This document shows positions 1-64,000 of a DNA stretch of 64,000 bases, one piece after another. Position 1 is the first letter of the stretch; every line of letters begins with the position of its first letter. Where the stretch lies: contig JAAHGF010000001.1 in NCBI GenBank assembly GCA_010672585.1, positions 248,001 through 312,000 on the forward strand, in the 5' to 3' direction. The translations under genes and the position numbers were made by a program. Under the pieces are notes generated by a model. That model ran no database searches and was not told the origin of the DNA. It saw nothing but the letters and a program-made list of their open reading frames with translations. The stretch is from Okeania sp. SIO1I7. Lineage in GTDB: Bacteria; Cyanobacteriota; Cyanobacteriia; Cyanobacteriales; Microcoleaceae.

Positions 1-43
1 CTATTACACAGTTTTAGGTGTGCTACTCCATTGCAATAATACT

Positions 44-182
44 TACCGAATAATTGTGGTTTAAAGTCTCCCCTTTTTAGGGGGATAATAAAGAAAAATT
101 TTCATGATTAGTCAATCCTATCCGTTTTAAAGGAGAGGTAATTATTAATTATTAATTATTAATTATTAATTATTAATTATTG
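44..182. repeat. Dispersed intergenic repeat (TTACCGAATAATT...AATTATTAATT type)
   Basis: The stretch begins TTACCGAATAATT, carries short inverted GG/CC tracts and ends in tandem AATTATT units. The same layout recurs near 9171-9290, 38956-39185, 42905-43113, 47404-47605, 54120-54265, 60151-60395 and 61930-61995, so it is a multicopy non-coding element. It overlaps the last codons of the next gene. Confidence 0.75.
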
Positions 183-897
183 AACCCTCCTCCCTGTTTC
201 TAGAGATATTTAATGAACCTGTTAAGTAAATACCGAATAAACCCAGAGCAATTATTGTTGTGGGTTCGGGAACATCAACCTTAATAATCTCAGCATATAA
301 TATTGCATTTGCTACTGAATGTTCTGGGGAGTTAAACTCACTGAGAAAAGTATTACCACCGTCACTAGAAAAACCAGCTAATTTCAAGGTGTAATCTACT
401 CCAGCAAAGTTAAAAGAATCATTTGTTAGACCATTAGCAGTAAAAAGAAGTATATCTCCATCTAAAACTGGGTCGTTGTAAATGTTAGGAGTATTGAAAA
501 TATTGAAGGTGTAGTTGAAGTTTTCTGCGTTGTTGAAAGGATTAGTAAAAGACAGTTCAACCTCTAGAGGAAAGTCTCCATTAAAACCATAGTAAGTAGC
601 GCCATTACCATAGGTTAAATCACCAACAGCAAATAAAGTATTTACATCCGTGCTGAAACTTAAGCCATCATACTGAACATAATTTCTGAACGATGTAGTG
701 GCAGCAATTCCCCAAGTTAATCTGTTATTTGTCCCACCGTTTTCATCTGAGAGAAATTCCACACCAGTAGATACAACGGGTAAACCCCAAGATCCAGATG
801 ATGTTCCAGAAAAAGTAATGGCTTGGGCGTTTTCTGTTGCTGCAAATAAGATAGTAGTAGTTGCTACTAAGGTTGTTAAAAGTTTAGGTATGTTCAT
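166..897 (-). CDS. PEP-CTERM sorting domain protein
   Basis: A secreted protein of about 243 residues, read from the ATG at 897. That start places a clean signal peptide first (hydrophobic run ending near AQA); an upstream ATG at 945 would add 16 polar residues in front of it, so I prefer 897. The body is a beta-rich domain of unknown function. Near the C-terminus lies VPEP, a hydrophobic helix and then a basic cluster (SRNREE), the tripartite PEP-CTERM signal recognised by exosortase-type transpeptidases in families where this is known. Attachment to or export through the envelope is therefore inferred. The last residues (IINN) and the stop codon come from an AATTATT repeat, so the natural C-terminal tail may have been trimmed or replaced. 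No exosortase gene is in the window. Confidence 0.85.
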   Translation of the reverse strand: MNIPKLLTTLVATTTILFAATENAQAITFSGTSSGSWGLPVVSTGVEFLSDENGGTNNRLTWGIAATTSFRNYVQYDGLSFSTDVNTLFAVGDLTYGNGATYYGFNGDFPLEVELSFTNPFNNAENFNYTFNIFNTPNIYNDPVLDGDILLFTANGLTNDSFNFAGVDYTLKLAGFSSDGGNTFLSEFNSPEHSVANAILYAEIIKVDVPEPTTIIALGLFGIYLTGSLNISRNREEGSIINN

Positions 898-1137
898 TGC
901 AAACTGTTCTGTTGATTTTTTATTTATATTAGTCCGTTGTTTCAATAGACTTATCCGGAAAATAAAGATATAAGATCAATTTTATCACAGGAAAATTTTA
1001 AGTAAATTTTCTGATATATTTAATAGCTTAGTTATTAATTTTACTTAGAGAACAACTTTAATTTTGGTAGTCCTAAACAGATAAGGATATTAGTTGCTAC
1101 ATTCCTTTAATTGTCAGAAGGTAGACTAGAAAAATCA

Positions 1138-2415
1138 TTACTTGTTTACCACGACCATTCTTTGTATAAACTTTTTTAACTTTGAAAATTCATCTTTCTG
1201 AGCAATAATTCTGATTGGACGCACAAAATAGTATAGAAAAGATAGTGATTTTGGTAATGGCAGAAATTCTTGATCTTTTCCACTAGGTACAACAGAAAAG
1301 TAAATGATATTACGAGCTTTTCGGATTCTTCGCCTGAAGCTTCTTGTATATAAAAGGAAAAAGTGTAGAATAGAATGGGGAGCACTACTCAAAAAGCGAA
1401 AAAGAAAGTGCTCTAATTTTGTAGTTGGGGTACCTGGGGTAAATAAAAAACGTTTGCTTACTTGAGAAACAAGTAATTTAACAACTGGATCAGCTTTCTG
1501 GATTTTTTGCCCAATTGCTTCTGGAAAAGATACTCCCCAAAGTTCATTTATTAGTAAAAGAGCAAGGAATAGAAATTTCTTAATGCCGAGATTCTTTGAA
1601 GTTTCGATGACCATTTCCCAATCCATTTCTGGATGAACATAGATAAGTTGAGCCAAATCACATAGCCATTTTAGCTGTCTCCAACGATCCTTAGATCCAT
1701 GTATACAGAGAATAACTATTAAATCCTCTGGGGGAAAGTGAAGTACTTTTTTGCCAGACAATTCCACTAATTCTAGTCGCTGCCAAAAAGGTTCAATATC
1801 AATGTCAAAAGGAATCATGCCACCACCTACATTGATATGCTTTGTAGCAATTTTCCAGTGCAGTTCTAGGAAAATATTTTTTTCATCATTAAATTTATAA
1901 AACTTGTAGTTGTAATGAAACTTCAGTAATTTTGATTCTTTGGCAAGGGTTTGAGTTGGTGTTTCATATCCTTCAGCAAGAAGTAATACTTTAGCCTTCA
2001 AAATATCCTGCTTGCGAATCAAAATATCTAAATCACCCCATTGTCGAAATCCGAGATTACCATAGACTGAAGCAGCTAAAACAGCTCCTTTAAAAGGGAT
2101 AGCTGGTATGTCATTAGTCTCAAATAGTTCAAGTAACTTAAGAAGTTCGCTAGTTAGGGTAAGATTGTAGCTAGTGGTAGCATAAAAATTATCTTTGAGT
2201 TTGCTTAAAGTTGCTTGGGGAACTGACTCTGGGCAAATTGTGTTGAGGTTCCAGTAAAGGAGTGGTATTACCCCCTCTAGATTTGCTATCTCGATCAAGT
2301 ACTCCCAATCAATATCTTTTTGGAGTAAGTTTTTAAGCTTCTCAGAATTTTTTGCATCTAGGTAGGTTCTAGCACAGCAAAGTAATAACTCGTTTTCAGG
2401 ACGATTCTTTTTCAT
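1138..2415 (-). CDS. NTP_transf_5-type nucleotidyltransferase family protein
   Basis: The protein carries the signature of uncharacterised nucleotidyltransferases (NTP_transf_5): PFKGAVLAASVYGN followed by GDLDILIRK, with two Asp in the GDLD motif as likely metal ligands. It is read here from the ATG at 2415 (425 aa). A TTG at 2487 would overlap the stop of the upstream gene by a few bases but adds 24 residues that look unlike the family start. The family is common in RiPP clusters, including lasso peptide clusters with HprK-like kinases, where nucleotidyl transfer to a peptide has been proposed. Here it is the last gene of a minus-strand run with a PqqD-domain protein and an HprK-like protein, which fits a peptide-modifying role. 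Its substrate cannot be read from the sequence. Confidence 0.8.
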   Translation of the reverse strand: MKKNRPENELLLCCARTYLDAKNSEKLKNLLQKDIDWEYLIEIANLEGVIPLLYWNLNTICPESVPQATLSKLKDNFYATTSYNLTLTSELLKLLELFETNDIPAIPFKGAVLAASVYGNLGFRQWGDLDILIRKQDILKAKVLLLAEGYETPTQTLAKESKLLKFHYNYKFYKFNDEKNIFLELHWKIATKHINVGGGMIPFDIDIEPFWQRLELVELSGKKVLHFPPEDLIVILCIHGSKDRWRQLKWLCDLAQLIYVHPEMDWEMVIETSKNLGIKKFLFLALLLINELWGVSFPEAIGQKIQKADPVVKLLVSQVSKRFLFTPGTPTTKLEHFLFRFLSSAPHSILHFFLLYTRSFRRRIRKARNIIYFSVVPSGKDQEFLPLPKSLSFLYYFVRPIRIIAQKDEFSKLKKFIQRMVVVNK

Positions 2416-2483
2416 TGAAGACTGATTAAGGACTGGCGTTAAGGTAGTCACAAAGTTTTCATATATGATTATTGACTTGCGTT

Positions 2484-3395
2484 TCAAGAGCTTATTTGTG
2501 TTTGGCTTTTGAAGATTGCTTTTTCGTAAATTTGTTTTATTCTGTCTAAATATTCTTCTGGTATTTCACCAATCCATTTTTCTGTGATAATTTCATCTTC
2601 AATTGATACAGCAGTAGGATAAGCGTCTACCATATAGCCAAATAATAGTTTATCCATTGTGACTAAAGGAAAACGAACCATTTGTTCTTCCTTGAATTCG
2701 TCTAAATCTTCATTTTTAGCAGACATTATTCCTAATACTTGTGGTAAATCTTTTTGAGTATTCATCATATTCAAAAAAGGAATCCAACGTTTACAGTAAG
2801 GGCAATCTTGACTTAAGAAGACTACAAAATGAGAACCTTTTTGTAAATTATGAGGACTATTTTTTAACCAACGGCGTTTCCAATGATTACCGATTTTCAG
2901 GCGAGAAAAATCTATTAATGGTTTCTCTTGAGATTTCCAAGCCATTATGCAAGTTATCAACATTACTATCAAGGTTAATATCCATTGCCAAGTTTGAGTT
3001 TGATGATTGGGAATAGGATTGAACCAAGCAATTGTTAGTAATGTTATATAAACTATGTTGAGTAAAATACTTTGCAGGGGAGTAACAATAATTATTCCTC
3101 CATAGCAACCACAATATTCTGTTTTTCCTGTAGAAGTTGACCAAATGGTTAATATTGATAAAGCGATTAGTAAGACAATTGAACTAGGTATTAAATATTC
3201 AGGAAATATATTGAGAATTAAACCTAATCCTAAAGCAGATTCTATACTTATAAAGGCGATCGCTATTTGTGGGATAATGTTTGATGGAAATAGATTGTAT
3301 CTGTAATTTTGTTGGATAAATTCTTGTGAGTCTATTGATTTAATTATTCCTGCAATTAAGAAGATAATACCTATAATAAATGCATGAAGATACAT
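2484..3395 (-). CDS. MauE/DoxX-like membrane protein fused to a thioredoxin-like domain
   Basis: Residues 1-155 form about four or five membrane segments of the MauE/DoxX-like type, with a CxC pair (YCGCYGG, C95 and C97) in a loop. Residues 185-290 form a thioredoxin-like domain with CPYC (C198, C201) and a cis-Pro-like DAYPTAV segment. In the methylamine dehydrogenase system MauE and MauD help form disulfides in a periplasmic Cys-rich subunit. By analogy this fusion could pass electrons between the membrane and an exported thiol protein. That fits the gene upstream, which encodes a Tat-signal protein with eight Cys after the signal. The ATG is at 3395, after a 179-base gap that holds a fragment of a dispersed repeat. 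The topology of the thioredoxin domain is not established by the sequence. Confidence 0.8.
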   Translation of the reverse strand: MYLHAFIIGIIFLIAGIIKSIDSQEFIQQNYRYNLFPSNIIPQIAIAFISIESALGLGLILNIFPEYLIPSSIVLLIALSILTIWSTSTGKTEYCGCYGGIIIVTPLQSILLNIVYITLLTIAWFNPIPNHQTQTWQWILTLIVMLITCIMAWKSQEKPLIDFSRLKIGNHWKRRWLKNSPHNLQKGSHFVVFLSQDCPYCKRWIPFLNMMNTQKDLPQVLGIMSAKNEDLDEFKEEQMVRFPLVTMDKLLFGYMVDAYPTAVSIEDEIITEKWIGEIPEEYLDRIKQIYEKAIFKSQTQISS

Positions 3396-3435
3396 ATTTT
3401 TTTCTTGATAAATTTGTTTTTATTGGCTTTATATT

Positions 3436-3496
3436 TTATGGCTGTCTTCACAAAGGTTTACTACAGTAAAAATTTATATATACCTAAACTTTAAAA
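3436..3496. repeat. Partial copy of an inverted-repeat element
   Basis: About 60 bases match, in reverse, the right half of the inverted-repeat element at 24793-24899 (shared core around ACTGTAGT and CCTTTGTGAA). It lies directly upstream of the MauE-thioredoxin gene, so it could affect that gene's expression. Confidence 0.55.
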
Positions 3497-3574
3497 AGAC
3501 TTGATACTGCTCTGTAGGCTTCCCATAAACAACATACACGTACAAGGAGAATTTTTCATACATAACTAATGATA

Positions 3575-4225
3575 TTACGGGCATTTACAAATACAATCAA
3601 TAAACACAGAAACTTTGAGTAAACCAGGTGGTACATTATCGCGGTCAAAGTCTGTACCTTTAATTACCGTAATTGTCAACTCTTTTATTGTTTTTGTACA
3701 AGGTGATTTACACTTACATTTAGCATTTTGTCTGGCTCTAATTGTAGCAGTTCTTTCATCAGCAGCTATTGCCATACCTACAATAACTGTACTGCGTTCA
3801 CATGTACATTTTTGTGAAGCAGCCATCACAGGTGCTGGTGCAACAATTGACTTAACAACAGGAAACATAGAACCAACAGCAAACCCACCAACTAAAACAC
3901 CTGTTTTAATAACCTTCCGTCTAGAAACACTAGCTATTCCTGTTGGTTGTTTGAGATACTCTTTAATCAGTTGATAACGCTCCAATTCTTCCAAAGTCAG
4001 CCAAACTAATCCCCTCATATCCACATCTTCAGTCTGTGAAACATCCAATTCTTTTTCTAATAATTGAGCAATATCTTTAACTGAATGCTGACCATCACAA
4101 AGCTCCCAAACTCTAGCTGCCATAGGATTCAAACAATGAGAACTATTATTTACTTCGTCATAAACAATGACTTCATTTCCAACTGATTGAATTAACAGTT
4201 TTTCACTTCTTGCTACAGGTATCAT
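3575..4225 (-). CDS. PqqD-like domain fused to a Tat signal and a Cys-rich tail
   Basis: Three parts are visible in 216 residues. Residues 1-95 match the PqqD family (DEVNNSSHCLNPMAARVWEL, then an acidic helical region), the fold used as a peptide-binding RRE in many RiPP enzymes. Residues 101-135 form a twin-arginine-like signal: SRRKVIK, a hydrophobic run and a cleavage-like APVMA|AS. Residues 136-216 hold eight Cys, mostly as CxC pairs (140/142, 170/172 plus 176, 211/213/215). An AAGGAG ribosome site precedes the ATG. The gene sits 26 bases after the HprK-like gene. A cytoplasmic recognition domain in front of an export signal is unusual; it suggests the protein is handled in the cytoplasm and its tail then exported, possibly with metal or disulfides. 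That is inference; no function is known to me. Confidence 0.8.
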   Translation of the reverse strand: MIPVARSEKLLIQSVGNEVIVYDEVNNSSHCLNPMAARVWELCDGQHSVKDIAQLLEKELDVSQTEDVDMRGLVWLTLEELERYQLIKEYLKQPTGIASVSRRKVIKTGVLVGGFAVGSMFPVVKSIVAPAPVMAASQKCTCERSTVIVGMAIAADERTATIRARQNAKCKCKSPCTKTIKELTITVIKGTDFDRDNVPPGLLKVSVFIDCICKCP

Positions 4226-4251
4226 TTTTTTTATTTCTCCTTATTATGTAA

Positions 4252-5142
4252 TTAATTCAACAAAGCTATAGCCGTCTCATCTGCTTCACCACGCTTTCCT
4301 TCAACACATACAGCATCAGCTACAGCACGAGACAAAATAGGTAAAGCAAACTCAGGACGAAGACGAGCAACAATGGTATTATCTAAAAGTGCTAACACCG
4401 CTTGACCAGCAGAAATAGAAGTCGGACTCCATTGAATTCCTGCTCTATATTGAGTATGGACTACCATACCAATAGGTATTGGCTCAATTCCTGCCTTTCC
4501 ACCTAATTCCTCCACAGAACATCTTCTAACTCCCTGATCCTCATCTTGCCTAATAGATAAAGGTCGAGCATAGGGGTGAACCAGTCCATTAGCATCCAAC
4601 ACAGCATACTCATCTGAATAATAAATAGCTCCTGCCTTCACTAAAGCTGCAATTAAGGTTGTTTTGCCACTAAAACTACGTCCAGGAATAACAATAGCTT
4701 TTCCTTGCCAACCAACTACCCCCGCATGAACAAACAATCTATCTTGAACTGCTATACCTATCTGCAAGCGTAAATCAGAGTCCAGAGTAGCCAAAGCTTC
4801 CCCTAGCTCAGTTGTCTCAGTTAGTTTTTCTTGATTACGATAAAGCTGATAATAACCATGGGTATCACAGCTATCAAGAGTTTCAGTCATAATCAGCGAA
4901 TACAACTCATCTACAATAGGTGACGCAGATGACTCCCACCCAGGAGGTAGATAATTTAAAAGCTCTTTTAAAACTGTTGACTCATTGACCCGAATACCGA
5001 TACGAATACCATAACTGACTAGAGACAATTGACCATTCCACTGGATGTTATCTAATACCCCTAATTCAATATTGTCCTCAGCAGGACTTGTGAATTTATA
5101 AGTAGAAGTAGGGCAACCATAATGTAATTGAGCCTCACTCAT
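4252..5142 (-). CDS. HprK-like P-loop (serine kinase-type) protein
   Basis: A 296-residue protein with the C-terminal half of HPr kinase/phosphorylase-like proteins: FVHAGVVGWQGKAIVIPG, then the Walker A GRSFSGKTT (154-162) and SDEYAVLD (176-183). The N-terminal 120 residues are not the HprK N-domain of Firmicutes. In lasso peptide clusters related enzymes phosphorylate the precursor peptide. Here the partner is likely the PqqD/Tat/Cys-rich protein, whose gene starts 26 bases downstream. The ATG is preceded by CAGGA inside a leader that is repeated upstream of the cupin gene at 13571-14002. Classical HPr-phosphotransferase regulation is unlikely, because cyanobacteria generally lack that sugar PTS and no PTS gene is nearby. 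Confidence 0.8.
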   Translation of the reverse strand: MSEAQLHYGCPTSTYKFTSPAEDNIELGVLDNIQWNGQLSLVSYGIRIGIRVNESTVLKELLNYLPPGWESSASPIVDELYSLIMTETLDSCDTHGYYQLYRNQEKLTETTELGEALATLDSDLRLQIGIAVQDRLFVHAGVVGWQGKAIVIPGRSFSGKTTLIAALVKAGAIYYSDEYAVLDANGLVHPYARPLSIRQDEDQGVRRCSVEELGGKAGIEPIPIGMVVHTQYRAGIQWSPTSISAGQAVLALLDNTIVARLRPEFALPILSRAVADAVCVEGKRGEADETAIALLN

Positions 5143-5155
5143 CTTTAATTTTGTT

Positions 5156-5395
5156 CCTGAGAATGTAATTTAATCATTTTGTGAAACCTCAAAATTTTTA
5201 TAGATATAAGTTAGTTTGGCATCCTAGTTATAATCCCACAAAAATCCCAATCCGATCGTTCACTTTTCTGTTCACCTATCCGTTCATTTACTGATTAAAA
5301 GTGTTCACTTACCTGTTCAAAATGTTCAAAACCTGTTCAAAACCTGTTCAAAATCAAAAAATAGGCCAAAAACATTAGGGGATAATACGGAAAAC
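5156..5395 (-). promoter_or_regulatory. Repeat-rich leader/promoter, copy A (eight TGAAC sites)
   Basis: Upstream of the HprK-like gene the + strand shows GTTCA at 5258, 5270, 5282, 5303, 5315, 5324, 5335 and 5346, that is TGAAC in the direction of transcription, spaced 9-12 bases with one 21-base gap. Between these sites and the start codon lies an AT-rich leader ending in CAGGA. The same arrangement, with the same flanking words (TAATCCCACAAAAAT and AATCAAAAAATAGG), recurs at 14006-14345 before the cupin gene. Helical spacing suggests cooperative protein binding. The regulator is unknown. Confidence 0.55.
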
Positions 5396-5485
5396 CTGCA
5401 TCAAGTAGATATGAGTTAGTCCCAGTCAAGGTCCAAGTGTAAATCTAAATTCTAGTCAAGAGTCAACAACTTGTCCAAATATAAT

Positions 5486-5576
5486 CAGGACTTACGCAAA
5501 GACACTATGTATAGAGTCCAGTAACTATTGTCCAATAGTTGCAAGTACTATATATAGCGTATCTGCGTAAGTCCTA
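5486..5576. mobile_element. MITE, CAGGACTTACGC family, copy 1
   Basis: This 91-base element has terminal inverted repeats (CAGGACTTACGC and GCGTAAGTCCTA) and a 5-base target duplication ATAAT at 5481-5485 and 5577-5581. It is nearly identical to 21535-21625. It encodes no protein and needs a transposase in trans. It lies between the HTTM-DCC gene and the HprK-like gene. The remaining bases to 5734 hold nothing I recognise. Confidence 0.85.
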
Positions 5577-5734
5577 ATAATGCTTCCTTGTTTACCCAGC
5601 ATTCCGCAAGAAAGTAAGCAGGGAGTTTGACTTTTTGCTCAAGTTAAGTTGCGATCGCTTAATTGCCACATTCGGAAATCTTGACTACGAGGATAATTCA
5701 AATCTATTTGAACATCTGCTACTGATATTAACTA

Positions 5735-7597
5735 TTAGCTCTTATTTGAACAAGATTTTTCATAATGAACTGTTTTTTCAACTGTTTGTATTTCATTAGG
5801 AGGTACAGTTCTTTCATCCATAAAGTAAATAATTAAACCATCTAATTGTTTTTTTCCTTTATGAGTAGAATTCCATTGACGACAAAGATAAGCTGCATAA
5901 TGAGGATATAATTTTTTTCCTACTGCACGGTTAAGAGTTATCAAATAAACTCGCCATTGAATTGTTTCATAAAATTCTTGACGCTGTTTAATATTTGGTT
6001 TATCCCAAGTAATTGGTTGTTCTTCTGCTAAAACATTAACTGTACTTCCATCTTTTAATTTACCTTCAATAACGTGCCAACCATCATCTCTGGGCGGTGC
6101 AGGAGCAAAAATACTCCATATTTGATCTAAACGAGTCATGTAACCAATAGGATGAATATATTGAAAAGTTCGTCTATTTAGTAGTTTATGAGTAGCTGTA
6201 ATCCAATCATTTTTCTGTTCTTGACGCCAAGCATAGGTTTGTTTGACAAAACTTCTCAAATTCCACATCGTAGTAAGTAGAAGTAAAGTAACAGTAATAA
6301 AGTTGAAAATTAAGGAAGGGCAAACTTCAATTGGTCGAAATTTTAAAGGTGCAGTAAACTTGCCTGCAAATTGACGATTAGAAGCAATTTTTTCATAAAT
6401 TTTAGTACCTAAAGATTTTAAAGGTTGCCATTTTAAGATAGGTACAAGAAAACTAAATAAAGGAGATAAACTCACTACATAAATTATTCCTTCCCATTTG
6501 AAGTAACGATTTTGTTGCCAATCTTCTACTACCCAAGAATTTTCGGCTAACATATCCTCATAAATAGATGGATAATCTTGTGCCATTAATACAGGGGTTT
6601 TCGGCAAAATTAACAAGGTACGCAATAAATAAACTACCTTTTTACAAAAACCACAATCAGCATCGTAATAAATGGTTAATCCTTGACGTTGTTGATTTTC
6701 TATTTTTTGTTCTGCTTTATCCCAAATTACACTAGGTATTAATGCTAACCACATACAGATACTTAGATAACTTAAAATTCCGATGTGAAAACATAGTTCA
6801 AAACCAATATGTAATAAGACAAAAGAAACAATTGCTATACAACGGAATAAAGCATTCCGAAAAGGGATAAATATGATTAACGGACCAACCCACTCAAAAA
6901 TAAGTGCAGAAATAGTCAGTAATTTTAAAATTTCTTGAGGAAAAGTCAATAAAAATTGAGCAAATGCTGTGGAATATTGGTCAAAACTTAATGAGTAATA
7001 AACAGCGTCTCCATCAGGCCACCAAATGTCACTTTTGGTTTTAAAAGCTGCTGACCAAATATAGATATAACAAACTTGAATTAAAAAAGCTAAAGTTGCT
7101 CCACTACATACTTTTTTAGGTAAAGAATTGCTGGAAGAATTAAGGGCACTATCTATTGAATAACAAGCACCTAATGGCAAAAACATTGACCAAAAAAGCA
7201 TCGCCCGTAAAACATGATCTGCCGCAAAAATTAATGGTGGATTACGATTATTTAGAGAGATTATTAATGCCCAAGTAGCAATAGTTGCTAGTCTGGTACG
7301 ATAACCGAATAACATAGCTAAAGCAAAGAATATAGCTACGGCAAATATTAATCCTTGTATGAAGGGATGACCACTAATTAAATTAATTGACCAATACCAA
7401 GGATTGAGCATATCAATTAGAGCAGAGCGTGGTAAAATTCCACTATCAGTATAATGAGCATTTAAAGCTTGAGCACGAATAATTATATCCGTAAGAGTCA
7501 TTAACGCTAAACCAATCCGAAATATGGCAAGGGAGCGTAAATCTAAACCGATAATTTCATCTAATTTTAAAAGAGAAAAAATTTTTGTCTTGGTCAT
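5735..7597 (-). CDS. HTTM domain protein with DCC thiol-disulfide module
   Basis: A 620-residue protein. Residues 15-290 contain several membrane segments of the HTTM type, the domain shared with vitamin K-dependent gamma-carboxylase (SLAIFRIGLALMTLTDI near the start, then repeated hydrophobic stretches). Residues 307-420 form a DCC domain with the signature YYDADCGFCKK (C315, C318), typical of thiol-disulfide oxidoreductases (DUF393). Residues 440-620 are a soluble tail common in HTTM proteins. Direct gamma-carboxylation is not implied. Together with MauE-thioredoxin and the Cys-rich Tat protein downstream, it suggests redox work at the membrane. The ATG lies exactly at the end of a GATAACTGAAATGAC heptamer repeat, so its promoter and ribosome site come from repeat DNA. 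A 592-base gap separates it from the HprK-like gene. Confidence 0.82.
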   Translation of the reverse strand: MTKTKIFSLLKLDEIIGLDLRSLAIFRIGLALMTLTDIIIRAQALNAHYTDSGILPRSALIDMLNPWYWSINLISGHPFIQGLIFAVAIFFALAMLFGYRTRLATIATWALIISLNNRNPPLIFAADHVLRAMLFWSMFLPLGACYSIDSALNSSSNSLPKKVCSGATLAFLIQVCYIYIWSAAFKTKSDIWWPDGDAVYYSLSFDQYSTAFAQFLLTFPQEILKLLTISALIFEWVGPLIIFIPFRNALFRCIAIVSFVLLHIGFELCFHIGILSYLSICMWLALIPSVIWDKAEQKIENQQRQGLTIYYDADCGFCKKVVYLLRTLLILPKTPVLMAQDYPSIYEDMLAENSWVVEDWQQNRYFKWEGIIYVVSLSPLFSFLVPILKWQPLKSLGTKIYEKIASNRQFAGKFTAPLKFRPIEVCPSLIFNFITVTLLLLTTMWNLRSFVKQTYAWRQEQKNDWITATHKLLNRRTFQYIHPIGYMTRLDQIWSIFAPAPPRDDGWHVIEGKLKDGSTVNVLAEEQPITWDKPNIKQRQEFYETIQWRVYLITLNRAVGKKLYPHYAAYLCRQWNSTHKGKKQLDGLIIYFMDERTVPPNEIQTVEKTVHYEKSCSNKS

Positions 7598-7776
7598 TTC
7601 AGTTATCAGTTATCAGTTATCAGTTATCAGTACCTCTGCCTAAAGTTTCAGAGGTTTGAAATATTGAATTTTCTTTTCTCTTGGTCGATTAGAGATGGCG
7701 AGGTTTCCTCGCCATCTCTCGACCGCTTTTTCATCCCCTTGAAAAAGGAGGCTTGAGACCTTATTTTTTGGTCATA
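7598..7776. repeat. Dispersed repeat with CAGTTAT heptamers and a 13-bp hairpin
   Basis: CAGTTAT heptamers at 7600-7632 lead into a module containing CTCTTGGTCGATT, a perfect hairpin (AGAGATGGCGAGG at 7691-7703 and its complement at 7707-7719, three-base loop) and a CTTGAAAAAGGAGG end. Related modules occur at 38956-39185, 42905-43113 and 47404-47605. The rest of the gap to 8174 has only an unconvincing short reading frame and a run of five CTTCTGA-type heptamers (8141-8175) abutting the next gene's stop. Confidence 0.7.
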
Positions 7777-8174
7777 ATTTACCTAATTATTAATTATGGA
7801 CTATTAAGTTATAAATTATCAAGAAATTTTGTACAAGACAGATTAGCAAAACTACCTATTTTTTATCAAAATAATATGAGTCTAAAACCCCGCCTTGATT
7901 GGCGAAATATTTTTGGAGAATTGCTCAAAGCCCCGTTATACCAATTTGATAAATGTTTGCTACATTTTCTTGAGCGGGGGAGTAGGGGAGTAAGGGAGTA
8001 GGGGAGAGGTAAAAATAAGAATAATTAACAATAACTGGCTAATAATTATCAAAAAAAATATTCAGTCTGTGTTAATTACTTAATAATTGAAGTATCACTT
8101 AAATATAGCATTCTTTTTTCAAATTGGTATTACAAAAATAACTTCTGACTTCTGACTTCTGACTTCTGACTTCG

Positions 8175-8939
8175 TTAAGCTGATTTTTGTCGCCAAAGTC
8201 GCCAAACTGTTGTTACATAATCACGTCCTTTATCTAAATAATCTAATAAATTAACCCCTGTTTTACTTTCTCCTGTAGTGCGAGGTACACAAACATAGGG
8301 TACTTCTACTAAATGATAACCTAAACGGAAAGCACGACATAATAAATCAATACAATATTCTCCATAATCACCTTTTAAAGGAATTTTCTTTAATACCTCA
8401 CTTCGTGCTGCAATAAAACCACTGGTATAATCATGTACTTGATTACCCAGAAATAACATTGCATAATTATTGATAATCCAGCTTAAGATACGAGCCATCA
8501 TACCATGAGCAATATCTTTTCCACCCTTTACCCAACGAGAACCTACTGCCACATCTGCATTCCCTTCTCTTATTACTTTGACTAACTTAGGTACATCTTC
8601 TGGTGGCATAGATAAATCACAATCCATCCAGGTAATAATCTTAGCATCATAAGTAGCGATCGCCTCATTTATTCCTCTTTGAATTGCGGAAGTTAAACCT
8701 TTTTCGTCAATACGTTTAATTAATTCTACACCAGATTGAAAATCGTCGTCTTGAGGAGAAAGGGAGTAATTATGGGCAATTTCTTCGACTATTTTCCAAG
8801 TACCATCTGGAGAATTATCATCTACTACTAAAATTAGATAAGGATGAGGCACGCTAGCTATTAAAGTTTCAATTAAAGGACGAATATTATCTTTTTCATT
8901 GAAAGTAGGTAAAACAGTGCAAACTAATTGATTAGACAT
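8175..8939 (-). CDS. Polyprenol-phosphate mannose/glucose synthase-like glycosyltransferase (GT2)
   Basis: A GT2 enzyme of the dolichol-phosphate mannose synthase type. It shows the N-terminal VLPTFNEKDN, the nucleotide-binding VVDDNSPDGTW, the metal-binding WMDCDLSMPPE and VGSRWVKGG. I place the start at the ATG at 8939 (254 aa), because the 29 residues before it in frame are not family-like. Such enzymes load a sugar from a nucleotide donor on to a polyprenyl phosphate at the inner face of the membrane. The next gene upstream on the same strand is a polytopic protein resembling lipid-linked sugar transferases, so the two could act in sequence: charging the carrier, then transferring the sugar. 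There are no C-terminal membrane segments, so it is probably peripheral. Sugar identity is unknown. Confidence 0.85.
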   Translation of the reverse strand: MSNQLVCTVLPTFNEKDNIRPLIETLIASVPHPYLILVVDDNSPDGTWKIVEEIAHNYSLSPQDDDFQSGVELIKRIDEKGLTSAIQRGINEAIATYDAKIITWMDCDLSMPPEDVPKLVKVIREGNADVAVGSRWVKGGKDIAHGMMARILSWIINNYAMLFLGNQVHDYTSGFIAARSEVLKKIPLKGDYGEYCIDLLCRAFRLGYHLVEVPYVCVPRTTGESKTGVNLLDYLDKGRDYVTTVWRLWRQKSA

Positions 8940-9046
8940 AATTTTTTTTGATTTTTTTACTATTTTGAAAAAGTTAATTGCTTTAAGCTGTTGCACATTT
9001 AAATTGCGAATATAGACATAAATCATGCAGATATTCTACTTATGAT

Positions 9047-9174
9047 GAGGGCGAATGGCATTCGCCCCTACAGATTTATTGCCTTATTTCTCCTGTTTTC
9101 TGTTGCCTTTAAACTTCATATTTACTATTTTCAAAAAAATGTATATAGAGTTTCTCAAATGTTTATCGAATTAC
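9047..9174. repeat. 128-bp direct repeat, copy 1
   Basis: From GAGGGCGAATGGCATTCGCC to TTTATCGAATTAC this stretch matches 9306-9433 at all but about two bases. Its left end is a small hairpin (GGGCGAATGGCATTCGCCC). A TTACCGAATGATTAAGG dispersed repeat (9171-9290) fills the space between the two copies. Confidence 0.85.
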
Positions 9175-9305
9175 CGAATGATTAAGGTTTCAAGCCTCTC
9201 CTTTAAATGAATTAATTTTCCTTTTATTCAATCCTCTTCCTTTTAGGGAAAGGTAATTATCAATTATCCATTATCAATTAATGAAGGGGAGGCTCTACAT
9301 ATAGC

Positions 9306-9433
9306 GAGGGCGAATGGCATTCGCCCCTACAGATTTATTGCCTTATTTCTCCTGTTTTCTGTTGCCTTTAAACTTCATATTTACTATTTCCAAAAAAATG
9401 TATATAGAGTTTCTCAAATATTTATCGAATTAC
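9306..9433. repeat. 128-bp direct repeat, copy 2
   Basis: Second copy of the repeat at 9047-9174. It is followed by CTACTCC heptamers (9431-9476) and by a segment AAAACAAACGAATTTTGTACC that also occurs near 46695, so the whole stretch is part of a larger dispersed family. No gene is visible between 9027 and 9520. Confidence 0.85.
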
Positions 9434-9520
9434 TACTCCCTACTCCCTACTCCCTACCCCCTACTCCCTACTCCCTAAAACAAACGAATTTTGTACCTCA
9501 CCAATATGAGAATCGCTATA

Positions 9521-11341
9521 TTAACTTATTTCAACAATTTCTCCTTGATAAATAGGATATTTACCATAAGTACCTAAATTATTTAATTTAATCTGAAATA
9601 GTTGATTATTTTGACTAAATTGAAGTTTTTCAGTGGCTTCTGTTAATGGACGACAGACACGATGAGGATAACAAATGTAAGTAAATTTATCTAAGCTTTT
9701 CTGTAACAATGCTTGAGCTAAATTTAATAAATCTTTGCTTTCTTCAGCACGAAATAATAAAGTTTTTTGAGGCAAAGAGAATTCTAATGCTTGGGCTGCG
9801 TGTTGATGAGAAACAGCAACTATAGGGTCAGTATTTTTAGCTAAAAATTGAATTGTCGGCTCAATATCTTTACTGTTTTTATTTATGTATTTTGTTCCTA
9901 AATATAGGTTTTTGTATATGCCTAAAGCTACAAAAGTCAAAACAGTAAATAAAGCAACATAATAGAATATAGTTGATGATAAATTTTGAAAGTATTGTAA
10001 TTGTTCAATCACCATCAAAGCAATAAGGGGGAGAAGGATTAATAAATATCTTGGTCCCCATTGTTTTCCTCCAACTGTAAATTCATCAGGTGCTATATCA
10101 ACTAAAAGAGATACTCCTATCACAAAAAATAAACATATCAAATAAATAATTGTTATCTGATTATTCACTTCTACACTTGTTTTAGCCATGAAATAAAACC
10201 ATAAAATTGTTGCTATCAAAGGGATAAACCATTGTTTGATTTGGTTTTTTAGTTCTCTTACACCTCCTTTTATGAATTGAAATATTGTGATTATTATGCC
10301 TATTAATACCAGGGTGGCAATAATTAAATTAACATTCAATACATCAGGAGAATTTTCTATGCCAAATAACAGAATAGAAAATATAGGAAAAATGGTTAGA
10401 GGGAAATATTCTATTAAAGACTTAGTTAAAAATTGAATAATTATTTTAAATTCTTCGATTCTTCTTGATAGGGAAAATTCTTCCAGGACTAACAGAGAAT
10501 GAAGACCTAAAAAATATCCATAAATAATTTTGTTAGTTACTAAAAAAGCACCGACGACCAAAAACATACTGATTAAGTAGAAAAATGGTACTTGCAAATT
10601 CAGATATAGATCCTGCCAGTTAAAATTGTTGGAAGTTACTAAAAATTCTAGTAAATTATTTTGATAAAATGCTTGTAAAATAACAACTATTGCCAAAGCA
10701 CCAACCATAGCGAAAAACTCAGATCTAACCCAAACCGATAATCCAACTAAACATCCAGTGATGATGACATTAAATATAGACATTTGAGGGATAAAGAAAA
10801 AACTCATTCCCGCAAAACAAAGTGCAATAGCTAATGTATGTTCCCAATACATCGCACTATATAAAGTTAGATTTGAAGCAAAAATTAGGGCAATTAATCC
10901 TAAACTTGTATTGAGAATGTCAAAGTTTAAAGATTGACAAATCAAATTAAAAGTTATCCAAACAGCCCAGGTAGAAACTAAAGGAATCAGATATAAACCT
11001 CTATAACCAAAAAGTTTATACAAAGGTGCAGTAATTAAAGAAAAAGTAAAAGGGAAAGAAATGTAGTAGCGATTATTTAAACAAAAAACAAACGGTTTTT
11101 CATAGGGATAAAGCCCTTGATTCCAAAGTTCTTTCACCCATTTTTCCTCAGATGGAATTAAGTCAAAACGGAATTTACCACTACTTAATTGTTTTGCTAA
11201 TAAAGCTTTAAGTCCAGAATCACCATTAAAAAATGCACCATAAGCGACTTGAGAAAATAAATACAAGGAATAAATAATTCCTGCTAATATTATTAGCCAA
11301 GATAATTGTTCTTTGATAATTATCATAAATTTGTCATCCAT
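9521..11341 (-). CDS. Polytopic GT-C-like membrane glycosyltransferase
   Basis: A 606-residue protein with a short N-terminal tail and about ten to twelve membrane segments. An acidic first loop (FFNGDSGLKALL) matches the Asp-containing first loop of GT-C and GT39-type enzymes that use polyprenyl-phosphate sugars, and RYYISFPFTFSLITAPLYKL is typical of this group. The C-terminal 120 residues are a soluble, probably extracytoplasmic domain. The neighbouring polyprenyl-phosphate sugar synthase on the same strand would supply the donor. The acceptor is unknown; lipid, polysaccharide or protein are all possible. The ATG follows a GAAGGA microsatellite with no clear ribosome site. I am sure of the membrane nature and moderately sure of the enzyme class. 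Confidence 0.7.
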   Translation of the reverse strand: MDDKFMIIIKEQLSWLIILAGIIYSLYLFSQVAYGAFFNGDSGLKALLAKQLSSGKFRFDLIPSEEKWVKELWNQGLYPYEKPFVFCLNNRYYISFPFTFSLITAPLYKLFGYRGLYLIPLVSTWAVWITFNLICQSLNFDILNTSLGLIALIFASNLTLYSAMYWEHTLAIALCFAGMSFFFIPQMSIFNVIITGCLVGLSVWVRSEFFAMVGALAIVVILQAFYQNNLLEFLVTSNNFNWQDLYLNLQVPFFYLISMFLVVGAFLVTNKIIYGYFLGLHSLLVLEEFSLSRRIEEFKIIIQFLTKSLIEYFPLTIFPIFSILLFGIENSPDVLNVNLIIATLVLIGIIITIFQFIKGGVRELKNQIKQWFIPLIATILWFYFMAKTSVEVNNQITIIYLICLFFVIGVSLLVDIAPDEFTVGGKQWGPRYLLILLPLIALMVIEQLQYFQNLSSTIFYYVALFTVLTFVALGIYKNLYLGTKYINKNSKDIEPTIQFLAKNTDPIVAVSHQHAAQALEFSLPQKTLLFRAEESKDLLNLAQALLQKSLDKFTYICYPHRVCRPLTEATEKLQFSQNNQLFQIKLNNLGTYGKYPIYQGEIVEIS

Positions 11342-11343
11342 TT

Positions 11344-11527
11344 ATAAAGGAAGAAGGAAGAAGGAAGAAGGAAGAAGGAAGAAGGGAGAAGGGAGAAAGG
11401 AAGAAGGGAGAAGGGAGAAGGTAGAAGGTAGAAGGTAGAAGGTAGAAGGTAGAAGGTAGAAGGGAGAAGAAAAAAAGGGAGAAGGGAGAAGAAAAAAAGG
11501 GAGAAGGGAGAAGAAAAAAAGGGAGGG
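11344..11527. repeat. GAAGGA/GGGAGAA microsatellite
   Basis: A long run of AGAAGGA, GGAGAAG and GGTAGAA units with A-rich interruptions sits directly upstream of the GT-C-like gene. Reading it as protein gives only a Leu/Pro/Ser-rich artefact. Similar runs occur at 36230-36290, 40765-40820, 43793-43850, 51390-51427, 60642-60682 and 61412-61455. Confidence 0.9.
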
Positions 11528-11984
11528 GAAATTATATAAAGAGGTAGCTTCTACCATTGGAGAGAGCTAATTTTAAGTAAGCATTTCCTGCGGAATGCTG
11601 CGCAAACATCTATATAGTGGTCAGATTGCCTCCTAGAGAGGAACTGGGTTATCAGCAATTAAAATCAACATAAATAGCTAAAGTTAGCTAATGATAAATC
11701 TTTTTCCTAGTGCAGGATGGTGGAAATAACTGGTTACAAAATCCTAAAACAATTACAAATCAAAAATGATTGACTTTTAAGTTTCGCGTAGCGGCACCAG
11801 GCTTTTAATTTTCGCTAAATCTTAATTTTAATTCCTCGTCTAAATACAATAAATGATGAAAGTTTATGGCTGATAACTAGCGACTGAATGGTTAAAATTT
11901 AAGCATAAATCTCCGCCTTTCCATTTTGTATAATTCTTTTTTGAAATTGGTATAAAACCTATCACCTACCACCTATTAATATAG
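11528..11984. other. Intergenic stretch with a palindromic dispersed repeat
   Basis: No gene is visible. Bases 11581-11608 carry the near-palindromic unit GCATTTCCTGCGGAATGCTG followed by CGCAAACA, which recurs, sometimes inverted, at 13475-13502, 25413-25440, 26829-26856, 39411-39435, 42763-42792 and 53462-53490. The rest is AT-rich with no recognised signal. Confidence 0.6.
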
Positions 11985-13103
11985 TTAAGTAAAAATTGTT
12001 TTTAATGATTTTACAACTGTTTGTATTTGTTGGTTATTTAAAGCTAAACCACTAGGAATATAAAATCCACGTCTTGCTATATTTTCAGCTACAGGGCAAG
12101 ATTCTTGCTTAAATAATCCCATTTTTTGGAATACTGGTTGTTCGTGCATACACCAGAAAAAAGGACGAGTACCTATTTTTTGTTCGCGCAACTTTTTCAT
12201 TGCTTCTTTAGCATCAAAAGAAACAGAATCTTTGAGTACAACCCCATAAACCCAGTAAATATTATCAGCATATTCTGTTTTTGTCAGAGGTAATTCTAAT
12301 TCAGAAACATCTGCTAAAAGTTCAGTATAAAGTTTACCCATATTTCGCTTACGCTGGATAAATTCATCTAACCTTTCTAATTGTGCCAAACCTAATGCTG
12401 CTTGTAGGTTAGTCATGCGTAAATTCCAACCTAATTCTTCATGGATAAAACGTTGTTGTGGTTGAAAACAAAGATTTCTCAAAGACCGACATTTTTCAGC
12501 TAGTATTTCATCATCAGTAACAATCATTCCTCCTTCACCAGTCGTAACGTGTTTATTAGGATAAAAACTAAAAGTACTCAATTCTCCAAAACTACCACAA
12601 GGTTTACCAAAATAAGTTTGTCCGTGCATTTCTGCTGCATCTTCAAGAATTTTTAAACCATATTTTGCAGCTATTTCTAATACTGGATTCATATCTACTG
12701 GTAATCCATAAATATGAACCACCATAATAGCTTTAGTTTGCGGAGTAATTCTAGCTTCCAATTGCTTAATATCAATATTCCAAGTAGTAGAATCACAATC
12801 TACTACAACAGGAATTGCACCTGCTCTAACAATTGCTGCCGCACAAGAAATAATAGTAAAAGTAGGTAGAATAACCTCATCTCCTTCACCAATACCTAAA
12901 GCAGTAATTGCCGCATCAATTGCCATTGAACCATTACAAACAGCAATACCATATTTTCTACCTACACGATTAGCAAAAGCTTGTTCAAATTGTTTAACAA
13001 AACTGCCTTCGGAAGAAATCCAACCAGTATCAATACATTCATTCAAATATTGTTTTTCCTTGCCATTTAGCAGAGGTTCATTCACAGGAATAAATTCTGT
13101 CAT
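11985..13103 (-). CDS. DegT/DnrJ/EryC1/StrS family sugar aminotransferase
   Basis: A full-length (372 aa) fold-type I PLP enzyme of the nucleotide-sugar aminotransferase family. Visible markers are VNEPLLNGKEKQYL at the start, GSMAIDAAITALGIGEGDEV, the cofactor Asp in LEDAAE (D155) and the Schiff-base Lys in SFYPNKHVTTGEGG (K184). The sequence resembles GDP-perosamine synthase-like members, which aminate a 4-keto sugar nucleotide using glutamate, but the exact sugar cannot be assigned. The cupin gene lies upstream on the same strand, with the GT-C-like membrane protein and the polyprenyl-phosphate sugar synthase downstream, so a role in building an unusual amino sugar for a cell-surface glycan is likely. 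The start ATG is preceded by AAGGCAAAG. Confidence 0.9.
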   Translation of the reverse strand: MTEFIPVNEPLLNGKEKQYLNECIDTGWISSEGSFVKQFEQAFANRVGRKYGIAVCNGSMAIDAAITALGIGEGDEVILPTFTIISCAAAIVRAGAIPVVVDCDSTTWNIDIKQLEARITPQTKAIMVVHIYGLPVDMNPVLEIAAKYGLKILEDAAEMHGQTYFGKPCGSFGELSTFSFYPNKHVTTGEGGMIVTDDEILAEKCRSLRNLCFQPQQRFIHEELGWNLRMTNLQAALGLAQLERLDEFIQRKRNMGKLYTELLADVSELELPLTKTEYADNIYWVYGVVLKDSVSFDAKEAMKKLREQKIGTRPFFWCMHEQPVFQKMGLFKQESCPVAENIARRGFYIPSGLALNNQQIQTVVKSLKTIFT

Positions 13104-13570
13104 TTTTCTTTGCCTTAAAATTTTAATTTATGTGAAATCCGCTTTAATCTGACTATATTAAAAATCTTCAAAACATTTGTATAAAGCGGATTTAATAATT
13201 TAAGCAATCAGTCTATAATTACCGAAAAATTAAGGTATAAAGCCCCTCCATTCATGGATAAAAAAGAAAAAAATTCCTTTTAACCCAATCCTCTTCTTGT
13301 AAGCATTCAGCAGTCAGCGGTCAGCTATCAGCTTTATTACCTTTTTATTACCTTTAGTAGACAATTAGAGCTGCGTTGTTTTTGTGCTTCAATTATTTGT
13401 TCAAAAATGTAGTAGAAGTTAAGCAAATACTTGGTTCATTCATTTTTATTGCGCTCGAGCTAACTGCTAATAGCTGTTTGCGCAGCATTCCGCAGGAAAT
13501 GCTTACCTCTTCTTTTCAAGGAGAGGTAATTCTTAATTCTTAATTCTTAATTCTTGAACTGATTTTGATA
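13104..13570. other. Intergenic stretch with dispersed repeats
   Basis: No gene is seen. It contains a degenerate TACCGAAAAATTAAGG repeat near 13219, a CAGCGGTCAGC segment, the palindromic unit TGTTTGCGCAGCATTCCGCA at 13475-13494 with its tail, and a short TTAATTC tandem run at about 13531-13556 before the cupin gene's end. Confidence 0.6.
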
Positions 13571-14002
13571 TTACACTAGAACTTTTTCTCGACTACTATC
13601 AAATCGTTCAAAGCGGGTTTTATCAAGATTTCCTACATAAGGACCTTGTTTTACTTCAATCATTTCTACTTCTTCTAACATCTTGAAACCGTGTCCACCT
13701 TTAATTAATAACAAAACATCTCCTTTATTCAAAATGTAGCTTTCAAGATATTCTTGTTGGTCATTGTAAAAATCTACTAGCAATTTTCCTTCTTTGATTA
13801 GTAAAACTTCTTGAGTATAAAAAACTTCCCTCCTTACCATATTATGACGATGAGGTTGAATTTCTTTGCCTTTAGGGTGTCTCATATAAGCTAGCTGTTG
13901 AGAATAGCTATCTGGGGTGAAAAAATGAATTCCAGGCTCTCTAAAATCAGCCGGAATAATCATCGCTAATACTTCATTGTGATACATGATTTGTTGAATC
14001 AT
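13571..14002 (-). CDS. Cupin-fold protein of a sugar biosynthesis locus
   Basis: A single-domain cupin of 143 residues read from the ATG at 14002, which has AGGA nine bases upstream; a longer frame to 14143 runs into a MITE and is rejected. Visible features are QPHRHN, an REVFYTQEVLLIKEGK strand pair, NKGDVLLLIKGGHGF and EVKQGPYVGN near the end. Proteins of this type occur next to DegT aminotransferases in O-antigen and surface polysaccharide loci. The next gene downstream is such an aminotransferase. It is not clearly an FdtA/QdtA ketoisomerase, so I leave the reaction open. Its leader is a second copy of the repeat-rich region that precedes the HprK-like gene, suggesting that the two loci share a regulator. 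Confidence 0.75.
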   Translation of the reverse strand: MIQQIMYHNEVLAMIIPADFREPGIHFFTPDSYSQQLAYMRHPKGKEIQPHRHNMVRREVFYTQEVLLIKEGKLLVDFYNDQQEYLESYILNKGDVLLLIKGGHGFKMLEEVEMIEVKQGPYVGNLDKTRFERFDSSREKVLV

Positions 14003-14005
14003 AAG

Positions 14006-14345
14006 TAAATATCCTGATAATGTAATTTTATAATTTTGTGAAGCCTCAATAAACTTGATATATACATAGGACTTACACAGTACAGGGTATTTCCCTCCGA
14101 AACGACCGACAGGGTTTGCGGAGCAGTCCCTTCCGGACAGCAATCTAAAATCCTAGTTTTTCCTACCTAATGCGTAAGTCTTGTATCAATTAGTTTGGCT
14201 TACTAATTATAATCCCACAAAAATTCCAGCCCGATCGCTCACCTTTCTGCTCACTTATCCGTTCATTTACTGGTTCAAAATGTTCATTTACTGATTCAAA
14301 ATGTTCATTACCTATTCAAAATCAAAAAATAGGCTAAAGACATTA
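14006..14345 (-). promoter_or_regulatory. Repeat-rich leader/promoter, copy B (eight TGAAC-like sites)
   Basis: This stretch matches 5156-5395. NTTCA/GCTCA sites on the + strand lie at 14238, 14250, 14262, 14274, 14283, 14295, 14304 and 14315, mostly 9 or 12 bases apart. The downstream leader (TTTTGTGAAGCCTC, AATGTAATTTTAT) also matches copy A. Unlike copy A it is split by an inserted CAGGACTTACGC-type element at about 14067-14182. A run of CTCCCCAT units follows at 14343-14377. Confidence 0.55.
14067..14182. mobile_element. CAGGACTTACGC-family element inside the cupin leader
   Basis: Starts TAGGACTTACAC and ends GCGTAAGTCTTG, enclosing about 90 bases unlike the interior of the other copies. 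The flanks are continuous with copy A of the leader once this segment is removed, which marks it as an insertion. No clean target duplication is seen. Confidence 0.65.
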
Positions 14346-14491
14346 TCCTCCCCATCTCCCCATCTCCCCATCTCCCCACACTCTCTCTACCATGACTATG
14401 CACCACCACCAAATTATGCGCCGGGCCATTTTTTTTTGCCTCTAGTCTCTCCCTTTCAGTAGACTGAGGATATACAGATGGAGAAAGTCCT

Positions 14492-14791
14492 ATGAAAAAA
14501 TCATCAAAATCTAAAGGTCGTCTAGTTTGGAATCATTCTACCCATATTGAAGGGTTGATTCCTATTTTAGAGAAATTAACCCAACGTCAGGGTATTGAAA
14601 CTGTTACCCCAGGAGTCATCAGCAGATCCAGAAGTCATATTCCCCACATGAAGTTAAAAGTTTCAGTGCCTATTCGAGGTGGTTTTAAACTTATTGCTAG
14701 ACAAGGAAAGACGGTTCAAGAAGTGTTTATGTTAACTAGCTTAACTCAAGAAGATTTGGAAGAGGCGATCGCTTATGTCTTAGCTAAATAG
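14492..14791 (+). CDS. DUF2103 predicted metal-binding protein
   Basis: A 99-residue protein matching the cyanobacterial DUF2103 family (predicted metal-binding). It is rich in basic residues at the N-terminus (MKKSSKSKGRLVWNHSTHIEG), with His in HSTH and SHIPHMKLK that could bind a metal; the end is helical and acidic. GGAG lies about eight bases before the ATG, so the start is well supported. It stands alone, on the opposite strand from the sugar cluster. The molecular role of the family is not known to me. A GCGATCGC octamer lies inside the gene, as is common in cyanobacterial genes. Tandem GTGGGGGA units follow the stop codon (14807-14845). Confidence 0.8.
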   Translation: MKKSSKSKGRLVWNHSTHIEGLIPILEKLTQRQGIETVTPGVISRSRSHIPHMKLKVSVPIRGGFKLIARQGKTVQEVFMLTSLTQEDLEEAIAYVLAK

Positions 14792-15117
14792 GGTTTGCTG
14801 ATTCAGGAGTGGGGGAGTGGGGGAGTGGGGGAGTGCGGGAGTGGCTCACACTGATTATGGCACGGATACACGGATACGGAAGGGAGCGGGGGAGTAGGGG
14901 AGTAGAGAGTTTCGACTTAGTTAACAATTTGCGCAATTTATTGACATAATACGCTAGTTCTCACAGGCAAGTAGTAACGAGGGTGAAATTTGTATCTTCT
15001 GCACTAATCCCTGCTATTCGCATTTCTGGCAGTCTATCTATATAGACGTAGACCTATCCTGAAATCCCGCTTCCTACGCTAAAACGGCGTAGTAAGGGTT
15101 TGAGGACTTTTTTAATT

Positions 15118-15282
15118 ATGTTAATTGACAAAGACTTAAATGTAAGTATAGAGTGTAGAGATGCGGTTGGCTTGACCGTGAATGCCTGTGGATGAGTAAC
15201 CGCCGACGGCCTCACAAGAAGCAGGAAGTAAACATCAATTTGTCGCATCGATGTGACTCTTTGTATCAGTTTTATGAAGCAG
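15118..15282 (+). pseudogene. 3' relic of an IS200/IS605-type tnpB with its right end
   Basis: The last 23 codons read DKDLNVSIECRDAVGLTVNA then CG and a stop, matching the end of the intact TnpB at 48331-49413. The downstream sequence also matches that copy through CCGCCGACGG, AGAAGCAGGAAGTAAACAT and on to TATCAGTTTTATGAAGCAG, where similarity ends at about 15282. All upstream tnpB sequence is gone. The preserved right end includes a small hairpin around GTCGCATCGATGTGAC. It is a decayed element rather than an active one. Confidence 0.75.
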
Positions 15283-15573
15283 TAGTTAGTCGGACCTAGA
15301 CATTTAATTAATAGTAATAGATAGGTAGGTTAGGACTTGTGTTGATTATGAACCGAAGTTTTTCCCCTTGTTCCCTCACACCGAGTGCGCTACCAGGTGC
15401 GTCTGTCACCGATGCAGGGTTACACCAATGCTCCCGTTCCCTACTAAATAAAGATTAAACCCTATAGCGCAAGGCAACAGGCAACAGGCAATAGATGAAT
15501 AAAAAAGGCTTTCAGCTTCTATTCATGTCAAACACCTTAATGTGTAGCGCTATAGTTTCAATCTTTTTCTCGT
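15283..15573. other. Intergenic stretch with a 94-bp inverted-repeat element
   Basis: Bases 15462-15555 begin CTATAGCGC and end GCGCTATAG, with CAACAGG repeats inside; related ends occur at 23529-23585 and 46438-46510. No gene is visible between the tnpB relic and the P450. Confidence 0.6.
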
Positions 15574-16905
15574 CTATACTAAATGCCAGAATTTTATTTT
15601 TAAACCGTCACGGGGGTTAGGTGTTGGTACCGTAACTAGACTTAAATCTTGTTCTGGTAGCAGCTCCCATTCATAACTTCGTAACAACTTGGCGGCAAAA
15701 ATCTTCATTTCTAAGCGAGCAAATTCTTTACCTAAACATTCGCGCATTCCACCACCAAAGGGAATATAACCAAATATTTTTTGTTTATCTACAGCATTTT
15801 CTGGAGCAAAACGGTCGGGGTCAAAATTTTTATGTTCTGGGTAAATAGTTTCATCCTGTTGAGTCTTACCAATTTGATACTGAACTAACCAACCTTTTGG
15901 AATGGAATATCCACCAAATTCACAGTCTTGAATTACTTGTCGGAACCCACCCCCCACAGGTGGAATTAATCTCAATACTTCTTTGAGAACTTGTTCTAGA
16001 TAAGTCATTTGTTTGAGATTTTCTGTAGTTAATGGTTCGGTGGGAGAAAATTGTTTTTGTTCTTCACGAGCGCGGGTAAGTACATTGGGGTTTTGAGTTA
16101 TTAATAGACAGAAAGAGGCGATCGCTGAAGTTAAGGTTTCGTGACCAGCAAACAGCAATAATAATATTTGGTCTTTCAATTCATCTAAAGGTAAAGCATT
16201 TCCATCTTCATCCCGCGCTTGCAAAAGTATTCCCAATGCATCCTCGCCCAAATTTTGCTGTTGCTGTCGTTGCAAAACAATTTCTTCGATATGTTGCAGT
16301 AATTTTTGCCGGCAACGGAGTGATTTTCCAAATCTTGTCCAAGGAAGTGATAGAGGAATGGAAAATAAGCCTTTGACCCACTCTTCAAATAAACTGGCTA
16401 ATTTTGTTTGGGAACCCCCATTACTACCCATAAATAAACGACTAGCAATATCAAAGGTATAATCACGAATTTGAGGATACCAAGTTAAGGTATCCATTTT
16501 TTCCCATTTCTCTAGATAGCTAGCAGTGATGCTTTCCATTGTGGGAGCATAATTTGCCAAAGCTCTTGGTTGAAAAGCTTGGGCCAAAAGTCTACGCCGT
16601 TGTTGATGAAGGCTACCTTGTTGTACAGATAAGGAGTTAGGGCCTAATAAAATCCTGGTGCTTTTTGGCCAAGTGGCAGTAAAATATTTATTTTCATTGG
16701 AAAACAGAAATTTATTTGCTTCTGCTCCGGCTAAAAATACTGTGGGACTGCCAAAAATATGACTTTTATAGATTTTTCCGTACTTTTTTTCTCTTGTTTC
16801 GGCAAATGTATTATCTGTTAAGAAACTGATAGTTTCGCCAACAAAAGGTAGACCAAAGTTTCCTGGTGGTAAAGGTAATGATGATTTGGTATTTGTGATA
16901 GTCAT
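15574..16905 (-). CDS. Cytochrome P450, CYP120-like
   Basis: A complete P450 (443 aa). The Pro-rich LPLPPGNFGLPFVGE start, the I-helix FAGHETLTS (oxygen-binding AGHET at 253-257), the K-helix EVLR (309-312) and the heme loop FGGGMRECLG (Cys390) are all present. There is no membrane anchor. It resembles the cyanobacterial CYP120 family, whose Synechocystis member hydroxylates retinoic acid; by similarity the substrate may be a retinoid or other apocarotenoid, but this is not proven. The gene stands alone and no reductase or ferredoxin is adjacent. The ATG coincides with the end of a GATAACTGAAATGAC heptamer repeat, exactly as in the HTTM-DCC gene, so the upstream control region is repeat-derived. 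Confidence 0.92.
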   Translation of the reverse strand: MTITNTKSSLPLPPGNFGLPFVGETISFLTDNTFAETREKKYGKIYKSHIFGSPTVFLAGAEANKFLFSNENKYFTATWPKSTRILLGPNSLSVQQGSLHQQRRRLLAQAFQPRALANYAPTMESITASYLEKWEKMDTLTWYPQIRDYTFDIASRLFMGSNGGSQTKLASLFEEWVKGLFSIPLSLPWTRFGKSLRCRQKLLQHIEEIVLQRQQQQNLGEDALGILLQARDEDGNALPLDELKDQILLLLFAGHETLTSAIASFCLLITQNPNVLTRAREEQKQFSPTEPLTTENLKQMTYLEQVLKEVLRLIPPVGGGFRQVIQDCEFGGYSIPKGWLVQYQIGKTQQDETIYPEHKNFDPDRFAPENAVDKQKIFGYIPFGGGMRECLGKEFARLEMKIFAAKLLRSYEWELLPEQDLSLVTVPTPNPRDGLKIKFWHLV

Positions 16906-16982
16906 TTCAGTTATCAGTTATCAATCATATAAATTTTATTCTCACTTGTACTTTGTCTAACATACTTCCACAAAATTGAATT

Positions 16983-17242
16983 AGAGGTTGTCTGAGAAGT
17001 CTCATTTGCTACATCAAAGCCCCCTAAATACCCTAAAATTGGGGGACTAGAGCAAGCAAATTGACTCTTGTTCCCCCCAGAATTGGGGGGCTAGGGGGCA
17101 AAATTCAGTATTAAACAACTTTGCCCCCGCGCATCCCCCAAAATTGGGGGACTAGAGCAAGCAAATTGATTCTTGTTCCCCCCAGAATTGGGGGGGCTAG
17201 GGGGGCAAAATTCAGTATTAAACAACTTTTCAGATATCCTCT
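16983..17242. mobile_element. MITE, AGAGG(T/A)T(G/A)TCTGA family, copy 1
   Basis: Left end AGAGGTTGTCTGAGAAGT and right end, in reverse, AGAGGATATCTGAAAAGT are imperfect terminal inverted repeats. The interior is rich in GGGGG/CCCCC and contains an internal tandem duplication of about 100 bases (around 17040-17130 and 17150-17230). Copies lie at 19457-19672, 60734-60886, 61592-61925 and a truncated one at 55379-55569. Bases 17285-17377 are a CTTCTTCC microsatellite reaching the amylase gene's stop. Confidence 0.75.
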
Positions 17243-17377
17243 TAATTAAGATTCAAAAACACTCATATTTTCAATTTCTTCATTAAATTTAACTTCTTCC
17301 CTCTTCCTTCTTCCTTCTTCAATAATCACCAGCTAAAAATTAAACTTCTTCCTTCTTCCCTCTTCCTTCTTCCTTCT

Positions 17378-19249
17378 TCAATACGCCCAATTATCTTGCC
17401 ATTTAACTGTACCTTCTTCAGCTAATAACCATTGTCGAGAAACTAAATTTTCTCGCTGTGGAATTTCAGTTTCATTTCCATTTTCATCCCGGTAAACAAT
17501 TGCATATTTATAAGCAATTACTTTTCCTGCACTTTCATTAAAGGGAATTTCATTAAACCAAGTATTAGAATTTATATATTCTAATTGGTAAGCTTTACTA
17601 ATATCCCAATTCCCCAATTCAGGACAATCTCCTGTTACTACTATTGCCTCTCCAGGATTAGTTGAAACTCCATTTAATTGTGCTCGGACGATTACTTTTC
17701 CCTTGACGCGATCGCCTAAATAATTAATTACAATCATGTCTTGTACGCCCAGTTCTAAATTATGTAATGCGCCATCTTTTACCTCAAAAAATCGCTTTGT
17801 TAAAATACAAATATATTCTCCATCTTCCAAATCAGTTTCTACCCGTTCTATTGTTACTGGATTACCTCGATTAATTGCTACAAAACAACGATAATCTCGG
17901 TAACATCGCACATAACAATAAACATCCTCAGTAATATATTTTTGCCACTGACTTCCCAGAGAAACAGCCGGATTAATTCGACGTACTTTTGATAATAATT
18001 GAACATCCCGATAAATTGGTGTATCTGTATCCCACTTTTCCATCATCGGGCGATTATAAGGTTCTTCCCCACCGTCTGTATCATTATAAAGATACTGTTC
18101 TGTACCATAATAAATGCAGGGAATACCACGAGAAGTCATAATTAAATTAATAGCTAATCTCAAAATTCCTGGGTCTGGATTCAAGTTTTGAAATCTCGGT
18201 ATATCGTGGTTATCAACAAAAGTTACAAGTTCACTAGCGCTATTATAAACATTATCTTTGTCTAATACTTCTTGAATAATATGAAATCCTCCCGGTTCAC
18301 ATTTTCCTAAAGCGCGTCGAATTGCCACACAAAAACCAAAGTCTAACATTGACATTCCAGACTTATTGGCAAATTCCTGAGATGCAGCATCATAAGGTCC
18401 GCTAAAAATCCATTCCCCAAACACAAATACTGAAGGTTTATGACTTTTAATATCAGCATAAAATTCTTGCCAAAACCATAATGGCATATGTTTAATTGTA
18501 TCTATTCGTAGGGCATCTACTCCACGGTCTAACCATAATTTAATTGCTGATTTAATATAATCTCTATAGTCAGAATTATTTTCATTAAAATCTGCTAATC
18601 CTCCCAATTCTTTATTTTCAACTTGCCATTTTTCATCCCAATTTTCTACTTCGCCATAATGGTGATACCAGTCGCTAATATCGTTATGAAAATCAGCTAT
18701 TAAAACTCCATCATCAAATAACTGACCTTTCTTACCACCTGCATCTGGACTACTATGATTACACACAATATCCAAGATTATTTTTATTCCTAAATTATGA
18801 GCTGCTTTTACTAATTTGTCGAAAACTGTTTCCTGATTTTTTACTAAAGAAATCTCATCATCTTTATCTACTAAACGAGGATTTAGCCTTTTAAAATCTT
18901 TCGCCCAGTAGCCATGAATGGGAGCCATTTCAAATAGTTCTTCTTCTATTTGTTCAAATAAAGGAGTCATCCAAATAGCAGTAATTCCCATATTTTTGAG
19001 ATAGTTTAGTTTATCAATTATTCCCTGTAAATCTCCACCCCAATATAAACCCCATTTTTCTTTATTTGGGTCATATAATTTAGGGTTTGGACCTTCATTA
19101 TTCCTGGGGTCTCCATCAAAAAAGCGGTCTACGATAATGAAATATATTGTTTCTTGACGAAACTCTATGGAACGAGTGAAAAGAAATTCAAAGTCGTTGT
19201 TGGTGTTATGTTGGCTGTTAATTGTTTGATTTGTAGAATCTTTTGGCAT
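17378..19249 (-). CDS. GH13 alpha-amylase/CGTase-like enzyme with C-terminal CBM20
   Basis: A 623-residue GH13 enzyme. The four conserved regions are visible: DIVCNH (160-165), DALRIDTIKH (nucleophile D250), FVFGEW (acid/base E279) and FVDNHD (D349). The region near ALRIDTIKHMP resembles cyclodextrin glucanotransferase-type members. A C-domain follows, and then a starch-binding CBM20 from about residue 525 (VRAQLNGVSTNPGEAIVVTG, PELGNWD, and a Trp-rich end). There is no signal peptide, so it is probably intracellular, acting on storage glucan or maltodextrins. The acarbose-type IPT domain of true CGTases seems to be missing, so alpha-amylase or maltogenic activity is as likely as cyclisation. 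The gene is monocistronic between two MITEs. Confidence 0.88.
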   Translation of the reverse strand: MPKDSTNQTINSQHNTNNDFEFLFTRSIEFRQETIYFIIVDRFFDGDPRNNEGPNPKLYDPNKEKWGLYWGGDLQGIIDKLNYLKNMGITAIWMTPLFEQIEEELFEMAPIHGYWAKDFKRLNPRLVDKDDEISLVKNQETVFDKLVKAAHNLGIKIILDIVCNHSSPDAGGKKGQLFDDGVLIADFHNDISDWYHHYGEVENWDEKWQVENKELGGLADFNENNSDYRDYIKSAIKLWLDRGVDALRIDTIKHMPLWFWQEFYADIKSHKPSVFVFGEWIFSGPYDAASQEFANKSGMSMLDFGFCVAIRRALGKCEPGGFHIIQEVLDKDNVYNSASELVTFVDNHDIPRFQNLNPDPGILRLAINLIMTSRGIPCIYYGTEQYLYNDTDGGEEPYNRPMMEKWDTDTPIYRDVQLLSKVRRINPAVSLGSQWQKYITEDVYCYVRCYRDYRCFVAINRGNPVTIERVETDLEDGEYICILTKRFFEVKDGALHNLELGVQDMIVINYLGDRVKGKVIVRAQLNGVSTNPGEAIVVTGDCPELGNWDISKAYQLEYINSNTWFNEIPFNESAGKVIAYKYAIVYRDENGNETEIPQRENLVSRQWLLAEEGTVKWQDNWAY

Positions 19250-19456
19250 TTTTGAGTTCTGCTTTAGTGGAGATTATTTTGGTTTATTATTGAAATACCA
19301 ATTTTATAGCAGAAGTAACATAATGTCCGGTTGAATACTTATACTTTGAAAAAAGGAAGGCAGAGGGCAGAAAGCAGAAGAGAAAGAAAGGTTCAAAGGG
19401 AGAAGATTTTTTATCACTAATTATTAAGCTTTCACTGATGCAATAGAAAATTTGTA

Positions 19457-19672
19457 AGAGGATATCTGAAAAGTTTTTTGATACTGAATTTTGCCCCCCG
19501 AGCAAGCCAAGTTTGGGGGGAACAAGAGTCAATTTCCTTCTAAAAGTCCCCCAATTTTATCCCCCTCCCGTCCCCCGAAGATCGGGGGAAGCCAGATGTT
19601 GCTACGCTTTTTGTTGAATGGGGGATGCGCGGGGGCTTTAATGTAGCAAATGGGACTTCTCAGACAACCTTT
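19457..19672. mobile_element. MITE, AGAGG(T/A)T(G/A)TCTGA family, copy 2
   Basis: Starts AGAGGATATCTGAAAAGT and ends ACTTCTCAGACAACCTTT, the inverse orientation to copy 1. The interior carries GGGGGGAACAAGAGTCAATT and CCCCCTCCCGTCCCC runs. A CTTCTTCC microsatellite (19690-19755) follows. The stretch from 19250 to 19456 contains no recognisable gene. Confidence 0.75.
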
Positions 19673-19756
19673 TAGGCATTACCCTGCTACCAATAGCTTC
19701 TTCCCTCTTCCTTCTTATTTCTCCCTTCTTCCTTCTTCCTTCTTCCCTCTTCCTTC

Positions 19757-19977
19757 TTACCGACTCCAATCTTCAACTTCATACAAAAAACGAGTTCCAC
19801 CAATTAATTTCCGATTCACTGACGTACTCTGAACAAACACCACATATTTCTCCAAATTATTAGGTTTAATTCGCACTGTTGTATCATGAGGCAAACCTAA
19901 AATTTCTCGCGCTGATTCTCCCTCAAATAAATCTCCCGTTGTTCGATCCATTAAAATAATTTCTTTTTTCCCTTGAA
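19757..19977 (-). pseudogene. Duplicated 3' fragment of the VWA-domain gene
   Basis: About 218 bases repeat, with a handful of changes, the last 218 bases of the neighbouring VWA gene (20021-20241). The fragment still reads as 64 residues beginning MDRTTGDLFEGESAREI and ending YEVEDWSR, but it has no start region of its own: similarity breaks at CCCTTGAA and runs into AAGGAGAGG and AATTATT repeats. It is best explained as a tandem duplication of the gene's tail later separated by repeat DNA, rather than as a gene. Confidence 0.85.
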
Positions 19978-20020
19978 AGGAGAGGTAATTATTAATTATT
20001 AATTATTAATTATTAATTAT

Positions 20021-21082
20021 TTAACGACTCCAATCTTCAACTTCATACAAAAAACGAGTTCCACCAATTAATTTCCGATTCACGGACGTACTCTGAACAA
20101 ATACCACATATTTCTCCAAATTGTTAGGTTTAATTCGCACCGTTGTACCATGAGGCAGACCTAAAATTTCTCGCGCTGATTCTCCCTCAAATAAATCTCC
20201 CGTTGCTCGATCCATTAAAATAATTTCCTTTTTCCCTTGAATAGTTTCGGTCTTCGTAAATTCATAAAAGCCACGCCCTTTATTAAAAGTTAAACCATTT
20301 TCTAGAACAAAATTTTTAATCGGTTTATTCTCATCCACTTCTAAAACTTGGAACCTTCCCGGCGTAACAACTCGCAAATCTGCTGACTCATAAATACTCA
20401 TTTTTTCTCGATTTAACATGGTATTAAAAATTTGATTTAAACCACGATTCATTCGCCCCATATCTACAATTTCTTGTTCATAAATTTGCAGTTCTTCATC
20501 TGAATATTGTTGATAACAAACTGCTAAAAATAAATCATTAATATAAGCAAATTGGTCTAACTTGATATGAAATCCACCTGATTTTTCTGCCAATTCTTGA
20601 TAAAACATAGTGGCATGGCGACGATTTAAGGCTTGTACCCCATAAATTGTAATTCCCATATCTGATAATTTATTCACTTCTTCTCGCCAATTTAACTTCA
20701 GAGAATTTTGACTTGGTGGATGAGGAATATCGTCTCCAATTAATACTAAAGATTTGGTAGCTTTCCGAGTCCAAGCAAAAGATTGAGCTTGATGCAATAC
20801 TAATTCATAACATTCTGGCGCGTCTCCACCACCTGTCTTTCCTACCCTTTCTACAAAGTTACAAATAGCATCGATATTTTGGGATAATTCTAATCGTTTT
20901 GTCACATAAGTAGAGTGGCGATCGCAATAATCTCCATGAGCAATAATTCCAATCCGAATACCAGGAATTTCTGACATTAATCGAGTTACTGTATTTTGGA
21001 TTTTTCGGCGTACTTGAGTTAGGCAAGGATACATACTGCCAGTTGTGTCAAAGCTGAATACTACTTCTATATTATTAGTCAT
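20021..21082 (-). CDS. Von Willebrand factor type A domain protein
   Basis: A 353-residue soluble protein. Residues 5-200 form a VWA domain with the metal-ion-dependent adhesion motif FDTTGS (D12, T14?, S16 region) and later GGGDAPECYE and LVLIGDD, consistent with a complete metal site. Residues 230-353 are a separate domain of unknown function that is beta-rich (ILMDRATGDLFEGESAREIL, TRFLYEVEDWSR). A GGAG ribosome site lies just before the ATG. It has no signal peptide, so it is cytoplasmic. VWA proteins of this kind often work with AAA or MoxR ATPases or in stress complexes, but no such partner is nearby. The 3' end is duplicated at 19757-19977. I do not assign a function beyond the fold. 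Confidence 0.8.
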   Translation of the reverse strand: MTNNIEVVFSFDTTGSMYPCLTQVRRKIQNTVTRLMSEIPGIRIGIIAHGDYCDRHSTYVTKRLELSQNIDAICNFVERVGKTGGGDAPECYELVLHQAQSFAWTRKATKSLVLIGDDIPHPPSQNSLKLNWREEVNKLSDMGITIYGVQALNRRHATMFYQELAEKSGGFHIKLDQFAYINDLFLAVCYQQYSDEELQIYEQEIVDMGRMNRGLNQIFNTMLNREKMSIYESADLRVVTPGRFQVLEVDENKPIKNFVLENGLTFNKGRGFYEFTKTETIQGKKEIILMDRATGDLFEGESAREILGLPHGTTVRIKPNNLEKYVVFVQSTSVNRKLIGGTRFLYEVEDWSR

Positions 21083-21407
21083 TTTTTTTCTCCAATTTTT
21101 GACAAAAATTCCACAGAAAATCCCTCGGTTTCAGCTTAGAAATTAGCTGCTATGGCGCTGTGCGGAGGCAACGGGCAACAGCTCCGAAAGGCAAAAGGCA
21201 ACCCACCCCTAACCCCTGGGGAATAAAAAACCGATAATATAAGACTTTTAGCTACTGGACAGTTCTTGTAATTTGTAAATATGCCAGCGCACATTGCTAT
21301 ATCAATTAGATAAATTAGTCAGGTTTGAAAGCTTTCTTTTGTGTCTTATAGCAGGGAATAGGGGAAAAACATTTCCCTATCTGAAGTTCACCATCAGTTT
21401 ATGTTCT

Positions 21408-21500
21408 CAGGACTTACGCACAGACACTAAATCAAGTGAGGGTAAATGATCATTCTTCCCCTACATATGGCGTTTTCAACGTTAATTTGCGTAAGTCCTG
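21408..21500. mobile_element. MITE, CAGGACTTACGC family, copy 2
   Basis: A 93-base element bounded by CAGGACTTACGCA and TGCGTAAGTCCTG, with a 5-base target duplication GTTCT at 21403-21407 and 21501-21505. Its interior differs from the 91-base copies. Confidence 0.88.
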
Positions 21501-21534
21501 GTTCTAAGCAACTTGTTCCTTGCTGTATATTTAT

Positions 21535-21625
21535 CAGGACTTACGCAAAGACACTATGTATAGAGTCCAGTAACTATTGGACAATAGTTACAACTACTAT
21601 ATATAGCGTATCTGGGTAAGTCCTA
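21535..21625. mobile_element. MITE, CAGGACTTACGC family, copy 3
   Basis: A 91-base element nearly identical to 5486-5576, with target duplication TTTAT at 21530-21534 and 21626-21630. It lies only 34 bases after copy 2 in the gap before dprA. Confidence 0.88.
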
Positions 21626-21802
21626 TTTATATTTTAATCAATGTTGAACAAAACGTCAATAGTAAATTGAAGAAAAAATCAATCAAATATTTTTTAGATT
21701 CTAGACAAAGCCAGATTTTTCCTTCTGCCTTTTGCTATAAATGCTGGGAGAGCGGGAACCCCTAAAATAAGTTTACAGCGGTTTTAATTTGGGTAGACCA
21801 CA

Positions 21803-21830
21803 GTAGGGACGTTCCATGGAACGTCCCTAC
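21803..21830. repeat. 28-bp perfect palindrome upstream of dprA
   Basis: The half-site GTAGGGACGTTCCA is followed directly by its exact complement, giving a 28-base perfect palindrome 79 bases before the dprA start. The adjoining GTAGACCACAG and AAAACCGC words match, in reverse, 34740-34775, so the palindrome belongs to a dispersed repeat. It could also act as a hairpin in RNA. The 21083-21407 stretch has no other recognised signal. Confidence 0.7.
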
Positions 21831-21909
21831 AGGGTTTTTGTTTGTGAAGATGTAGTTCATCAACTTGAAAAGCGCTGTAGAAACAACCATTGCTCAAGAG
21901 GAGAAATAA

Positions 21910-23052
21910 TTGATAGAAGAACGTGCCTACTGGCTGGCATGGGCCAAAATCAGTGGTATAGGTCCAATTGCTCTACAACGCCTCAAACAACAATTCGAGA
22001 CTTTGGCAATAGCTTGGACGGCCAGCCCCAAAGAATTAGGCCAAGTGCCAGGATTTGGCCGTCAGAAGATAGAGAAAGTAGTGGAAGAGCGATCGCGACT
22101 CGACCCAAAACAACTGATAGAAGAACACACGGCGAAAAATCCTTATTTCTGGACTCCGACAGACTCAGACTATCCACGCCTTTTGCAAGAAATTCCGACA
22201 CCGCCAGCTCTGCTGTATTATCGAGGTATAGTTGACTCCCAAGAAATTCTAGGTATTACTCCGACGGTAGGAATAGTCGGCACTCGCTACCCCACTGAAT
22301 ATGGTCGTCGTTGGACGAGGAAAGTAAGTTCGACTTTGGCAAAAAGTGGATTTACTATTGTTTCTGGACTAGCTATGGGAATTGATACTGAGGCGCATAG
22401 TGCTTGTTTAGAAGCAGGGGGGCGAACAATTGCTGTTTTTGGAAACGGGGTTGATATGGTTTATCCCAGGGAAAATAAAAGTTTAGCTGAACAAGTCGTT
22501 AAACAGGGGTTAGTTGTTAGTGAATATCCGGCAGGTACGAGACCAAATTCTAAACATTTTCCCCAACGTAACAGAATTATTGCAGGATTAAGTAGGGCAG
22601 TTTTAGTGATGGAAGCTCCTCAAAGATCGGGTGCTTTAATTACTGCAGATATGGCAAATGAATTTTGTCGAGATGTGTATGTTTTACCTGCTCGTTTAGA
22701 TGACGAAAAATCTCATGGTTGTTTGCAGTTAATTAATCATGGTGCAGAGGTAATTCCGATTACTATGGATAAGTTATTAGAAATGTTAGGAGCAATACCA
22801 CCATTAGATATTGATGTGGTAGAATCTCCCGAACAATTATCTTTATTTGAGGAGAAAGATCGGGATTCTATTCCAGATTTAGAACCTCTTTTAGCCAAGG
22901 TTTTTCAACATATTTCTACTGAAGCTATTCCTGTAGATTTAGTTGTTCAAAAAACTGGTTTATCACCAGCAGATGTTTCTAGTTCTTTATTACAGTTAGA
23001 GTTATTAGGATTAGTTACTCAGTTACCAGGAATGCGTTATCAAAAAAATTAA
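21910..23052 (+). CDS. dprA: DNA-processing protein DprA
   Basis: A full-length DprA (380 aa). It has an N-terminal helix-hairpin-helix region (ISGIGPIALQRLKQ, VPGFGRQKIE), the Rossmann-like DprA core with GIVGTRYPTEYG, SGLAMGIDTEAH, FGNGVDMVYPREN and RSGALITADMA, and a C-terminal winged-helix domain (residues about 315-380). DprA protects incoming single-stranded DNA and loads RecA during natural transformation; cyanobacteria commonly keep it. The start is a TTG at 21910 preceded by AGAGGAG at a good distance, and no ATG in the same frame gives the family N-terminus. The gene is alone, with two MITEs and a palindrome upstream. Several GCGATCGC-type sites lie within it. Confidence 0.95.
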   Translation: MIEERAYWLAWAKISGIGPIALQRLKQQFETLAIAWTASPKELGQVPGFGRQKIEKVVEERSRLDPKQLIEEHTAKNPYFWTPTDSDYPRLLQEIPTPPALLYYRGIVDSQEILGITPTVGIVGTRYPTEYGRRWTRKVSSTLAKSGFTIVSGLAMGIDTEAHSACLEAGGRTIAVFGNGVDMVYPRENKSLAEQVVKQGLVVSEYPAGTRPNSKHFPQRNRIIAGLSRAVLVMEAPQRSGALITADMANEFCRDVYVLPARLDDEKSHGCLQLINHGAEVIPITMDKLLEMLGAIPPLDIDVVESPEQLSLFEEKDRDSIPDLEPLLAKVFQHISTEAIPVDLVVQKTGLSPADVSSSLLQLELLGLVTQLPGMRYQKN

Positions 23053-23315
23053 TATAGCAGGGTATAGGGTATAGGGAAAAGTGGGAAAAAATCGGACTGT
23101 ATTTGATTCATTATCAGTTTATGTTCTAACCAAATCGTTCTTTACTATAGTTGCTTCAACAGCATTTGACCTTATTCTTAGATATTTCTTGATTATCTGA
23201 AATTTATATTGCTTACTATAGATTTATTTTCATAAGTAAAGCCAATCTAAATCTTTCTGAAACAACGATGAAAAGCAGGGAATAGTCTGTAGTATTAATC
23301 ATGGTATTTCATCTT

Positions 23316-23477
23316 ATATCATGTCCGGATAATTAGTGATAAAAAAACTTTCTCCTTTTTCTCCTTTTCCTCCTCCTCTTCTTCTTTCTTCTTGCTTCTT
23401 TATTCCCTCCTGACTCCTGACTCCTGACTCCTGATTCCTCAGTCATTTATTTATCAGTATTCAAGCGGACATGATAT
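23316..23477. mobile_element. Inverted-repeat element, ATATCATGTCCG family
   Basis: A 162-base element with 12-base perfect terminal inverted repeats (ATATCATGTCCG and CGGACATGATAT). The left part continues GATAATTAGTGATAAAAAAA and the centre holds CTTTCTCC and GACTCCT runs. Relatives occur at 36195-36365, 47975-48105, 51722-52043 and 51789-51933, with half copies at 37903, 54531, 59483 and 60712. Confidence 0.75.
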
Positions 23478-23528
23478 TATTTATTATTATTTATAGTAAT
23501 CAATAAATAGGTTAGGACATAGACTGAT

Positions 23529-23585
23529 ATAGCGCTACACTTACAACCCAAATTTATTGTCCTAACCAAAAGATGTAGTGCTATA
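23529..23585. repeat. Short inverted repeat, TATAGCGCTACA ends
   Basis: A 57-base stretch with ends TATAGCGCTACA and TGTAGTGCTATA. Similar ends bound 15462-15555 and occur twice at 46438-46510. Possibly a minimal mobile element or an RNA hairpin. Confidence 0.55.
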
Positions 23586-23833
23586 CAGCAGATTCAATCT
23601 TTGTGAAATACACCCATAGCGAGCAAGATACTCGCACTACAAATATTTAATTGTTAATATCTATACTTCTTATGCGAGGAATTTGCTGTAACGATTTTTA
23701 GACACTTTTCACTGTTGCCTTTTCCCTGCTATATTTTGTGCAACTTCTGCCTTTTTTACTCAAGCTTGATGTTGAATATCAAATGATTACTAATTTTTTT
23801 CCTCTTCCTTCTTCCTTCTTATTTTTTCCTTCT

Positions 23834-24105
23834 GAATAATGAATAAATTTTTACTTCTTATTTCTTATTTCTTCCCTCTTCCTTCTTATTTCTTATTTTT
23901 TCCTTCTGAATAATGACTAAATTTTTACTTCTTATTTCTTATTTCTTCCCTCTTCCTTCTTATTTCTTATTTTTTCCTTCTGAATAATGACTAAATTTTT
24001 ACTTCTTATTTCTTCCCTCTTATTTCTTATTTCTGAATAATGACTTCTGACTTCTTCCTTCTTATTTCTTCCTTCTGAATAATGACTAAATTTTTACTTC
24101 TTCCT
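23834..24105 (+). repeat. 74-bp tandem repeat of GAATAATGA and CTTCTT tracts
   Basis: GAATAATGA recurs at 23834, 23908 and 23982 (exact 74-base period), then at 24035 and 24077 with shortened spacers of CTTATTTCTT. Each full unit contains ATGACTAAATTTTTACTTC or a close variant. The last unit provides the start codon of the next gene. Confidence 0.85.
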
Positions 24106-24612
24106 TCTTCCCTCTTATTTCTTATTTCTGACTTCTTCCTTCTTCCTTCTTTCCTCTTCCTTCTTAGCGCAACTGCCACACCGAAAATTATTTTTCCCAC
24201 CTGTCCTAGAAATGAAATTTCTCAACTACCTAAACCTCCTTTATCTCAAACTCAACCAAGTATTCCTAGTCTGTGGTTAACTCAAGATTATTTTGGTGAA
24301 GAACTTATTTATACTTGGTTTGTTGACCCCGATGATACTTCGGTAATTTTGGTAGTCAGAAAATTAATTTGGGATAAAAAAGGCTACCTAGAGCGTTATA
24401 AATTTATTAACCATTTTGGCAATGTAGCTAGACAATATGGCTATAACTTACAAGTATGCGAACCTCGTAATAAAAAACCAATTGCTGCCTATTTTTGTGA
24501 CTTTGAAAATGCGCCATTAAATTGTAATGTAGAAATTGATTATAGATTTGGTAGAAGTTTATTTAGTTCCCCTAAAGACTTTACATTTATTACTACTACT
24601 AAAGAAGAATAG
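24082..24612 (+). CDS. Secreted hypothetical protein with a microsatellite-encoded N-terminus
   Basis: A 176-residue frame. The first 30 residues (Leu/Phe/Ser/Pro-rich, ending FLFLLSATA) are encoded by the CTTCTTCC/CTTATTTC repeat and by chance form a hydrophobic stretch resembling a signal peptide with an ATA cleavage-like site. Residues 33-176 are ordinary coding sequence with no recognised domain; WFVDPDDTSVILVVRKLIWD and three Cys are notable. The ATG lies in the final copy of the 74-base repeat. The mature part probably belongs to a small cyanobacterial family, and the repeat may have replaced its original 5' end. Whether it is expressed from this start is uncertain. No neighbours hint at function. 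Confidence 0.55.
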   Translation: MTKFLLLPSSLLFLISDFFLLPSFLFLLSATATPKIIFPTCPRNEISQLPKPPLSQTQPSIPSLWLTQDYFGEELIYTWFVDPDDTSVILVVRKLIWDKKGYLERYKFINHFGNVARQYGYNLQVCEPRNKKPIAAYFCDFENAPLNCNVEIDYRFGRSLFSSPKDFTFITTTKEE

Positions 24613-24639
24613 ATAATACCAAATCCGGTAGCATCGGTG

Positions 24640-24692
24640 TAATTAGATGGGGAGATGGGGAGATGGGGAGATGGGGAGATGGGGAGATGAGG
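24640..24692. repeat. GGGGAGAT octamer tandem run
   Basis: About five ATGGGGAG units follow the preceding gene. The complementary motif CTCCCCAT is tandemly repeated at 14343-14377. Confidence 0.8.
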
Positions 24693-24792
24693 AAATATTT
24701 GGTAATCGTTGAAGATGGAACATTTTTTTTTACCGAATTAAACGGATTTGATATAATACCAATTATTCAAAGTTTTGCCACATATCATAATT

Positions 24793-24899
24793 TATAGCGG
24801 TTTTCATTAACATAGAATACAACTATAATTCTGAAACTTATTAAACTTTAGGTATATCTATAATTTTTACTGTAGTCTACCTTTGTGAAAATCGCTATA
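24793..24899. repeat. 107-bp inverted-repeat element
   Basis: Ends TATAGCGGTTTTCA and TGAAAATCGCTATA are inverted repeats with one mismatch. A partial, reversed copy lies at 3436-3496. From 24900 to 25446 there is no gene; a palindromic GCAGCATTCCGCAGGAAATG unit sits at 25421-25439 just before the next gene's end. Confidence 0.65.
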
Positions 24900-25446
24900 A
24901 AATCTTTTTCTCATTCCTTATTCTGTATTTCCTAATCAACTTAATTAGGACTTGCACTCATAAAGCTAAAAGTCAGGTATAGTTAAAATAATTGAGCTTT
25001 TTATATTCAATTTATCTCCTAAGTTATTGGCTAGTTTTGCATCAATTTACTGAATTTTTCTGCTGAAATTCAAGAAAATTTATTCACATAAAATGGCGAA
25101 ACCATTGTCTGTTCCCCCATCTCCGCGTCTGGTGCGTCTGGTGCGTCTCCCTGTCTTACACCCACCAACCAATTTTTTCAGCAGACCCTAATTATTAGTA
25201 GGATAAGTAGAGCAAATTAAAGCCAATCAATTACATCTTAATTTTGGGTTTATTCTGTGGATAAGCGGAGCGAATATTCTTCAACCCAACCTACATTTAT
25301 TTTACCTTTAATGTAAGCATTCAGCTATTAACGGTCAGCTCTCAGTTTTTTAATGAATTAAGGGGTGGTCTTTTGCCCATATTTTAATTCTATAAAGCTG
25401 AATGCTGACCGCTGTTTGCGCAGCATTCCGCAGGAAATGCTTACCC

Positions 25447-26592
25447 TTAACTACTTACTGGTTGACGAATTTCTCGCCATAATTGCCTATATTGTTGAAT
25501 AGTACTATCTGCAAGTGGGTAGAGAAAATCACTTTTTTCCAGAATATCTTCTGGAGGTAATAACAAAGAATTATCTTTAATTTCTGAAGTCAATTCAGTT
25601 GGATTTATCCCTGGTATAATTGGGGAGGTAGTCTGAGTTATCAGAGACATTTGTTCTGCTATCTGAGGTTCCCAACAAAAATCAATCCATTTTTCTGTTA
25701 AAGAAGTCTCCACTGTCGCAGCAGGTTTTACCCATAAATTAGACCATAAAGCAGTACCAGATTTAGGTATTACCACAGCAATATCTTTGCGGTTTTTAAC
25801 CAGTGGTAAAATATCATTAGACCAACCAACAGCTAACCAAGTATCTCCAATAATTAGAGATTGTAAATAATTATTGGAAGCGTAATATTTAACTTGTTGA
25901 TTTAGTTTAACCAGTTCCGATTTTAAATTCTCAACTTTACTAAGATTTTTAGTATTATAAGATTTGCCTAATTTTTTCAGAGTTAAACCAATAACTTCTC
26001 TAGGTTGATCTAACAAAGAAAATCGATGGCGTAACTCCTCTCTCCATAGATCGCTCCAGTCTGTAGGTTGCCATCCCAAAGTTTTAAATTTATCAACTCG
26101 ATAAGCAATTAATGTTGTACCCCACTGATAAGGTGCTGCCCAAATTTTCCCCTGCGGGTCTGCATAACCTTGATTATTACGCTTAACTAACTTTTGCCAT
26201 TTTTCCGGCAATTTATTCCAATTTTGTAAAGCTTCAGAATTCAGAGGTTGAATTAGTTTTTGTTTAATAGCAATTGCTAACCAATAATCTCCTAAAGTAA
26301 CTAGATTAGCAATGTTTATATTTTTTCTTTGCTCTGTAGATGACTTTTGCTTTTCTAATAAAAGTTTTCTCTGCCAACTTTGCAGCAGAGAAAATAATTC
26401 TGTTAAATTTTCTTGGGGTTTAAAATTTAATTTAGACTGAGATGTTAATTCCCTCTTAAACCTTGACACCATTTGAGCAGGAATAGTGCTTTTTAACAGT
26501 TGAATATTCAAATCTCCCTGACCTTCACATCCTGCTAAAAATTCAGCTAAAGTTATTGCTGTAGCTCCGATTAAAAAATTCCGTCGCTTCAC
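25447..26592 (-). CDS. Polyamine-type ABC substrate-binding lipoprotein (PotD-like)
   Basis: A 381-residue extracytoplasmic solute-binding protein. The start (MKRRNFLIGA, hydrophobic run, LAGC with Cys22) is a lipoprotein signal with an RR pair. The body resembles spermidine/putrescine-binding proteins: IWAAPYQWGTTLIAYRVDKF in the first lobe and TALWSNLWVKPAATVE in the second. It should capture a ligand at the outer face of the cytoplasmic membrane for an ABC permease. No permease or ATPase gene lies in the window, so it is an orphan here. The start codon is GTG (26590-26592), with no convincing ribosome site. Alternatives are other group 1/D-type binding proteins; the ligand is not readable. 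Confidence 0.82.
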   Translation of the reverse strand: MKRRNFLIGATAITLAEFLAGCEGQGDLNIQLLKSTIPAQMVSRFKRELTSQSKLNFKPQENLTELFSLLQSWQRKLLLEKQKSSTEQRKNINIANLVTLGDYWLAIAIKQKLIQPLNSEALQNWNKLPEKWQKLVKRNNQGYADPQGKIWAAPYQWGTTLIAYRVDKFKTLGWQPTDWSDLWREELRHRFSLLDQPREVIGLTLKKLGKSYNTKNLSKVENLKSELVKLNQQVKYYASNNYLQSLIIGDTWLAVGWSNDILPLVKNRKDIAVVIPKSGTALWSNLWVKPAATVETSLTEKWIDFCWEPQIAEQMSLITQTTSPIIPGINPTELTSEIKDNSLLLPPEDILEKSDFLYPLADSTIQQYRQLWREIRQPVSS

Positions 26593-26604
26593 TTTTTCTG
26601 ATTA

Positions 26605-26830
26605 TTTAATATACTTGACATCTCCAGGGGTTGAAACACCCTGGATTCTGTGGTTAGTCCACCGCAAATGGGATAAATCCACATTTGCTTCAAGCCTATC
26701 AACAGACTCCTACACCCCTCAGCATAGAACGAAATCTAGCTGTGAGCTTACTTTTTTTTTGAATAGCTTTCACGAGTGGTTTTACTCAAGATGTTGGAGC
26801 AATCAATCGCTGCTCTAGCTGCCTACTTGC
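26605..26830 (-). other. Possible IS605-type right end / omega-RNA-like relic
   Basis: On the minus strand this stretch contains CCCATTTGCGGTGGACTAAC, complementary AAATGTGGAT and ATCCCATTT pairs, and a CCAGGGTGTTTCAACCCCTG hairpin. This layout recalls the structured right ends that follow tnpB genes of a different IS605 subgroup. No tnpB coding sequence remains. The match is from memory of the motif, so confidence is low. A palindromic repeat at 26829-26856 follows. Confidence 0.28.
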
Positions 26831-27034
26831 TTTTCCTGCGGAATGCTGCGCAAACAGCCGTCGTAGGAAGCATAGTCCCCGTCTCCTGTCCGCCGGAATT
26901 TCACCGCACTAGCTAGAGGTTATAGCAACAAACCTTGTTCCTTATTCCGCTAGTATAGCATAATTTTACTCCAGGTTAAAACCCGCATGTCGTTATTCAA
27001 CCAGGGTATAAATCTTCCGCGAACTTTCCTAGCG

Positions 27035-27586
27035 TCATTTTTGACGTTTTTCTAGATATTGACCAATCATTTTTTGTTCGCCCGCACGGGAAATAATAGT
27101 TTGCCGTGTCCGGTATTTATGGCCGATTTGTTTAATTTCTTCCTCAAATACAGACCCATTGTACTCCGTTCTGAGACATAATGTGTTAGGGTCAGATAGA
27201 TGATATTTAGCTATAATGGGGTTACTTGTCGCAAAACCGCGATCGCGATACAATATTGAGCCTTGAACTCCGAATATTGTTGAGCCTTCAGACTGTTTCT
27301 TACCTGATACAGAATCTTGACTAAGCCAACTGACTAACGAACCACAAATCATGGCTGTTTCAGGATTATGTAATTTATGGAGTTTGGCTAATTCTATAAG
27401 TTCTGGACTTCCTAGCTCTAAATATTTAATTGTTAAATGGCTAACAATTTCTTGGGTATTTCCTTCCGGTAAAGTATAGTAGCGTCTTTCTGAATGCCAT
27501 TGACCTTCGGAGCGTTGAAAATATTCAGTGATTCTTGAATCTGCAATTTCTAATGTTTGTGTGGTGTTCTTTACGCCTAATTCCAT
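27035..27586 (-). CDS. CpcS/CpeS-family phycobiliprotein lyase
   Basis: A 183-residue lipocalin-fold chromophore lyase of the CpcS/CpeS (S/U-type) family, which attaches phycobilins to Cys of phycobiliproteins. Matching features are the EYFQRSEGQWHSERRYYTLP opening, the mid-region IFGVQGSILYRDRGFA and the late strands NTLCLRTEYNGSVFEEEI and RTRQTIISRAGEQKMIG. The N-terminus has a short extension before the usual start. GAGGAT precedes the ATG at a good distance. It is not next to phycobilisome genes. Whether it is S, U or another subtype, and which bilin it uses, cannot be decided by eye. It is the clearest photosynthesis-linked gene of the window. Confidence 0.85.
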   Translation of the reverse strand: MELGVKNTTQTLEIADSRITEYFQRSEGQWHSERRYYTLPEGNTQEIVSHLTIKYLELGSPELIELAKLHKLHNPETAMICGSLVSWLSQDSVSGKKQSEGSTIFGVQGSILYRDRGFATSNPIIAKYHLSDPNTLCLRTEYNGSVFEEEIKQIGHKYRTRQTIISRAGEQKMIGQYLEKRQK

Positions 27587-27699
27587 TTAATTTTATCCTC
27601 TGGGTTTTCTTTTGTATCAAACTAACTGTGATTTGTCAAGAGTTTGGTTTAATTTGTTACTCCTTTTAATATATCCTGTTTTTCTTAATGGTTTCCGGA

Positions 27700-27857
27700 C
27701 TGGCCATTTCAGTTATCAGTTATCAGTTATCAGTTAGCCTCCTCCGGAGGAGCTACGCTAACAGTACCTTTGCAATAAGGAGACAAGAAAATACGGAATC
27801 TTCTTTTTTTTTATCCTTTTAAAAGAGGAGGCTTCAGACCCAAATTTTTCGGTAAAA
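27700..27857. repeat. Dispersed repeat with CAGTTAT heptamers and CTCCTCCGGAGGAG
   Basis: CAGTTAT heptamers (27712-27733) adjoin a unit TTAGCCTCCTCCGGAGGAGC followed by TACGCTAACAGT, then CTTTTAAAAGAGGAGGCTTC. The palindromic unit recurs twice in tandem at 31466-31528. The gap from 27587 to 27699 holds nothing recognised. Confidence 0.7.
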
Positions 27858-27860
27858 AAA

Positions 27861-28016
27861 ATGGCTGAAGTTAACTTTGGGCAAGGATTTGAATTGTATG
27901 ATGGTATGGAAGAGATTCGCGCAGTTGAGCAAATGCTTATTTGGCAAGGGTTTGGGCTGTTTTTTTATGTTGCCTACTGTGGAGCTGTGGTTGGAAATGC
28001 GGCGTTGGTGATTTGA
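27861..28016 (+). pseudogene. Short coding fragment interrupted by a MITE
   Basis: An ATG-initiated frame of 51 codons reads MAEVNFGQGFELYDGMEEIR, then a hydrophobic segment LFFYVAYCGAVVGNA. The GGCGTTGGT element inserts in the codon after GGAAAT and supplies the last codons and the stop. If the element and one target copy are removed, the frame continues about 30 codons (AIVINVLRKC and on) to the first CRISPR repeat. It may be a small membrane protein or a fragment of a larger gene. I do not recognise it. Confidence 0.3.
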
Positions 28017-28189
28017 GGTATGATTTCTTGTCCGGATAAGAGCGCAAACAAAAAACTTTCTCCCTCTACTATTCTTTCTCCTTCTTTCTTCCCCTCCTGG
28101 GAGGGGCTAGGGGTGGGTTGACTCCTGAGGACTGACTCCTGACTCCTAAATAATTAAGATTAATATCATACACGCGCTTCACCAACGCC
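28001..28189. mobile_element. MITE, GGCGTTGGT family, copy 1
   Basis: A 189-base element starting GGCGTTGGTGATTTGAGGTA and ending CGCTTCACCAACGCC, flanked by the 8-base target duplication GGAAATGC (27993-28000 and 28190-28197). The ends pair over about 25 bases with mismatches. The interior includes CCCCTCCTGGGAGGGG and ACTCCTG runs but no gene. Confidence 0.88.
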
Positions 28190-28266
28190 GGAAATGCTAT
28201 AGTTATAAATGTGTTGCGCAAATGTACCTGGAAAATTCAATATGGCCAGGGTTCTAGAACTCTGCT

Positions 28267-28454
28267 GTGGAAACTTATCAAAATCCCTATTAGGGATTGA
28301 AACAGATTTTTTTAATCCGTGTATCTGTGGCCTAATCCCTGTGTGAAAACTTATCTAAATCCCTATTAGGGATTGAAACTTTCCGACACCTCCTTTTACT
28401 CCTCCTACAAGGATGAGTGAAAACCTATCTAAAATCCCTAATAGTGATTGAAAC
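28267..28454. CRISPR. Three-repeat orphan CRISPR remnant
   Basis: Repeats at 28267-28303, 28343-28379 and 28417-28454 are 37, 37 and 38 bases, each starting GTG(G/A)AAAC and ending GATTGAAAC, with an internal CCCTATTAGGG palindrome as in cyanobacterial type I-D or III repeats. Spacers of 39 and 37 bases separate them. The third repeat has several changes and one extra A, as expected of a degenerate terminal repeat. No cas gene or adaptation gene is in the window, so any activity depends on Cas proteins encoded elsewhere. Confidence 0.85.
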
Positions 28455-28481
28455 CTAACAGCCAAATCTCTAAAGACATTC

Positions 28482-28557
28482 GTAGGTTGGGTTCAGCGGT
28501 AGCGCAACCCAACAGATACAAGCTCATTGTTGGGTTTCCTTCGTCAACCCAACCTAC
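28482..28557. repeat. GTAGGTTGGGTT inverted repeat
   Basis: Ends GTAGGTTGGGTT and AACCCAACCTAC are perfect inverted repeats over 12 bases, enclosing further AACCCAACA pairing. It lies between the CRISPR remnant and the stop of the WD40 gene, where it could also serve as a transcription-ending hairpin. Confidence 0.7.
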
Positions 28558-31421
28558 AAAGTGCTGACTCCTGACTCCTGACTCCAAAACCTAATACAAC
28601 CATCACCATCCCCACTCACCAAAAAATCTCCTTCAGGAGAAATTGCTAAAGCTAAAACACCCAAACCATGACCAGTCAAAGTACCCATTTCCAAACCCGT
28701 ACTCAACTGCCATATTTTAATCATATTATCCGCACCCCCACTAACTAAAGTGTCATCTGAGGTAACTGCCAAACACCAAATACTTTTCTCATGCCCAGTC
28801 AAAGTCGCTATTTCCAAACCCGTACTCAACTGCCATAACTTAATAGTATTGTCATCGCTGCCACTCACTAATATTTCACCGTCAGTACTAAAAGCAACCG
28901 CACTCACATAACCAGAATGCCCCCTGAGAGTTTTAACTTCTTGCCCTGTAGCTAAATGCCAAATCTTAATAGTATTGTCACCACTCCCACTCGCTAACAT
29001 CTGCCCATCATTACTAAACGCCACAGACCAAACCCTCTGAGAATGCCCTGTGAGAGTATGAAGTTCGTTACCTGTACTCACCTGCCACAACTTAATTTGG
29101 TTATCATCGCCACCACTAGCTAATATCTGTCCATTGGGACTGAACGCTAAAGACTCAATATCATTGGAATGTCCGCGCAAAGTACGAATTTTTTTGCCTG
29201 TACTCAACTGCCATAGTTTGATGGTGCGGTCGTAACTGCCACTAGCTAATATCTCGCCATCGGGGTGAAATACTACTGACTCCACATCGTCAGAATGTTC
29301 TGTAAAAGTAGAAATTTCTGCTCCAGTACTCAACTGCCACAACTTAACAGTATCATCATAACTACCACTAGCTAATATTTGCCCATCTGGACTGATGGCA
29401 AGACAACTTACTCCTTCTGAATGTGCCTGAAATTCATTAGTGACAGCAAAATTTTCTAGTTTATGTTTCCGTTGTTTTGGTGTTTGTTGAACAGGAGGAG
29501 ATGCTGGTTTTGTGTCTTCCTGTTGTTGGCGTTTTATTTCTGCCACAACTCCCTGGACAATGCCTAAATTTCGCCGAGCATCTTCACAGTCTGGCCGTAG
29601 CTTTAATGCTTGTTGATAGTCAGCGATCGCCTGTTCATATTGTCCTAATTGATTAAAGGCATCACCTCGTTTATTATAGGCATCTACCCAATTTTCATTT
29701 ATCTGTAAAGCCTGGGTAAAATCATTAATTGCTGCTTGTTCTTGACCGATTTCTGCATAAACAAAACCACGATTATAATAGGCTTCAACCCAATTTTTAT
29801 TCAGTTTTATTGCTTGGTCAAAATCACTAATAGCTCCTAGATAATTTTCCTGTTTAAAATTATTTACTGCTCGTTTGTAGCAAATTTCCATGACATTTAG
29901 TTGTCTAAATTCGCCAATAGCTGCTAAACATTGATTTAATTTATTTACATATTCCAAATCTTCTGCTTTGACTACTGATTCTATTGCTTCCAATAGCAAA
30001 ATTAATTCTTCTGGAGCTGACGACAAACCCCGTGACTTTAACCAATATTTTAATGAATTTATAATCTGTGTAATTGCCCAAACTTTATTTTGTAAATTTG
30101 CCAAACTTTGAGCTAAATCTAAAGTCAATTCTGGTATCCAAGCAGAACGCTGAATTTCCAGAGCTTGATAAATTTTTTGATAATACAAAATTACCGATTC
30201 CATCATCTCATCAACTTCTGGAGATTCTGGTAAATTTTTAATTAAATCGGGTAATAATTCTGGCAAAATCGGAGGAATATTATATTCAACTAAAAAATAT
30301 TCATCTGCTACTAAACCAGCAAATATACAATGATAAATACTTAAAAATTTCCCTAGTTCCTCAAAGTCTTTTTGATTGACAATGTAGTTCATATCCAACT
30401 CACTAATGTCAATTCCTGCCTTTCTAAATTTTTGCTCCCGCTGTAATTTTTTGATGTTGATTAAATTATTACCACCATAAAGTTCATCAATTTTTTTAGT
30501 TTTTTCTCCAGTAGCAATTAACTTAGCTCTAATAGCCAGCCATCGACGCGCTCGGAGTTTTGCAGATTCATATAAAATATCTTGATATGGCAATTTAGAA
30601 ATAACTGGGTCGTAACGATATTTCGACCAACCTAAACTCCAATAAGCAATTCTAAAGTTGAGATAATTGCCATTAACTTCTGATTCTAAAACTAAAGTTG
30701 GCTGAGATTTTAATACAGCAAATAAAGCTTTAATACTGGCTTCACTATGAAAAGATTTACTTACCCAAGCTCCTGCTAAAAAGTCTATTTCTCTGCCACG
30801 AGTTGTATAATTTCTGAAAAATTGTCGCAAACCTTCGGCTAAGGTTAATTCTAGGTCAGGAAAAAAATCAGAAGAATTATTAGCTGCTTCAAATTTATCA
30901 AATGTCAGTTTTGGTGGAGCAAAAAAAACTCTTAGGGGCATAATTTTTTCCCCTGGATGAGAGTTGAGAATGTCAGTCGCAACTAACCAAATGGGAGAAT
31001 TTTCTAATCTTTTTTGTTCTTCTATAATTTGTAGAGAAGTTTCTCTTTGATAGGTAACTAATTCTCGTTGAAGTTCATAGTTTTGTTTGAGTATTTCTAT
31101 TTGAATTATTTTTTCTTGTTCTAATAGCCATCTTTGAAAATCTATATTGGTTTGGAGTTTGGCAGTTTCGGCAATTTGAATAAATGCTTGTAATTCTTGG
31201 GTATTAGTTTGACTAATTTCTGGCAAATCAAAGTTATCTATATTTTGGATATATTGCAGTTTGAGTTGTTCTAGTTCAATATTTTTTTCTAGCTTTGCTA
31301 CTGTTGAATTTTCGGTCGTTACTATAGTTGTAGATATGACATCTTTTTTGGTATGGGGAGTGACAAATTTAGCTGCTGCTGTCACTGCCTTACTAACTGT
31401 TGTTAAAAATTTTAATACCAT
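28554..31421 (-). CDS. TPR and seven-bladed WD40 repeat protein with unknown N-terminal domain
   Basis: A 955-residue protein with clear modular order. Residues 1-140 contain a long coiled coil (ELEQLKLQYIQ to TYQRETSLQIIEEQKRLENS). Residues 145-500 form a domain that I do not recognise, opening WLVATDILNSHPGEKIMPLR and including FFAPPKLTFDKF. Residues about 525-630 hold three or more TPR motifs. Residues 660-955 hold seven WD40 repeats, each with a GH(S/E/G) start and LW/IW end, closing one propeller. There are no membrane segments. Proteins of this build usually act as scaffolds, and in cyanobacteria many belong to predicted conflict or signalling systems, so the N-terminal part may be an effector. 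That is inference. A CRISPR remnant lies at its 3' end. Confidence 0.8.
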   Translation of the reverse strand: MVLKFLTTVSKAVTAAAKFVTPHTKKDVISTTIVTTENSTVAKLEKNIELEQLKLQYIQNIDNFDLPEISQTNTQELQAFIQIAETAKLQTNIDFQRWLLEQEKIIQIEILKQNYELQRELVTYQRETSLQIIEEQKRLENSPIWLVATDILNSHPGEKIMPLRVFFAPPKLTFDKFEAANNSSDFFPDLELTLAEGLRQFFRNYTTRGREIDFLAGAWVSKSFHSEASIKALFAVLKSQPTLVLESEVNGNYLNFRIAYWSLGWSKYRYDPVISKLPYQDILYESAKLRARRWLAIRAKLIATGEKTKKIDELYGGNNLINIKKLQREQKFRKAGIDISELDMNYIVNQKDFEELGKFLSIYHCIFAGLVADEYFLVEYNIPPILPELLPDLIKNLPESPEVDEMMESVILYYQKIYQALEIQRSAWIPELTLDLAQSLANLQNKVWAITQIINSLKYWLKSRGLSSAPEELILLLEAIESVVKAEDLEYVNKLNQCLAAIGEFRQLNVMEICYKRAVNNFKQENYLGAISDFDQAIKLNKNWVEAYYNRGFVYAEIGQEQAAINDFTQALQINENWVDAYNKRGDAFNQLGQYEQAIADYQQALKLRPDCEDARRNLGIVQGVVAEIKRQQQEDTKPASPPVQQTPKQRKHKLENFAVTNEFQAHSEGVSCLAISPDGQILASGSYDDTVKLWQLSTGAEISTFTEHSDDVESVVFHPDGEILASGSYDRTIKLWQLSTGKKIRTLRGHSNDIESLAFSPNGQILASGGDDNQIKLWQVSTGNELHTLTGHSQRVWSVAFSNDGQMLASGSGDNTIKIWHLATGQEVKTLRGHSGYVSAVAFSTDGEILVSGSDDNTIKLWQLSTGLEIATLTGHEKSIWCLAVTSDDTLVSGGADNMIKIWQLSTGLEMGTLTGHGLGVLALAISPEGDFLVSGDGDGCIRFWSQESGVSTL

Positions 31422-32065
31422 TTTTTTTCAGGGAATAGGGAATGTCATTTCAGTTATCAGTTATCAGTTAGCCTCCTCCGGAGGAACTGCGTTAACAGTT
31501 AGCCTCCTCCGGAGGAGCTACGCTAACAGTACCTCTGCAATAAGGAGGCTTGAAATACAGAACTCTCTTTCTCTTGGTAAAAAAGTACTTATTTAGGAAG
31601 TAGGAAATAGAAAGTAAAAAAATACATCAATATTTTATAACAAACAAATCAACCCTACTGCTTCAATATAACCAAGAATAAATAGCCTTATTATAGTCAT
31701 ATTTTATAGGCAATTATTAGGGGTATAGAAGTCTAAGCAAAGGGCGCAGACATATCAAAATCTTAAAACTAAGACAACACAAGCTTTTCCCTTCTTCCTT
31801 CTTTCTCCTTCCTTCTTTCTTCTGCTATATAGAACCCATTTGAGATCTATATAATTATGGTAGTCAAGTCTTTTCGCGCATCAATGAGTGAGGAAAAATC
31901 ATCTGAAGGAGTGTTGAATTTTTTGTATTATTTATCCTCACATCTTCCCTCTTACCTTCCCCTCCTGGGAGGGGTTAGGGGTGGGTTGTCTCCTGTCTCC
32001 TGTCTCCTGTCTCCTAGCTAAATTAATATTTATGAAGATACCAAATGGGTTCTATAACAGTTTTT
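31422..32065. other. Intergenic repeats, no gene
   Basis: Upstream of the WD40 gene lie TTTCAGTTATCAGTTATCAG heptamers and two tandem copies of the CTCCTCCGGAGGAG palindromic unit (31466-31528). Farther on are CTTCTTTC runs, a GAGGGGTTAGGGGTGGGTTG segment common in the window, and four CTCCTGT repeats (31990-32016). I see no coding sequence. Confidence 0.6.
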
Positions 32066-32485
32066 CTAATCTCCTCCTGTTGCACTTTTAATAGAATCTA
32101 AATATTTATACCAATTAATTGCTAAATCAATATCTGTAAAAGGAACTTGAATATTTTTAGACTCTGAAAGAATAAACTCCAAAACTACTTTACCCTTACT
32201 GAGTGGGTTCTCTATATCTATAGGTTTATTATTAACTAATAATTGTAGCGATCGCACATCCTGCAAAGAAAAAGTCTGCAAATTTATTGGGCCACTGCGC
32301 GTTGGTTTTCCCCAAGTAATACTTTCACCATTCTGACCCAATACCGCATAAATATCATATTTAGCTTTCTCAAAAGATTCTGCCCAAGCGCGGTAAGCTT
32401 CCAACTTTTGATATTCATTCCAACCTGCCCAAGCTAACCAGATAAACACACCCAATAGGGGCAGCCACAATAAACCTCTTTCCAT
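32066..32485 (-). CDS. Membrane-anchored hypothetical protein
   Basis: A 139-residue protein with one N-terminal membrane segment (LLWLPLLGVFIWLAWAGW) and a soluble remainder, probably a small mixed alpha/beta domain on the outer side of the membrane. ITWGKPTRSGPINLQTFSL and a conserved-looking WYKYLDSI near the end suggest real coding sequence. AAGGAA precedes the ATG. It is divergent from the subtilase gene at 32647 with 161 bases between, so the two may share a control region. I do not recognise the family; it looks like a conserved cyanobacterial protein of unknown role. Confidence 0.65.
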   Translation of the reverse strand: MERGLLWLPLLGVFIWLAWAGWNEYQKLEAYRAWAESFEKAKYDIYAVLGQNGESITWGKPTRSGPINLQTFSLQDVRSLQLLVNNKPIDIENPLSKGKVVLEFILSESKNIQVPFTDIDLAINWYKYLDSIKSATGGD

Positions 32486-32646
32486 TTCCTTTTTTGAATT
32501 TGGTATTAGCCCAAATTATAAAGCGAAACCTAATACTTTTCTACCATCTAAGACCTACAACCTACTACCTACCACCTACCACTTAATGCCTATCAAGTTA
32601 AGCTAAAGTAGTAAAAAAGCCTTCAATTTAGTGGATATCTCAACAA

Positions 32647-34452
32647 ATGAAAAAAATTCTGTTTGTCTGCTTATTTTTAATTGGGCTTGGTTGGGCCTTA
32701 TCTAACTTTTCAGGTTTGGCCAATAAAGGAGTCTATGACTCAATTGTGTTAGACTTCCGTGAAGATATCGGAGTTACTAAAATTGTCGATGAAATTCAGA
32801 CAATCTCCGATGAATACCAAGTCACTCCTCGTCTAAATAGTGAATTTTCTATATCAGATAATGTGTATATTGTCAAGGGCGATCGCCAACTTCTCAAAGA
32901 ACTGAAAAGCTCTCTCAACAAATATACTGAATACATAGAACCCAACTATGTTTATAGCGCTAATGCTATCATTTTTGAGGGCAGTAACGGTGGTCCCAAT
33001 GACCCCATGTACGGAAAACAATGGAACCTCCGCAGCATCAACGTAGAGGAAGCATGGAATGAAACCAAAGGCGACGGCGTAACAGTAGCGGTGATTGATA
33101 CAGGAGTCACCAGAGTTCCCGACCTGCAAAAAACGAAATTTGTGCCTGGCTATGATTTTGTGAACGACCAGACTTTAGCCACCGACGATAATGGTCACGG
33201 CAGTCACGTTGCAGGGACTATTGCCCAATCCACCAACAATGAATATGGCGTAGCAGGTATTGCCTATGAAGCTAGCATCATGCCCTTAAAAGTATTATCT
33301 GCTAGTGGTGGCGGTACAGTTTCCGATATTGCCGAATCTATCAAATTTGCTGCTGACAACGGTGCAGACATCATCAATATGAGTCTCGGTGGCGGCGGTG
33401 AAAGCCAAATAATGAAAGAAGCTATCAACTATGCTCATAGTAAAGGCGTAGTCATTATTGCTGCTGCGGGCAACGCTGGCCAAAATTCAGCAAGTTATCC
33501 CGCTCGTTATCCCCATGTTATCGGTGTCTCTGCCACTGACTCAACGGGAGAAAAAGCTTCCTATTCCAACTTTGGTGCAGGAATTGATATTTCTGCTCCT
33601 GGTGGCTCAACTTCTGGCAAAAATGAAACTGGTGGTATTTTGCAAGAAACCATTAACCCAGAAAATGGCGAGAGTGTGTTTGCTTCCTTCCAAGGTACCA
33701 GCATGGCATCTCCCCACGTTGCGGGTGTGGCAGCATTAATCAAAGCTAGTGGTATTGAAGACCCAGAAGAGATTGCCAACATTCTCAAAAAATCTGCCAG
33801 AGTTATCAAAGAAGACCCACTGAATCATTTTGGTGCAGGTCAGTTAGATGCAGCAGCAGCAGTCAAGTTGGCAGTCAAAGGTCAAATCACTTTCCGCGAC
33901 TTCTTCCGATGGTTGCATAATAATGGGTATCTCAGTCCTGGTTTTTGGCTTGATGGTGGCGCTGTGGCATTGTTACCGAAGTTGGCAATGGTCTTGGGGT
34001 CTTATATATTAGCTTGGTTTCTGCGGAATTATTTCCCTTTCAGTTGGAGTTTCCCTCTGCATACAGGATTAGTTGCTGGTAGTAGTGGGTTATTTTTCCT
34101 CCGTGGTTTCTATATCTTCGACTTACCACAATGGCCGATGCGTGTGATGGGTAGTTCTCTACCTGAAGTCGGTGGAGCTATTCAAGGTAGTGGCATTTTG
34201 AATCCCATTTTTGCTAGTGTGTTGATTCCAGCATTATTAATTGTGTTGTTATTAGGAAATCAGCAATGGAAGTGGTTAGCGATCGGTACTACTATTGGTG
34301 TTGCTAGTTGTTTGGCTGTAAGTGCAGTTGCAGATCCCGCAGTTTGGGGATTAGGTTCTGGTTTTGCTGCTCAAATTTTCCTAGTTGTGAATGCCTTTTT
34401 ATGCTTAGGTTTAGCACGTTTGGCAATTAGAACGGAGGAAAGGTTAGCATGA
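32647..34452 (+). CDS. Subtilisin-like S8 serine protease with C-terminal membrane domain
   Basis: A 601-residue protease. A signal or anchor segment (residues 1-22) precedes a short propeptide-like region. The subtilase domain (residues 115-395) has the full catalytic set: AVIDTGV (D151), NGHGSHVAGT (H184), the oxyanion AAAGN (N276) and GTSMASPHVAG (S352). After residue 400 there is a linker and then about four to six hydrophobic segments (for example VALLPKLAMVLGSYILAWFL), so the protein is membrane-bound with the protease domain probably outside the cytoplasm. It overlaps the next gene by four bases (ATGA), implying one transcript. The substrate is unknown. It belongs to a cyanobacterial S8 subgroup with membrane tails. 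Confidence 0.92.
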   Translation: MKKILFVCLFLIGLGWALSNFSGLANKGVYDSIVLDFREDIGVTKIVDEIQTISDEYQVTPRLNSEFSISDNVYIVKGDRQLLKELKSSLNKYTEYIEPNYVYSANAIIFEGSNGGPNDPMYGKQWNLRSINVEEAWNETKGDGVTVAVIDTGVTRVPDLQKTKFVPGYDFVNDQTLATDDNGHGSHVAGTIAQSTNNEYGVAGIAYEASIMPLKVLSASGGGTVSDIAESIKFAADNGADIINMSLGGGGESQIMKEAINYAHSKGVVIIAAAGNAGQNSASYPARYPHVIGVSATDSTGEKASYSNFGAGIDISAPGGSTSGKNETGGILQETINPENGESVFASFQGTSMASPHVAGVAALIKASGIEDPEEIANILKKSARVIKEDPLNHFGAGQLDAAAAVKLAVKGQITFRDFFRWLHNNGYLSPGFWLDGGAVALLPKLAMVLGSYILAWFLRNYFPFSWSFPLHTGLVAGSSGLFFLRGFYIFDLPQWPMRVMGSSLPEVGGAIQGSGILNPIFASVLIPALLIVLLLGNQQWKWLAIGTTIGVASCLAVSAVADPAVWGLGSGFAAQIFLVVNAFLCLGLARLAIRTEERLA

Positions 34453-34676
34453 GTAGTGTTACGGTAACTGGTACTGTAGAAAAGAAAGGTTTTGGTACTG
34501 GTACTTGGGCGTTAGTAACTGAGGGTGGCGAGACTTATGAGTTGAAGGATGCTCCTACTGAGTTATGTAAGTCTGAGCAAAAGGTAAGCATTACAGGTGT
34601 GGTGCGAGATGATGTGATGACGATCGCAATGATTGGTCCAGTATTGGAAGTTCAATCTTTCGAGATATTGGAATAG
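34449..34676 (+). CDS. Small beta-rich protein translationally coupled to the subtilase
   Basis: A 75-residue soluble protein starting within the stop codon of the subtilase gene (ATGA overlap). The pattern TVTGTVEKKGFGTGTWALVT, YELKDAP, KVSITGVVRDDVMTIAMIGP and FEILE suggests a five-strand OB-like barrel. It has no signal peptide. Its tight coupling suggests it supports the protease, for instance as a regulator or assembly factor, but nothing in the sequence proves this. A hairpin element (34680-34747) follows four bases after the stop and could end transcription. Confidence 0.7.
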   Translation: MSSVTVTGTVEKKGFGTGTWALVTEGGETYELKDAPTELCKSEQKVSITGVVRDDVMTIAMIGPVLEVQSFEILE

Positions 34677-34679
34677 CAA

Positions 34680-34747
34680 GTAGGGGCGAATGGCCATTTG
34701 CTAACGCAAAGCTCCGCTTTATATGTTGCGGAGCAAAACGCCCCTAC
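34680..34747. repeat. Nested hairpin element after the subtilase operon
   Basis: Outer arms GTAGGGGCG (34680-34688) and CGCCCCTAC (34739-34747) enclose inner arms GCTCCGC and GCGGAGC. The adjoining TGTGGTCTAC and AAAACCGCTG match the palindrome region before dprA in reverse. Confidence 0.7.
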
Positions 34748-34802
34748 TGTGGTCTACTGAAATGAAAACCGCTGTAAAAAGTCTCAAGAATGGCACAATT
34801 CT

Positions 34803-35036
34803 ATGAATACACTAAAATATCAAACAACTATCAAGAACGGTCAACTTGATTTACCTCCCCTCGACTTACCAGAAGGAACCGTTATCGAAGCAATTTTATT
34901 AATTAAAGAATCTGCTGAAACTGATGAAACAGACTATCTTCTTTCAACAGAAGCAAACCGTCAGCATCTCAAAGAAGCTGTAGAATTACTAAAAAATTCT
35001 GACAATTATATTTATGTAGATCCAGGCAAATTATGA
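34803..35036 (+). CDS. Antitoxin of a YefM/YoeB-type toxin-antitoxin pair
   Basis: A 77-residue protein. The N-terminal half (LKYQTTIKNGQLDLPPLDLP) looks like a small AbrB- or MazE-type beta region for DNA binding. The C-terminal half (STEANRQHLKEAVELLKNSD and a short tail) is the helical, toxin-wrapping segment seen in antitoxins of YoeB/Txe toxins. The gene overlaps the toxin gene by four bases (ATGA), the usual arrangement. It should neutralise the toxin and repress the operon. The toxin is truncated by an in-frame stop, so this antitoxin may now act alone or guard against related toxins elsewhere. Confidence 0.75.
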   Translation: MNTLKYQTTIKNGQLDLPPLDLPEGTVIEAILLIKESAETDETDYLLSTEANRQHLKEAVELLKNSDNYIYVDPGKL

Positions 35037-35257
35037 GGAAAGTCGCATTTTTAACTCGGAGTTTTGATGACTTTAATCAATGGGCGATTGAAGATAAAAA
35101 AATTTATATTAAGATTGTCAATCTCATTAAAGATATTCAACGAGATCCGTTCTCTGGGTTAGGAAAACCAGAAGCATTAAAATACGATCTATCTGGATTA
35201 TGGTCAAGACGCATTACACAAGAACATCGCTTAGTTTATAGTGTTTCTGATGAATAA
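35033..35257 (+). CDS. YoeB/Txe-type mRNA endonuclease toxin, truncated by an in-frame stop
   Basis: The first 74 residues match YoeB/Txe toxins: KVAFLTRSFDDFNQWAIEDK, IVNLIKDIQRDPFSGLGKPE and WSRRITQEHRLVY, including the catalytic-type Glu and Arg. A TAA at 35255-35257 follows VSDE. The same frame then continues IVIISCKFYY to a second stop at 35288-35290, exactly the expected family C-terminus and length (85 codons). One base change (for example CAA to TAA) explains it. The lost tail normally carries the terminal aromatic/His catalytic residues, so the toxin is probably inactive unless the stop is read through. It is a recent inactivation, because the downstream codons are still intact. Confidence 0.85.
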   Translation: MRKVAFLTRSFDDFNQWAIEDKKIYIKIVNLIKDIQRDPFSGLGKPEALKYDLSGLWSRRITQEHRLVYSVSDE

Positions 35258-35378
35258 ATTGTGATTATTTCCTGTAAATTTTACTACTAATAATTGCTGA
35301 CATAATGGTGAAAAAAATTATAGATATTGGCATAGTTAGTTAAGTTTCATATTAATGCCTTTTTTTAAGATTTACAAT

Positions 35379-35403
35379 AAGCCCGCAACATGGGCTTTTT
35401 TTT
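35379..35403 (+). terminator. Rho-independent terminator after the toxin-antitoxin pair
   Basis: AAGCCC, a seven-base loop and GGGCTT are followed by a run of eight T. It ends the plus-strand operon and abuts the 3' end of the convergent PPOX gene at 35402. Confidence 0.85.
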
Positions 35404-35899
35404 ATTGTTTTATTTCTTGAGTAATTTCTACTCTTTTGTCAAGAAAATAATCCTCGTAAGGTTCTTTCACATTAACCCAAATAGTTGTTGGCATAAATCG
35501 GAATAAACGTCGTGGTCCTGAGTTAAGAAAATATTTTTTGTCTCTTTTTGGTTTGCCATTTTTCGTGTAGATAGTATCAATTGCTTTATTGAATATTGTG
35601 TTTTCTGCTTCAATAACTTCAGCTATACCTTTGAAATAAACACCAAATCCCTCTCCACTCAATGCTGTTGAATCATAAACAACTGCAAAAACTTGCCCAT
35701 TATTAATAATATTTTGAGAGTGCTGATTTTCTATCCATGATGACCAATAAAATGTGTAATTTTCATCAAAACCGTAATAGACAGGTGAGTTCCAAGGGTG
35801 TCCTGATTTATCTACTGTTGCTAAAGTGAGATAGGTAATTTCATTGAGTACCTGTTTTGCTTTTTCAGTGAGTTGATCGATGGGAGATGATATCTGCAT
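35402..35899 (-). CDS. Pyridoxamine 5'-phosphate oxidase-like flavin-binding protein
   Basis: A 165-residue split-barrel protein of the PPOX/PNPOx-like class: LTEKAKQVLNEITYLTLATV, DKSGHPWNSPVYYGFDENY and FYWSSWIENQHSQNI are the usual first strands and cofactor region. Members bind FMN or F420 and reduce or protect small molecules; true PNPOx activity in vitamin B6 synthesis is not implied, as the longer C-terminal domain is missing. There is no signal peptide, so it is cytoplasmic. The gene converges on the toxin-antitoxin pair and shares the terminator region. Substrate is unknown. Confidence 0.82.
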   Translation of the reverse strand: MQISSPIDQLTEKAKQVLNEITYLTLATVDKSGHPWNSPVYYGFDENYTFYWSSWIENQHSQNIINNGQVFAVVYDSTALSGEGFGVYFKGIAEVIEAENTIFNKAIDTIYTKNGKPKRDKKYFLNSGPRRLFRFMPTTIWVNVKEPYEDYFLDKRVEITQEIKQ

Positions 35900-36888
35900 T
35901 TTTTCAATTTCTCAAATTTGATAACTGTTTGCTACAAATAGTTAGGCTATTTCTTAGGAGTCAACCCACCCTTAGCCCCTCCCCCTCCTGGGAGGGGAAC
36001 TCAGGAAGACCGAGTCAGAATGAATGATTTTAATACCAGTTTTTAGGTCGGAAATTCTCTACACTTATTCTTCGTAAGATTCTTTTTTTAAATTGGTATA
36101 AGTCCTATTAATATGATATCAAATCAGCTTGATTCAGTATAAAAAATGTTTCATCTTCAGCAATTAGCAAATCTTTCTTCCCTCCTGACTCTTGATATCA
36201 TGTCCGGTAGCATCGGTATTGTATAGTGAAGTAAGGAAGAAGGAAGAAGGAAGAAGGAAGAAGGAAGAGGGAAGAGGGAAGAAGGCTTAAAAGCTTGAAA
36301 AAACCTAAATTTCCTGTAGATATTCACCCTTAGTTTTACACAAACGATACCAGCGGACATGATATGACTCCTGAATTATATAACACTACGCATTAAGATT
36401 AGGACAGCTAAGAAACTTCAAAACATTAAAAAAATAAGTGATTGCAGACTGTAATATCTGGAATAAAAGTAAAACAATATTTGTTTGTGATTTCATAAAT
36501 TCAAGTGATTGTAGATAGTCAGATTAACTACAAATACTCCCATATCAGTTATCGATCAGGTCGTACGCGATCGCGTCCGCTCGAAAATAGCGTTTGTGGA
36601 GCGTGAGCTAAGATGTCTCACAGTGCCCATTCTTGGAATGTACCTCTTGGTCATTTGTCAAAAAAATTAGATGCGTTTGCCCTGGGAGGGTGGGAAGTGT
36701 GGGAAGTGTGGGGAGGGTGGGAAGACCCTCGAAAGTAGGAGGAATAATTGTTCTCTGATTTTTCTGCCGCCCTCACCCCAAAATTCTCACTTTTTGAGGG
36801 TAAGTGAATTGAAACAGGCGTACTTTTTTCGATTCTAAAAAGGCTAAAACTTTTATTGACCAGTGCTTTGAGATTTAATCAGCAAACC
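35900..36888. other. Intergenic region rich in repeats
   Basis: No gene is visible over about 990 bases. Bases 36195-36365 are an ATATCATGTCCG element; a GAAGGAA microsatellite lies inside it (36232-36283). Near 36680-36725 there are GTGGGAAGT repeats. Bases 35950-36000 hold the CCTCCCCCTCCTGGGAGGGG segment found next to several elements. The TCGTACGCGATCGCGTCCGC stretch near 36560 is GC-rich and palindromic but unexplained. Confidence 0.55.
36195..36365. mobile_element. Inverted-repeat element, ATATCATGTCCG family
   Basis: A 171-base copy beginning ATATCATGTCCGGTAGCATC and ending CGGACATGATAT. Its interior shares TTGTATAGT, TTTCCTGTAGATAT and TTTTACACAAACG with the nested copy at 51789-51933, defining a subfamily. 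Confidence 0.75.
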
Positions 36889-37815
36889 CTAAATAATTTC
36901 TTTAAGTTTTTGCACTATATTTTTAACTACTTGTTTCTTTCGATTCATTTGTTTGACTTTTTCATAAGTTTTATTGAATGTTTGAATACAGAGATTCAAG
37001 CGTTTATTAAATTCATCTATACTTATTTTTTCTACATATTCAAATAATTCATTGCTATCTCTAAACTCGGTATAGTCTAAAAAACTATTTTTTTCAAAAT
37101 CTTCATAAATCGTGCTATTTTTCCCCCCATAATAAATAGGAAGACAGCCACTGATGATAGAATCCCAAATTTTTTCCGTACAGTAGTAGTCAGCAATAGT
37201 ATTTTCAAAACAGAGATTAAAATGATATTTTTGCAATATCTCTATTTTTCTTTCTTGCCATCTTCCTGAGCGAGAATTTTCTACAACAATATTTTCTTGC
37301 CATCCCTTGCCATAAATATCAATTTTATCTAACTGATAACCCTGTAAAGCAATTTTTTTTCTTAATTCATATAAATCTAATTCCTGTCCATTACAAATCA
37401 AGGATGTATTCCAATTACAATTTTTGATTAAAGCTGCAATCTTTTTATGTTTTTCCCTACCAAATTTTTCAACTTGATAATCTGGTATTTTACATATATT
37501 TTCTCGCCAAAAAAAGTAATAATTATTCAAATAAATATCGCCTGTGTAAATGTTCATTATATGTACATCTACTCCTTTCCAGGATACTTTGTGATTAAAA
37601 TGAGTATCAAACCTTGGTTCGTGAGTCCAAACTAGGTATTTTTTAGACGAACCATACTGAAGAATCAAAGGTTTTAATTTTTGAAAAAATCTAGTTACAA
37701 ATACATCGCAATCTTCTTCTCGATCGCTAAACACAATTTCATCGCCAGCAAATTTTTCAACTTGCCGAATAAAAGGAGTATACTCCATATTATCTACTTT
37801 AAAAATTTCGATCAT
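36889..37815 (-). CDS. GT10-family fucosyltransferase
   Basis: A 308-residue glycosyltransferase with the alpha-1,3-fucosyltransferase (GT10) signature: YHFNLCFENTIADYYCTEKI followed by WDSIISGCLPIYYGG, which binds GDP-fucose, plus an N-terminal VWTHEPRF segment. It would transfer fucose to a surface glycan or glycolipid on the cytoplasmic side. It is soluble, with a Lys-rich C-terminal helix (KVKQMNRKKQVVKNI) that may attach to the membrane as in bacterial Fuc-Ts. No GDP-fucose synthesis gene is nearby and it is monocistronic. Acceptor unknown. Confidence 0.88.
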   Translation of the reverse strand: MIEIFKVDNMEYTPFIRQVEKFAGDEIVFSDREEDCDVFVTRFFQKLKPLILQYGSSKKYLVWTHEPRFDTHFNHKVSWKGVDVHIMNIYTGDIYLNNYYFFWRENICKIPDYQVEKFGREKHKKIAALIKNCNWNTSLICNGQELDLYELRKKIALQGYQLDKIDIYGKGWQENIVVENSRSGRWQERKIEILQKYHFNLCFENTIADYYCTEKIWDSIISGCLPIYYGGKNSTIYEDFEKNSFLDYTEFRDSNELFEYVEKISIDEFNKRLNLCIQTFNKTYEKVKQMNRKKQVVKNIVQKLKEII

Positions 37816-38184
37816 TATTCTTATGTTGATTGAGCAACGCCAAAATCCTTTTATATTCTGACTCCTGACTCCTGAGGACTCCGTTTTTTATTTTTAATGG
37901 TTATATCATGTCCGCTTAATAGCGTGATAAAAAACTTTCTTCTTATCTTCCTTCTTTTTTCCTCCTGACTCCTGAATTATGACCAAAAAATCAGGTCAAT
38001 AACCTCCCCTTTTAAGGAAATAAAAAAAAAGATAATTCAGTATTTTCTTGCTTCCCTATTGCATGAGGTACTGATAACTGATAACTGATAACTGATAACT
38101 GAAATGACTCCTCCGTCATTATTTATATGCTAAAGTAAGCTATGTCTATCAACTGTATAGCTTACAGGATTAATCAAACAACCA
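37816..38184. other. Intergenic repeats upstream of map
   Basis: Contains a half copy of the ATATCATGTCCG element starting at 37903, ACTCCTG heptamers, a reversed dispersed repeat, and a GATAACT heptamer array (38073-38102) ending in CTGAAATGAC. No gene is visible. The map promoter probably lies in the last 60 bases, where AATGCTAAAGTAAGC-like AT-rich DNA is unique. Confidence 0.5.
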
Positions 38185-38952
38185 ATGGCAACTGAAACTA
38201 TCGTTTTATTATCAAAAAGAGAAATAGAAAAAATGCGTCGGGCAGGACGTTTAGCAGCAGAATTATTACATCATCTTGAACCTTTTGTCAAGCCAGGGGT
38301 AAGCACTCTAGAATTAGATGAAGAAGCAGAACGTTGGACGCAAGCTCATGGCGCTCGTAGCGCTCCCCTTGGTTATCATGGTTTTCCTAAGTCTATCTGT
38401 ACGAGTATTAATGAGGTAGTTTGTCACGGTATTCCTAACAAAAAACAAATCTTAAAAGAGGGAGATATTATTAATATTGATGTGACTCCAATTCTTGATG
38501 GTTATCATGGGGATACTTCTAAAACTTTTTTCGTAGGTGAACCTTCTCCATTGGCTAAAAAATTAGTTGAAGTTACAGAAAAATCTATGTATTTAGGCAT
38601 TGCTGAAGTTAAACCTGGAAATAAAATTGGGGATATTGGAGCTGCTATTCAAGAATATGCTGAAGCACAAGGTTTTTCTGTAGTTAGAGATTTTGTTGGT
38701 CATGGCGTGAGCAATGTTTTCCACACTGCACCACAAATTCCTCATTATGGTACTAGAGGAAAAGGGACAAAGTTGCGGACTGGAATGGTATTTACTATTG
38801 AACCGATGATTAATGAAGGTACTTGGGAAGCAAAGGTGCTTAAGGATGGTTGGACTGCTATTACTAAGGATGGTAAATTATCTGCACAATTTGAGCATAC
38901 TGTTGCTGTTACTGAAACAGGGGTAGAAATATTAACTCAATATGAAGGCTAA
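38185..38952 (+). CDS. map: Methionine aminopeptidase, type I
   Basis: A complete type I methionine aminopeptidase (255 aa), which removes the initiator Met from new proteins. The metal ligands and the active-site His are present: H81 (NEVVCHG), D99 (INIDVT), D110 (GYHGDTS), H173 (GHGV), E206 (TIEPM) and E237 (QFEHT). There is no N-terminal SH3-like or zinc-finger extension, so it is the short bacterial form. The gene stands alone; the ATG is 83 bases after a GATAACT heptamer array. Cyanobacteria usually carry several paralogues, and which one this is cannot be told by eye. Confidence 0.95.
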   Translation: MATETIVLLSKREIEKMRRAGRLAAELLHHLEPFVKPGVSTLELDEEAERWTQAHGARSAPLGYHGFPKSICTSINEVVCHGIPNKKQILKEGDIINIDVTPILDGYHGDTSKTFFVGEPSPLAKKLVEVTEKSMYLGIAEVKPGNKIGDIGAAIQEYAEAQGFSVVRDFVGHGVSNVFHTAPQIPHYGTRGKGTKLRTGMVFTIEPMINEGTWEAKVLKDGWTAITKDGKLSAQFEHTVAVTETGVEILTQYEG

Positions 38953-38955
38953 ATT

Positions 38956-39185
38956 CAACAATTAATTATTAATTATTAATTATTAATTATTAATTATTAA
39001 TTATTACCTCTTCTTTTCAAGGAGAGGATTGACTAATTATGAAAATTTTTTCTCTCTTGGTCGATTTGATATGGTTTCGAGACCCGCTCTTGACAGAGTC
39101 GCTCCGAATTGCGCCATCTCTCGACCGCTTGTTTCTCCTTTAAAGGAGAGGATTTTTACCTTAATTATTCGGTAAATAATAATTA
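38956..39185. repeat. Composite dispersed repeat after map
   Basis: Tandem AATTATT units, then CCTCTTCTTTTCAAGGAGAGG, TTTTCTCTCTTGGTCGATTT, a variable insert, CTCGACCGC and CTCCTTTAAAGGAGAGG, ending ATTATTCGGTAAA. This is the fullest form of the family also seen at 42905-43113 and 47404-47605. The remaining gap to 39733 has a GCGGAATGCTGCACAAAC unit, a GTTAACTGATAACTGAAATG array and no gene. Confidence 0.75.
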
Positions 39186-39733
39186 TTTAGACCTCTGGTT
39201 AATAAAGATATAGACTTTTTGTACACATTAGGGAACAGGGTACAGGGAACAGGGAATAGATGTTCACGGCAAAAGATTACGAAAAATAATTTTTCAGTTA
39301 CTTTTACAACTCTAGCTTATCTTAAATAAAGAGCAAGTTTATTTTCTGGAGATGTCTATTAGATAAAAATTTTGCTGAACGGTTAATAATAGTTGAAGAA
39401 TATTTTAGACGTTTCCTGCGGAATGCTGCACAAACTGCTATTAGCGGTCAATTTTGCTAATTTTTTTAATGAATGTGCTTATTTCTTAAACTCCTATACC
39501 CAGTCAAGTAAATTAGTAGTCCTAAAATTTTAAAAGCGCTTAAATGTGAGTAAGTAAAAGATAATATTCAAGTATCTTACTTGACCAAGAGAAAAGAAAA
39601 TTAAGTATTTCAAGCCTCCTGCTTTCCTAGGTCATGCTGCGCAAACAGTAGGAGGTACTGTTAACTGTTAACTGATAACTGAAATGACCATAAACTAATG
39701 GCTGAATGCTTAAAATAATAGTTTTCATCGCCC

Positions 39734-40663
39734 TCATACTGTAGGTGGAAAATCTGATAATTGGTTTATTTCAGAAAGAATAATTTCTGGTTTATCTCTA
39801 TACATATGTAGTTGACCAGTAATATAAACATATCCTCTACCTAAACCAAAGTAACGATTTTTTAATAGTTGTAATAATGGCTTCATTTCTTCAGTATTAG
39901 TATTGGGAATCCATAATTTTAAACGGTGGTCTTTAGTTCCATCATAAATTAAAGCACCATTATCTAACCACTTAGAAACTCCTCCTTGTAAATCATAGAA
40001 AACTGTTACATATTCTTCCGCCCTTGCTGCTACTAAAATCTTAGGAAAATCTAATCTAACTTCTAGAACTCCAGAAGCAATTCCATAGGTACGATAATTA
40101 TCTACAATGGAAGCTCTTAATGACCACCAAGGTACTAGCAAATTATAATTTCTTTTACGTTTACCTCGATTTACTTGAGGGTTCCAAACACCAAGATTAT
40201 TAGCTTGAGCTTCTATTTCTGCAGCTATCATTTCTTGATGATAAAGTCTAGAATTTCCATATTTAATAAAATAAGGACTCCAGCCTTCTCTAATTAGTTT
40301 AATATTAAAATTTTCTCCATTTTTTTTTACATAAGCTATTAAGCGACCTTGATGGTCGCGATATTTTTCTAAACAATTTTCTACAGGGTCGTCTGTATCA
40401 AATTCAAGATCGACTTGGGCAAGTTCACCGTCAGGTAATATGAAATATTTTATTGCCATTTCTGATGCAGCTTTACCCATGTCTGTAACTGGTTTGGAAT
40501 ATTCAGAATAGCTTTCTTCAGCATCAACATAATCCATTCTGATAAATTCTCGTTTATCATTTAATAAAACTTTGATTGTGTCACCATCAACTACTTTTGT
40601 AACTTGAAGATTTTGAATTGTTGTGCCTTTTTTTTTATTAGTTAAAATTTGAGATTCCATCAT
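39734..40663 (-). CDS. Thermonuclease-family (SNase-like) nuclease
   Basis: A 309-residue protein with an N-terminal staphylococcal-nuclease-like OB domain (residues 15-165): VTKVVDGDTIKVLLN, IRMDYVDAEE, DHQGRLIAYV, EGWSPYF and NNLGVW are typical. Residues 175-309 form a second domain, possibly another OB-like fold for nucleic acid binding (TVFYDLQGGVSKWL, GYVYITGQLHMYRDKPEIIL). There is no signal peptide, unlike secreted thermonucleases, so it may act inside the cell. The key Asp and Arg of the SNase site seem present. The gene is monocistronic. Its biological role is unknown. Confidence 0.8.
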   Translation of the reverse strand: MMESQILTNKKKGTTIQNLQVTKVVDGDTIKVLLNDKREFIRMDYVDAEESYSEYSKPVTDMGKAASEMAIKYFILPDGELAQVDLEFDTDDPVENCLEKYRDHQGRLIAYVKKNGENFNIKLIREGWSPYFIKYGNSRLYHQEMIAAEIEAQANNLGVWNPQVNRGKRKRNYNLLVPWWSLRASIVDNYRTYGIASGVLEVRLDFPKILVAARAEEYVTVFYDLQGGVSKWLDNGALIYDGTKDHRLKLWIPNTNTEEMKPLLQLLKNRYFGLGRGYVYITGQLHMYRDKPEIILSEINQLSDFPPTV

Positions 40664-40763
40664 TCAGTGATCGATATTATTTTTTTGATTAACTAAAATA
40701 ACATAAAATTATACATTGAATCTGTAAAAAAGTAAATGTATAAGTTGATATTGATAGAAATAA

Positions 40764-40820
40764 GGAAGAAGGAAGAGGGAGGAGGGAGGAGGGAGGAAGG
40801 AAGAGGGAAGAAGGAAAAAA
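40764..40820. repeat. GAAGGAAGAGGGAGG microsatellite
   Basis: A purine-only run of GGAAGAA, GGGAGGA and GGAAGAG units in the 445-base gap between the SNase gene and a small gene. No other gene or signal is seen in this gap. Confidence 0.85.
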
Positions 40821-41108
40821 TATTGAAAAAGAAATACAAATGATAAATATAGCTGTCTAAAATGAATTTGATCAACTCTTTTTAAGGAGAACTTTCGAGA
40901 CGCTTAAGTTATGCTATAATTTTTCAGCAATTACCAAAAATAAATATCGAGAATAAATTTATTAAGTAAAAGTAAGATAAAAGATAAAAATGAGGAAGGC
41001 AGGAATGATTTTAAGTTTGTTATACAACACATAAATCTCTGCCTTAGTCTACCAAAATTAAATAACTAATTGCTGTCCTCAAATACATTTGAGAGCTATT
41101 TTATAGAT

Positions 41109-41297
41109 TCAAAGCTCTCCTGAACCAACACGATTTCGTAAATTAATTAATTGTTCAATAGTTGTTTGAATTGAATGAAGAGCTGTGGCATCTTCTGATG
41201 CTTGCTTTGCTATATCTAATAAATAAATTGCTTCTGACAGCTGACAATAAACTTCTTTGTTTCTAGTATTGATTTGGCTGAAGTTGAGATGATGCAT
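41109..41297 (-). CDS. Small helical hypothetical protein
   Basis: A 62-residue soluble protein. After a His-containing start (MHHLNFSQINTRNKE) it reads as two amphipathic helices (YCQLSEAIYLLDIAKQASED and HSIQTTIEQLINLRNRVG). An AGGGG ribosome-like site precedes the ATG. It is divergent from ccsB with 218 bases between. Codon use and lack of repeats support a real gene. I do not recognise the family and make no functional claim. Confidence 0.5.
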   Translation of the reverse strand: MHHLNFSQINTRNKEVYCQLSEAIYLLDIAKQASEDATALHSIQTTIEQLINLRNRVGSGEL

Positions 41298-41515
41298 AAT
41301 TCAATACCCCTAATGGTCTACAATTTCATCATCTCTTAACTCCTGAAAAACTACATCCTTCAAGTGGTTGATCCAATTGGGTGATTATTATTTTAGACTA
41401 ATATTAAGTATCGATCTACAGATAGTTATACTAAAATATTTGATATTTTCTTAACCTTGCCAATAGTCGTTAGGATCGAGAATGTAAACTGAAATACATC
41501 ATTGGAGAAAAATAA

Positions 41516-42571
41516 ATGGATCTAGTCAGACTCCAAAATTCATTGGACAATATCTCGTTTGCCATCTTGTTTGCCACAATGCTAATTTATTGGGTTGGTG
41601 CCTCTTTTCCTCGTATCCCCTATCTCTCGGTCTTGGGTTCTACCGGAATGGCGATCGCTAATCTCTGTATTGCGACGCTATTGGGGGCCCGTTGGCTAGA
41701 AGCTGGCTATTTTCCCATTAGTAATTTGTATGAATCTCTATTTTTCCTGACTTGGGGACTTACTACTATTCACCTCATAGCTGAAAATATGAGTGGAAGT
41801 CGCCTGGTGGGAGTTTTTACATCTCCCTTGGCAATGGGTATTACTGCTTTTGCTGCCTTAACTTTGCCCTCGGGTATGCAGTTATCAGAACCTCTTGTGC
41901 CTGCTCTAAAATCTAATTGGTTGATGATGCATGTCAGTGTAATGATGTTGAGCTATGCGACTTTGATGGTGGGGTCTTTACTGGCGATCGCTTTTCTTAT
42001 TGTTACCAGTGGCCAAAAAGTAGAACTTAGTGGCAGTTCCTTTGGCACTCGTTCTGGAAGAAATAATCATTCTGTGAAGCTCTCAAAAAATTTGCAACTT
42101 CAAACAGAGGGAGTTAGTCTGAACGAAATTGAGGAAAACTATCAATCTTCTCCTCTATCTATAACAAATGGCCACAGTCAAACTGCCGTCTTAGAAATGG
42201 CCAGACCTACTCAAGCAGTGGAGACAGAAGTAACTCTTTCTCCTCAACGTTTGAGTATTGCTCAAACTTTAGATAACATTAGTTATCGTATTATTGGCTT
42301 AGGATTTCCTTTGCTGACTATTGGGATTATTGCTGGAGCAGTTTGGGCTAATGAAGCTTGGGGTTCCTATTGGAGTTGGGACCCGAAGGAAACTTGGGCC
42401 TTGATTACTTGGTTGGTATTTGCTGCCTATCTCCACGCTCGTATTACTAAAGGATGGCAAGGACGACGACCTGCTATTTTGGCTGCTACTGGATTTGCTG
42501 TAGTTTGGGTATGTTATTTAGGGGTAAATCTTTTGGGTAAAGGTTTACATTCCTATGGATGGTTTTTTTAG
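41516..42571 (+). CDS. ccsB: Cytochrome c biogenesis protein CcsB (CcsA-type heme handler)
   Basis: A 351-residue polytopic protein of system II cytochrome c maturation. It shows eight or so membrane segments and the Trp-rich heme-handling loop [18 protein letters not shown]. Conserved His lie in [19 protein letters not shown] and GKGLHSYGW. It works with Ccs1/ResB to carry heme to the lumenal side for attachment to cytochromes f and c6. Residues about 160-250 form a longer polar loop, common in cyanobacterial members. GGAG precedes the ATG. Its Ccs1 partner is not adjacent. Naming varies: the plant plastid homologue is called CcsA. Confidence 0.92.
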
Positions 42572-42904
42572 TTAAGTTTTAATGGCGTACAACATGAATT
42601 TTAAAAAAGCGGTCAGCAGTCAGCAGTCAGCAGTCAGCAGTCAGCAGTAAACGTTTAGAAGGGGACTTTTACCCCTCCGCGCACCTTCCGGTTTATATAA
42701 ACCGGGGGTTTAAACCAGAGCTACTAAAAGCTGTTAACGCATTTCCTCCGAAGGAGACTAGCTGTTTGCGGAGCATTCCGTCAGGAAATGCTAAAAGCTA
42801 AAAGCTAGTTAAGCATAGAAATTAATTCTTGTTGTGGGTTAATTATATTAATTATCAAGGTAAGATTAGCAAACAAAAAATCTGAGTGGTAATGGGGATA
42901 AATC
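42572..42904. repeat. CAGCAGT heptamer array and palindromic units
   Basis: Six GTCAGCA heptamers (42609-42648), a CTTCCGGTTTATATAAACCGG inverted segment, and a palindromic GCGGAGCATTCCG unit (42770-42782) in a gene-free stretch. Confidence 0.7.
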
Positions 42905-43113
42905 TAGGTTCAACAATTAATAATTCATAATTCATAATTCATAATTACCTCTCCTTGAAAAGAAGAGGTAAGACTCAAAGGAAAATTTTTTCTTCTCTTG
43001 GTCGATTGGATCTGGCGAGGTTTCTTCGCCATCCCATCCTACGGAATGCTCCGCAAACGACCGCTATTTCTCCTTTAAAGGAGAGGCTTTAAACCTTAAT
43101 TATTCGGTAATTA
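42905..43113. repeat. Composite dispersed repeat before the KGK gene
   Basis: ATTCATA heptamers, CCTCTCCTTGAAAAGAAGAGG, TCTTCTCTTGGTCGATTGGA, a hairpin with GGCGAGGTTTCTTCGCC, an inserted CCTACGGAATGCTCCGCAAA unit, CTCCTTTAAAGGAGAGG and a TTATTCGGTAA end. It stops only four bases before the KGK start codon. Confidence 0.75.
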
Positions 43114-43116
43114 AAT

Positions 43117-43446
43117 ATGGAAACTGAAGTGACTTTACTAAATAATGATGATGTTTTGTCTACGAGTGCTAGTCTTTTAATGTTTCAATGTACATTTCAA
43201 GTCAGTGAATATATAACGATGATTTTAGCTAGGTTGGAGTCGGAAAATTTATTTGAAGAGGGGCTAGAATGTCAATTATTAAGACCTGGTGATTATTGGA
43301 GAAAAGGAAAAGTAAAATTTCGTTTAGAATTTTTCACAGAAACTGAAAAAGAGTTATCTGAAGCTGTCGATCCTACTTCTCAACCCTCAGCTTACGCCAT
43401 ATTAACTTCTGATGAACAGCCACAGAATGTAGGAATGTGGAGTTAA
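43117..43446 (+). CDS. KGK-domain protein
   Basis: A 109-residue protein matching the cyanobacterial KGK family: a central YWRKGKVKFRLEFFTE segment gives the KGK motif, preceded by a helix and a GLECQLLRPGDY strand. KGK proteins are small, soluble and of unknown function, often in several copies per genome. The ATG directly follows the TTATTCGGTAA end of a dispersed repeat, leaving no unique promoter or ribosome site, so transcription may start within the repeat. No operon partner is visible. Confidence 0.75.
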   Translation: METEVTLLNNDDVLSTSASLLMFQCTFQVSEYITMILARLESENLFEEGLECQLLRPGDYWRKGKVKFRLEFFTETEKELSEAVDPTSQPSAYAILTSDEQPQNVGMWS

Positions 43447-43902
43447 TATTAAAGTAATTTTTTCAACAATTAATAATAGACATAGACTTGAAAAAGGTAT
43501 AAATTTTTTTCTGGGGTAGGGAACAGGGAATAGGCAAGATACTTTGAGAAATCAAGATACGAAAAATGATTTATTTTGTGAGTTTTAAAACTCTATTTAT
43601 TTACTATCAATTGGTTAAATAAAATTCTTGTTTATTTTCTACCAGATATCTAATTAATTATTAATTAGACAAAGGCAAAAGGTAACAGGGAGTAGAAAAC
43701 AAATATTTTGTAGTTTAATACCAAATTCATTTCTAAGTTGCATAGAATAATATTTTAATCAGAGTTAACTGTAGACCTAGATAGACAAGTTATTGAAGAA
43801 GGAAGAAGGAAGAAGGAAGAAGGAAGAAGGAAGAAGGAAGAAGGAAAAAATAATTCTGTGCCACCTCACATAAAATTGGTATAACACCTAACATCTAAAA
43901 CC
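43447..43902. repeat. Gene-free stretch with a GAAGGAA microsatellite
   Basis: Bases 43793-43850 are eight AAGAAGG units; CCTAACATCTAAAA units follow at about 43887. The preceding 340 bases contain GGGAACAGGGAATAGG-like words but no recognised gene. Confidence 0.7.
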
Positions 43903-44102
43903 GGCGTTGGTGAAGCGCGTGTATGATATTAATCTTAATTATTTAGGAGTCAACCCACCCCTAACTCCTCCGGTGGAGGGGAGGGGGAAGACCGAGTCAG
44001 GAGTCAGGAGGAAAGAAAGAAGAAGAAAGAGTAGTAGAAGGAGACAGTTTTTTGTTCGGGTTCTTCTCCGGACAGGATATTATACCTCTTTTCACCAACG
44101 CC
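43903..44102. mobile_element. MITE, GGCGTTGGT family, copy 2
   Basis: A 200-base element starting GGCGTTGGTGAAGCGCGTGT and ending TTCACCAACGCC, flanked by CTAAAACC at 43895-43902 and 44103-44110. The flanks are themselves CTAAAACC/CTAACATC tandem repeats, so the target duplication is less certain than for copy 1. Confidence 0.82.
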
Positions 44103-44169
44103 CTAAAACCTAACATCTAAAACCTAAAACCTAACACCTAAAACTTATGGCATTAGAGATATTTTAGCA

Positions 44170-46440
44170 ATGGAAAATGAAGAGAACTTTCAAGAAAAAC
44201 GTTGCTCAGAACTTTTACTATATCTGGCTTTAAATATAGAAGACTTCCAAATATTACCCAAAATAAAATTAGAAACAGACCTGCCTCAGACAATTATAGA
44301 TGGGATAAGAAAGTATTTTTTGACTTATCAATCTGCCTGTGAATATGCTAACCAGATATTTCTAGAAATTTATAAATCTGGTGCAATAAAAAAATACTGT
44401 CAACAAAGCAAAATAGGTAAAAAATTACCAACTGCTTTTTATATTCATATCTCTGCTTTAGGACAACTTCATCCTTTACTACAACTCTACGAAAATTTAG
44501 CTCATCGTTTATATCTCAAAGCAACTTCTCAGCAGAAAGCTGATGCAAAAACCACCACATTAATTAAATTTAACTTTGATAAACCAACAATTTCTTATCT
44601 CTACTATCCAGACTTCGATACCGACCCCCATCCAGCTTTAAAAACTAGCATTTCCATTAACATGAATAGTGGAAATCTTGAATATAGAAACTACCACAAT
44701 AGTAAAAACCCTCCTGTACTGCATCGCAAAGAAACCTTTGTGAATACTGACTATCCCCACTACAAAAAATTTGCTAAACTGACCAGTGCTGAAGTGAAAT
44801 TAGGACTGTTAGATAATACTCGTTTAATTGGTACTCGCCAAGGATGGTTAACACACTTAAAAAATTATGGAATTGAAATTAAAGACCATCGTGTAATTCA
44901 ACATACTATTGAAATACCAATTCCCAAAATAGAACGCCACAAAGCAGCGATCGTTCGTAAAAAAATTTCTAAACCAGTACGTTTGGGTTTAGAAGCAAAT
45001 CTCTTTACAGAAGGTACAACCTTTTTTGACTATGGTTGTGGTCACGGTGGGGATATTAAACATATTGCTCAAAAAGGTTATCAAAGTGCAGGATGGGACC
45101 CCTATTATTCGCCCGATAATAGTTGTATTGCTGCTGATGTTGTCAATCTTGGTTATGTAATTAATGTAATTGAATCTTTAGCAGAACGTAGGGAAGCTTT
45201 GATTAAAGCCTGGGGGTTGACTAAACAGGTTTTAATTGTCTCCGCTATGGTATTAATTAATGACGAGAAAACCAAGAATAAACTTGCTTATGGAGATGGC
45301 ATAATTACATCTCGTAATACTTTTCAGAAATATTATGAACAGGAAGAATTAAAATCTTATATTGACCAAGTTTTAAATGTAGATTCTATCCCTATAGATT
45401 TGGGTATTTTCTTGGTATTTAAAGATGAAAAACAGGGGCAAAACTTCCGAGCATCTCGATTAAAAACTCGTTTATCTACACCTAGAATTAACTCCAAAAA
45501 TCAGAAATTTGTAGATTATGAAGAACAGCTTATTCCTTTGATGAACTTTATGAGCGATCGCGGTCGTCTTCCGGTCAGAGGAGAAATTGCTGAAGAGGCA
45601 GATTTAATTGCAGAATTTGGTAGTTTTCGTCGTGCATTTCGAGTAATTCTGCAAGCTACAGATTCTGTAGAATGGGACCAGATAACTGATAAACGTCGCC
45701 AAGATTTGTTAGTATATTTAGCCTTAACTAAATTTGGAAATCGTCCTAAGTTTTCCCAATTAGCAGAAGTAGTCAGAAATGATATTAAGGCTTTATTTGG
45801 TAGTTACACTCAAGGCTGTACATTAGCGGATTTAATGTTATTTAGTTTAGGTGATTCTGAATTAATTAGTAAATGTTGTAAAAATAGTTCTATTGGTTAT
45901 AAATTTTCTAACTCTCTGTTAGTTCATGTTTCTGCTGTAGCAAAACTCGATCCATTATTACGGCTTTATGAAGGTTGCGCTAATCGTACAATTGGTAGAT
46001 TAAATGAGGCAACTATCATTAAATTTCATACAAAACTACCGATAATATCCTATTTATTTTATCCAGACTTTGATACAGAAGCTCATCCAGTTTTGCATAC
46101 AAGTATGCACATTGATTTACGAGATTTAAGTGTCAGTTATCAGAGCTATACAAATGAATATAATCCGCCAATTTTACATAGAAAAGATGCTTTAGTAACA
46201 CCAGATTATCCAGACTATGAAAAATTTGCCAAACTCACACAACAAGAAGAAGATAGAGGACTATTAAATAATTTTAAAAATATTCAAAACCGAATTGCTT
46301 GGCTCAAATGTTTAGAAGAAAATTGTACAGAAATAAAAGGTCATCGTGTTTATTGGCAAACTAATGTTGACCCTTATCGCTTAAAAATATTAAAATCTGC
46401 TCATGCTACTAGGAAACGAGAAAGAAAAAAACAACTATAG
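44170..46440 (+). CDS. DNA phosphorothioation-associated methyltransferase with duplicated flanking domains
   Basis: A 756-residue protein. Residues 250-500 match the methyltransferase family linked to DNA phosphorothioation: IERHKAAIVRKKISKP, the SAM-binding FFDYGCGHGGDIKHIA (285-300), GWDPYYSP and NLGYVINVIE. Unusually, residues 13-245 and about 508-726 are homologous to each other. Both carry LLxYLAL, IGxK then HxSAxxxLxPLLxLYE, a YPDFDT(D/E)xHP strand, PP(V/I)LHRK, YPxYxKFAKLT and E(I/I)K(D/G)HRV. So a duplicated module brackets the methyltransferase. The function of that module is unknown to me; a DNA-recognition role is possible. No dndABCDE or restriction gene is near, making this an orphan. 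The ATG follows CTAAAACC repeats. Confidence 0.85.
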   Translation: MENEENFQEKRCSELLLYLALNIEDFQILPKIKLETDLPQTIIDGIRKYFLTYQSACEYANQIFLEIYKSGAIKKYCQQSKIGKKLPTAFYIHISALGQLHPLLQLYENLAHRLYLKATSQQKADAKTTTLIKFNFDKPTISYLYYPDFDTDPHPALKTSISINMNSGNLEYRNYHNSKNPPVLHRKETFVNTDYPHYKKFAKLTSAEVKLGLLDNTRLIGTRQGWLTHLKNYGIEIKDHRVIQHTIEIPIPKIERHKAAIVRKKISKPVRLGLEANLFTEGTTFFDYGCGHGGDIKHIAQKGYQSAGWDPYYSPDNSCIAADVVNLGYVINVIESLAERREALIKAWGLTKQVLIVSAMVLINDEKTKNKLAYGDGIITSRNTFQKYYEQEELKSYIDQVLNVDSIPIDLGIFLVFKDEKQGQNFRASRLKTRLSTPRINSKNQKFVDYEEQLIPLMNFMSDRGRLPVRGEIAEEADLIAEFGSFRRAFRVILQATDSVEWDQITDKRRQDLLVYLALTKFGNRPKFSQLAEVVRNDIKALFGSYTQGCTLADLMLFSLGDSELISKCCKNSSIGYKFSNSLLVHVSAVAKLDPLLRLYEGCANRTIGRLNEATIIKFHTKLPIISYLFYPDFDTEAHPVLHTSMHIDLRDLSVSYQSYTNEYNPPILHRKDALVTPDYPDYEKFAKLTQQEEDRGLLNNFKNIQNRIAWLKCLEENCTEIKGHRVYWQTNVDPYRLKILKSAHATRKRERKKQL

Positions 46441-46784
46441 CGCTACGCCCTAGGGAACAGGGAATAGGGAATAGGGAACTGTAAAAGAGTTTTTCCTGTA
46501 TAGCGCTACGCGAACAGGATTGGAAATTTTCCTAACCAATTCTTGTAATGCTATAAATCAGGAATGAATAAGCTAGTGACTGAAGATATTCTATAGTGTT
46601 TATCAAGTTCTTGAGGTACAGTTTTTTTCTTCTTTTCTATTTCCTGTTTCCCGAATTACTACTCCCTACTCCCTATTCCCTATTCCCTATTCCCTAAAAC
46701 AAACAAATTTTGTGCCTCACGCTTCTTGGGAATTGCTATATAGTTTAAAATAGTGAAGAATAAGTCAACTATCACCAGAAACCA
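46438..46784. other. Intergenic repeats before the rhomboid gene
   Basis: Two TAGCGCTACG units (46438 and 46502) enclose GGGAATAGG repeats. Bases 46658-46695 carry CTACTCCCTA/TTCCCTA heptamers followed by AAAACAAACAAATTTTGTGCC, homologous to 9431-9500. No gene. Confidence 0.6.
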
Positions 46785-47360
46785 ATGAATAAATTATTTG
46801 AAAAAATAAATACTCAAGTAACGATTTTAGGAAGTCTTATTGCTATCCTTTGGATTGTACAAATTATTAATTCTGAACTTTTAGCAGGAACATTGAACTA
46901 TTATGGTGGAATTCATCCTCAAAGTTCTACAGGACTTACGAGTATTTTTTTTGCTCCATTTTTGCATGGCAGTTATGGTCACTTAATGGCTAATATTCCC
47001 CCATTAATTATTCTCGGTTGGTTAATCATGTTACGGGGAGTTCGTGATTTTTTCTTTGTGAGTATCGTTACTATAATAGTTAGTGGTTTAGGTATTTGGT
47101 ATTTCGGTGCGCCTAATTCTATTCATATTGGTGCAAGTGGATTAATTTTTGGCTATTTTGGGTTTTTGCTACTCCGAAGTTTATTTGACTTCAGTGTTTT
47201 ATCAGTAATATTCGCCTTAACTGCTGGTTTTCTTTACAGTGGTTTAATCTGGGGTATTTTGCCTTCCGATCCTGATGTATCTTGGGAAGCACACTTATTT
47301 GGTTTTCTGGGTGGGATATTTGCAGCTCAACTTTTGGGTAAACGTAAAAAAAATAGTTAA
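46785..47360 (+). CDS. Rhomboid-family intramembrane serine protease
   Basis: A 191-residue, six-helix membrane protein. The first loop HGSYGHLMAN has the conserved His and Asn, the catalytic Ser is in IGASGLIFGY (S118) and the catalytic His is in WEAHLFGFLGG (H170). The catalytic dyad is therefore complete. Rhomboids cut membrane proteins within or near a transmembrane helix; the target is not known. It has no extra N- or C-terminal domain. The gene is alone, between two repeat-rich gaps. Confidence 0.92.
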   Translation: MNKLFEKINTQVTILGSLIAILWIVQIINSELLAGTLNYYGGIHPQSSTGLTSIFFAPFLHGSYGHLMANIPPLIILGWLIMLRGVRDFFFVSIVTIIVSGLGIWYFGAPNSIHIGASGLIFGYFGFLLLRSLFDFSVLSVIFALTAGFLYSGLIWGILPSDPDVSWEAHLFGFLGGIFAAQLLGKRKKNS

Positions 47361-47403
47361 ATTAGAATTGGTGGGTATTGCATCAAGAAAAGTTTGGAAA
47401 TGT

Positions 47404-47605
47404 TCAACAATTAATAATTAATAATTAATAATTACCTTTCCTTGAAAAGAAGAGGATTGATGCGGTAGGGAAAATTTTTTCTTCTCTTGATCGATTGGAG
47501 GACAGCGAGGAGACCTCGCCATCCCACCCTACGGGAAAGCTGCGCTAACAAACGCTTTTTTCTCCTTTAAAGGAGAGGCTTTAAACCTTAATTATTCGGT
47601 AATAT
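47404..47605. repeat. Composite dispersed repeat after the rhomboid gene
   Basis: AATTAAT units, CCTTTCCTTGAAAAGAAGAGG, CTTCTCTTGATCGATTGGA, an AGCGAGGAGACCTCGC hairpin, an inserted CCTACGGGAAAGCTGCGC unit, CTCCTTTAAAGGAGAGG and ATTATTCGGTAA end. The rest of the gap to 47974 has no convincing gene. Confidence 0.75.
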
Positions 47606-47974
47606 AAAGCTTCTCAAATTACTTTGCCAACACCTAAGTTTGTCTGTAATTTGTTTAACAATTTCTTTTTGCCATACCATGTCATCAAGTGCAGGATGTT
47701 TGTAGCAAACATTTATCAATTTGGTATTATACCAATTCCCATGCATTATTGCTATACTTGGGCAATACTTCAGTTGTCAACTGATAGGTACAAGCAAAAT
47801 CACTTTGCATGCTAATTTCAGCTTGCGTTAATGTTAATTATTCTTATGTTTGCTTCTCCCTGTACGGACGCCCTTATGCAACGTCCCTACCTATTTCCCC
47901 TCCTGGGAGGGGGAAGGGCAAGGGGTGGGTCCCCTGCTCAACAAAGTGTAGAAAAGTTTTTGAGAAATGGTATT

Positions 47975-48105
47975 ATATCATGTTCGGACGGGTCAGTTAT
48001 AAAAAAACTTTATCCCTTTTAACCCTTTCTTCCCTTTTGCCTCCAGCTCCCGCTGCCTTCTGCCTTCCTTCCTCCAAAGTGTAAGTATTCAACCGAACAT
48101 GATAT
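47975..48105. mobile_element. Inverted-repeat element, ATATCATGTTCGG copy
   Basis: A 131-base element with 13-base perfect terminal inverted repeats ATATCATGTTCGG and CCGAACATGATAT. The change of CC to TC at both ends is compensatory, suggesting that the paired ends matter. The interior has TTATAAAAAAACTTTATCCC as in other copies. Confidence 0.8.
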
Positions 48106-48243
48106 TAGAGGGCAGGTTTTTAGGACTACATCGAAAATATCAAGGCTTTCGGCTAAACCCGTCCCTACAATTGTGCTATTCATCAGAATTATTTTGTGCT
48201 AAATCAATTGCCCTAGCATCTGGATCGGTTTCCCGTTGACTAT

Positions 48244-48330
48244 TCTGCTTTATAAAACTGATATAAAACGTCACATAGCGCGACATTTTAATGTTTACTT
48301 CCTGCTTCTACTGAGACCGTCGGCGGCTAC
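48244..48330 (-). ncRNA. Probable omega RNA (reRNA) 3' part and right end of the TnpB element
   Basis: TnpB proteins use a guide RNA made from the 3' end of tnpB and the element's right end. Downstream of this tnpB stop, the sequence matches the relic at 15196-15282 through CCGCCGACGG, GAAGCAGGAAGTAAACAT, a GTCGCG...TGTGAC hairpin and TATCAGTTTTATAAAGCAG, and similarity ends at 48244. The hairpin differs between copies at paired positions. The guide would begin just beyond 48244. Extent of the RNA into the coding region is not shown by the sequence. Confidence 0.55.
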
Positions 48331-49413
48331 TCATCCACAGGCATTCACGGTCAAGCCGACCGCATTTCTCAAATTTATACTGGCATTCAGATCCCGGTCT
48401 ATAGATATCCCACACTCAGGGCAATCATAAGTTCTCAGATGCACTGGCATATCTTGAACATGACCACACCTACTGCAAGTCTTAGAAGATGGGAAAAATC
48501 TGTCAACTACTACCAGCTCACAACCGTACCACTGAGTTTTATATTCTAGCTGTCTACGAAACTCATAAAATCCTTGGTCTGCTATAGATTTAGCTAGCTT
48601 GTGGTTGGCTAACATTCCGCTAACGTTCAAATCTTCAACGACAACAGTGCCGTGGTTCTTGGCTAAGTATGTTGTCAATTTATCAAGTGCATCTTTGCGG
48701 ATGTTAGCTACTCGTCTGTGCTGTTTAGCTAGCTTGATTACAGCTTTGTGCCAATTATTTGAATGTTTTACTTTCCTGCTCAGTTGCCGTTGCAATTTTG
48801 CTAGTTTATCTTGAGCTGTACGGTAAGGTTTAATGCTTGGGAAAACTTGACCAGTACTTAGTGTTGCTAGCGTTTTCACACCTAAATCAACACCTACAAC
48901 ATCAATAGTTTTTGGTGTGGGAGTTGTACTAAATTCATAGCTCAAACTTAAGTACCAATCCCCCGCTTGTCTACTAATGGTTATTTTTTGAGTAGTTGCT
49001 TCAATTGGCTCATAAGTCTTAACCCAACCAATAAAAGGTATTTTATGATTCCATCCATTTAATTCTATGGGTTTTCCACAATTATCTATTGTGAACGAAT
49101 CAGATTTACCTTTCTTCTTAAACCGTGGGCGTTTACCCAATCCTTGGAAGAACCTCTTAAATGCTTCACCTAAGTTAATAAAAGCATATTGGTAAACTCT
49201 AGATGAAAGTTTTTTCATCCAAGGATAAAGTGGTTTTGTGTGATTGGTAAACACATCTCTAAGCTTACGAGTGTTTGGCTTGAAACCATCCTTGTAAGCA
49301 GCATTCCACAAACTTAAGCCCCAGTTATAGCACCATCGAGAGTAGCCCGCGTGTTGAGCAAAGAGCGTTTTTTGTTTATTATTTAATTTGAGTTTGGTTC
49401 TGATGGATTTCAT
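48331..49413 (-). CDS. tnpB: TnpB (IS200/IS605 OrfB), RNA-guided nuclease, no TnpA
   Basis: A 360-residue TnpB. The N-terminal helix-turn-helix-like region (AGYSRWCYNWGLSLWN) is followed by the RuvC-like core with D176 (VVGVDLGVKTLA), E260 (VVVEDLNVSGM) and D341 (DRDLNASINL), and a four-Cys zinc ribbon (CSRCGH, CPECG). All catalytic residues are intact. It ends NAVGLTVNACG, the same as the relic at 15118-15195, so this is the natural terminus. No tnpA lies next to it, so the element is of the solo (IS1341-like) kind and needs TnpA in trans to move. TnpB cuts DNA at sites matching its RNA guide and helps the element persist. Confidence 0.92.
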   Translation of the reverse strand: MKSIRTKLKLNNKQKTLFAQHAGYSRWCYNWGLSLWNAAYKDGFKPNTRKLRDVFTNHTKPLYPWMKKLSSRVYQYAFINLGEAFKRFFQGLGKRPRFKKKGKSDSFTIDNCGKPIELNGWNHKIPFIGWVKTYEPIEATTQKITISRQAGDWYLSLSYEFSTTPTPKTIDVVGVDLGVKTLATLSTGQVFPSIKPYRTAQDKLAKLQRQLSRKVKHSNNWHKAVIKLAKQHRRVANIRKDALDKLTTYLAKNHGTVVVEDLNVSGMLANHKLAKSIADQGFYEFRRQLEYKTQWYGCELVVVDRFFPSSKTCSRCGHVQDMPVHLRTYDCPECGISIDRDLNASINLRNAVGLTVNACG

Positions 49414-49480
49414 GGAGATTGAGCACAGCCCGTCTAATAGTATGCTTTTTGACGTATTATATCGTTATTCTTTGATTAAG

Positions 49481-51457
49481 TCAATGCTCTTTCATCTGAG
49501 AATTAGTGCTAAGATTACTTTCAATCTCATCATCATAAAAGCGATAAAATAGAGGCTCATCTTTAAAATTATGTTCGTCTAAAACATGATGAATTATGCC
49601 CTGTTCTAACATTAATTGACCCATTAAAATAGCTTCTTCCCGAGTAGCTCGTTCGTGAATCATTAACCACTCTACCGCATCCGACCCAAAAAAGACATTT
49701 TTAAATTTCTTAAATTGAAATTTGCGGTCTTTGATAGAAACTCCGTTAGCTCCACGCATCGCAGTGGCGATCGCCTCCCAGTCATACTCTTCTTTGATAG
49801 CAGGTGGTTCGATGAGTGGAGTTTCTTGAGTTTGAAGTCGATATTCTACAGGAGTTTGTGACCGCACCCAAGCGTAAATTTCTGGATCGAGGTCTGTCAG
49901 ATGTAAGTCTTGTTGAGGGCGAGGTACTTCTACTCCATACTTTCGCAAATATCTTTCTATCTGGTTATAGAGGTGGGTTCTCACCTTCGGTTGTTTGAGA
50001 GGATCGCGGATAAAAGCCACTACCCGAAACTGTAACCCATCCTCTGCATATTCCCGAAATTTCACTTTGGGAGGTGGATGACGGAGAATATCTGGATGTT
50101 CTACTTGAGCTGAAGCAAGCAAAACTTTGTAGACAAAATCAATATCTGTTCCATAAGGAACTTTCACATAAGTTTTTACCCTAGTTATACCACTGCGGTT
50201 CCAGTTGAGGACTTCCCCTTCAATAAAGCGAGAGTTGGGAATGGTAATAATGTAGCGTTCGATATTAGAAATGTCAGTTGTTCTGGCACCGATGCGTTGG
50301 ACTAAACCTTGAAATTCTCCTACTTGAACTAATTCTCCAACTTTGATCGGACGAGCGACAATTAAAATTAACCCACAGATGAAGTCTTTGACAATATTTT
50401 GTAATCCAAAACCAATTCCTACTCCGAGCGCTCCAAGCAAAATAGCTAGAGACTGAAAGTCTACCCCTCCAGCATTGAGAATTAAGACTGCTCCTATAGA
50501 AAGTAGTCCGTATTGGACAAAAAAAGCGATCGTGTCTTGGTGACTGCGTTCAGCTTCTGTGAGGGGTAGGAAGCGAGATTTGAGGATACTCACAAACCAA
50601 CTTACCCCTACCCAAAGTGCGACTATGGTTAGGGCGATCGCTAATATTCTGGTTAGGGAAATGCTTTCTTCTCCCAGTTGAAACATTCTAGAATTAAATG
50701 TACTGTCTAGAAGTTTGAAAGCTTCATAAAACCAAGCTCTAGTTATGGGAAATAGTTGAATTCCATACTTGATAAATGTTGCCCATACTCCCACTTGCAA
50801 TAATAGTAAACCTAATAGTTGTAGGGAGTTCCAGCGTCTGTGAGGATTTTGTAGTTTCTGGCGTTGAATGTAACGAAATAGTAATACGAGTCCCCCCTGA
50901 AGTAACAGAGTAATCAAAAAGGCAATTATCAGCTTTTTGACTGCCCAACGGGTATAAGCAGGGGTGCGTTCCCGCCAACTTTGATTTAAACCCTGCTGGA
51001 GTTTTTCCTGCCACATTTGCACTTGAATCTCTGAGTACATGGAGTTGAGGACATCTGCTTCTGTCACCTGCACTAAGGGACGACTATCGATGTTTAATAC
51101 CACTTCTTGATTAGAGCGGATTACTTTTATCTGTGGTGGTGTTCCTCGTTGAATACTCTCAGCTAAGGCTGATTTCAGAGTTGATGTCATTAATGCGGCT
51201 CTCTCCTGGGCAGTCACTTTTTCCAAAGGGCCAATTTCTAAAAGCTCTCGACCATCTAATACTACGGGAGCTTTTTCAATTGTTGCGTCTTCTGCTAGGA
51301 CGGGAGAGAATAGAAATATTGATAATAAACAGATGCACAGTGCCAGAATTAATCTAAACCCATATTTCTGAAGTTTTGAGACATAGCGGAAGGAAGAAGG
51401 AAGAAGGAAGAGGGAGGAAGGAGGAAGGTTGATATTCCGTTTTTTTAGATATTCCAT
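49481..51457 (-). CDS. MscS-family mechanosensitive channel with C-terminal DEP domain
   Basis: A 658-residue membrane protein. A signal-like segment (LILALCICLLSIFLFSPVLA) precedes a 130-residue outer domain and several membrane segments. The MscS core shows the pore helix SLAILLGALGVGIGFGLQNI, VARPIKVGELVQVGEFQGLV and the cytoplasmic beta domain. Residues about 560-640 form a DEP-like domain (VFFGSDAVEWLM, GQLMLEQGIIHHV, LFYRFYDDE), a membrane or signalling adaptor seldom joined to MscS. It should open under membrane tension, with the DEP domain giving extra control. The only in-frame ATG before the signal is at 51457, inside a dispersed repeat; codons 12-23 (LPPSSLFLLPSS) are encoded by a GAAGGAGG microsatellite. 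Confidence 0.88.
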   Translation of the reverse strand: MEYLKKRNINLPPSSLFLLPSSFRYVSKLQKYGFRLILALCICLLSIFLFSPVLAEDATIEKAPVVLDGRELLEIGPLEKVTAQERAALMTSTLKSALAESIQRGTPPQIKVIRSNQEVVLNIDSRPLVQVTEADVLNSMYSEIQVQMWQEKLQQGLNQSWRERTPAYTRWAVKKLIIAFLITLLLQGGLVLLFRYIQRQKLQNPHRRWNSLQLLGLLLLQVGVWATFIKYGIQLFPITRAWFYEAFKLLDSTFNSRMFQLGEESISLTRILAIALTIVALWVGVSWFVSILKSRFLPLTEAERSHQDTIAFFVQYGLLSIGAVLILNAGGVDFQSLAILLGALGVGIGFGLQNIVKDFICGLILIVARPIKVGELVQVGEFQGLVQRIGARTTDISNIERYIITIPNSRFIEGEVLNWNRSGITRVKTYVKVPYGTDIDFVYKVLLASAQVEHPDILRHPPPKVKFREYAEDGLQFRVVAFIRDPLKQPKVRTHLYNQIERYLRKYGVEVPRPQQDLHLTDLDPEIYAWVRSQTPVEYRLQTQETPLIEPPAIKEEYDWEAIATAMRGANGVSIKDRKFQFKKFKNVFFGSDAVEWLMIHERATREEAILMGQLMLEQGIIHHVLDEHNFKDEPLFYRFYDDEIESNLSTNSQMKEH

Positions 51458-51721
51458 AAGTCAAATAAGGAGGAAGGAAGAAGGCTTTAGTTATCTAGGA
51501 TACGAAGATTAAATTAATATTGCGTTGTTTGAGCTATTCCATAAGTCAAATATAGTAATGGCTACTGCTATATCTTATAGCAGAAGGAAGAAAGAAAAAG
51601 GGAAAAGTGGATGGAGATAGTCTTCGACAAGTCACTTGTCTAGATGCTGGTGCATTGTCATGGTGGTCTATTGTAATTATTTTGGTCAAGGACAAAAACA
51701 GTGGGAGCATCTTGCTCCCTT
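51458..51721. other. Intergenic stretch upstream of the MscS gene
   Basis: TATTCCATAAGTCAAATA occurs twice (51448-51465 and 51534-51551), so the channel gene's start codon lies within one copy of a direct repeat. No gene is visible. Confidence 0.6.
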
Positions 51722-52043
51722 ATATCATGTCTGGTTGAACAGTGATAAATAAATAACTACGGAGGAGTCAGGAGTCAACCCACCCCTAATATCATGTCCG
51801 GTAGCATCGGTCTTGTATAGTAAATAGGCAAAAGCTCCGGAAAGCAACAGCTCATCTGGCAAGAAAAAAACTTAAATTTCCTGTAGATATCCACGCTAAC
51901 TTTTACACAAACGCGCCCCAACGGACATGATATAAACCCTCCCAGGAGGGGAAGTCAGGAGTCAGGAGGGAAGAAAGAAGAAGGAAAAGGAAGAATAGGA
52001 GAAGAAGAAATTTTTTTTATAACTAATTATTCGGACATGATAT
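51722..52043. mobile_element. ATATCATGTC(T/C)GG element interrupted by a second copy
   Basis: The outer element starts ATATCATGTCTGG and ends ATTCGGACATGATAT. At 51789-51933 it contains a complete second element (ATATCATGTCCGG to CGGACATGATAT) of the 36195-36365 subfamily. Removing the inner one restores a CAACCCACCCCTAA-CCCTCC junction like those in other copies. Confidence 0.78.
51789..51933. mobile_element. Inner, nested ATATCATGTCCG element
   Basis: A 145-base copy, sharing GGTAGCATCGGT and TTTTACACAAACG with 36195-36365. Being nested shows that it moved after the outer element was in place. Confidence 0.78.
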
Positions 52044-52242
52044 TACTCGTATCTTGCTCCTATAAAGTGGCGTTGTTCATCCCCATCTAGCATTTAGTAT
52101 TACGCAAGCAGGACTACCCGTGTCTACAAACGCTAACCAATTGTAGATATATCGTTTGTCAAGTTACTGAGGTACAGTTGTTTTTTATTTTCTGCTCCCG
52201 GTAGTTCTGCATAGTAAATGATATATGTAGATTAACAACGGC

Positions 52243-52340
52243 GCTTCATGGGAGCAAGATGCTTCATGGGAGTAAGATGCTTCATGGGAGTAAGATGCTT
52301 CATCGCAGCAAGATGCTCCATCGCAGCAAGATGCTCCCAC
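52243..52340. repeat. 18-bp minisatellite, five units
   Basis: GCTTCATGGGAGCAAGAT is repeated in exact 18-base steps from 52243, with units 2 and 3 differing by one base and units 4 and 5 carrying CATCGCAGC, then a partial GCTCCCAC. The period is a multiple of three, but no long reading frame or start supports coding. The gap from 52044 to 52546 holds no gene. Confidence 0.88.
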
Positions 52341-52546
52341 TACCGTGTCTGGTAACAAAAATTATTACAATCTACCAGATTTATGTTTCAATTAATCTAG
52401 CAGAACTAAAGCTAAAATAGTTAGATAATTTATGTTTTAACTGAGATAAAGTAAGCCAATCAAAATTAATCATGTACTGCTAATTAAGCCTATTAAATCA
52501 AAACAGCAAATCTGATTTTTTTACCAATCTATGCACAAAAAATTAT

Positions 52547-53443
52547 ATGAAAAAATCAATACTATATTTGACGGTTATAATCGTCTGTGGGTGCAGTGAC
52601 TTATCTACTGCTGAAAATCAATTAAACTTGCCTACCACATCACCCACTCCTACTTTTGTAGAATGCCCACAAAAACCAATAATTCGTCTGGATAAAGCAG
52701 ACACTAAATCTTTATCTTTAACTGAAAATATTATCGCTATATCCGATACTGTTAACTCTGAAAAACAGCTTGGCTATAAATTTTATGCCCGAACAGGTAA
52801 AGATTTTAACTATAGAATTACCAGTAATGTTTGTATTTGGATATTTGCCCCAGATACTAAACTATTACAACGTCGAGAATTAATCATCGCTGAACAGAGG
52901 GATTCACCAATTTCTGGAGAACAAATGTCTATTGATCTACCTCTAACAGGAGAATATATTGTGCAAGTTTCAAGTCCTAGTGAATCTACAGAATTCAAGC
53001 TAGAAATGAGTTTAGGAGATTTAGCGACACCAGAACCTTCTACAGTTAATATAGACGAAACTTCATCAACGTCAAAATCAGAAACGACAACTCAAGAATC
53101 TACTTCTAAAACTTCTAGTGAAGCAGCAGTAAAAAATTATTATTCTAATCTTAATCAAGGTAAATATGAGCAAGCTTGGAATCAACTATCAACAAGTTTT
53201 CAAGATAATCAACAACTACATCCAGATGGTTATAATTCCTATTATGATTGGTGGACAGGAATTAGTAATATTGCTATTCAAGATATTAAGCAGGTCAGCA
53301 CAAGTACAGACACTGCTACAGTAAATGCTCTGGTAAAATATACAAAAAAATCGGGAGAAAGTATTGCTCAATCTCTGGAGTTATTTTTAGTTTGGAATTC
53401 TACAGATAAAAAATGGAATATAGATACAGTTAGCCTAAATTAG
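52547..53443 (+). CDS. Lipoprotein with C-terminal NTF2-like domain
   Basis: A 298-residue predicted lipoprotein: short signal with IVCGC (Cys16 as the lipid site). Residues 35-160 form a beta domain, perhaps a pre-peptidase-like fold (YKFYARTGKDFNYRI to TGEYIVQVSSPSE). A Ser/Thr-rich linker (165-190) leads to an NTF2-like domain (AAVKNYYSNLNQGKYEQAW to NIDTVSLN). The latter type of domain is often the extracellular C-terminal part of cyanobacterial Ser/Thr kinases. Two genes of a phospho-signalling type (FHA and kinase) follow within 3.5 kb on the same strand, so it may be a sensor component; that is inference. No ribosome site is obvious. Confidence 0.72.
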   Translation: MKKSILYLTVIIVCGCSDLSTAENQLNLPTTSPTPTFVECPQKPIIRLDKADTKSLSLTENIIAISDTVNSEKQLGYKFYARTGKDFNYRITSNVCIWIFAPDTKLLQRRELIIAEQRDSPISGEQMSIDLPLTGEYIVQVSSPSESTEFKLEMSLGDLATPEPSTVNIDETSSTSKSETTTQESTSKTSSEAAVKNYYSNLNQGKYEQAWNQLSTSFQDNQQLHPDGYNSYYDWWTGISNIAIQDIKQVSTSTDTATVNALVKYTKKSGESIAQSLELFLVWNSTDKKWNIDTVSLN

Positions 53444-53671
53444 TGTAAGCATTCAGCTATAAGCATTTCCTACGGAATGCTGCGCAAACAGCTATCAGAT
53501 GCATGAACGTAATAACTTACTAAGGTTATCAGATAACCTTTTTCTTTTGCGCGGAATGCGGAAGCAAACATATTCCACTCCTTGGAGACTTCGATGCGAT
53601 AATGAGCTAATAACTCATAGCTGATAGCTGATAGCTGACCGCTGAATGCTTACGAATTAGTTAGAATTATT

Positions 53672-54055
53672 ATGGTAGAATATTCTTTGACTCTCACAAA
53701 CAAAAATACTAATCAAATATCTAGATATATTCTAGACTTAGAAGAATATTATGAAAATCAGCCTGCCAGTTTTTTTACCCCAATAGTCTGCAATAAAATT
53801 AGAAATGAACTACAAAGTCAAGGTAGCTGTCATATTAATGATATGTACTTACAAATAATTATCAAAACATGGATTCAAGATATCAAAGAAGGATATAGAG
53901 ATAGTAATGTTGTTCTAGATTTACCTAAAATTAATCATCAGAATATTAACAGTCTCAAAGAATCAGGAAACCAAGAAATTCCCCAACTTATTTATCCAGA
54001 TTTATCTGATGTAGAACCACAAATTGGTGCCTTACCCCCCCTAGATTTTTCTTAA
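53672..54055 (+). CDS. Hypothetical soluble protein
   Basis: A 127-residue protein with no recognised domain. It is helical in the first 90 residues (NQISRYILDLEEYYENQPAS, NDMYLQIIIKTWIQDIKEGY) and ends in a Pro-rich acidic tail (YPDLSDVEPQIGALPPLDFS). No signal or membrane segment. It lies between the lipoprotein and the FHA gene, separated from each by repeat DNA, so an operon is doubtful. A palindromic GCATTTCCTACGGAATGCTG unit (53464-53483) precedes it. It appears to be a real gene by composition, but I cannot assign a role. Confidence 0.55.
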   Translation: MVEYSLTLTNKNTNQISRYILDLEEYYENQPASFFTPIVCNKIRNELQSQGSCHINDMYLQIIIKTWIQDIKEGYRDSNVVLDLPKINHQNINSLKESGNQEIPQLIYPDLSDVEPQIGALPPLDFS

Positions 54056-54656
54056 AGTAAGAAAGAAGGAAGGAGCAAGAAGGAAGAAGGAAGAAGGTAG
54101 ATTAAGTAGGGTGTTTCAGCAATGAACAATGAACAATGAATAATTAATAATTACCCCTTCTTAAAAGAAGGTGATTGACTAAAAGGAAAATTTTTGATTT
54201 TATCCCCTTAAAAGGGGAGGCTTCAAACCAGAATTGTTTAATTATTAATTATTAACTATTAATTATGAGGTGACAATACCCTTACCACTTCTGGAGTAAT
54301 CCTAGATTTTACTGTCACGCACCGCTTGCTGTGGGATGGTGTTACACGAGCTAATATTTATTTGACAAGCACTCTCTAAAGTAATATCAAGTCTCATTAA
54401 TTAGCCATAATAAAAATGTTCTTCTTTTGAGAGAGAATATTTTTTCGGTGCGGAATGCGGAGCAAACGAATTTCCCCTGCTTCCCTAATCCCTACTCCCT
54501 ACTCCCTAAATTTTTACGAAGTGGTTATTCAAAGAGACATGATATAAGAAACAATGAAGAAACAAAAAGGAAGAAGGTAGTTAGTTCAAGATTGTTACTC
54601 TAAAAAAACATAAAGTTAAAAATTATGTTGCAGAAAAAAAGTTAAAACAGAGGATT
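54056..54656. other. Intergenic repeats before the FHA gene
   Basis: A short AAGAAGG run (54058-54096), a composite dispersed repeat (54120-54265) and a half ATATCATGTCC element at 54531-54545. No gene is visible. The FHA gene's AGAGGATT ribosome site lies in the last bases. Confidence 0.6.
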
Positions 54657-55334
54657 ATGACTATTAATTGTAATGTATGTTTCTACGATAGAAATTCAGA
54701 CAAAAATCAATTTTGTGAAGTTTGTGGCTCAGAAATACAACCATCAATTACTTTGTTTGAAGCTGCAGAGAAAGGAATTCAAGAGGGAGAAACACAAACT
54801 GTTTTACAAACAGATGAACAACCAGTAAATTTTCATCAAAGTATTAATCAAAAGATTAATCAAAATATTAACAATAATCCTGTAACCGCACCAGTTAATA
54901 CAAATATTCACACTAGCTTACCTCCAAGTCTAGAAACTGCTGAAAAAGCAAATATTTTACCTACAAATTCTGCTAATCCTACTCTGATTACTGGAACAAT
55001 TGCTAAACTTATTCCGAAACAAGTAGGTTCGCCCGTACCAGAATTTATTATCGATAGTAACAATGCTTTGATTGGTAAATTTGACACTAATATTGGTCCT
55101 GTAGAAATTGATTTAGATGGATTTTATGGAGATGAAACAGTTTCTTCTACCCATGCAGAAATCTATTTTGAAAATAATCAATGGCAGATTAAAGACATGG
55201 GTTCTACTCATGGTATTTATATTAAACCTACAGGTAAAACTAGGTTTGGATATAGGATGAATAAACCAGAAATATTAAACTCAGGAGATGAAATTGCTAT
55301 AGGTAAAATTCGGTTATTATTTCTGATTATTTAA
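54657..55334 (+). CDS. Zinc-ribbon and FHA-domain protein
   Basis: A 225-residue protein. The N-terminal zinc ribbon has Cys5, Cys8, Cys20 and Cys23 (CNVCFY, FCEVCGSE). A low-complexity Asn/Thr-rich linker (55-110) follows, then an FHA domain (about 120-225) with ALIGKF, TVSSTHAEIYFENNQW, DMGSTHGIYI and LNSGDEIAIG. FHA domains bind phosphothreonine, so it likely docks on targets of the nearby kinase. The kinase gene begins 333 bases downstream on the same strand and carries the same kind of zinc ribbon. AGAGG precedes the ATG. Confidence 0.88.
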   Translation: MTINCNVCFYDRNSDKNQFCEVCGSEIQPSITLFEAAEKGIQEGETQTVLQTDEQPVNFHQSINQKINQNINNNPVTAPVNTNIHTSLPPSLETAEKANILPTNSANPTLITGTIAKLIPKQVGSPVPEFIIDSNNALIGKFDTNIGPVEIDLDGFYGDETVSSTHAEIYFENNQWQIKDMGSTHGIYIKPTGKTRFGYRMNKPEILNSGDEIAIGKIRLLFLII

Positions 55335-55378
55335 TTTAATTTAGAAGTCAGGAATCAGTAGGGGCGAATGGCCATATC

Positions 55379-55569
55379 CAAGCCCCCGCGCATCCCCCAT
55401 TTAACAAAAAGCGAAGCAACATCTGGCTTCCCCCATTCAACAAAAAGCGAAGCATCTTCTGGCTTCCCCCTTTCCAAGGGGGACGGGAGGGGGATAAAAA
55501 AGGGGGACGGGAGGGGGATTAACTTTGTTGGCTTGCTCGGGGGGCAAAATTCAGTATCAAAAAACTTTT
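55379..55569. mobile_element. Truncated AGAGGTTGTCTGA-family MITE
   Basis: The interior of the family is recognisable (GCCCCCGCGCATCCCCC, repeated AACAAAAAGCGAAGCA, GGGGGACGGGAGGGGG, TTCAGTATCAAAAAACTTTT), but neither full terminal repeat remains. It lies between the FHA and kinase genes. Confidence 0.65.
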
Positions 55570-55666
55570 CCCTTTTGCGTCAATCCTATCAACTTTCAAC
55601 AAGAATTAATTATTAATTATTAATTGTTAAAACCTTCCTTACTTCAGTAAAATCAAAGATAAAAAA

Positions 55667-57076
55667 ATGTCGATAAACTGCCCAGTTTGTGGCGCAGAAA
55701 ATTCTGATACTGCCATTACCTGTCGTGCTTGTGGTTCCCCTTTAACTAATATAAATTCCGTAGGATATCAACTTCCTAGTGGCACTTTACTCCAGCAAGG
55801 TAAATATAGAATAGAAAAAACATTAGGTGAGGGTGGTTTTGGCATTACTTACAAAGCAATTGATTTAGAAAATTTTACCGATGTTGCGATTAAAGAACTC
55901 TGCCCAGATAAATTTCTGAGACATGGCATAAATATTATTTGGCCTCCCTCTATTACTGCCAAAATTAAGCAGGAACAAATCCAAAAATTTAAGACAGAAG
56001 CAGAATATTTACAACAATGTATCCATCCCAATATTGTCAGAGTCATTAATTGGTTTGAAGCTCACAATACAGCTTATTTAGTAATGGAATTTGTCAGAGG
56101 TAAACCCCTATCTAAAATTTTGCAAGAAAAAGGTAAACTGCCAGAAAATATTGTCAAAAAATATTTTATTCAAATTGCTGAAGCTTTACAATTTGTTCAT
56201 GCTAATAACTTCCTGCATCGCGATATTAAACCGGATAATATTATTATTAACTCCCTAGATAAAGCTATCCTCATTGATTTTGGTTCCGCCAGAGAATTTT
56301 TGGCAGGTCTCACTCATAAAATGACCTCTATGCTGACACCTGGATATGCACCAATAGAACAATATACTAACTTCGGCAAACCCAATCCTAGTACAGATTT
56401 ATATGCTGTTTGTGCTTCAATTTATCATGCTTTAACAGGGAAATTACCAGTAGCATCACCTGGTAGATTAAGTTCAGAAACTTTGATTTCTCCACGGCAA
56501 ATAGAACCATCAATTCCTCCTCAAATAGAAGAAATTATCTTAACAGGAATGAAGATGAAAATAGAGGAACGTTTTCAAAGTGCTGAGGAATTAATTGATG
56601 CACTTAAAGGTAAGTTTGTTTCTCAACAATTAAGTCAAGCTAGACATATTTTAAAACAAGGAAATTTGACAGAAGCAGTCACAGCTTATCAACAATGTTT
56701 GTTACAAGAACCTGATAATAGTATTGCTGTTGTAGAACTAGCAATGCTGTTAGTTTATATTGACGATCGCCAAGCTATTTTTGCTGCTAATCGAGCTATT
56801 AAAATTAATCCAAATGATGGTAGAGGTTATGGAGTTTTAGGGCTAATTAATTGTCGCCAAAAAAATTGGCTTCAAGCAGTTCAACAGTTAGAAAAAGCTG
56901 TAAATTTATCTCCAGAAGAATCTTGGATACAGGCTAACTATGCTTGGAGTTTAGCAAAATTATCTAGATGGAAAGAAGCATTAATAGTATGCGATCGCTC
57001 TTTAAAAATAGATAGTAGTTCTGCTTTTGCCTTAGGATTAAAAAGCTGGATTTTAGCTAATCAAAAACAGTGGTAA
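55667..57076 (+). CDS. Ser/Thr protein kinase with N-terminal zinc ribbon and C-terminal TPRs
   Basis: A 469-residue Hanks-type kinase. Zinc ribbon Cys5, Cys8, Cys19 and Cys22; glycine loop LGEGGFGITY (53-62); invariant Lys76 (VAIKELCPD); HRDIKPDN (184-191); DFGSARE (204-210); and an activation segment MTSMLTPGYAPIEQY. All catalytic residues are present, so it should be active. Residues 325-469 contain about four TPR units (LTEAVTAYQQCLLQEPDNS and following). There is no membrane segment, so it is cytoplasmic. The neighbouring FHA protein likely reads its phosphothreonine marks. The C-terminus stops in mid-pattern (SWILANQKQW), so the last TPR may be shortened. Confidence 0.92.
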   Translation: MSINCPVCGAENSDTAITCRACGSPLTNINSVGYQLPSGTLLQQGKYRIEKTLGEGGFGITYKAIDLENFTDVAIKELCPDKFLRHGINIIWPPSITAKIKQEQIQKFKTEAEYLQQCIHPNIVRVINWFEAHNTAYLVMEFVRGKPLSKILQEKGKLPENIVKKYFIQIAEALQFVHANNFLHRDIKPDNIIINSLDKAILIDFGSAREFLAGLTHKMTSMLTPGYAPIEQYTNFGKPNPSTDLYAVCASIYHALTGKLPVASPGRLSSETLISPRQIEPSIPPQIEEIILTGMKMKIEERFQSAEELIDALKGKFVSQQLSQARHILKQGNLTEAVTAYQQCLLQEPDNSIAVVELAMLLVYIDDRQAIFAANRAIKINPNDGRGYGVLGLINCRQKNWLQAVQQLEKAVNLSPEESWIQANYAWSLAKLSRWKEALIVCDRSLKIDSSSAFALGLKSWILANQKQW

Positions 57077-57290
57077 AAAGTCATCATGAACAACAAAATA
57101 AGTTAAATTTAGCTAACAGTATTAAACAAGCATTTCAAGTATAGCTGGCCACTAGAAGTACGAGGCACTTTTAACCAACTTGCCCATAAATGATAATTGG
57201 GCCGAGAAATGTCGAGTATTAAAAATCAACTCCTCACACCTCTAATAATAGAGAATATACCCATAAATAGTTATTTTAGGTTAAGAAAAA

Positions 57291-57653
57291 TTAGATATTT
57301 TGCTTTTCTACCCATTGCTTCAACTCTTCTAAAAAAGAAAGTGTTGTTTTCCCAAAATCAGTGATTTCATAGGTTACAGCAAAAGGTCTTGTACTAATTA
57401 CCTCACGCTTAACCAAACCATCATTCTCCATCTCTCTTAGCCTTTGAGTTACCATTTTTTTGCTTGCTCCGCCAAGTTGACGAGCTAAATCCCCAAAACG
57501 TACGGGTTTATCCTTGAGATGCCAAAGAATAGATCCTTTCCATTTTCCACCTATAAGCCTCATTCCGCGTTCAATTGGACAGGGTGTAAGACAAGGTTCA
57601 ATTGCCTGCTTGCGACCTAGATTGTCGGTTTCAATTTCAATCTTAGAACTCAT
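57291..57653 (-). CDS. HxlR-family transcriptional regulator
   Basis: A 120-residue winged-helix regulator of the HxlR type. Typical features are CLTPCPIERGMRLIGGKWKG (with Cys residues usable for redox or electrophile sensing), LWHLKDKPVRFGDLARQLGG, the recognition helix KKMVTQRLREMENDGLV and FAVTYEITDFG. AGGTGG precedes the ATG. It is divergent from an MdaB-like reductase and a GST, so it probably controls them, as QorR/HypR/YodB-type regulators do. A MITE has been inserted in the shared promoter region. The dyad at 57664-57696 is its likely operator. Confidence 0.9.
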   Translation of the reverse strand: MSSKIEIETDNLGRKQAIEPCLTPCPIERGMRLIGGKWKGSILWHLKDKPVRFGDLARQLGGASKKMVTQRLREMENDGLVKREVISTRPFAVTYEITDFGKTTLSFLEELKQWVEKQNI

Positions 57654-57663
57654 TTCCCACCTG

Positions 57664-57696
57664 GTTACTAAAAGTATACTAATTGACTATAGTAAC
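57664..57696. promoter_or_regulatory. Likely HxlR operator
   Basis: GTTACTA and TAGTAAC are perfect inverted arms 19 bases apart, with an inner palindrome AGTATACT. HxlR proteins bind dyads of this size. It lies 11 bases upstream of the hxlR-type start codon. Confidence 0.55.
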
Positions 57697-57728
57697 TTAA
57701 TTTTGTATATTTCAATTATGGCAGTGAC

Positions 57729-57973
57729 GGCGTTGGTAAATTAGTGTATGATATTAATCGCGCATTACTTAGGAGTCAACCCACCCCCTCCCCTCCCAGG
57801 AGGGGAACGACTGAGTCAGGAGTCAACCCACCCCTCGCCACTCCCCCTCCCAGGAGGGGAAGAAAGAAGAAGAAAGCTAGAGTAGAAGGAGAAAGTTTTT
57901 TGGTAGCGTAAAGGTCATGGAGTTCTATCGCGCTCTGTTCCGGACATGATATCATACCTCAAATTACCAACGC
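57729..57973. mobile_element. MITE, GGCGTTGGT family, copy 3
   Basis: A 245-base element (GGCGTTGGTAAATTAGTG to AATTACCAACGC) flanked by TGGCAGTGAC at 57719-57728 and 57974-57983, a 10-base target duplication. It separates the HxlR operator from the mdaB-like start by about 250 bases and ends only 36 bases before that start codon. Confidence 0.88.
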
Positions 57974-58009
57974 TGGCAGTGACAAATACCAAATAAATCA
58001 AGACAACTA

Positions 58010-58621
58010 ATGAAGACTCTGCTTTTAATTTTAGGCAAAGAAACTAACGAATTTGCTAAAGGTAGTTACAATCAAACTCTTTTTGAGACCGCAGTAGAAA
58101 CTTTAAGCAATCGTTATAAAATTTTGACTACTATTGTTGAAGATGGCTACAAAGTTCCAGAAGAAATCGCCAAGTTCAAACAAGCTGACGCAGTAATCTT
58201 TCAATACCCAGTTTACTGGTTCATGATGCCATCAACCTTAAAACGATACCTAGATGATGTTTATGCTTATGGTGAGTTTTTTGCGTTTGGTGGTGGTGAA
58301 TATGGTTCGGGTGGACTGATGAAAGGTAAAAAGTTTATGCTCTCTACTACCTGGAATGCACCTCTTGAAGTCTTCAATAATAAGAATCCGAATAGCTTTT
58401 TTGAAGGGCGATCGGCAGAAGAAGTATTGCTACCAATGCGTAAATCTCAGGAATATTGTGGTTTAGAGGAGTTACCTCATTTTTCTTGCCACAACATTGT
58501 TAAAAATCCTCAATTTGAGTCTGATAAAGAGCGGTATATTCTTCATTTAACTAAAGTTTTTCTCGATTTCAATCCTTTTAGAAACGCAGACGCTCAACAA
58601 GTAGCATCTATCAGTCAGTAA
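58010..58621 (+). CDS. mdaB: MdaB-like NAD(P)H quinone oxidoreductase
   Basis: A 203-residue flavodoxin-fold reductase of the MdaB type. Characteristic segments are DAVIFQYPVYWFMMPSTLKR, YLDDVYAYGEFFAFGGGEYG, GGLMKGKKFMLSTTWNAPLE and LPHFSCHNIVKNP, closely following the order in E. coli MdaB. It should bind FAD and reduce quinones by two electrons, avoiding semiquinone radicals. It is first in a plus-strand pair with a GST and divergent from an HxlR regulator, the usual layout of an electrophile or quinone defence locus. Its promoter may now come from the MITE that ends 36 bases before the ATG. Confidence 0.88.
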   Translation: MKTLLLILGKETNEFAKGSYNQTLFETAVETLSNRYKILTTIVEDGYKVPEEIAKFKQADAVIFQYPVYWFMMPSTLKRYLDDVYAYGEFFAFGGGEYGSGGLMKGKKFMLSTTWNAPLEVFNNKNPNSFFEGRSAEEVLLPMRKSQEYCGLEELPHFSCHNIVKNPQFESDKERYILHLTKVFLDFNPFRNADAQQVASISQ

Positions 58622-58682
58622 TCCTGGCTAATGTTTGATTTATCCTCAAAAAACACTATTAATTTAAAACTGAGAAAAGATC

Positions 58683-59393
58683 GTGACCAAACAACCAGAC
58701 ATTCATCTTTATACAGCTTCTACTATGAACGGATGGAAGCCAGTAATTTTTCTTGAAGAAGCCGAAGTTGAGTATGACATGACCTATATTGACTTTTCTA
58801 AAAAGGAACAAAAGTCAGATTGGTACATGAAGCTCAACCCGAACGGACGTATTCCAACGATCGTAGACCGGGGTAATGACGATTTTGCTGTTTTTGAGTC
58901 GGGTGCAATTCTCTGGTATTTGGCAGAAAAATATCAAAAGTTTCTCCCTCAAAATGAAAAAACTCGCTCTCAAACACTTCAATGGTTAATGTTTCAAATG
59001 GGTGGTATCGGACCAATGATGGGACAGGCGATGTACTTTCAAAGAATTGCCGAACCACAGGGACATCGAGATGAGTTTGCGATCGAGCGATATGTAAAGG
59101 AGTCGCGCAGGTTACTGGAAGTATTGGATAAACAGCTTGAAGGTAAAATCTTCTTGGTGGGAGATGAATTTACGATCGCTGATATTGCGACCTATCCTTG
59201 GGCGAGGTCCTACTATTGGGCAAAGGTTTCTGTAGACGGGTTGAACAATCTTCAAGCTTGGTTTGACCGCATTGACGAACGACCTGCTACCCAAAGAGCT
59301 TTAGAAAAACCCAAACCTGTACCTGCGTTTTTTGGTCGGGGTGATGTTGACACTGCTCAAGCTGCCAATGCAGCCAGATTTAAAGATAACTAA
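58683..59393 (+). CDS. Glutathione S-transferase family protein (YfcG/Ure2p-like)
   Basis: A 236-residue soluble GST. The N-terminal thioredoxin-like domain (IHLYTASTMNGWKPVIFLEE, KLNPNGRIPTIVDRG, FESGAILWYLAEKY) and the helical C-terminal domain (MFQMGGIGPMMGQAMYFQRI, KIFLVGDEFTIADIATYPWA) are complete. The TMNGWK segment matches Nu-class YfcG-like enzymes, which have disulfide reductase activity with glutathione. The start is GTG at 58683, 61 bases after the MdaB-like gene, with which it probably forms an operon under HxlR control. Confidence 0.9.
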   Translation: MTKQPDIHLYTASTMNGWKPVIFLEEAEVEYDMTYIDFSKKEQKSDWYMKLNPNGRIPTIVDRGNDDFAVFESGAILWYLAEKYQKFLPQNEKTRSQTLQWLMFQMGGIGPMMGQAMYFQRIAEPQGHRDEFAIERYVKESRRLLEVLDKQLEGKIFLVGDEFTIADIATYPWARSYYWAKVSVDGLNNLQAWFDRIDERPATQRALEKPKPVPAFFGRGDVDTAQAANAARFKDN

Positions 59394-59535
59394 CGCATCA
59401 ACTTCAATGGTAGTGACCAATAGAAAATTAGAAACAAAGAATAAAGAGGAGGAAAAGGAGAAAGTTTTTTTATCACTAATTATCCGGACATGATATAACC
59501 TATAAAAAAGCCTTTTTTTTGGCAGCCTAAAAAAA

Positions 59536-60150
59536 TTAAAACGGGATTTCTTCATCAAAACCAGACTCATTTTCCTGTTCTTGAGATTCAGCCAAAATTG
59601 CCTCTGCTTGTTTAATTTTTTCAAAAATTGTAGCTCTAGAATAAGGTCGTTTTTTCATCAGTCGATCAATTTTGTATTTAGCTTTAATTGCCTCTCGATA
59701 TTCTTGAGAAATCGGTTCTTCCGGCCAATTAAAATCGCTAGCTTTGATAACTGGTAGTCGAGAACCTAATTTTTCTCTTGGCATTTCTGGTAATCGTAGG
59801 AGAAAATATTCTCGTCTACGTCTGATATTTTCAGCTCTATTTTCAATTTCTGCTAATACACCTAATAATTGACTAGGATGATGTTCAGAAATAGCTACTA
59901 GAACCTCAACATCATCTAAGGGAATACCTAAACTTTTTGCTTTGGCTAAAAATTCATCTGGAATATGATTTATTATCGGAGGATTAATGGCAGCAGAGAT
60001 TTCTGCTATAGCTTTTTTGATAGTTTCTTGAGCAAATTCAACTGTTTGATTATTAGCTTGATTTGTCGATTTTTCACTGACAATATCTTCTAATTTTTGG
60101 GTGGCATTTGTTAATAATTGAATTGCTTTTTTAAGATGTTCGTAATCCAT
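59536..60150 (-). CDS. Hypothetical helical protein
   Basis: A 204-residue protein read from the ATG at 60150. A start at 60195 would add 15 residues encoded by a TTATTCGATAAAA-type dispersed repeat, so I reject it. The first 90 residues are helical (DYEHLKKAIQLLTNATQKLE, TIKKAIAEISAAI); the middle has LAKAKSLGIPLDDVEVLVAI and a charged ENRAENIRRRREYFLLRLPE; the end is acidic (EQENESGFDEEIPF). No membrane segment. The pattern suggests a helical protein with a charged tail of unknown role. A half ATATCATGTCCG element at 59483-59499 follows the gene. Confidence 0.6.
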   Translation of the reverse strand: MDYEHLKKAIQLLTNATQKLEDIVSEKSTNQANNQTVEFAQETIKKAIAEISAAINPPIINHIPDEFLAKAKSLGIPLDDVEVLVAISEHHPSQLLGVLAEIENRAENIRRRREYFLLRLPEMPREKLGSRLPVIKASDFNWPEEPISQEYREAIKAKYKIDRLMKKRPYSRATIFEKIKQAEAILAESQEQENESGFDEEIPF

Positions 60151-60395
60151 TTTTATCGAATAATTAAGGTTGAAAGCCTCTTCTTTATAATTCAAAATTC
60201 AAAAGTAAAAAGTAATAAGTAAGAAGTAATATGAAATACAAAAAATGTGCCACTTACCCAATAATTAAGTTTTAAAGCCTCTCCTTTATAAGTCAAAATT
60301 CAAAAGTAAAAAGTCAAAAGTAAGAAGTAATACGAATTTCAAGGAGAGGTAATAATTAATAATTATTAATTATTAATTATTAATTATTAATTATT
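60151..60395. repeat. Composite dispersed repeat with AATTATT array
   Basis: Two AATTAAGTTTTAAAGCCTC-type units (near 60163 and 60264), AAAGTAAAAAGT repeats and an AATTATT array (60353-60395) that forms the end of the TIGR02450-like gene. Confidence 0.7.
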
Positions 60396-60633
60396 CAATG
60401 GCTTCTAATTCTTGTGTAGATTGCCATCCAGGTTTCCAAAGAGAGCGGTCTTTTAGTTGTTTAGCATTTAACCAAAATCTCACACTAGAGTCACAGGATG
60501 CAACCATTTCAGCAAATACCCATTGACCTTGATTTTTACGATTTACTACTTGGAAATGTCGCCATCCCCAAGTTTTTTGATTGGCCGTCCATTTGGAACC
60601 AACAAGATGAGGAAACTTTTGTTTTTTTGGCAT
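60391..60633 (-). CDS. Trp-rich small protein (TIGR02450-like)
   Basis: An 80-residue soluble protein with the pattern of a small Trp-rich family: LVGSKWTANQKTWGWRHFQV, KNQGQWVFAEMVASCDSSVR and LKDRSLWKPGWQSTQ. The KWTA, HFxV and LWKPGW elements fit TIGR02450, found mostly in cyanobacteria and gamma-proteobacteria and without known function. The last codons lie at an AATTATT array. The start at 60633 follows a GAAGGAA microsatellite. Single gene, no operon. Confidence 0.8.
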   Translation of the reverse strand: MPKKQKFPHLVGSKWTANQKTWGWRHFQVVNRKNQGQWVFAEMVASCDSSVRFWLNAKQLKDRSLWKPGWQSTQELEAIE

Positions 60634-60733
60634 TTTTATTGAAGAAGGAAGAAGGAAGAAGGAAGAAGGAAGAAGGAAAAAAAAGGTTTCAAGGGAGAAG
60701 GTTTTTTATGGTTAATTATCCGAACATGGTATT

Positions 60734-60886
60734 AGAGGATATCTGAAAAGTTTTTTGATACTGAATTTTGCCACCTAGCCCCCCAACTTTGGGGGGAACA
60801 AGAGTCAATTTGCTTCTAAAAGTCCCCCAATTTTGGGGGATTTAGGGGGCTTAGATGTAGCAAATGAAACTTCTCATACAACCTGT
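60734..60886. mobile_element. MITE, AGAGG(T/A)T(G/A)TCTGA family, copy 3
   Basis: A compact 153-base copy: AGAGGATATCTGAAAAGT at the left and ACTTCTCATACAACCTGT at the right, with GGGGGGAACAAGAGTCAATT inside. It is the shortest complete form and best shows the family's minimal structure. Confidence 0.78.
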
Positions 60887-60928
60887 TAAACCCGCAAAAG
60901 AAAAGATCGGTAAAAATAAAAAATTATT

Positions 60929-61402
60929 CTAAGATAAGTCTAACCACATTTCATTACTTTTATCAAAGCCAAGATGAGAATATAGAGGTTTCCCTTGAGG
61001 CGAAGCATGAAGAATAGCTTTAGTACAACTAATAGATTTAAGGTAAGCGATCGCTTCTCCTATCAACTTTTTAGCAATTCCTTGACGGCGATAATTTGCT
61101 TCAACATAAACACCCCAAATATAACCATATTTTCGATATTTCGGCTTGAGAATATTTGGATACAAACCAGCAAGTATTTGACAGCTAACTGAACCAACTA
61201 TTGTATTATTTATTTCGGCAATAAAAGCTTGATAAAATAGTTTTTTCCTGGCATTATCAATATATTCTTTTGTAATTTCTAACCAGTTAGATTCAATATC
61301 ATCAGTAGGTACGCCAATATCTTGCCACATTTTGTAAAGATGCTCGGCAATTATATAATTTTCTGATAAGTTTGCTGTTCTGATATTAAGATTTTCTAGC
61401 AT
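60929..61402 (-). CDS. GNAT-family N-acetyltransferase
   Basis: A 157-residue single-domain GNAT protein: LNIRTANLSENYIIAEHLYK at the start, FIAEINNTIVGSVSCQIL (beta strands 2 to 4), VYVEANYRRQGIAKKLIGEA (the acetyl-CoA-binding R/Q-x-x-G-x-A loop) and LHASPQGKPLYSHLGF near the end. It should acetylate an amine or peptide N-terminus using acetyl-CoA. The acceptor is unknown, and no partner gene is nearby. The start at 61402 is followed upstream by a microsatellite. Confidence 0.88.
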   Translation of the reverse strand: MLENLNIRTANLSENYIIAEHLYKMWQDIGVPTDDIESNWLEITKEYIDNARKKLFYQAFIAEINNTIVGSVSCQILAGLYPNILKPKYRKYGYIWGVYVEANYRRQGIAKKLIGEAIAYLKSISCTKAILHASPQGKPLYSHLGFDKSNEMWLDLS

Positions 61403-61591
61403 TGAAATTCAAAAAGAAGGAAGAAGGAAGAAGGAAGAAGGAAGAAGGAAAAAAAAGATTTAGGACTGACCTTTTTGGAAAAATTGGATGGGGATAGTTA
61501 TTTCAGTTATCAGTTGCCATAGTTACCGAATAATTAAGGTTTAAAGTATCTTCTTTAAAGGAGAAATAAGAAAAACATTTTCCTTTGAGTT
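61403..61591. repeat. Microsatellite and dispersed repeat
   Basis: GAAGGAA units (61412-61453), TTTCAGTTATCAGTTGCC, and a TTACCGAATAATTAAGG repeat (61523-61570). No gene. Confidence 0.7.
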
Positions 61592-61925
61592 AGAGGATAT
61601 CTGAAAAGTTTTTTGATACTGAATTTTGCCCCCCTAGCCCCCCAACTTTGGGGGGAACAAGACAATTTGCTTGCTCTAGTCCCCCTTTATTAATCCCCCT
61701 CCCGTCCCCCTTAGAAATCCCCCTCCCGTCCCCCTTTTTTATCCCCCTCCCGTCCCCCTTGGGAAGGGGGAAGCCAGAGGATGCTTCGCTTTTGAACGAT
61801 GGGGAAGCCAGAAGATGCTTCGCTTTTTGTTGAATGGGGGAAGCCAGATGTTGCTTCGCTTTTTGTTAAATGGGGGACGCGCGGGGGCGAGCAATGTAGC
61901 AAATGGGACTTCTCAGACAACCTTT
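61592..61925. mobile_element. MITE, AGAGG(T/A)T(G/A)TCTGA family, expanded copy 4
   Basis: A 334-base copy with AGAGGATATCTGAAAAGT at the left and ACTTCTCAGACAACCTTT at the right. The interior has expanded runs of CCCCCTCCCGTCCCC and three GAAGCCAGA(A/T/G)G-TTGCTTCGCTTT units. The gap to the sppA stop ends in an AATTATT array (61957-61995). Confidence 0.75.
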
Positions 61926-62004
61926 CAATCCTATCTCTTTTCAAGGAGATGTAATTGTTAATTATTAATTATTAATTATTAATTATTAATTGTTGAACGC
62001 CTAT

Positions 62005-63831
62005 TTATTCAATTCTGAGATTAAAAGGCAAACGAGTATAAATTCCATAAGGGTCATTCATAGCTCTCAAACTAGCTAACTCCTGCTGCAACTTTTGAAA
62101 TTCTGCTGTCAGTGGGTCTATAGGAGAAGTCGATATTTCAGCTTCCACACCAGAAAGACTGCGGAAAATTCTTTGCTCCAAACTACGAGACTTAGGATAT
62201 TCTTCAACTTTCCAATTATCTCCCAATTCCGCTTTTTCTGCCGCAAACTCAATCGCACCCTCTATTCCAGTAATCTCATCTACCAAACCTAATTCTTGAG
62301 CATTCAAACCAGACCAAACTCTACCTTGAGCAATTTCAGCTACTTTCTCCTTTGGTAGATTACGAGCAGTTGCTACATTTGTAATAAAACGCTCATAAAT
62401 TGAATCCACCATATTTTGAATTAAGGCTAACTCCTCCTCAGTTTTAGGACGAGAATTATTATTCAGATCGGCAAATTGACCAATTTTCACTGTATCCCAA
62501 GTAATGCCATTTTCATTGCCCAGCTCTTGAATATTGAACAAAACACCAAAAACTCCAATGGAACCTGTAATAGTAGTAGGTTCAGCAAATATTTTGTCTG
62601 CATTCATGGAAATCCAATATCCACCAGAAGCAGCTATATTACCCATAGACACAATTATAGGTTTTTGCTCCCTTGTCAGCTTGACTTCTCGACCAATAAC
62701 TTCTGATGCTAAAGCACTTCCACCAGGACTATTCACTCGCAAAACTACAGCCTTAACTTTGTCATCAAGTCGCAGTCGTCGCAATTCTTTTGCTAGGCGA
62801 TCACCTCCTATTTGTCTGGGAGTACCCGTACCATTAACTATTTCTCCCTCAGCGTAAACTACAGCAATTTTGTTTTTGCTTTTAACATCTCCACTGGCAA
62901 CTTCTGCAACTTCTGGTACTCTGGTATAGTTGTTGAGACTAATTTGTGTGAAAGTTTTGTCATCCTCTTCTTTGCCAGTTAGCACTTTAAGTTCACTTAG
63001 CACTTCATCATAGTAACCAACTCGGTCTACTAACTTACTATCTACCGCAGCATCCCCCATCAAAATGCCTTGATCATTAGCGATCGCCTGTAACTGCTGT
63101 ATTGTTAACCCACGACTAGGGGCTATTGTTTGCAGGTATTTACCCCAAATATCCCGTAACAATTGGAGATTTTGCTCCCTGTTTTCCGGACTCATTGTTT
63201 CTCGGATAAAAGGTTCAACTGCGGACTTATATTTACCGACTCTCGTTACTTGTACTCCAATACCAAATTTATCAAACGCACCACTTAAGAACATGGTCTG
63301 CGAACTTAAACCATTGAATTCTATGGCGCCGAGAGGGTTAATCACAATTTCATCTGCTACGGAACCTAGATAATATTCTCGCTCTGTCCAGTCTACGTCG
63401 TAGGCAATGATTTTTTTACCTGTTTCTCGGAAGCGTTGAAGTGCCTGACGTATTTCTTGTAGGTTTGCCAGTCCTGTTCTTCCTGGTGTACTGCTACCTT
63501 TAATGTAAAGACCGATGATTTTTTCATCTTGGGCAGCAGTATCAAGAGCATTAATTGCTTTTCGGAGAGTAATAGCTGCAGGTTGGTCTCCAGAGAGAGC
63601 TTCTTGGAGTGCTTCCCCAGTAGTGGAGATGGGTCTGGTGTCTGTAATATTCGTAGCGAGGTCGAAAACTAGGACCGATTTATCTTTGACTTGTGGCCCG
63701 ATGTCTTTGGCCTTACTCGCGATGGAACCAACAAGAAATATTAGTCCGCCAAATCCTAAGCCGACAATTAGAGCAATTCCTAGTAAACTGCCAATCAAGC
63801 TGGCAAAAGTATATTTGAAGAAGTCTTTCAT
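62005..63831 (-). CDS. sppA: Signal peptide peptidase SppA (protease IV)
   Basis: A full-length, 608-residue SppA of the long double-domain form. One N-terminal membrane anchor (residues 10-38) precedes two ClpP-like halves. The catalytic Lys202 lies in GKYKSAVEPF in the first half and the Ser402 in NIAASGGYW in the second, the usual split dyad. RVNSPGGSALASEVI is the second-half core. SppA degrades cleaved signal peptides, and in cyanobacteria homologues have been linked to light acclimation. It is probably membrane-bound with the active site facing the periplasm or lumen. The gene is monocistronic; an AATTATT array follows the stop. The last 170 bases of the window hold no recognised feature apart from TAGGTGG repeats (63842-63866). 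Confidence 0.95.
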   Translation of the reverse strand: MKDFFKYTFASLIGSLLGIALIVGLGFGGLIFLVGSIASKAKDIGPQVKDKSVLVFDLATNITDTRPISTTGEALQEALSGDQPAAITLRKAINALDTAAQDEKIIGLYIKGSSTPGRTGLANLQEIRQALQRFRETGKKIIAYDVDWTEREYYLGSVADEIVINPLGAIEFNGLSSQTMFLSGAFDKFGIGVQVTRVGKYKSAVEPFIRETMSPENREQNLQLLRDIWGKYLQTIAPSRGLTIQQLQAIANDQGILMGDAAVDSKLVDRVGYYDEVLSELKVLTGKEEDDKTFTQISLNNYTRVPEVAEVASGDVKSKNKIAVVYAEGEIVNGTGTPRQIGGDRLAKELRRLRLDDKVKAVVLRVNSPGGSALASEVIGREVKLTREQKPIIVSMGNIAASGGYWISMNADKIFAEPTTITGSIGVFGVLFNIQELGNENGITWDTVKIGQFADLNNNSRPKTEEELALIQNMVDSIYERFITNVATARNLPKEKVAEIAQGRVWSGLNAQELGLVDEITGIEGAIEFAAEKAELGDNWKVEEYPKSRSLEQRIFRSLSGVEAEISTSPIDPLTAEFQKLQQELASLRAMNDPYGIYTRLPFNLRIE

Positions 63832-64000
63832 GTTTCCAGGTGGTAGGTTTTAGGTGGTAGGTGGTAGTCAAAGTAGGGGCGGGTTCCGCGTTAAGTTAAT
63901 TGCTCAACATTAAATTTAGATCAACCCGCCCTATCCCCCACTGTATCAGTCCAGTAGGGTACGTTAGTATTACCTAACGCACCCCTATCACAGTAAGCAG

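Follow-up and report, generated by a model that had tools for sequence, protein, structure and literature searches.

The analysed stretch, hereafter the window, covers 64,000 nucleotides of the Okeania sp. SIO1I7 genome and contains a cassette of four minus-strand genes. An HprK-like P-loop kinase (4252..5142; 296 aa) is followed by a carrier-substrate fusion (3575..4225; 216 aa), a protein joining a MauE-like membrane domain to a thioredoxin-type domain with a CPYC motif (2484..3395; 303 aa), and an NTP_transf_5 nucleotidyltransferase (1138..2451). For the last gene, a GTG start at 2451 appears to fit the start of its homologs better than the TTG from which the ORF extends to 2487 (449 aa). 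With the GTG start, the intergenic gaps measure 26, 179, and 32 bases. Three window proteins match Pfam models above the cut-off, namely NTP_transf_5 (PF14907, 2.1e-62), MauE (5.7e-17), and PqqD (PF05402, 5.8e-9). Matches to thioredoxin-type and BT_3928 models fall below it, and the kinase has no Pfam match. No peptidase gene was seen among the ORFs and Pfam matches of the window's cassette, and a promoter and terminator scan returned no more sites than shuffled sequences. The original prediction had named four genes of these kinds, which are confirmed as ORFs and recur in relatives.

The fusion combines three elements in a single chain. Its PqqD/RRE domain (residues ~1-90; 3956..4225) forms the predicted cytoplasmic part and scores 30.9 bits against TIGR04353, below the 35-bit cut-off. 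A structural model of a relative (L020, copy 2) displays strands followed by helices, the order typical of an RRE, at low confidence (mean pLDDT 48; 60-79 over residues 11-90). The best PDB match of this model is the lasso RRE TbiB1 (1.2e-3), with a weaker match to PqqD 3g2b (0.095) and none at or below 0.001. Together, the PF05402 match and the modeled strand-helix order indicate that the domain has the features of an RRE. The Tat signal (residues 98-136; 3818..3934) carries S-R-R in all 20 fusions compared and closes with a conserved box, P-x-[VI]-K-[ST]-[IV]-x-x-P-x-P-x-M-A in consensus (~3821-3862). Within this region, P122 and P132 occur in 20/20 fusions, P130 in 19/20, K125 in 16/20, and M134 in 13/20, while residue 126 is Ser in 19 and Thr in one. 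Ala135 occupies the predicted cleavage site in 19/20. A full Tat pattern (twin Arg, hydrophobic stretch, A-x-A-type end) matches 18/20 fusions, including that of the window, and export is predicted. The pattern misses three Tat candidates (G573 copy 2, the Gemmatirosa fusion, and a Vibrio protein) and thus under-counts. The remainder of the chain is a predicted exported tail with eight Cys (3575..3817, stop codon included).

The window kinase matches the NCBIfam model TIGR04352 (HprK_rel_A) with 55.9 bits (E 3.4e-15), below the 200-bit cut-off; for comparison, a Vibrio kinase (L085) reaches 323.9 bits. His139 (HAGV), the Walker A motif GRSFSGK[TS]T (154-162), and YYSDE (174-178) are conserved in 9/9 aligned kinases, window included. 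We take the His and the acidic pair to be the catalytic residues of the HprK/PEPCK fold. An AlphaFold model of the kinase (mean pLDDT 73) retrieved PEPCK (2.4e-5) and HprK/P (1.3e-4) in a Foldseek search of the PDB, with TM-scores of at most 0.55 among the 50 matches listed. Walker A motif, presumed catalytic His, acidic pair, and modeled fold are therefore all present in the predicted kinase, as expected of the HprK/PEPCK fold.

In the MauE-thioredoxin protein, the CxxC of the thioredoxin domain and a CGC in the MauE domain are invariant in 7/7 aligned sequences, including that of the window. Relatives of this protein occur at other peptide-export loci. The Leptolyngbya plasmid pLBY encodes one together with a six-Cys peptide bearing a Gly-Gly leader and two peptidase-domain ABC transporters, and in the window's own genome another adjoins an NHLP bacteriocin exporter. 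In relatives, NTP_transf_5 also occurs joined to glycosyltransferase domains, and the G078 protein joins it to a methyltransferase domain, so that the role of NTP_transf_5 itself may differ.

The arrangement recurs in relatives. Fusions were collected by profile searches, since a single-protein search of the phylum mixed them with plain PqqD proteins. Duplicates were counted once (G602/L020, G783/L022, G782/L023, and G078/L021/L012), and a broken locus (L058 in G601) was excluded from all locus counts and kept in genome tallies. The resulting set comprises 12 intact loci with 20 fusions, of which 11 loci are cyanobacterial (the window among them) and one lies on a Gemmatirosa plasmid. Another 20 genomes from the profile searches lacked a fusion; the loci of 12 were profiled, four of them also by eye. 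G390, outside those 12, has a match over positions 5-125 with one stop. HprK-like kinase, PqqD-Tat fusion, and NTP_transf_5 occur together in all 12 intact loci, and all four gene kinds in seven. Such recurrence indicates that the arrangement is not due to chance. Gemmatirosa, from another phylum, has the same four gene kinds, with the nucleotidyltransferase on the opposite strand.

Carrier and tail contrast sharply in conservation. The window protein and three relatives (both Okeania SIO2C9 copies and copy 1 of G078) are 74-97% identical in the carrier and 23-33% in the tail, and six tandem pairs are 84-100% and 22-72% identical, respectively. Tail boundaries were set by pattern, so that Okeania tails begin 4-6 residues early with Cys counts unaffected; three G774 tails enter the tail table and were left out of the protein identity pairs. 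At the DNA level, eight tandem pairs show a drop in identity around nt 411, where cleavage is predicted. The drop falls in or just past the 60-base block holding that site in 7/8 pairs and, in the G567 pair, only after ~nt 480, past a common Pro/Thr stretch. The window tail contains eight Cys in ~79 residues (binomial P 3.5e-6 for at least eight, against a 1.1% Cys background taken from window ORFs with 250 aa or more, non-genes among them), and Cys numbers are even in 12/12 Cys tails. A six-Cys ICK (knottin) spacing matches 6/11 tails with at least six Cys, and shuffles of the matching tails also match at 2-47%. The other five, including the window's, do not match it, nor does the Leptolyngbya core. 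Pfam knottin-type models gave matches only below the cut-off in the 10 tails scanned, and the model of a Cys tail is not confident (pLDDT <50). By spacing, some Cys tails look knottin-like, and that of the window does not. A C-terminal Ser ends 2/20 fusions; the window tail ends in KCP.

Accessory enzymes vary with the tail. MauE-thioredoxin is present in 7/7 loci with Cys-rich tails vs 0/5 without Cys, and a glycosyltransferase domain plus a hydroxylase in 5/5 loci with Thr/Pro tails vs 0/7 others. Fisher's test gives p 0.0013 for each association, with thresholds chosen after the tails had been seen and kinship uncorrected. Two of the seven Cys-tail loci (G551, G573) have a divergent 2OG-oxygenase gene nearby, which was not counted as part of the cassette; if counted, the hydroxylase tally becomes 5/5 vs 2/7. 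G567 combines both chemistries: its tails have Thr/Pro repeats as well as Cys, and the locus encodes a MauE-Trx-JmjC fusion and an O-FucT-like-NTP_transf_5 fusion. On a kinase tree, from which kinase-like ORFs of <230 or >420 aa were left out, G599, which has neither a Cys tail nor MauE, nests within the MauE clade (98/97), and the Nostoc loci with Thr tails group in a clade of their own; several forks fall under the tool's support mark. According to this tree, tail type and MauE changed together at least twice. Tree and Fisher counts alike rest on few independent changes.

Considering the hypervariable tail, its co-variation with accessory enzymes, and the drop in identity near the predicted cleavage site, the cassette most likely has the tail as its product, and accessory enzymes appear to follow the chemistry of the tail. 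The original prediction had likewise proposed that the tail is the substrate exported in a system led by PqqD and that MauE-thioredoxin oxidizes it, and both proposals gain support, the latter from the distribution of MauE and the even Cys numbers. Its view of the four genes as a unit holds for the trio, with MauE-thioredoxin accompanying only Cys-rich tails; a single obligatory unit of four is rejected, as MauE is absent from 5/12 loci. Fusions separated from their neighbors, which it had regarded as counter-evidence, were found with respect to MauE only, kinase and NTP_transf_5 being present in all 12 intact loci. It took the same view of PqqD domains and tails encoded in separate, unrelated genes. 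The Tat protein does have its own gene in five other loci, and PqqD and Tat-tail genes are separate in four (L060, L061, L063, L084). These lie in the same gene clusters and are hence read as support rather than refutation. The separate Tat proteins lack the full KSIxxPxPxMA box and a visible PqqD domain.

Architecture, constancy of the trio, hypervariability of the tail, and tail/accessory co-variation are directly visible in the sequences, and from them we infer a series of steps. Placed first in the precursor, the PqqD domain would act as a built-in recognition domain, replacing a separate leader and RRE, and would bring the HprK-like kinase and NTP_transf_5 together on one chain in the cytoplasm. 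Most likely, these two enzymes would phosphorylate a Ser or Thr and then attach a sugar or nucleotide to the phosphate. Such chemistry is probable by analogy with pseudomycoidin, where an HPr-kinase homolog and a nucleotidyltransferase are reported to install first phosphate and then hexose (PMC8498205). The chain would be exported via Tat, the signal being cut after the conserved box, and MauE-thioredoxin would form the disulfides of a Cys-rich tail outside the cytoplasm. Loci of relatives would keep the carrier together with the kinase/nucleotidyltransferase pair, while tail and tailoring enzymes are swapped jointly. The product presumably serves as a secreted competitive or surface peptide. 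Overall, we consider it reasonably probable that the product of the cassette is a mini-protein modified and exported by these steps.

The constancy of the trio beside a variable tail also fits a different division of labor, in which kinase and nucleotidyltransferase mark the carrier, for example at Ser/Thr126, for the timing or quality control of Tat export or for membrane release, and only accessory enzymes modify the tail. Every fusion, across two phyla, has Ser or Thr at residue 126, the conservation of the box seems, in our judgement, to exceed the needs of a signal end, and no acceptor common to the tails is visible. However, a phosphate or sugar at the signal end might hinder Tat, and the separate-gene Tat proteins lack the full box. 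Moreover, the same enzyme kinds are reported to modify the core in lasso clusters (PMC8498205). This alternative is possible, with a chance we place well short of even.

Two further explanations were considered. PqqD proteins are usually chaperones rather than substrates, and this fact, with no peptidase gene seen in the window's cassette, would agree with a regulatory or adaptor protein anchored in the membrane by its twin-Arg segment, whose tail serves only for redox sensing or binding while nothing is secreted. A chaperone should nonetheless be conserved throughout, whereas tandem copies have different tails, and their DNA identity drops near the cleavage site, and separate-gene relatives have Tat-tail proteins without a visible PqqD domain; an adaptor is hence unlikely. 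The cassette could also mature a secreted subunit of an ordinary kind, either cofactor-bearing or part of an enzyme, since a Tat signal, a Cys-rich chain, and MauE with a thioredoxin parallel MauA, MauE, and MauD of methylamine dehydrogenase and its light chain. Dissimilar tails on one carrier, their occurrence in tandem copies, and the fact that no dehydrogenase-like partner gene was noticed among the cassette ORFs read make this explanation very unlikely.

If the proposed route to an exported mini-protein is correct, the little-studied HPr-rel-A cassette gains a candidate substrate, and an RRE acts as part of its own precursor. Tat export, usually associated with folded enzymes, would be tied to modified secreted mini-proteins. 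A constant carrier with swapped tails and matching finishing enzymes suggests a modular, little-studied route to such products, and this combination would represent a natural design for bacterial disulfide-rich or glycosylated peptides.

Known systems share parts of this organization. Like the phospho- and phosphoglyco-lasso peptides paeninodin and pseudomycoidin, the cassette pairs an HPr-kinase homolog with a nucleotidyltransferase, and PqqD-type proteins also occur in the lasso-like loci examined. In the lasso precedent, these enzyme kinds are reported to act on the core (PMC8498205), at a C-terminal Ser. In contrast, the window precursor has a Tat signal and no C-terminal Ser, and window-type kinases group apart from lasso-locus kinases on the kinase tree. 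A phmmer search with one cyclase-like and one B2-like query from L062 (1e-6) gave no match within the window's first 20 kb or in any of the other 11 fusion loci. A lasso cluster is therefore rejected, in line with the original prediction. A PQQ cluster was dropped as well, as the ORFs read showed no PqqA or PqqE.

In the maturation of methylamine dehydrogenase, MauE and MauD act on MauA, the disulfide-rich light chain, and there, too, MauE and a thioredoxin-like protein serve a small Tat-exported disulfide-rich protein. The cassette differs in its fused MauE and thioredoxin, its dissimilar tails, and the lack of noticed dehydrogenase genes. The bacteriocin-type cluster of pLBY (L083) shares a homologous MauE-Trx (56% identity across 92% of the query length) and a six-Cys core, and Pfam Toxin_7 matches both this core and two Okeania tails below the cut-off. 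Unlike the window, pLBY uses peptidase-ABC transporters in place of Tat, and HprK, PqqD, and NTP_transf_5 are not annotated in the 16.8 kb examined. In the open PubMed Central literature, HprK and PqqD were not found in the same paper, "HprK-related kinase" and PF14907 each had no mention, and PqqD, Tat signal, fusion, and cyanobacteria were not found together.

The core trio resembles the HPr-rel-A system, named in NCBIfam but uncharacterized (TIGR04352, kinase A; TIGR04353, PqqD family chaperone). A TIGR04352 search matched 43/386 cyanobacterial genomes with at least 60 matches, none above the cut-off among those listed. Follow-up covered 40 stretches (42/60 matches, with 11/60 outside), eight by inspecting ORFs by eye and the remaining ones with profiles and a pattern search. 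The L062 queries used on the fusion loci identify a lasso-cyclase-like gene in 19 stretches and a B2-like gene in six more (25/40). The Tat pattern flagged 18 ORFs in 14 stretches, six of <250 aa, judged by eye to be larger membrane proteins or chance frames; with this under-counting pattern, profiles, and eye, no small Tat substrate was seen beside the kinase in the 40 stretches. In Sphingomonas (L084), by comparison, kinase and PqqD domain are followed by a nucleotidyltransferase gene, and a Tat-signal protein lies upstream. Vibrio L085 likewise has an upstream Tat-signal protein, and no PqqD gene was detected there. Kinase, PqqD, and nucleotidyltransferase occur together, as in L084, in all 12 intact fusion loci. 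The system that the original prediction called possibly undescribed thus has a core trio resembling that of a named system, from which the window departs in scoring below both cut-offs, in uniting PqqD and Tat substrate in one protein, and in its added MauE-Trx and hypervariable tail. Tentatively, and with somewhat less than even confidence, we propose a distinct ribosomal product pathway in which an "RRE in cis" leader, a Tat signal, and interchangeable cargo would be joined to a constant kinase/nucleotidyltransferase pair and cargo-matched finishing (disulfide formation, hydroxylation, protein O-glycosylation) to yield knottin- or mucin-like mini-proteins, with HPr-rel-A cassettes that neighbor a Tat gene representing the broader family of systems that modify Tat cargo.

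The four minus-strand genes of the original prediction (window positions 1138-5142) were recovered at the coordinates it gave, separated by measured gaps of 26, 179 and 32 bases. Its names NTP_transf_5, MauE and PqqD were borne out by family-model matches over cut-off. The HprK-like kinase had no Pfam match, and its match to HprK_rel_A (TIGR04352, of the NCBIfam HPr-rel-A system) fell below cut-off. Its His, Walker A and acidic residues are kept across nine aligned sequences, and its predicted structure resembles PEPCK and HprK/P.

Directly upstream of this cassette, window 5735-7597 (minus strand) encodes a 620-aa membrane protein whose thiol-disulfide oxidoreductase domain is DCC1-like. It is probably not a cassette member, since the sequence upstream differs in the relative Okeania sp. 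SIO2C9. A gene for a PEP-CTERM/choice-of-anchor K protein (166-945, minus strand) also adjoins the cassette and is kept downstream in SIO2C9. Elsewhere in the window's genome, a 105-aa frame on contig C19 (6395-6574) holds a second PqqD-domain match over cut-off.

The fusion protein (3575-4225, minus strand) joins a constant carrier, formed by the PqqD/RRE domain and a Tat signal, to a variable tail. Within six tandem pairs, carriers are 84-100% identical in protein and tails 22-72%. DNA of eight tandem pairs, compared in 60-base blocks, is mostly 80-100% identical along the carrier, with one 60% block in genome G573. Identity drops from block 361-420 (65% in G551, 48% in G573) or the next block; most later blocks are 37-76% identical, some lower where tails end. 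The G567 copies hold 83% to base 480. The Tat signal ends at base 411, and its last part follows the consensus P-x-[VI]-K-[ST]-[IV]-x-x-P-x-P-x-M-A, recognisable even in the Gemmatirosa plasmid.

Partner enzymes vary with the tail. The expected co-occurrence of the fusion with its neighbours held for MauE-Trx (a MauE-like membrane domain joined to a CPYC thioredoxin-type domain; window 2484-3395, minus strand) in all seven loci with Cys tails, namely the window, SIO2C9, G078, G551, G573, G567 and Gemmatirosa, and failed in all five loci lacking them. Cys tails carry 8, 4, 12, 8, 6, 6, 6, 6, 6, 6, 6 and 6 Cys. Thr/Pro tails coincide with a glycosyltransferase and a hydroxylase in 5/5 loci (others 0/7), few independent changes standing behind these counts. 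Cys-less Thr/Pro tails are found in four Nostoc-type loci (L013, L022, L023, L080). These lack MauE-Trx but encode an epimerase, a 2OG-Fe(II) oxygenase and an NTP_transf_5 that carries a fused GT60-like (PF11397) glycosyltransferase, assigned by Pfam in L013 and by plain likeness in the other three. G567 tails combine Thr/Pro repeats with Cys; at this locus (L056:5196-9369), MauE-Trx bears a fused hydroxylase domain (JmjC/Cupin_8), and NTP_transf_5 a fused O-FucT-like domain (below cut-off). The G078 NTP_transf_5 has an FkbM methyltransferase domain as its fusion partner. The tail of G599 is short and rich in Arg, and only the kinase and NTP_transf_5 accompany it. Divergently placed 2OG-oxygenase genes near the Cys-tail loci of G551 (Pfam basis) and G573 were left out of the cassette counts. 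Knottin spacing fits six of 11 tails tested, and 2-47% of shuffles of those six; the window's own tail does not fit, and the likeness is no more than suggestive.

The fusion is sporadically distributed. A search with one protein across 386 cyanobacterial genomes gave clear fusions in just three, the window's genome (G000), G078 and G352; a phylum-level profile search again matched 3/386. The constant-region profile matched 29 of the order's 388 genomes, nine with Tat fusions (G000, G602, G551, G573, G352, G078, G567, G599 and G601, a broken locus). The remaining 20 gave weak matches, most restricted to the PqqD part; loci were examined in twelve. Family-level searches matched 3/50 genomes (one being G601), 4/61 and 5/217, and the cassette carrier occurs in two of five genomes of the window's genus. 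Named records with relatives are Okeania sp. SIO2C9, Richelia sinica, Nostoc spongiaeforme FACHB-130 and Nostoc sp. CHAB 5844. A single plasmid record among 72,556 matched the carrier at E 0.001, that of Gemmatirosa kalamazoonensis (Gemmatimonadota), with 38.5% identity across all 137 residues; this plasmid also encodes the kinase (34%), MauE-Trx (29%) and, on the opposite strand, NTP_transf_5. This sporadic pattern suggests transfer and loss of the cassette. A match to TIGR04117 (Cys-Xaa-Xaa-Xaa repeat radical SAM target), which stays under its cut-off, covers the signal and tail region of the Gemmatirosa fusion (L069:12001-12537). The broken G601 locus (L058:6467-11979) retains a Pro/Thr-rich tail and pieces of the GT60-NTP_transf_5 gene, with TnpB-like ORFs, labelled by eye, inside and beside it.

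In five loci first taken as controls, the Tat protein is its own gene. L061 (8369-9007) and L063 (8041-8703) encode a protein in which a KilA-N-like domain is joined to a Tat signal and a tail of poly-Thr, near PqqD, GT60-NTP_transf_5 and kinase genes. L060 (2012-3058) has a similar protein with a NTTGTTNTG-type repeat tail and a PqqD-NTP_transf_5 fusion; no kinase was found on its 9.9 kb contig. KilA-N exceeded the Pfam cut-off in L063 only, and the GT60-like part rests on a Pfam run on L061. A DNA-binding-type domain on a Tat protein is a strange pairing. A separate Tat protein accompanies PqqD, kinase and nucleotidyltransferase in Sphingomonas (L084), and kinase and nucleotidyltransferase in Vibrio (L085), where no PqqD was found in the locus. 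In a tree of 65 kinases, some of them on long branches (including those of Gemmatirosa and Vibrio), the 12 fusion-linked kinases form one group (100/99). A supported branch (99/96) sets 45 lasso and other kinases against these 12 plus eight more, from L061, L063, L084 and L085, all with a separate Tat protein, and L086, L117, L144 and L151. Loci L118 and L120-L127 of small-genome cyanobacteria (family f25) have HprK-like kinases, PqqD encoded on the opposite strand and no match of cyclase type; they are another uncharacterised type.

The MauE-Trx profile matched 3/120 genomes in the order and did so at two places in the window's own. The second copy in that genome (contig C83, L163:3981-7528) has as neighbours an NHLP bacteriocin exporter (over cut-off) and a 71-aa ORF. 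In G391 (L164:7515-9150) and G418 (L165:1217-2768), the MauE and thioredoxin parts are separate frames adjoining a gene for a PpiC-type isomerase, an arrangement that resembles a decayed or divided version of the cluster on Leptolyngbya boryana plasmid pLBY. There (L083:7147-14756), a PpiC-type peptidyl-prolyl isomerase is followed by a MauE-Trx 56% identical to the window's and two peptidase-domain ABC transporters. A Gly-Gly-leader peptide of 81 aa (6621-6866, plus strand) has a six-Cys core that does not fit the knottin spacing used; the Toxin_7 model of Pfam gives this peptide, like two Okeania tails, a match below cut-off (0.055 for the peptide). These placements of MauE-Trx fit a broader function in the folding of Cys-rich peptides that are exported.

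The evidence is comparative throughout, and its best reading is that the kinase and nucleotidyltransferase would modify the chain in the cytoplasm, guided by the cis PqqD domain, before Tat export, cleavage and a final oxidation by MauE-Trx. The main rival for the site of modification is a conserved hydroxyl at position 126, which would place the candidate acceptor of both enzymes within the carrier. By analogy, the chemistry of this enzyme pair may resemble that of pseudomycoidin, whose kinase phosphorylates the C-terminal Ser and whose nucleotidyltransferase attaches one or two hexoses in vivo (PMC8498205). The acceptor residue in the fusions would differ from pseudomycoidin's, since a C-terminal Ser is not conserved among the fusions.
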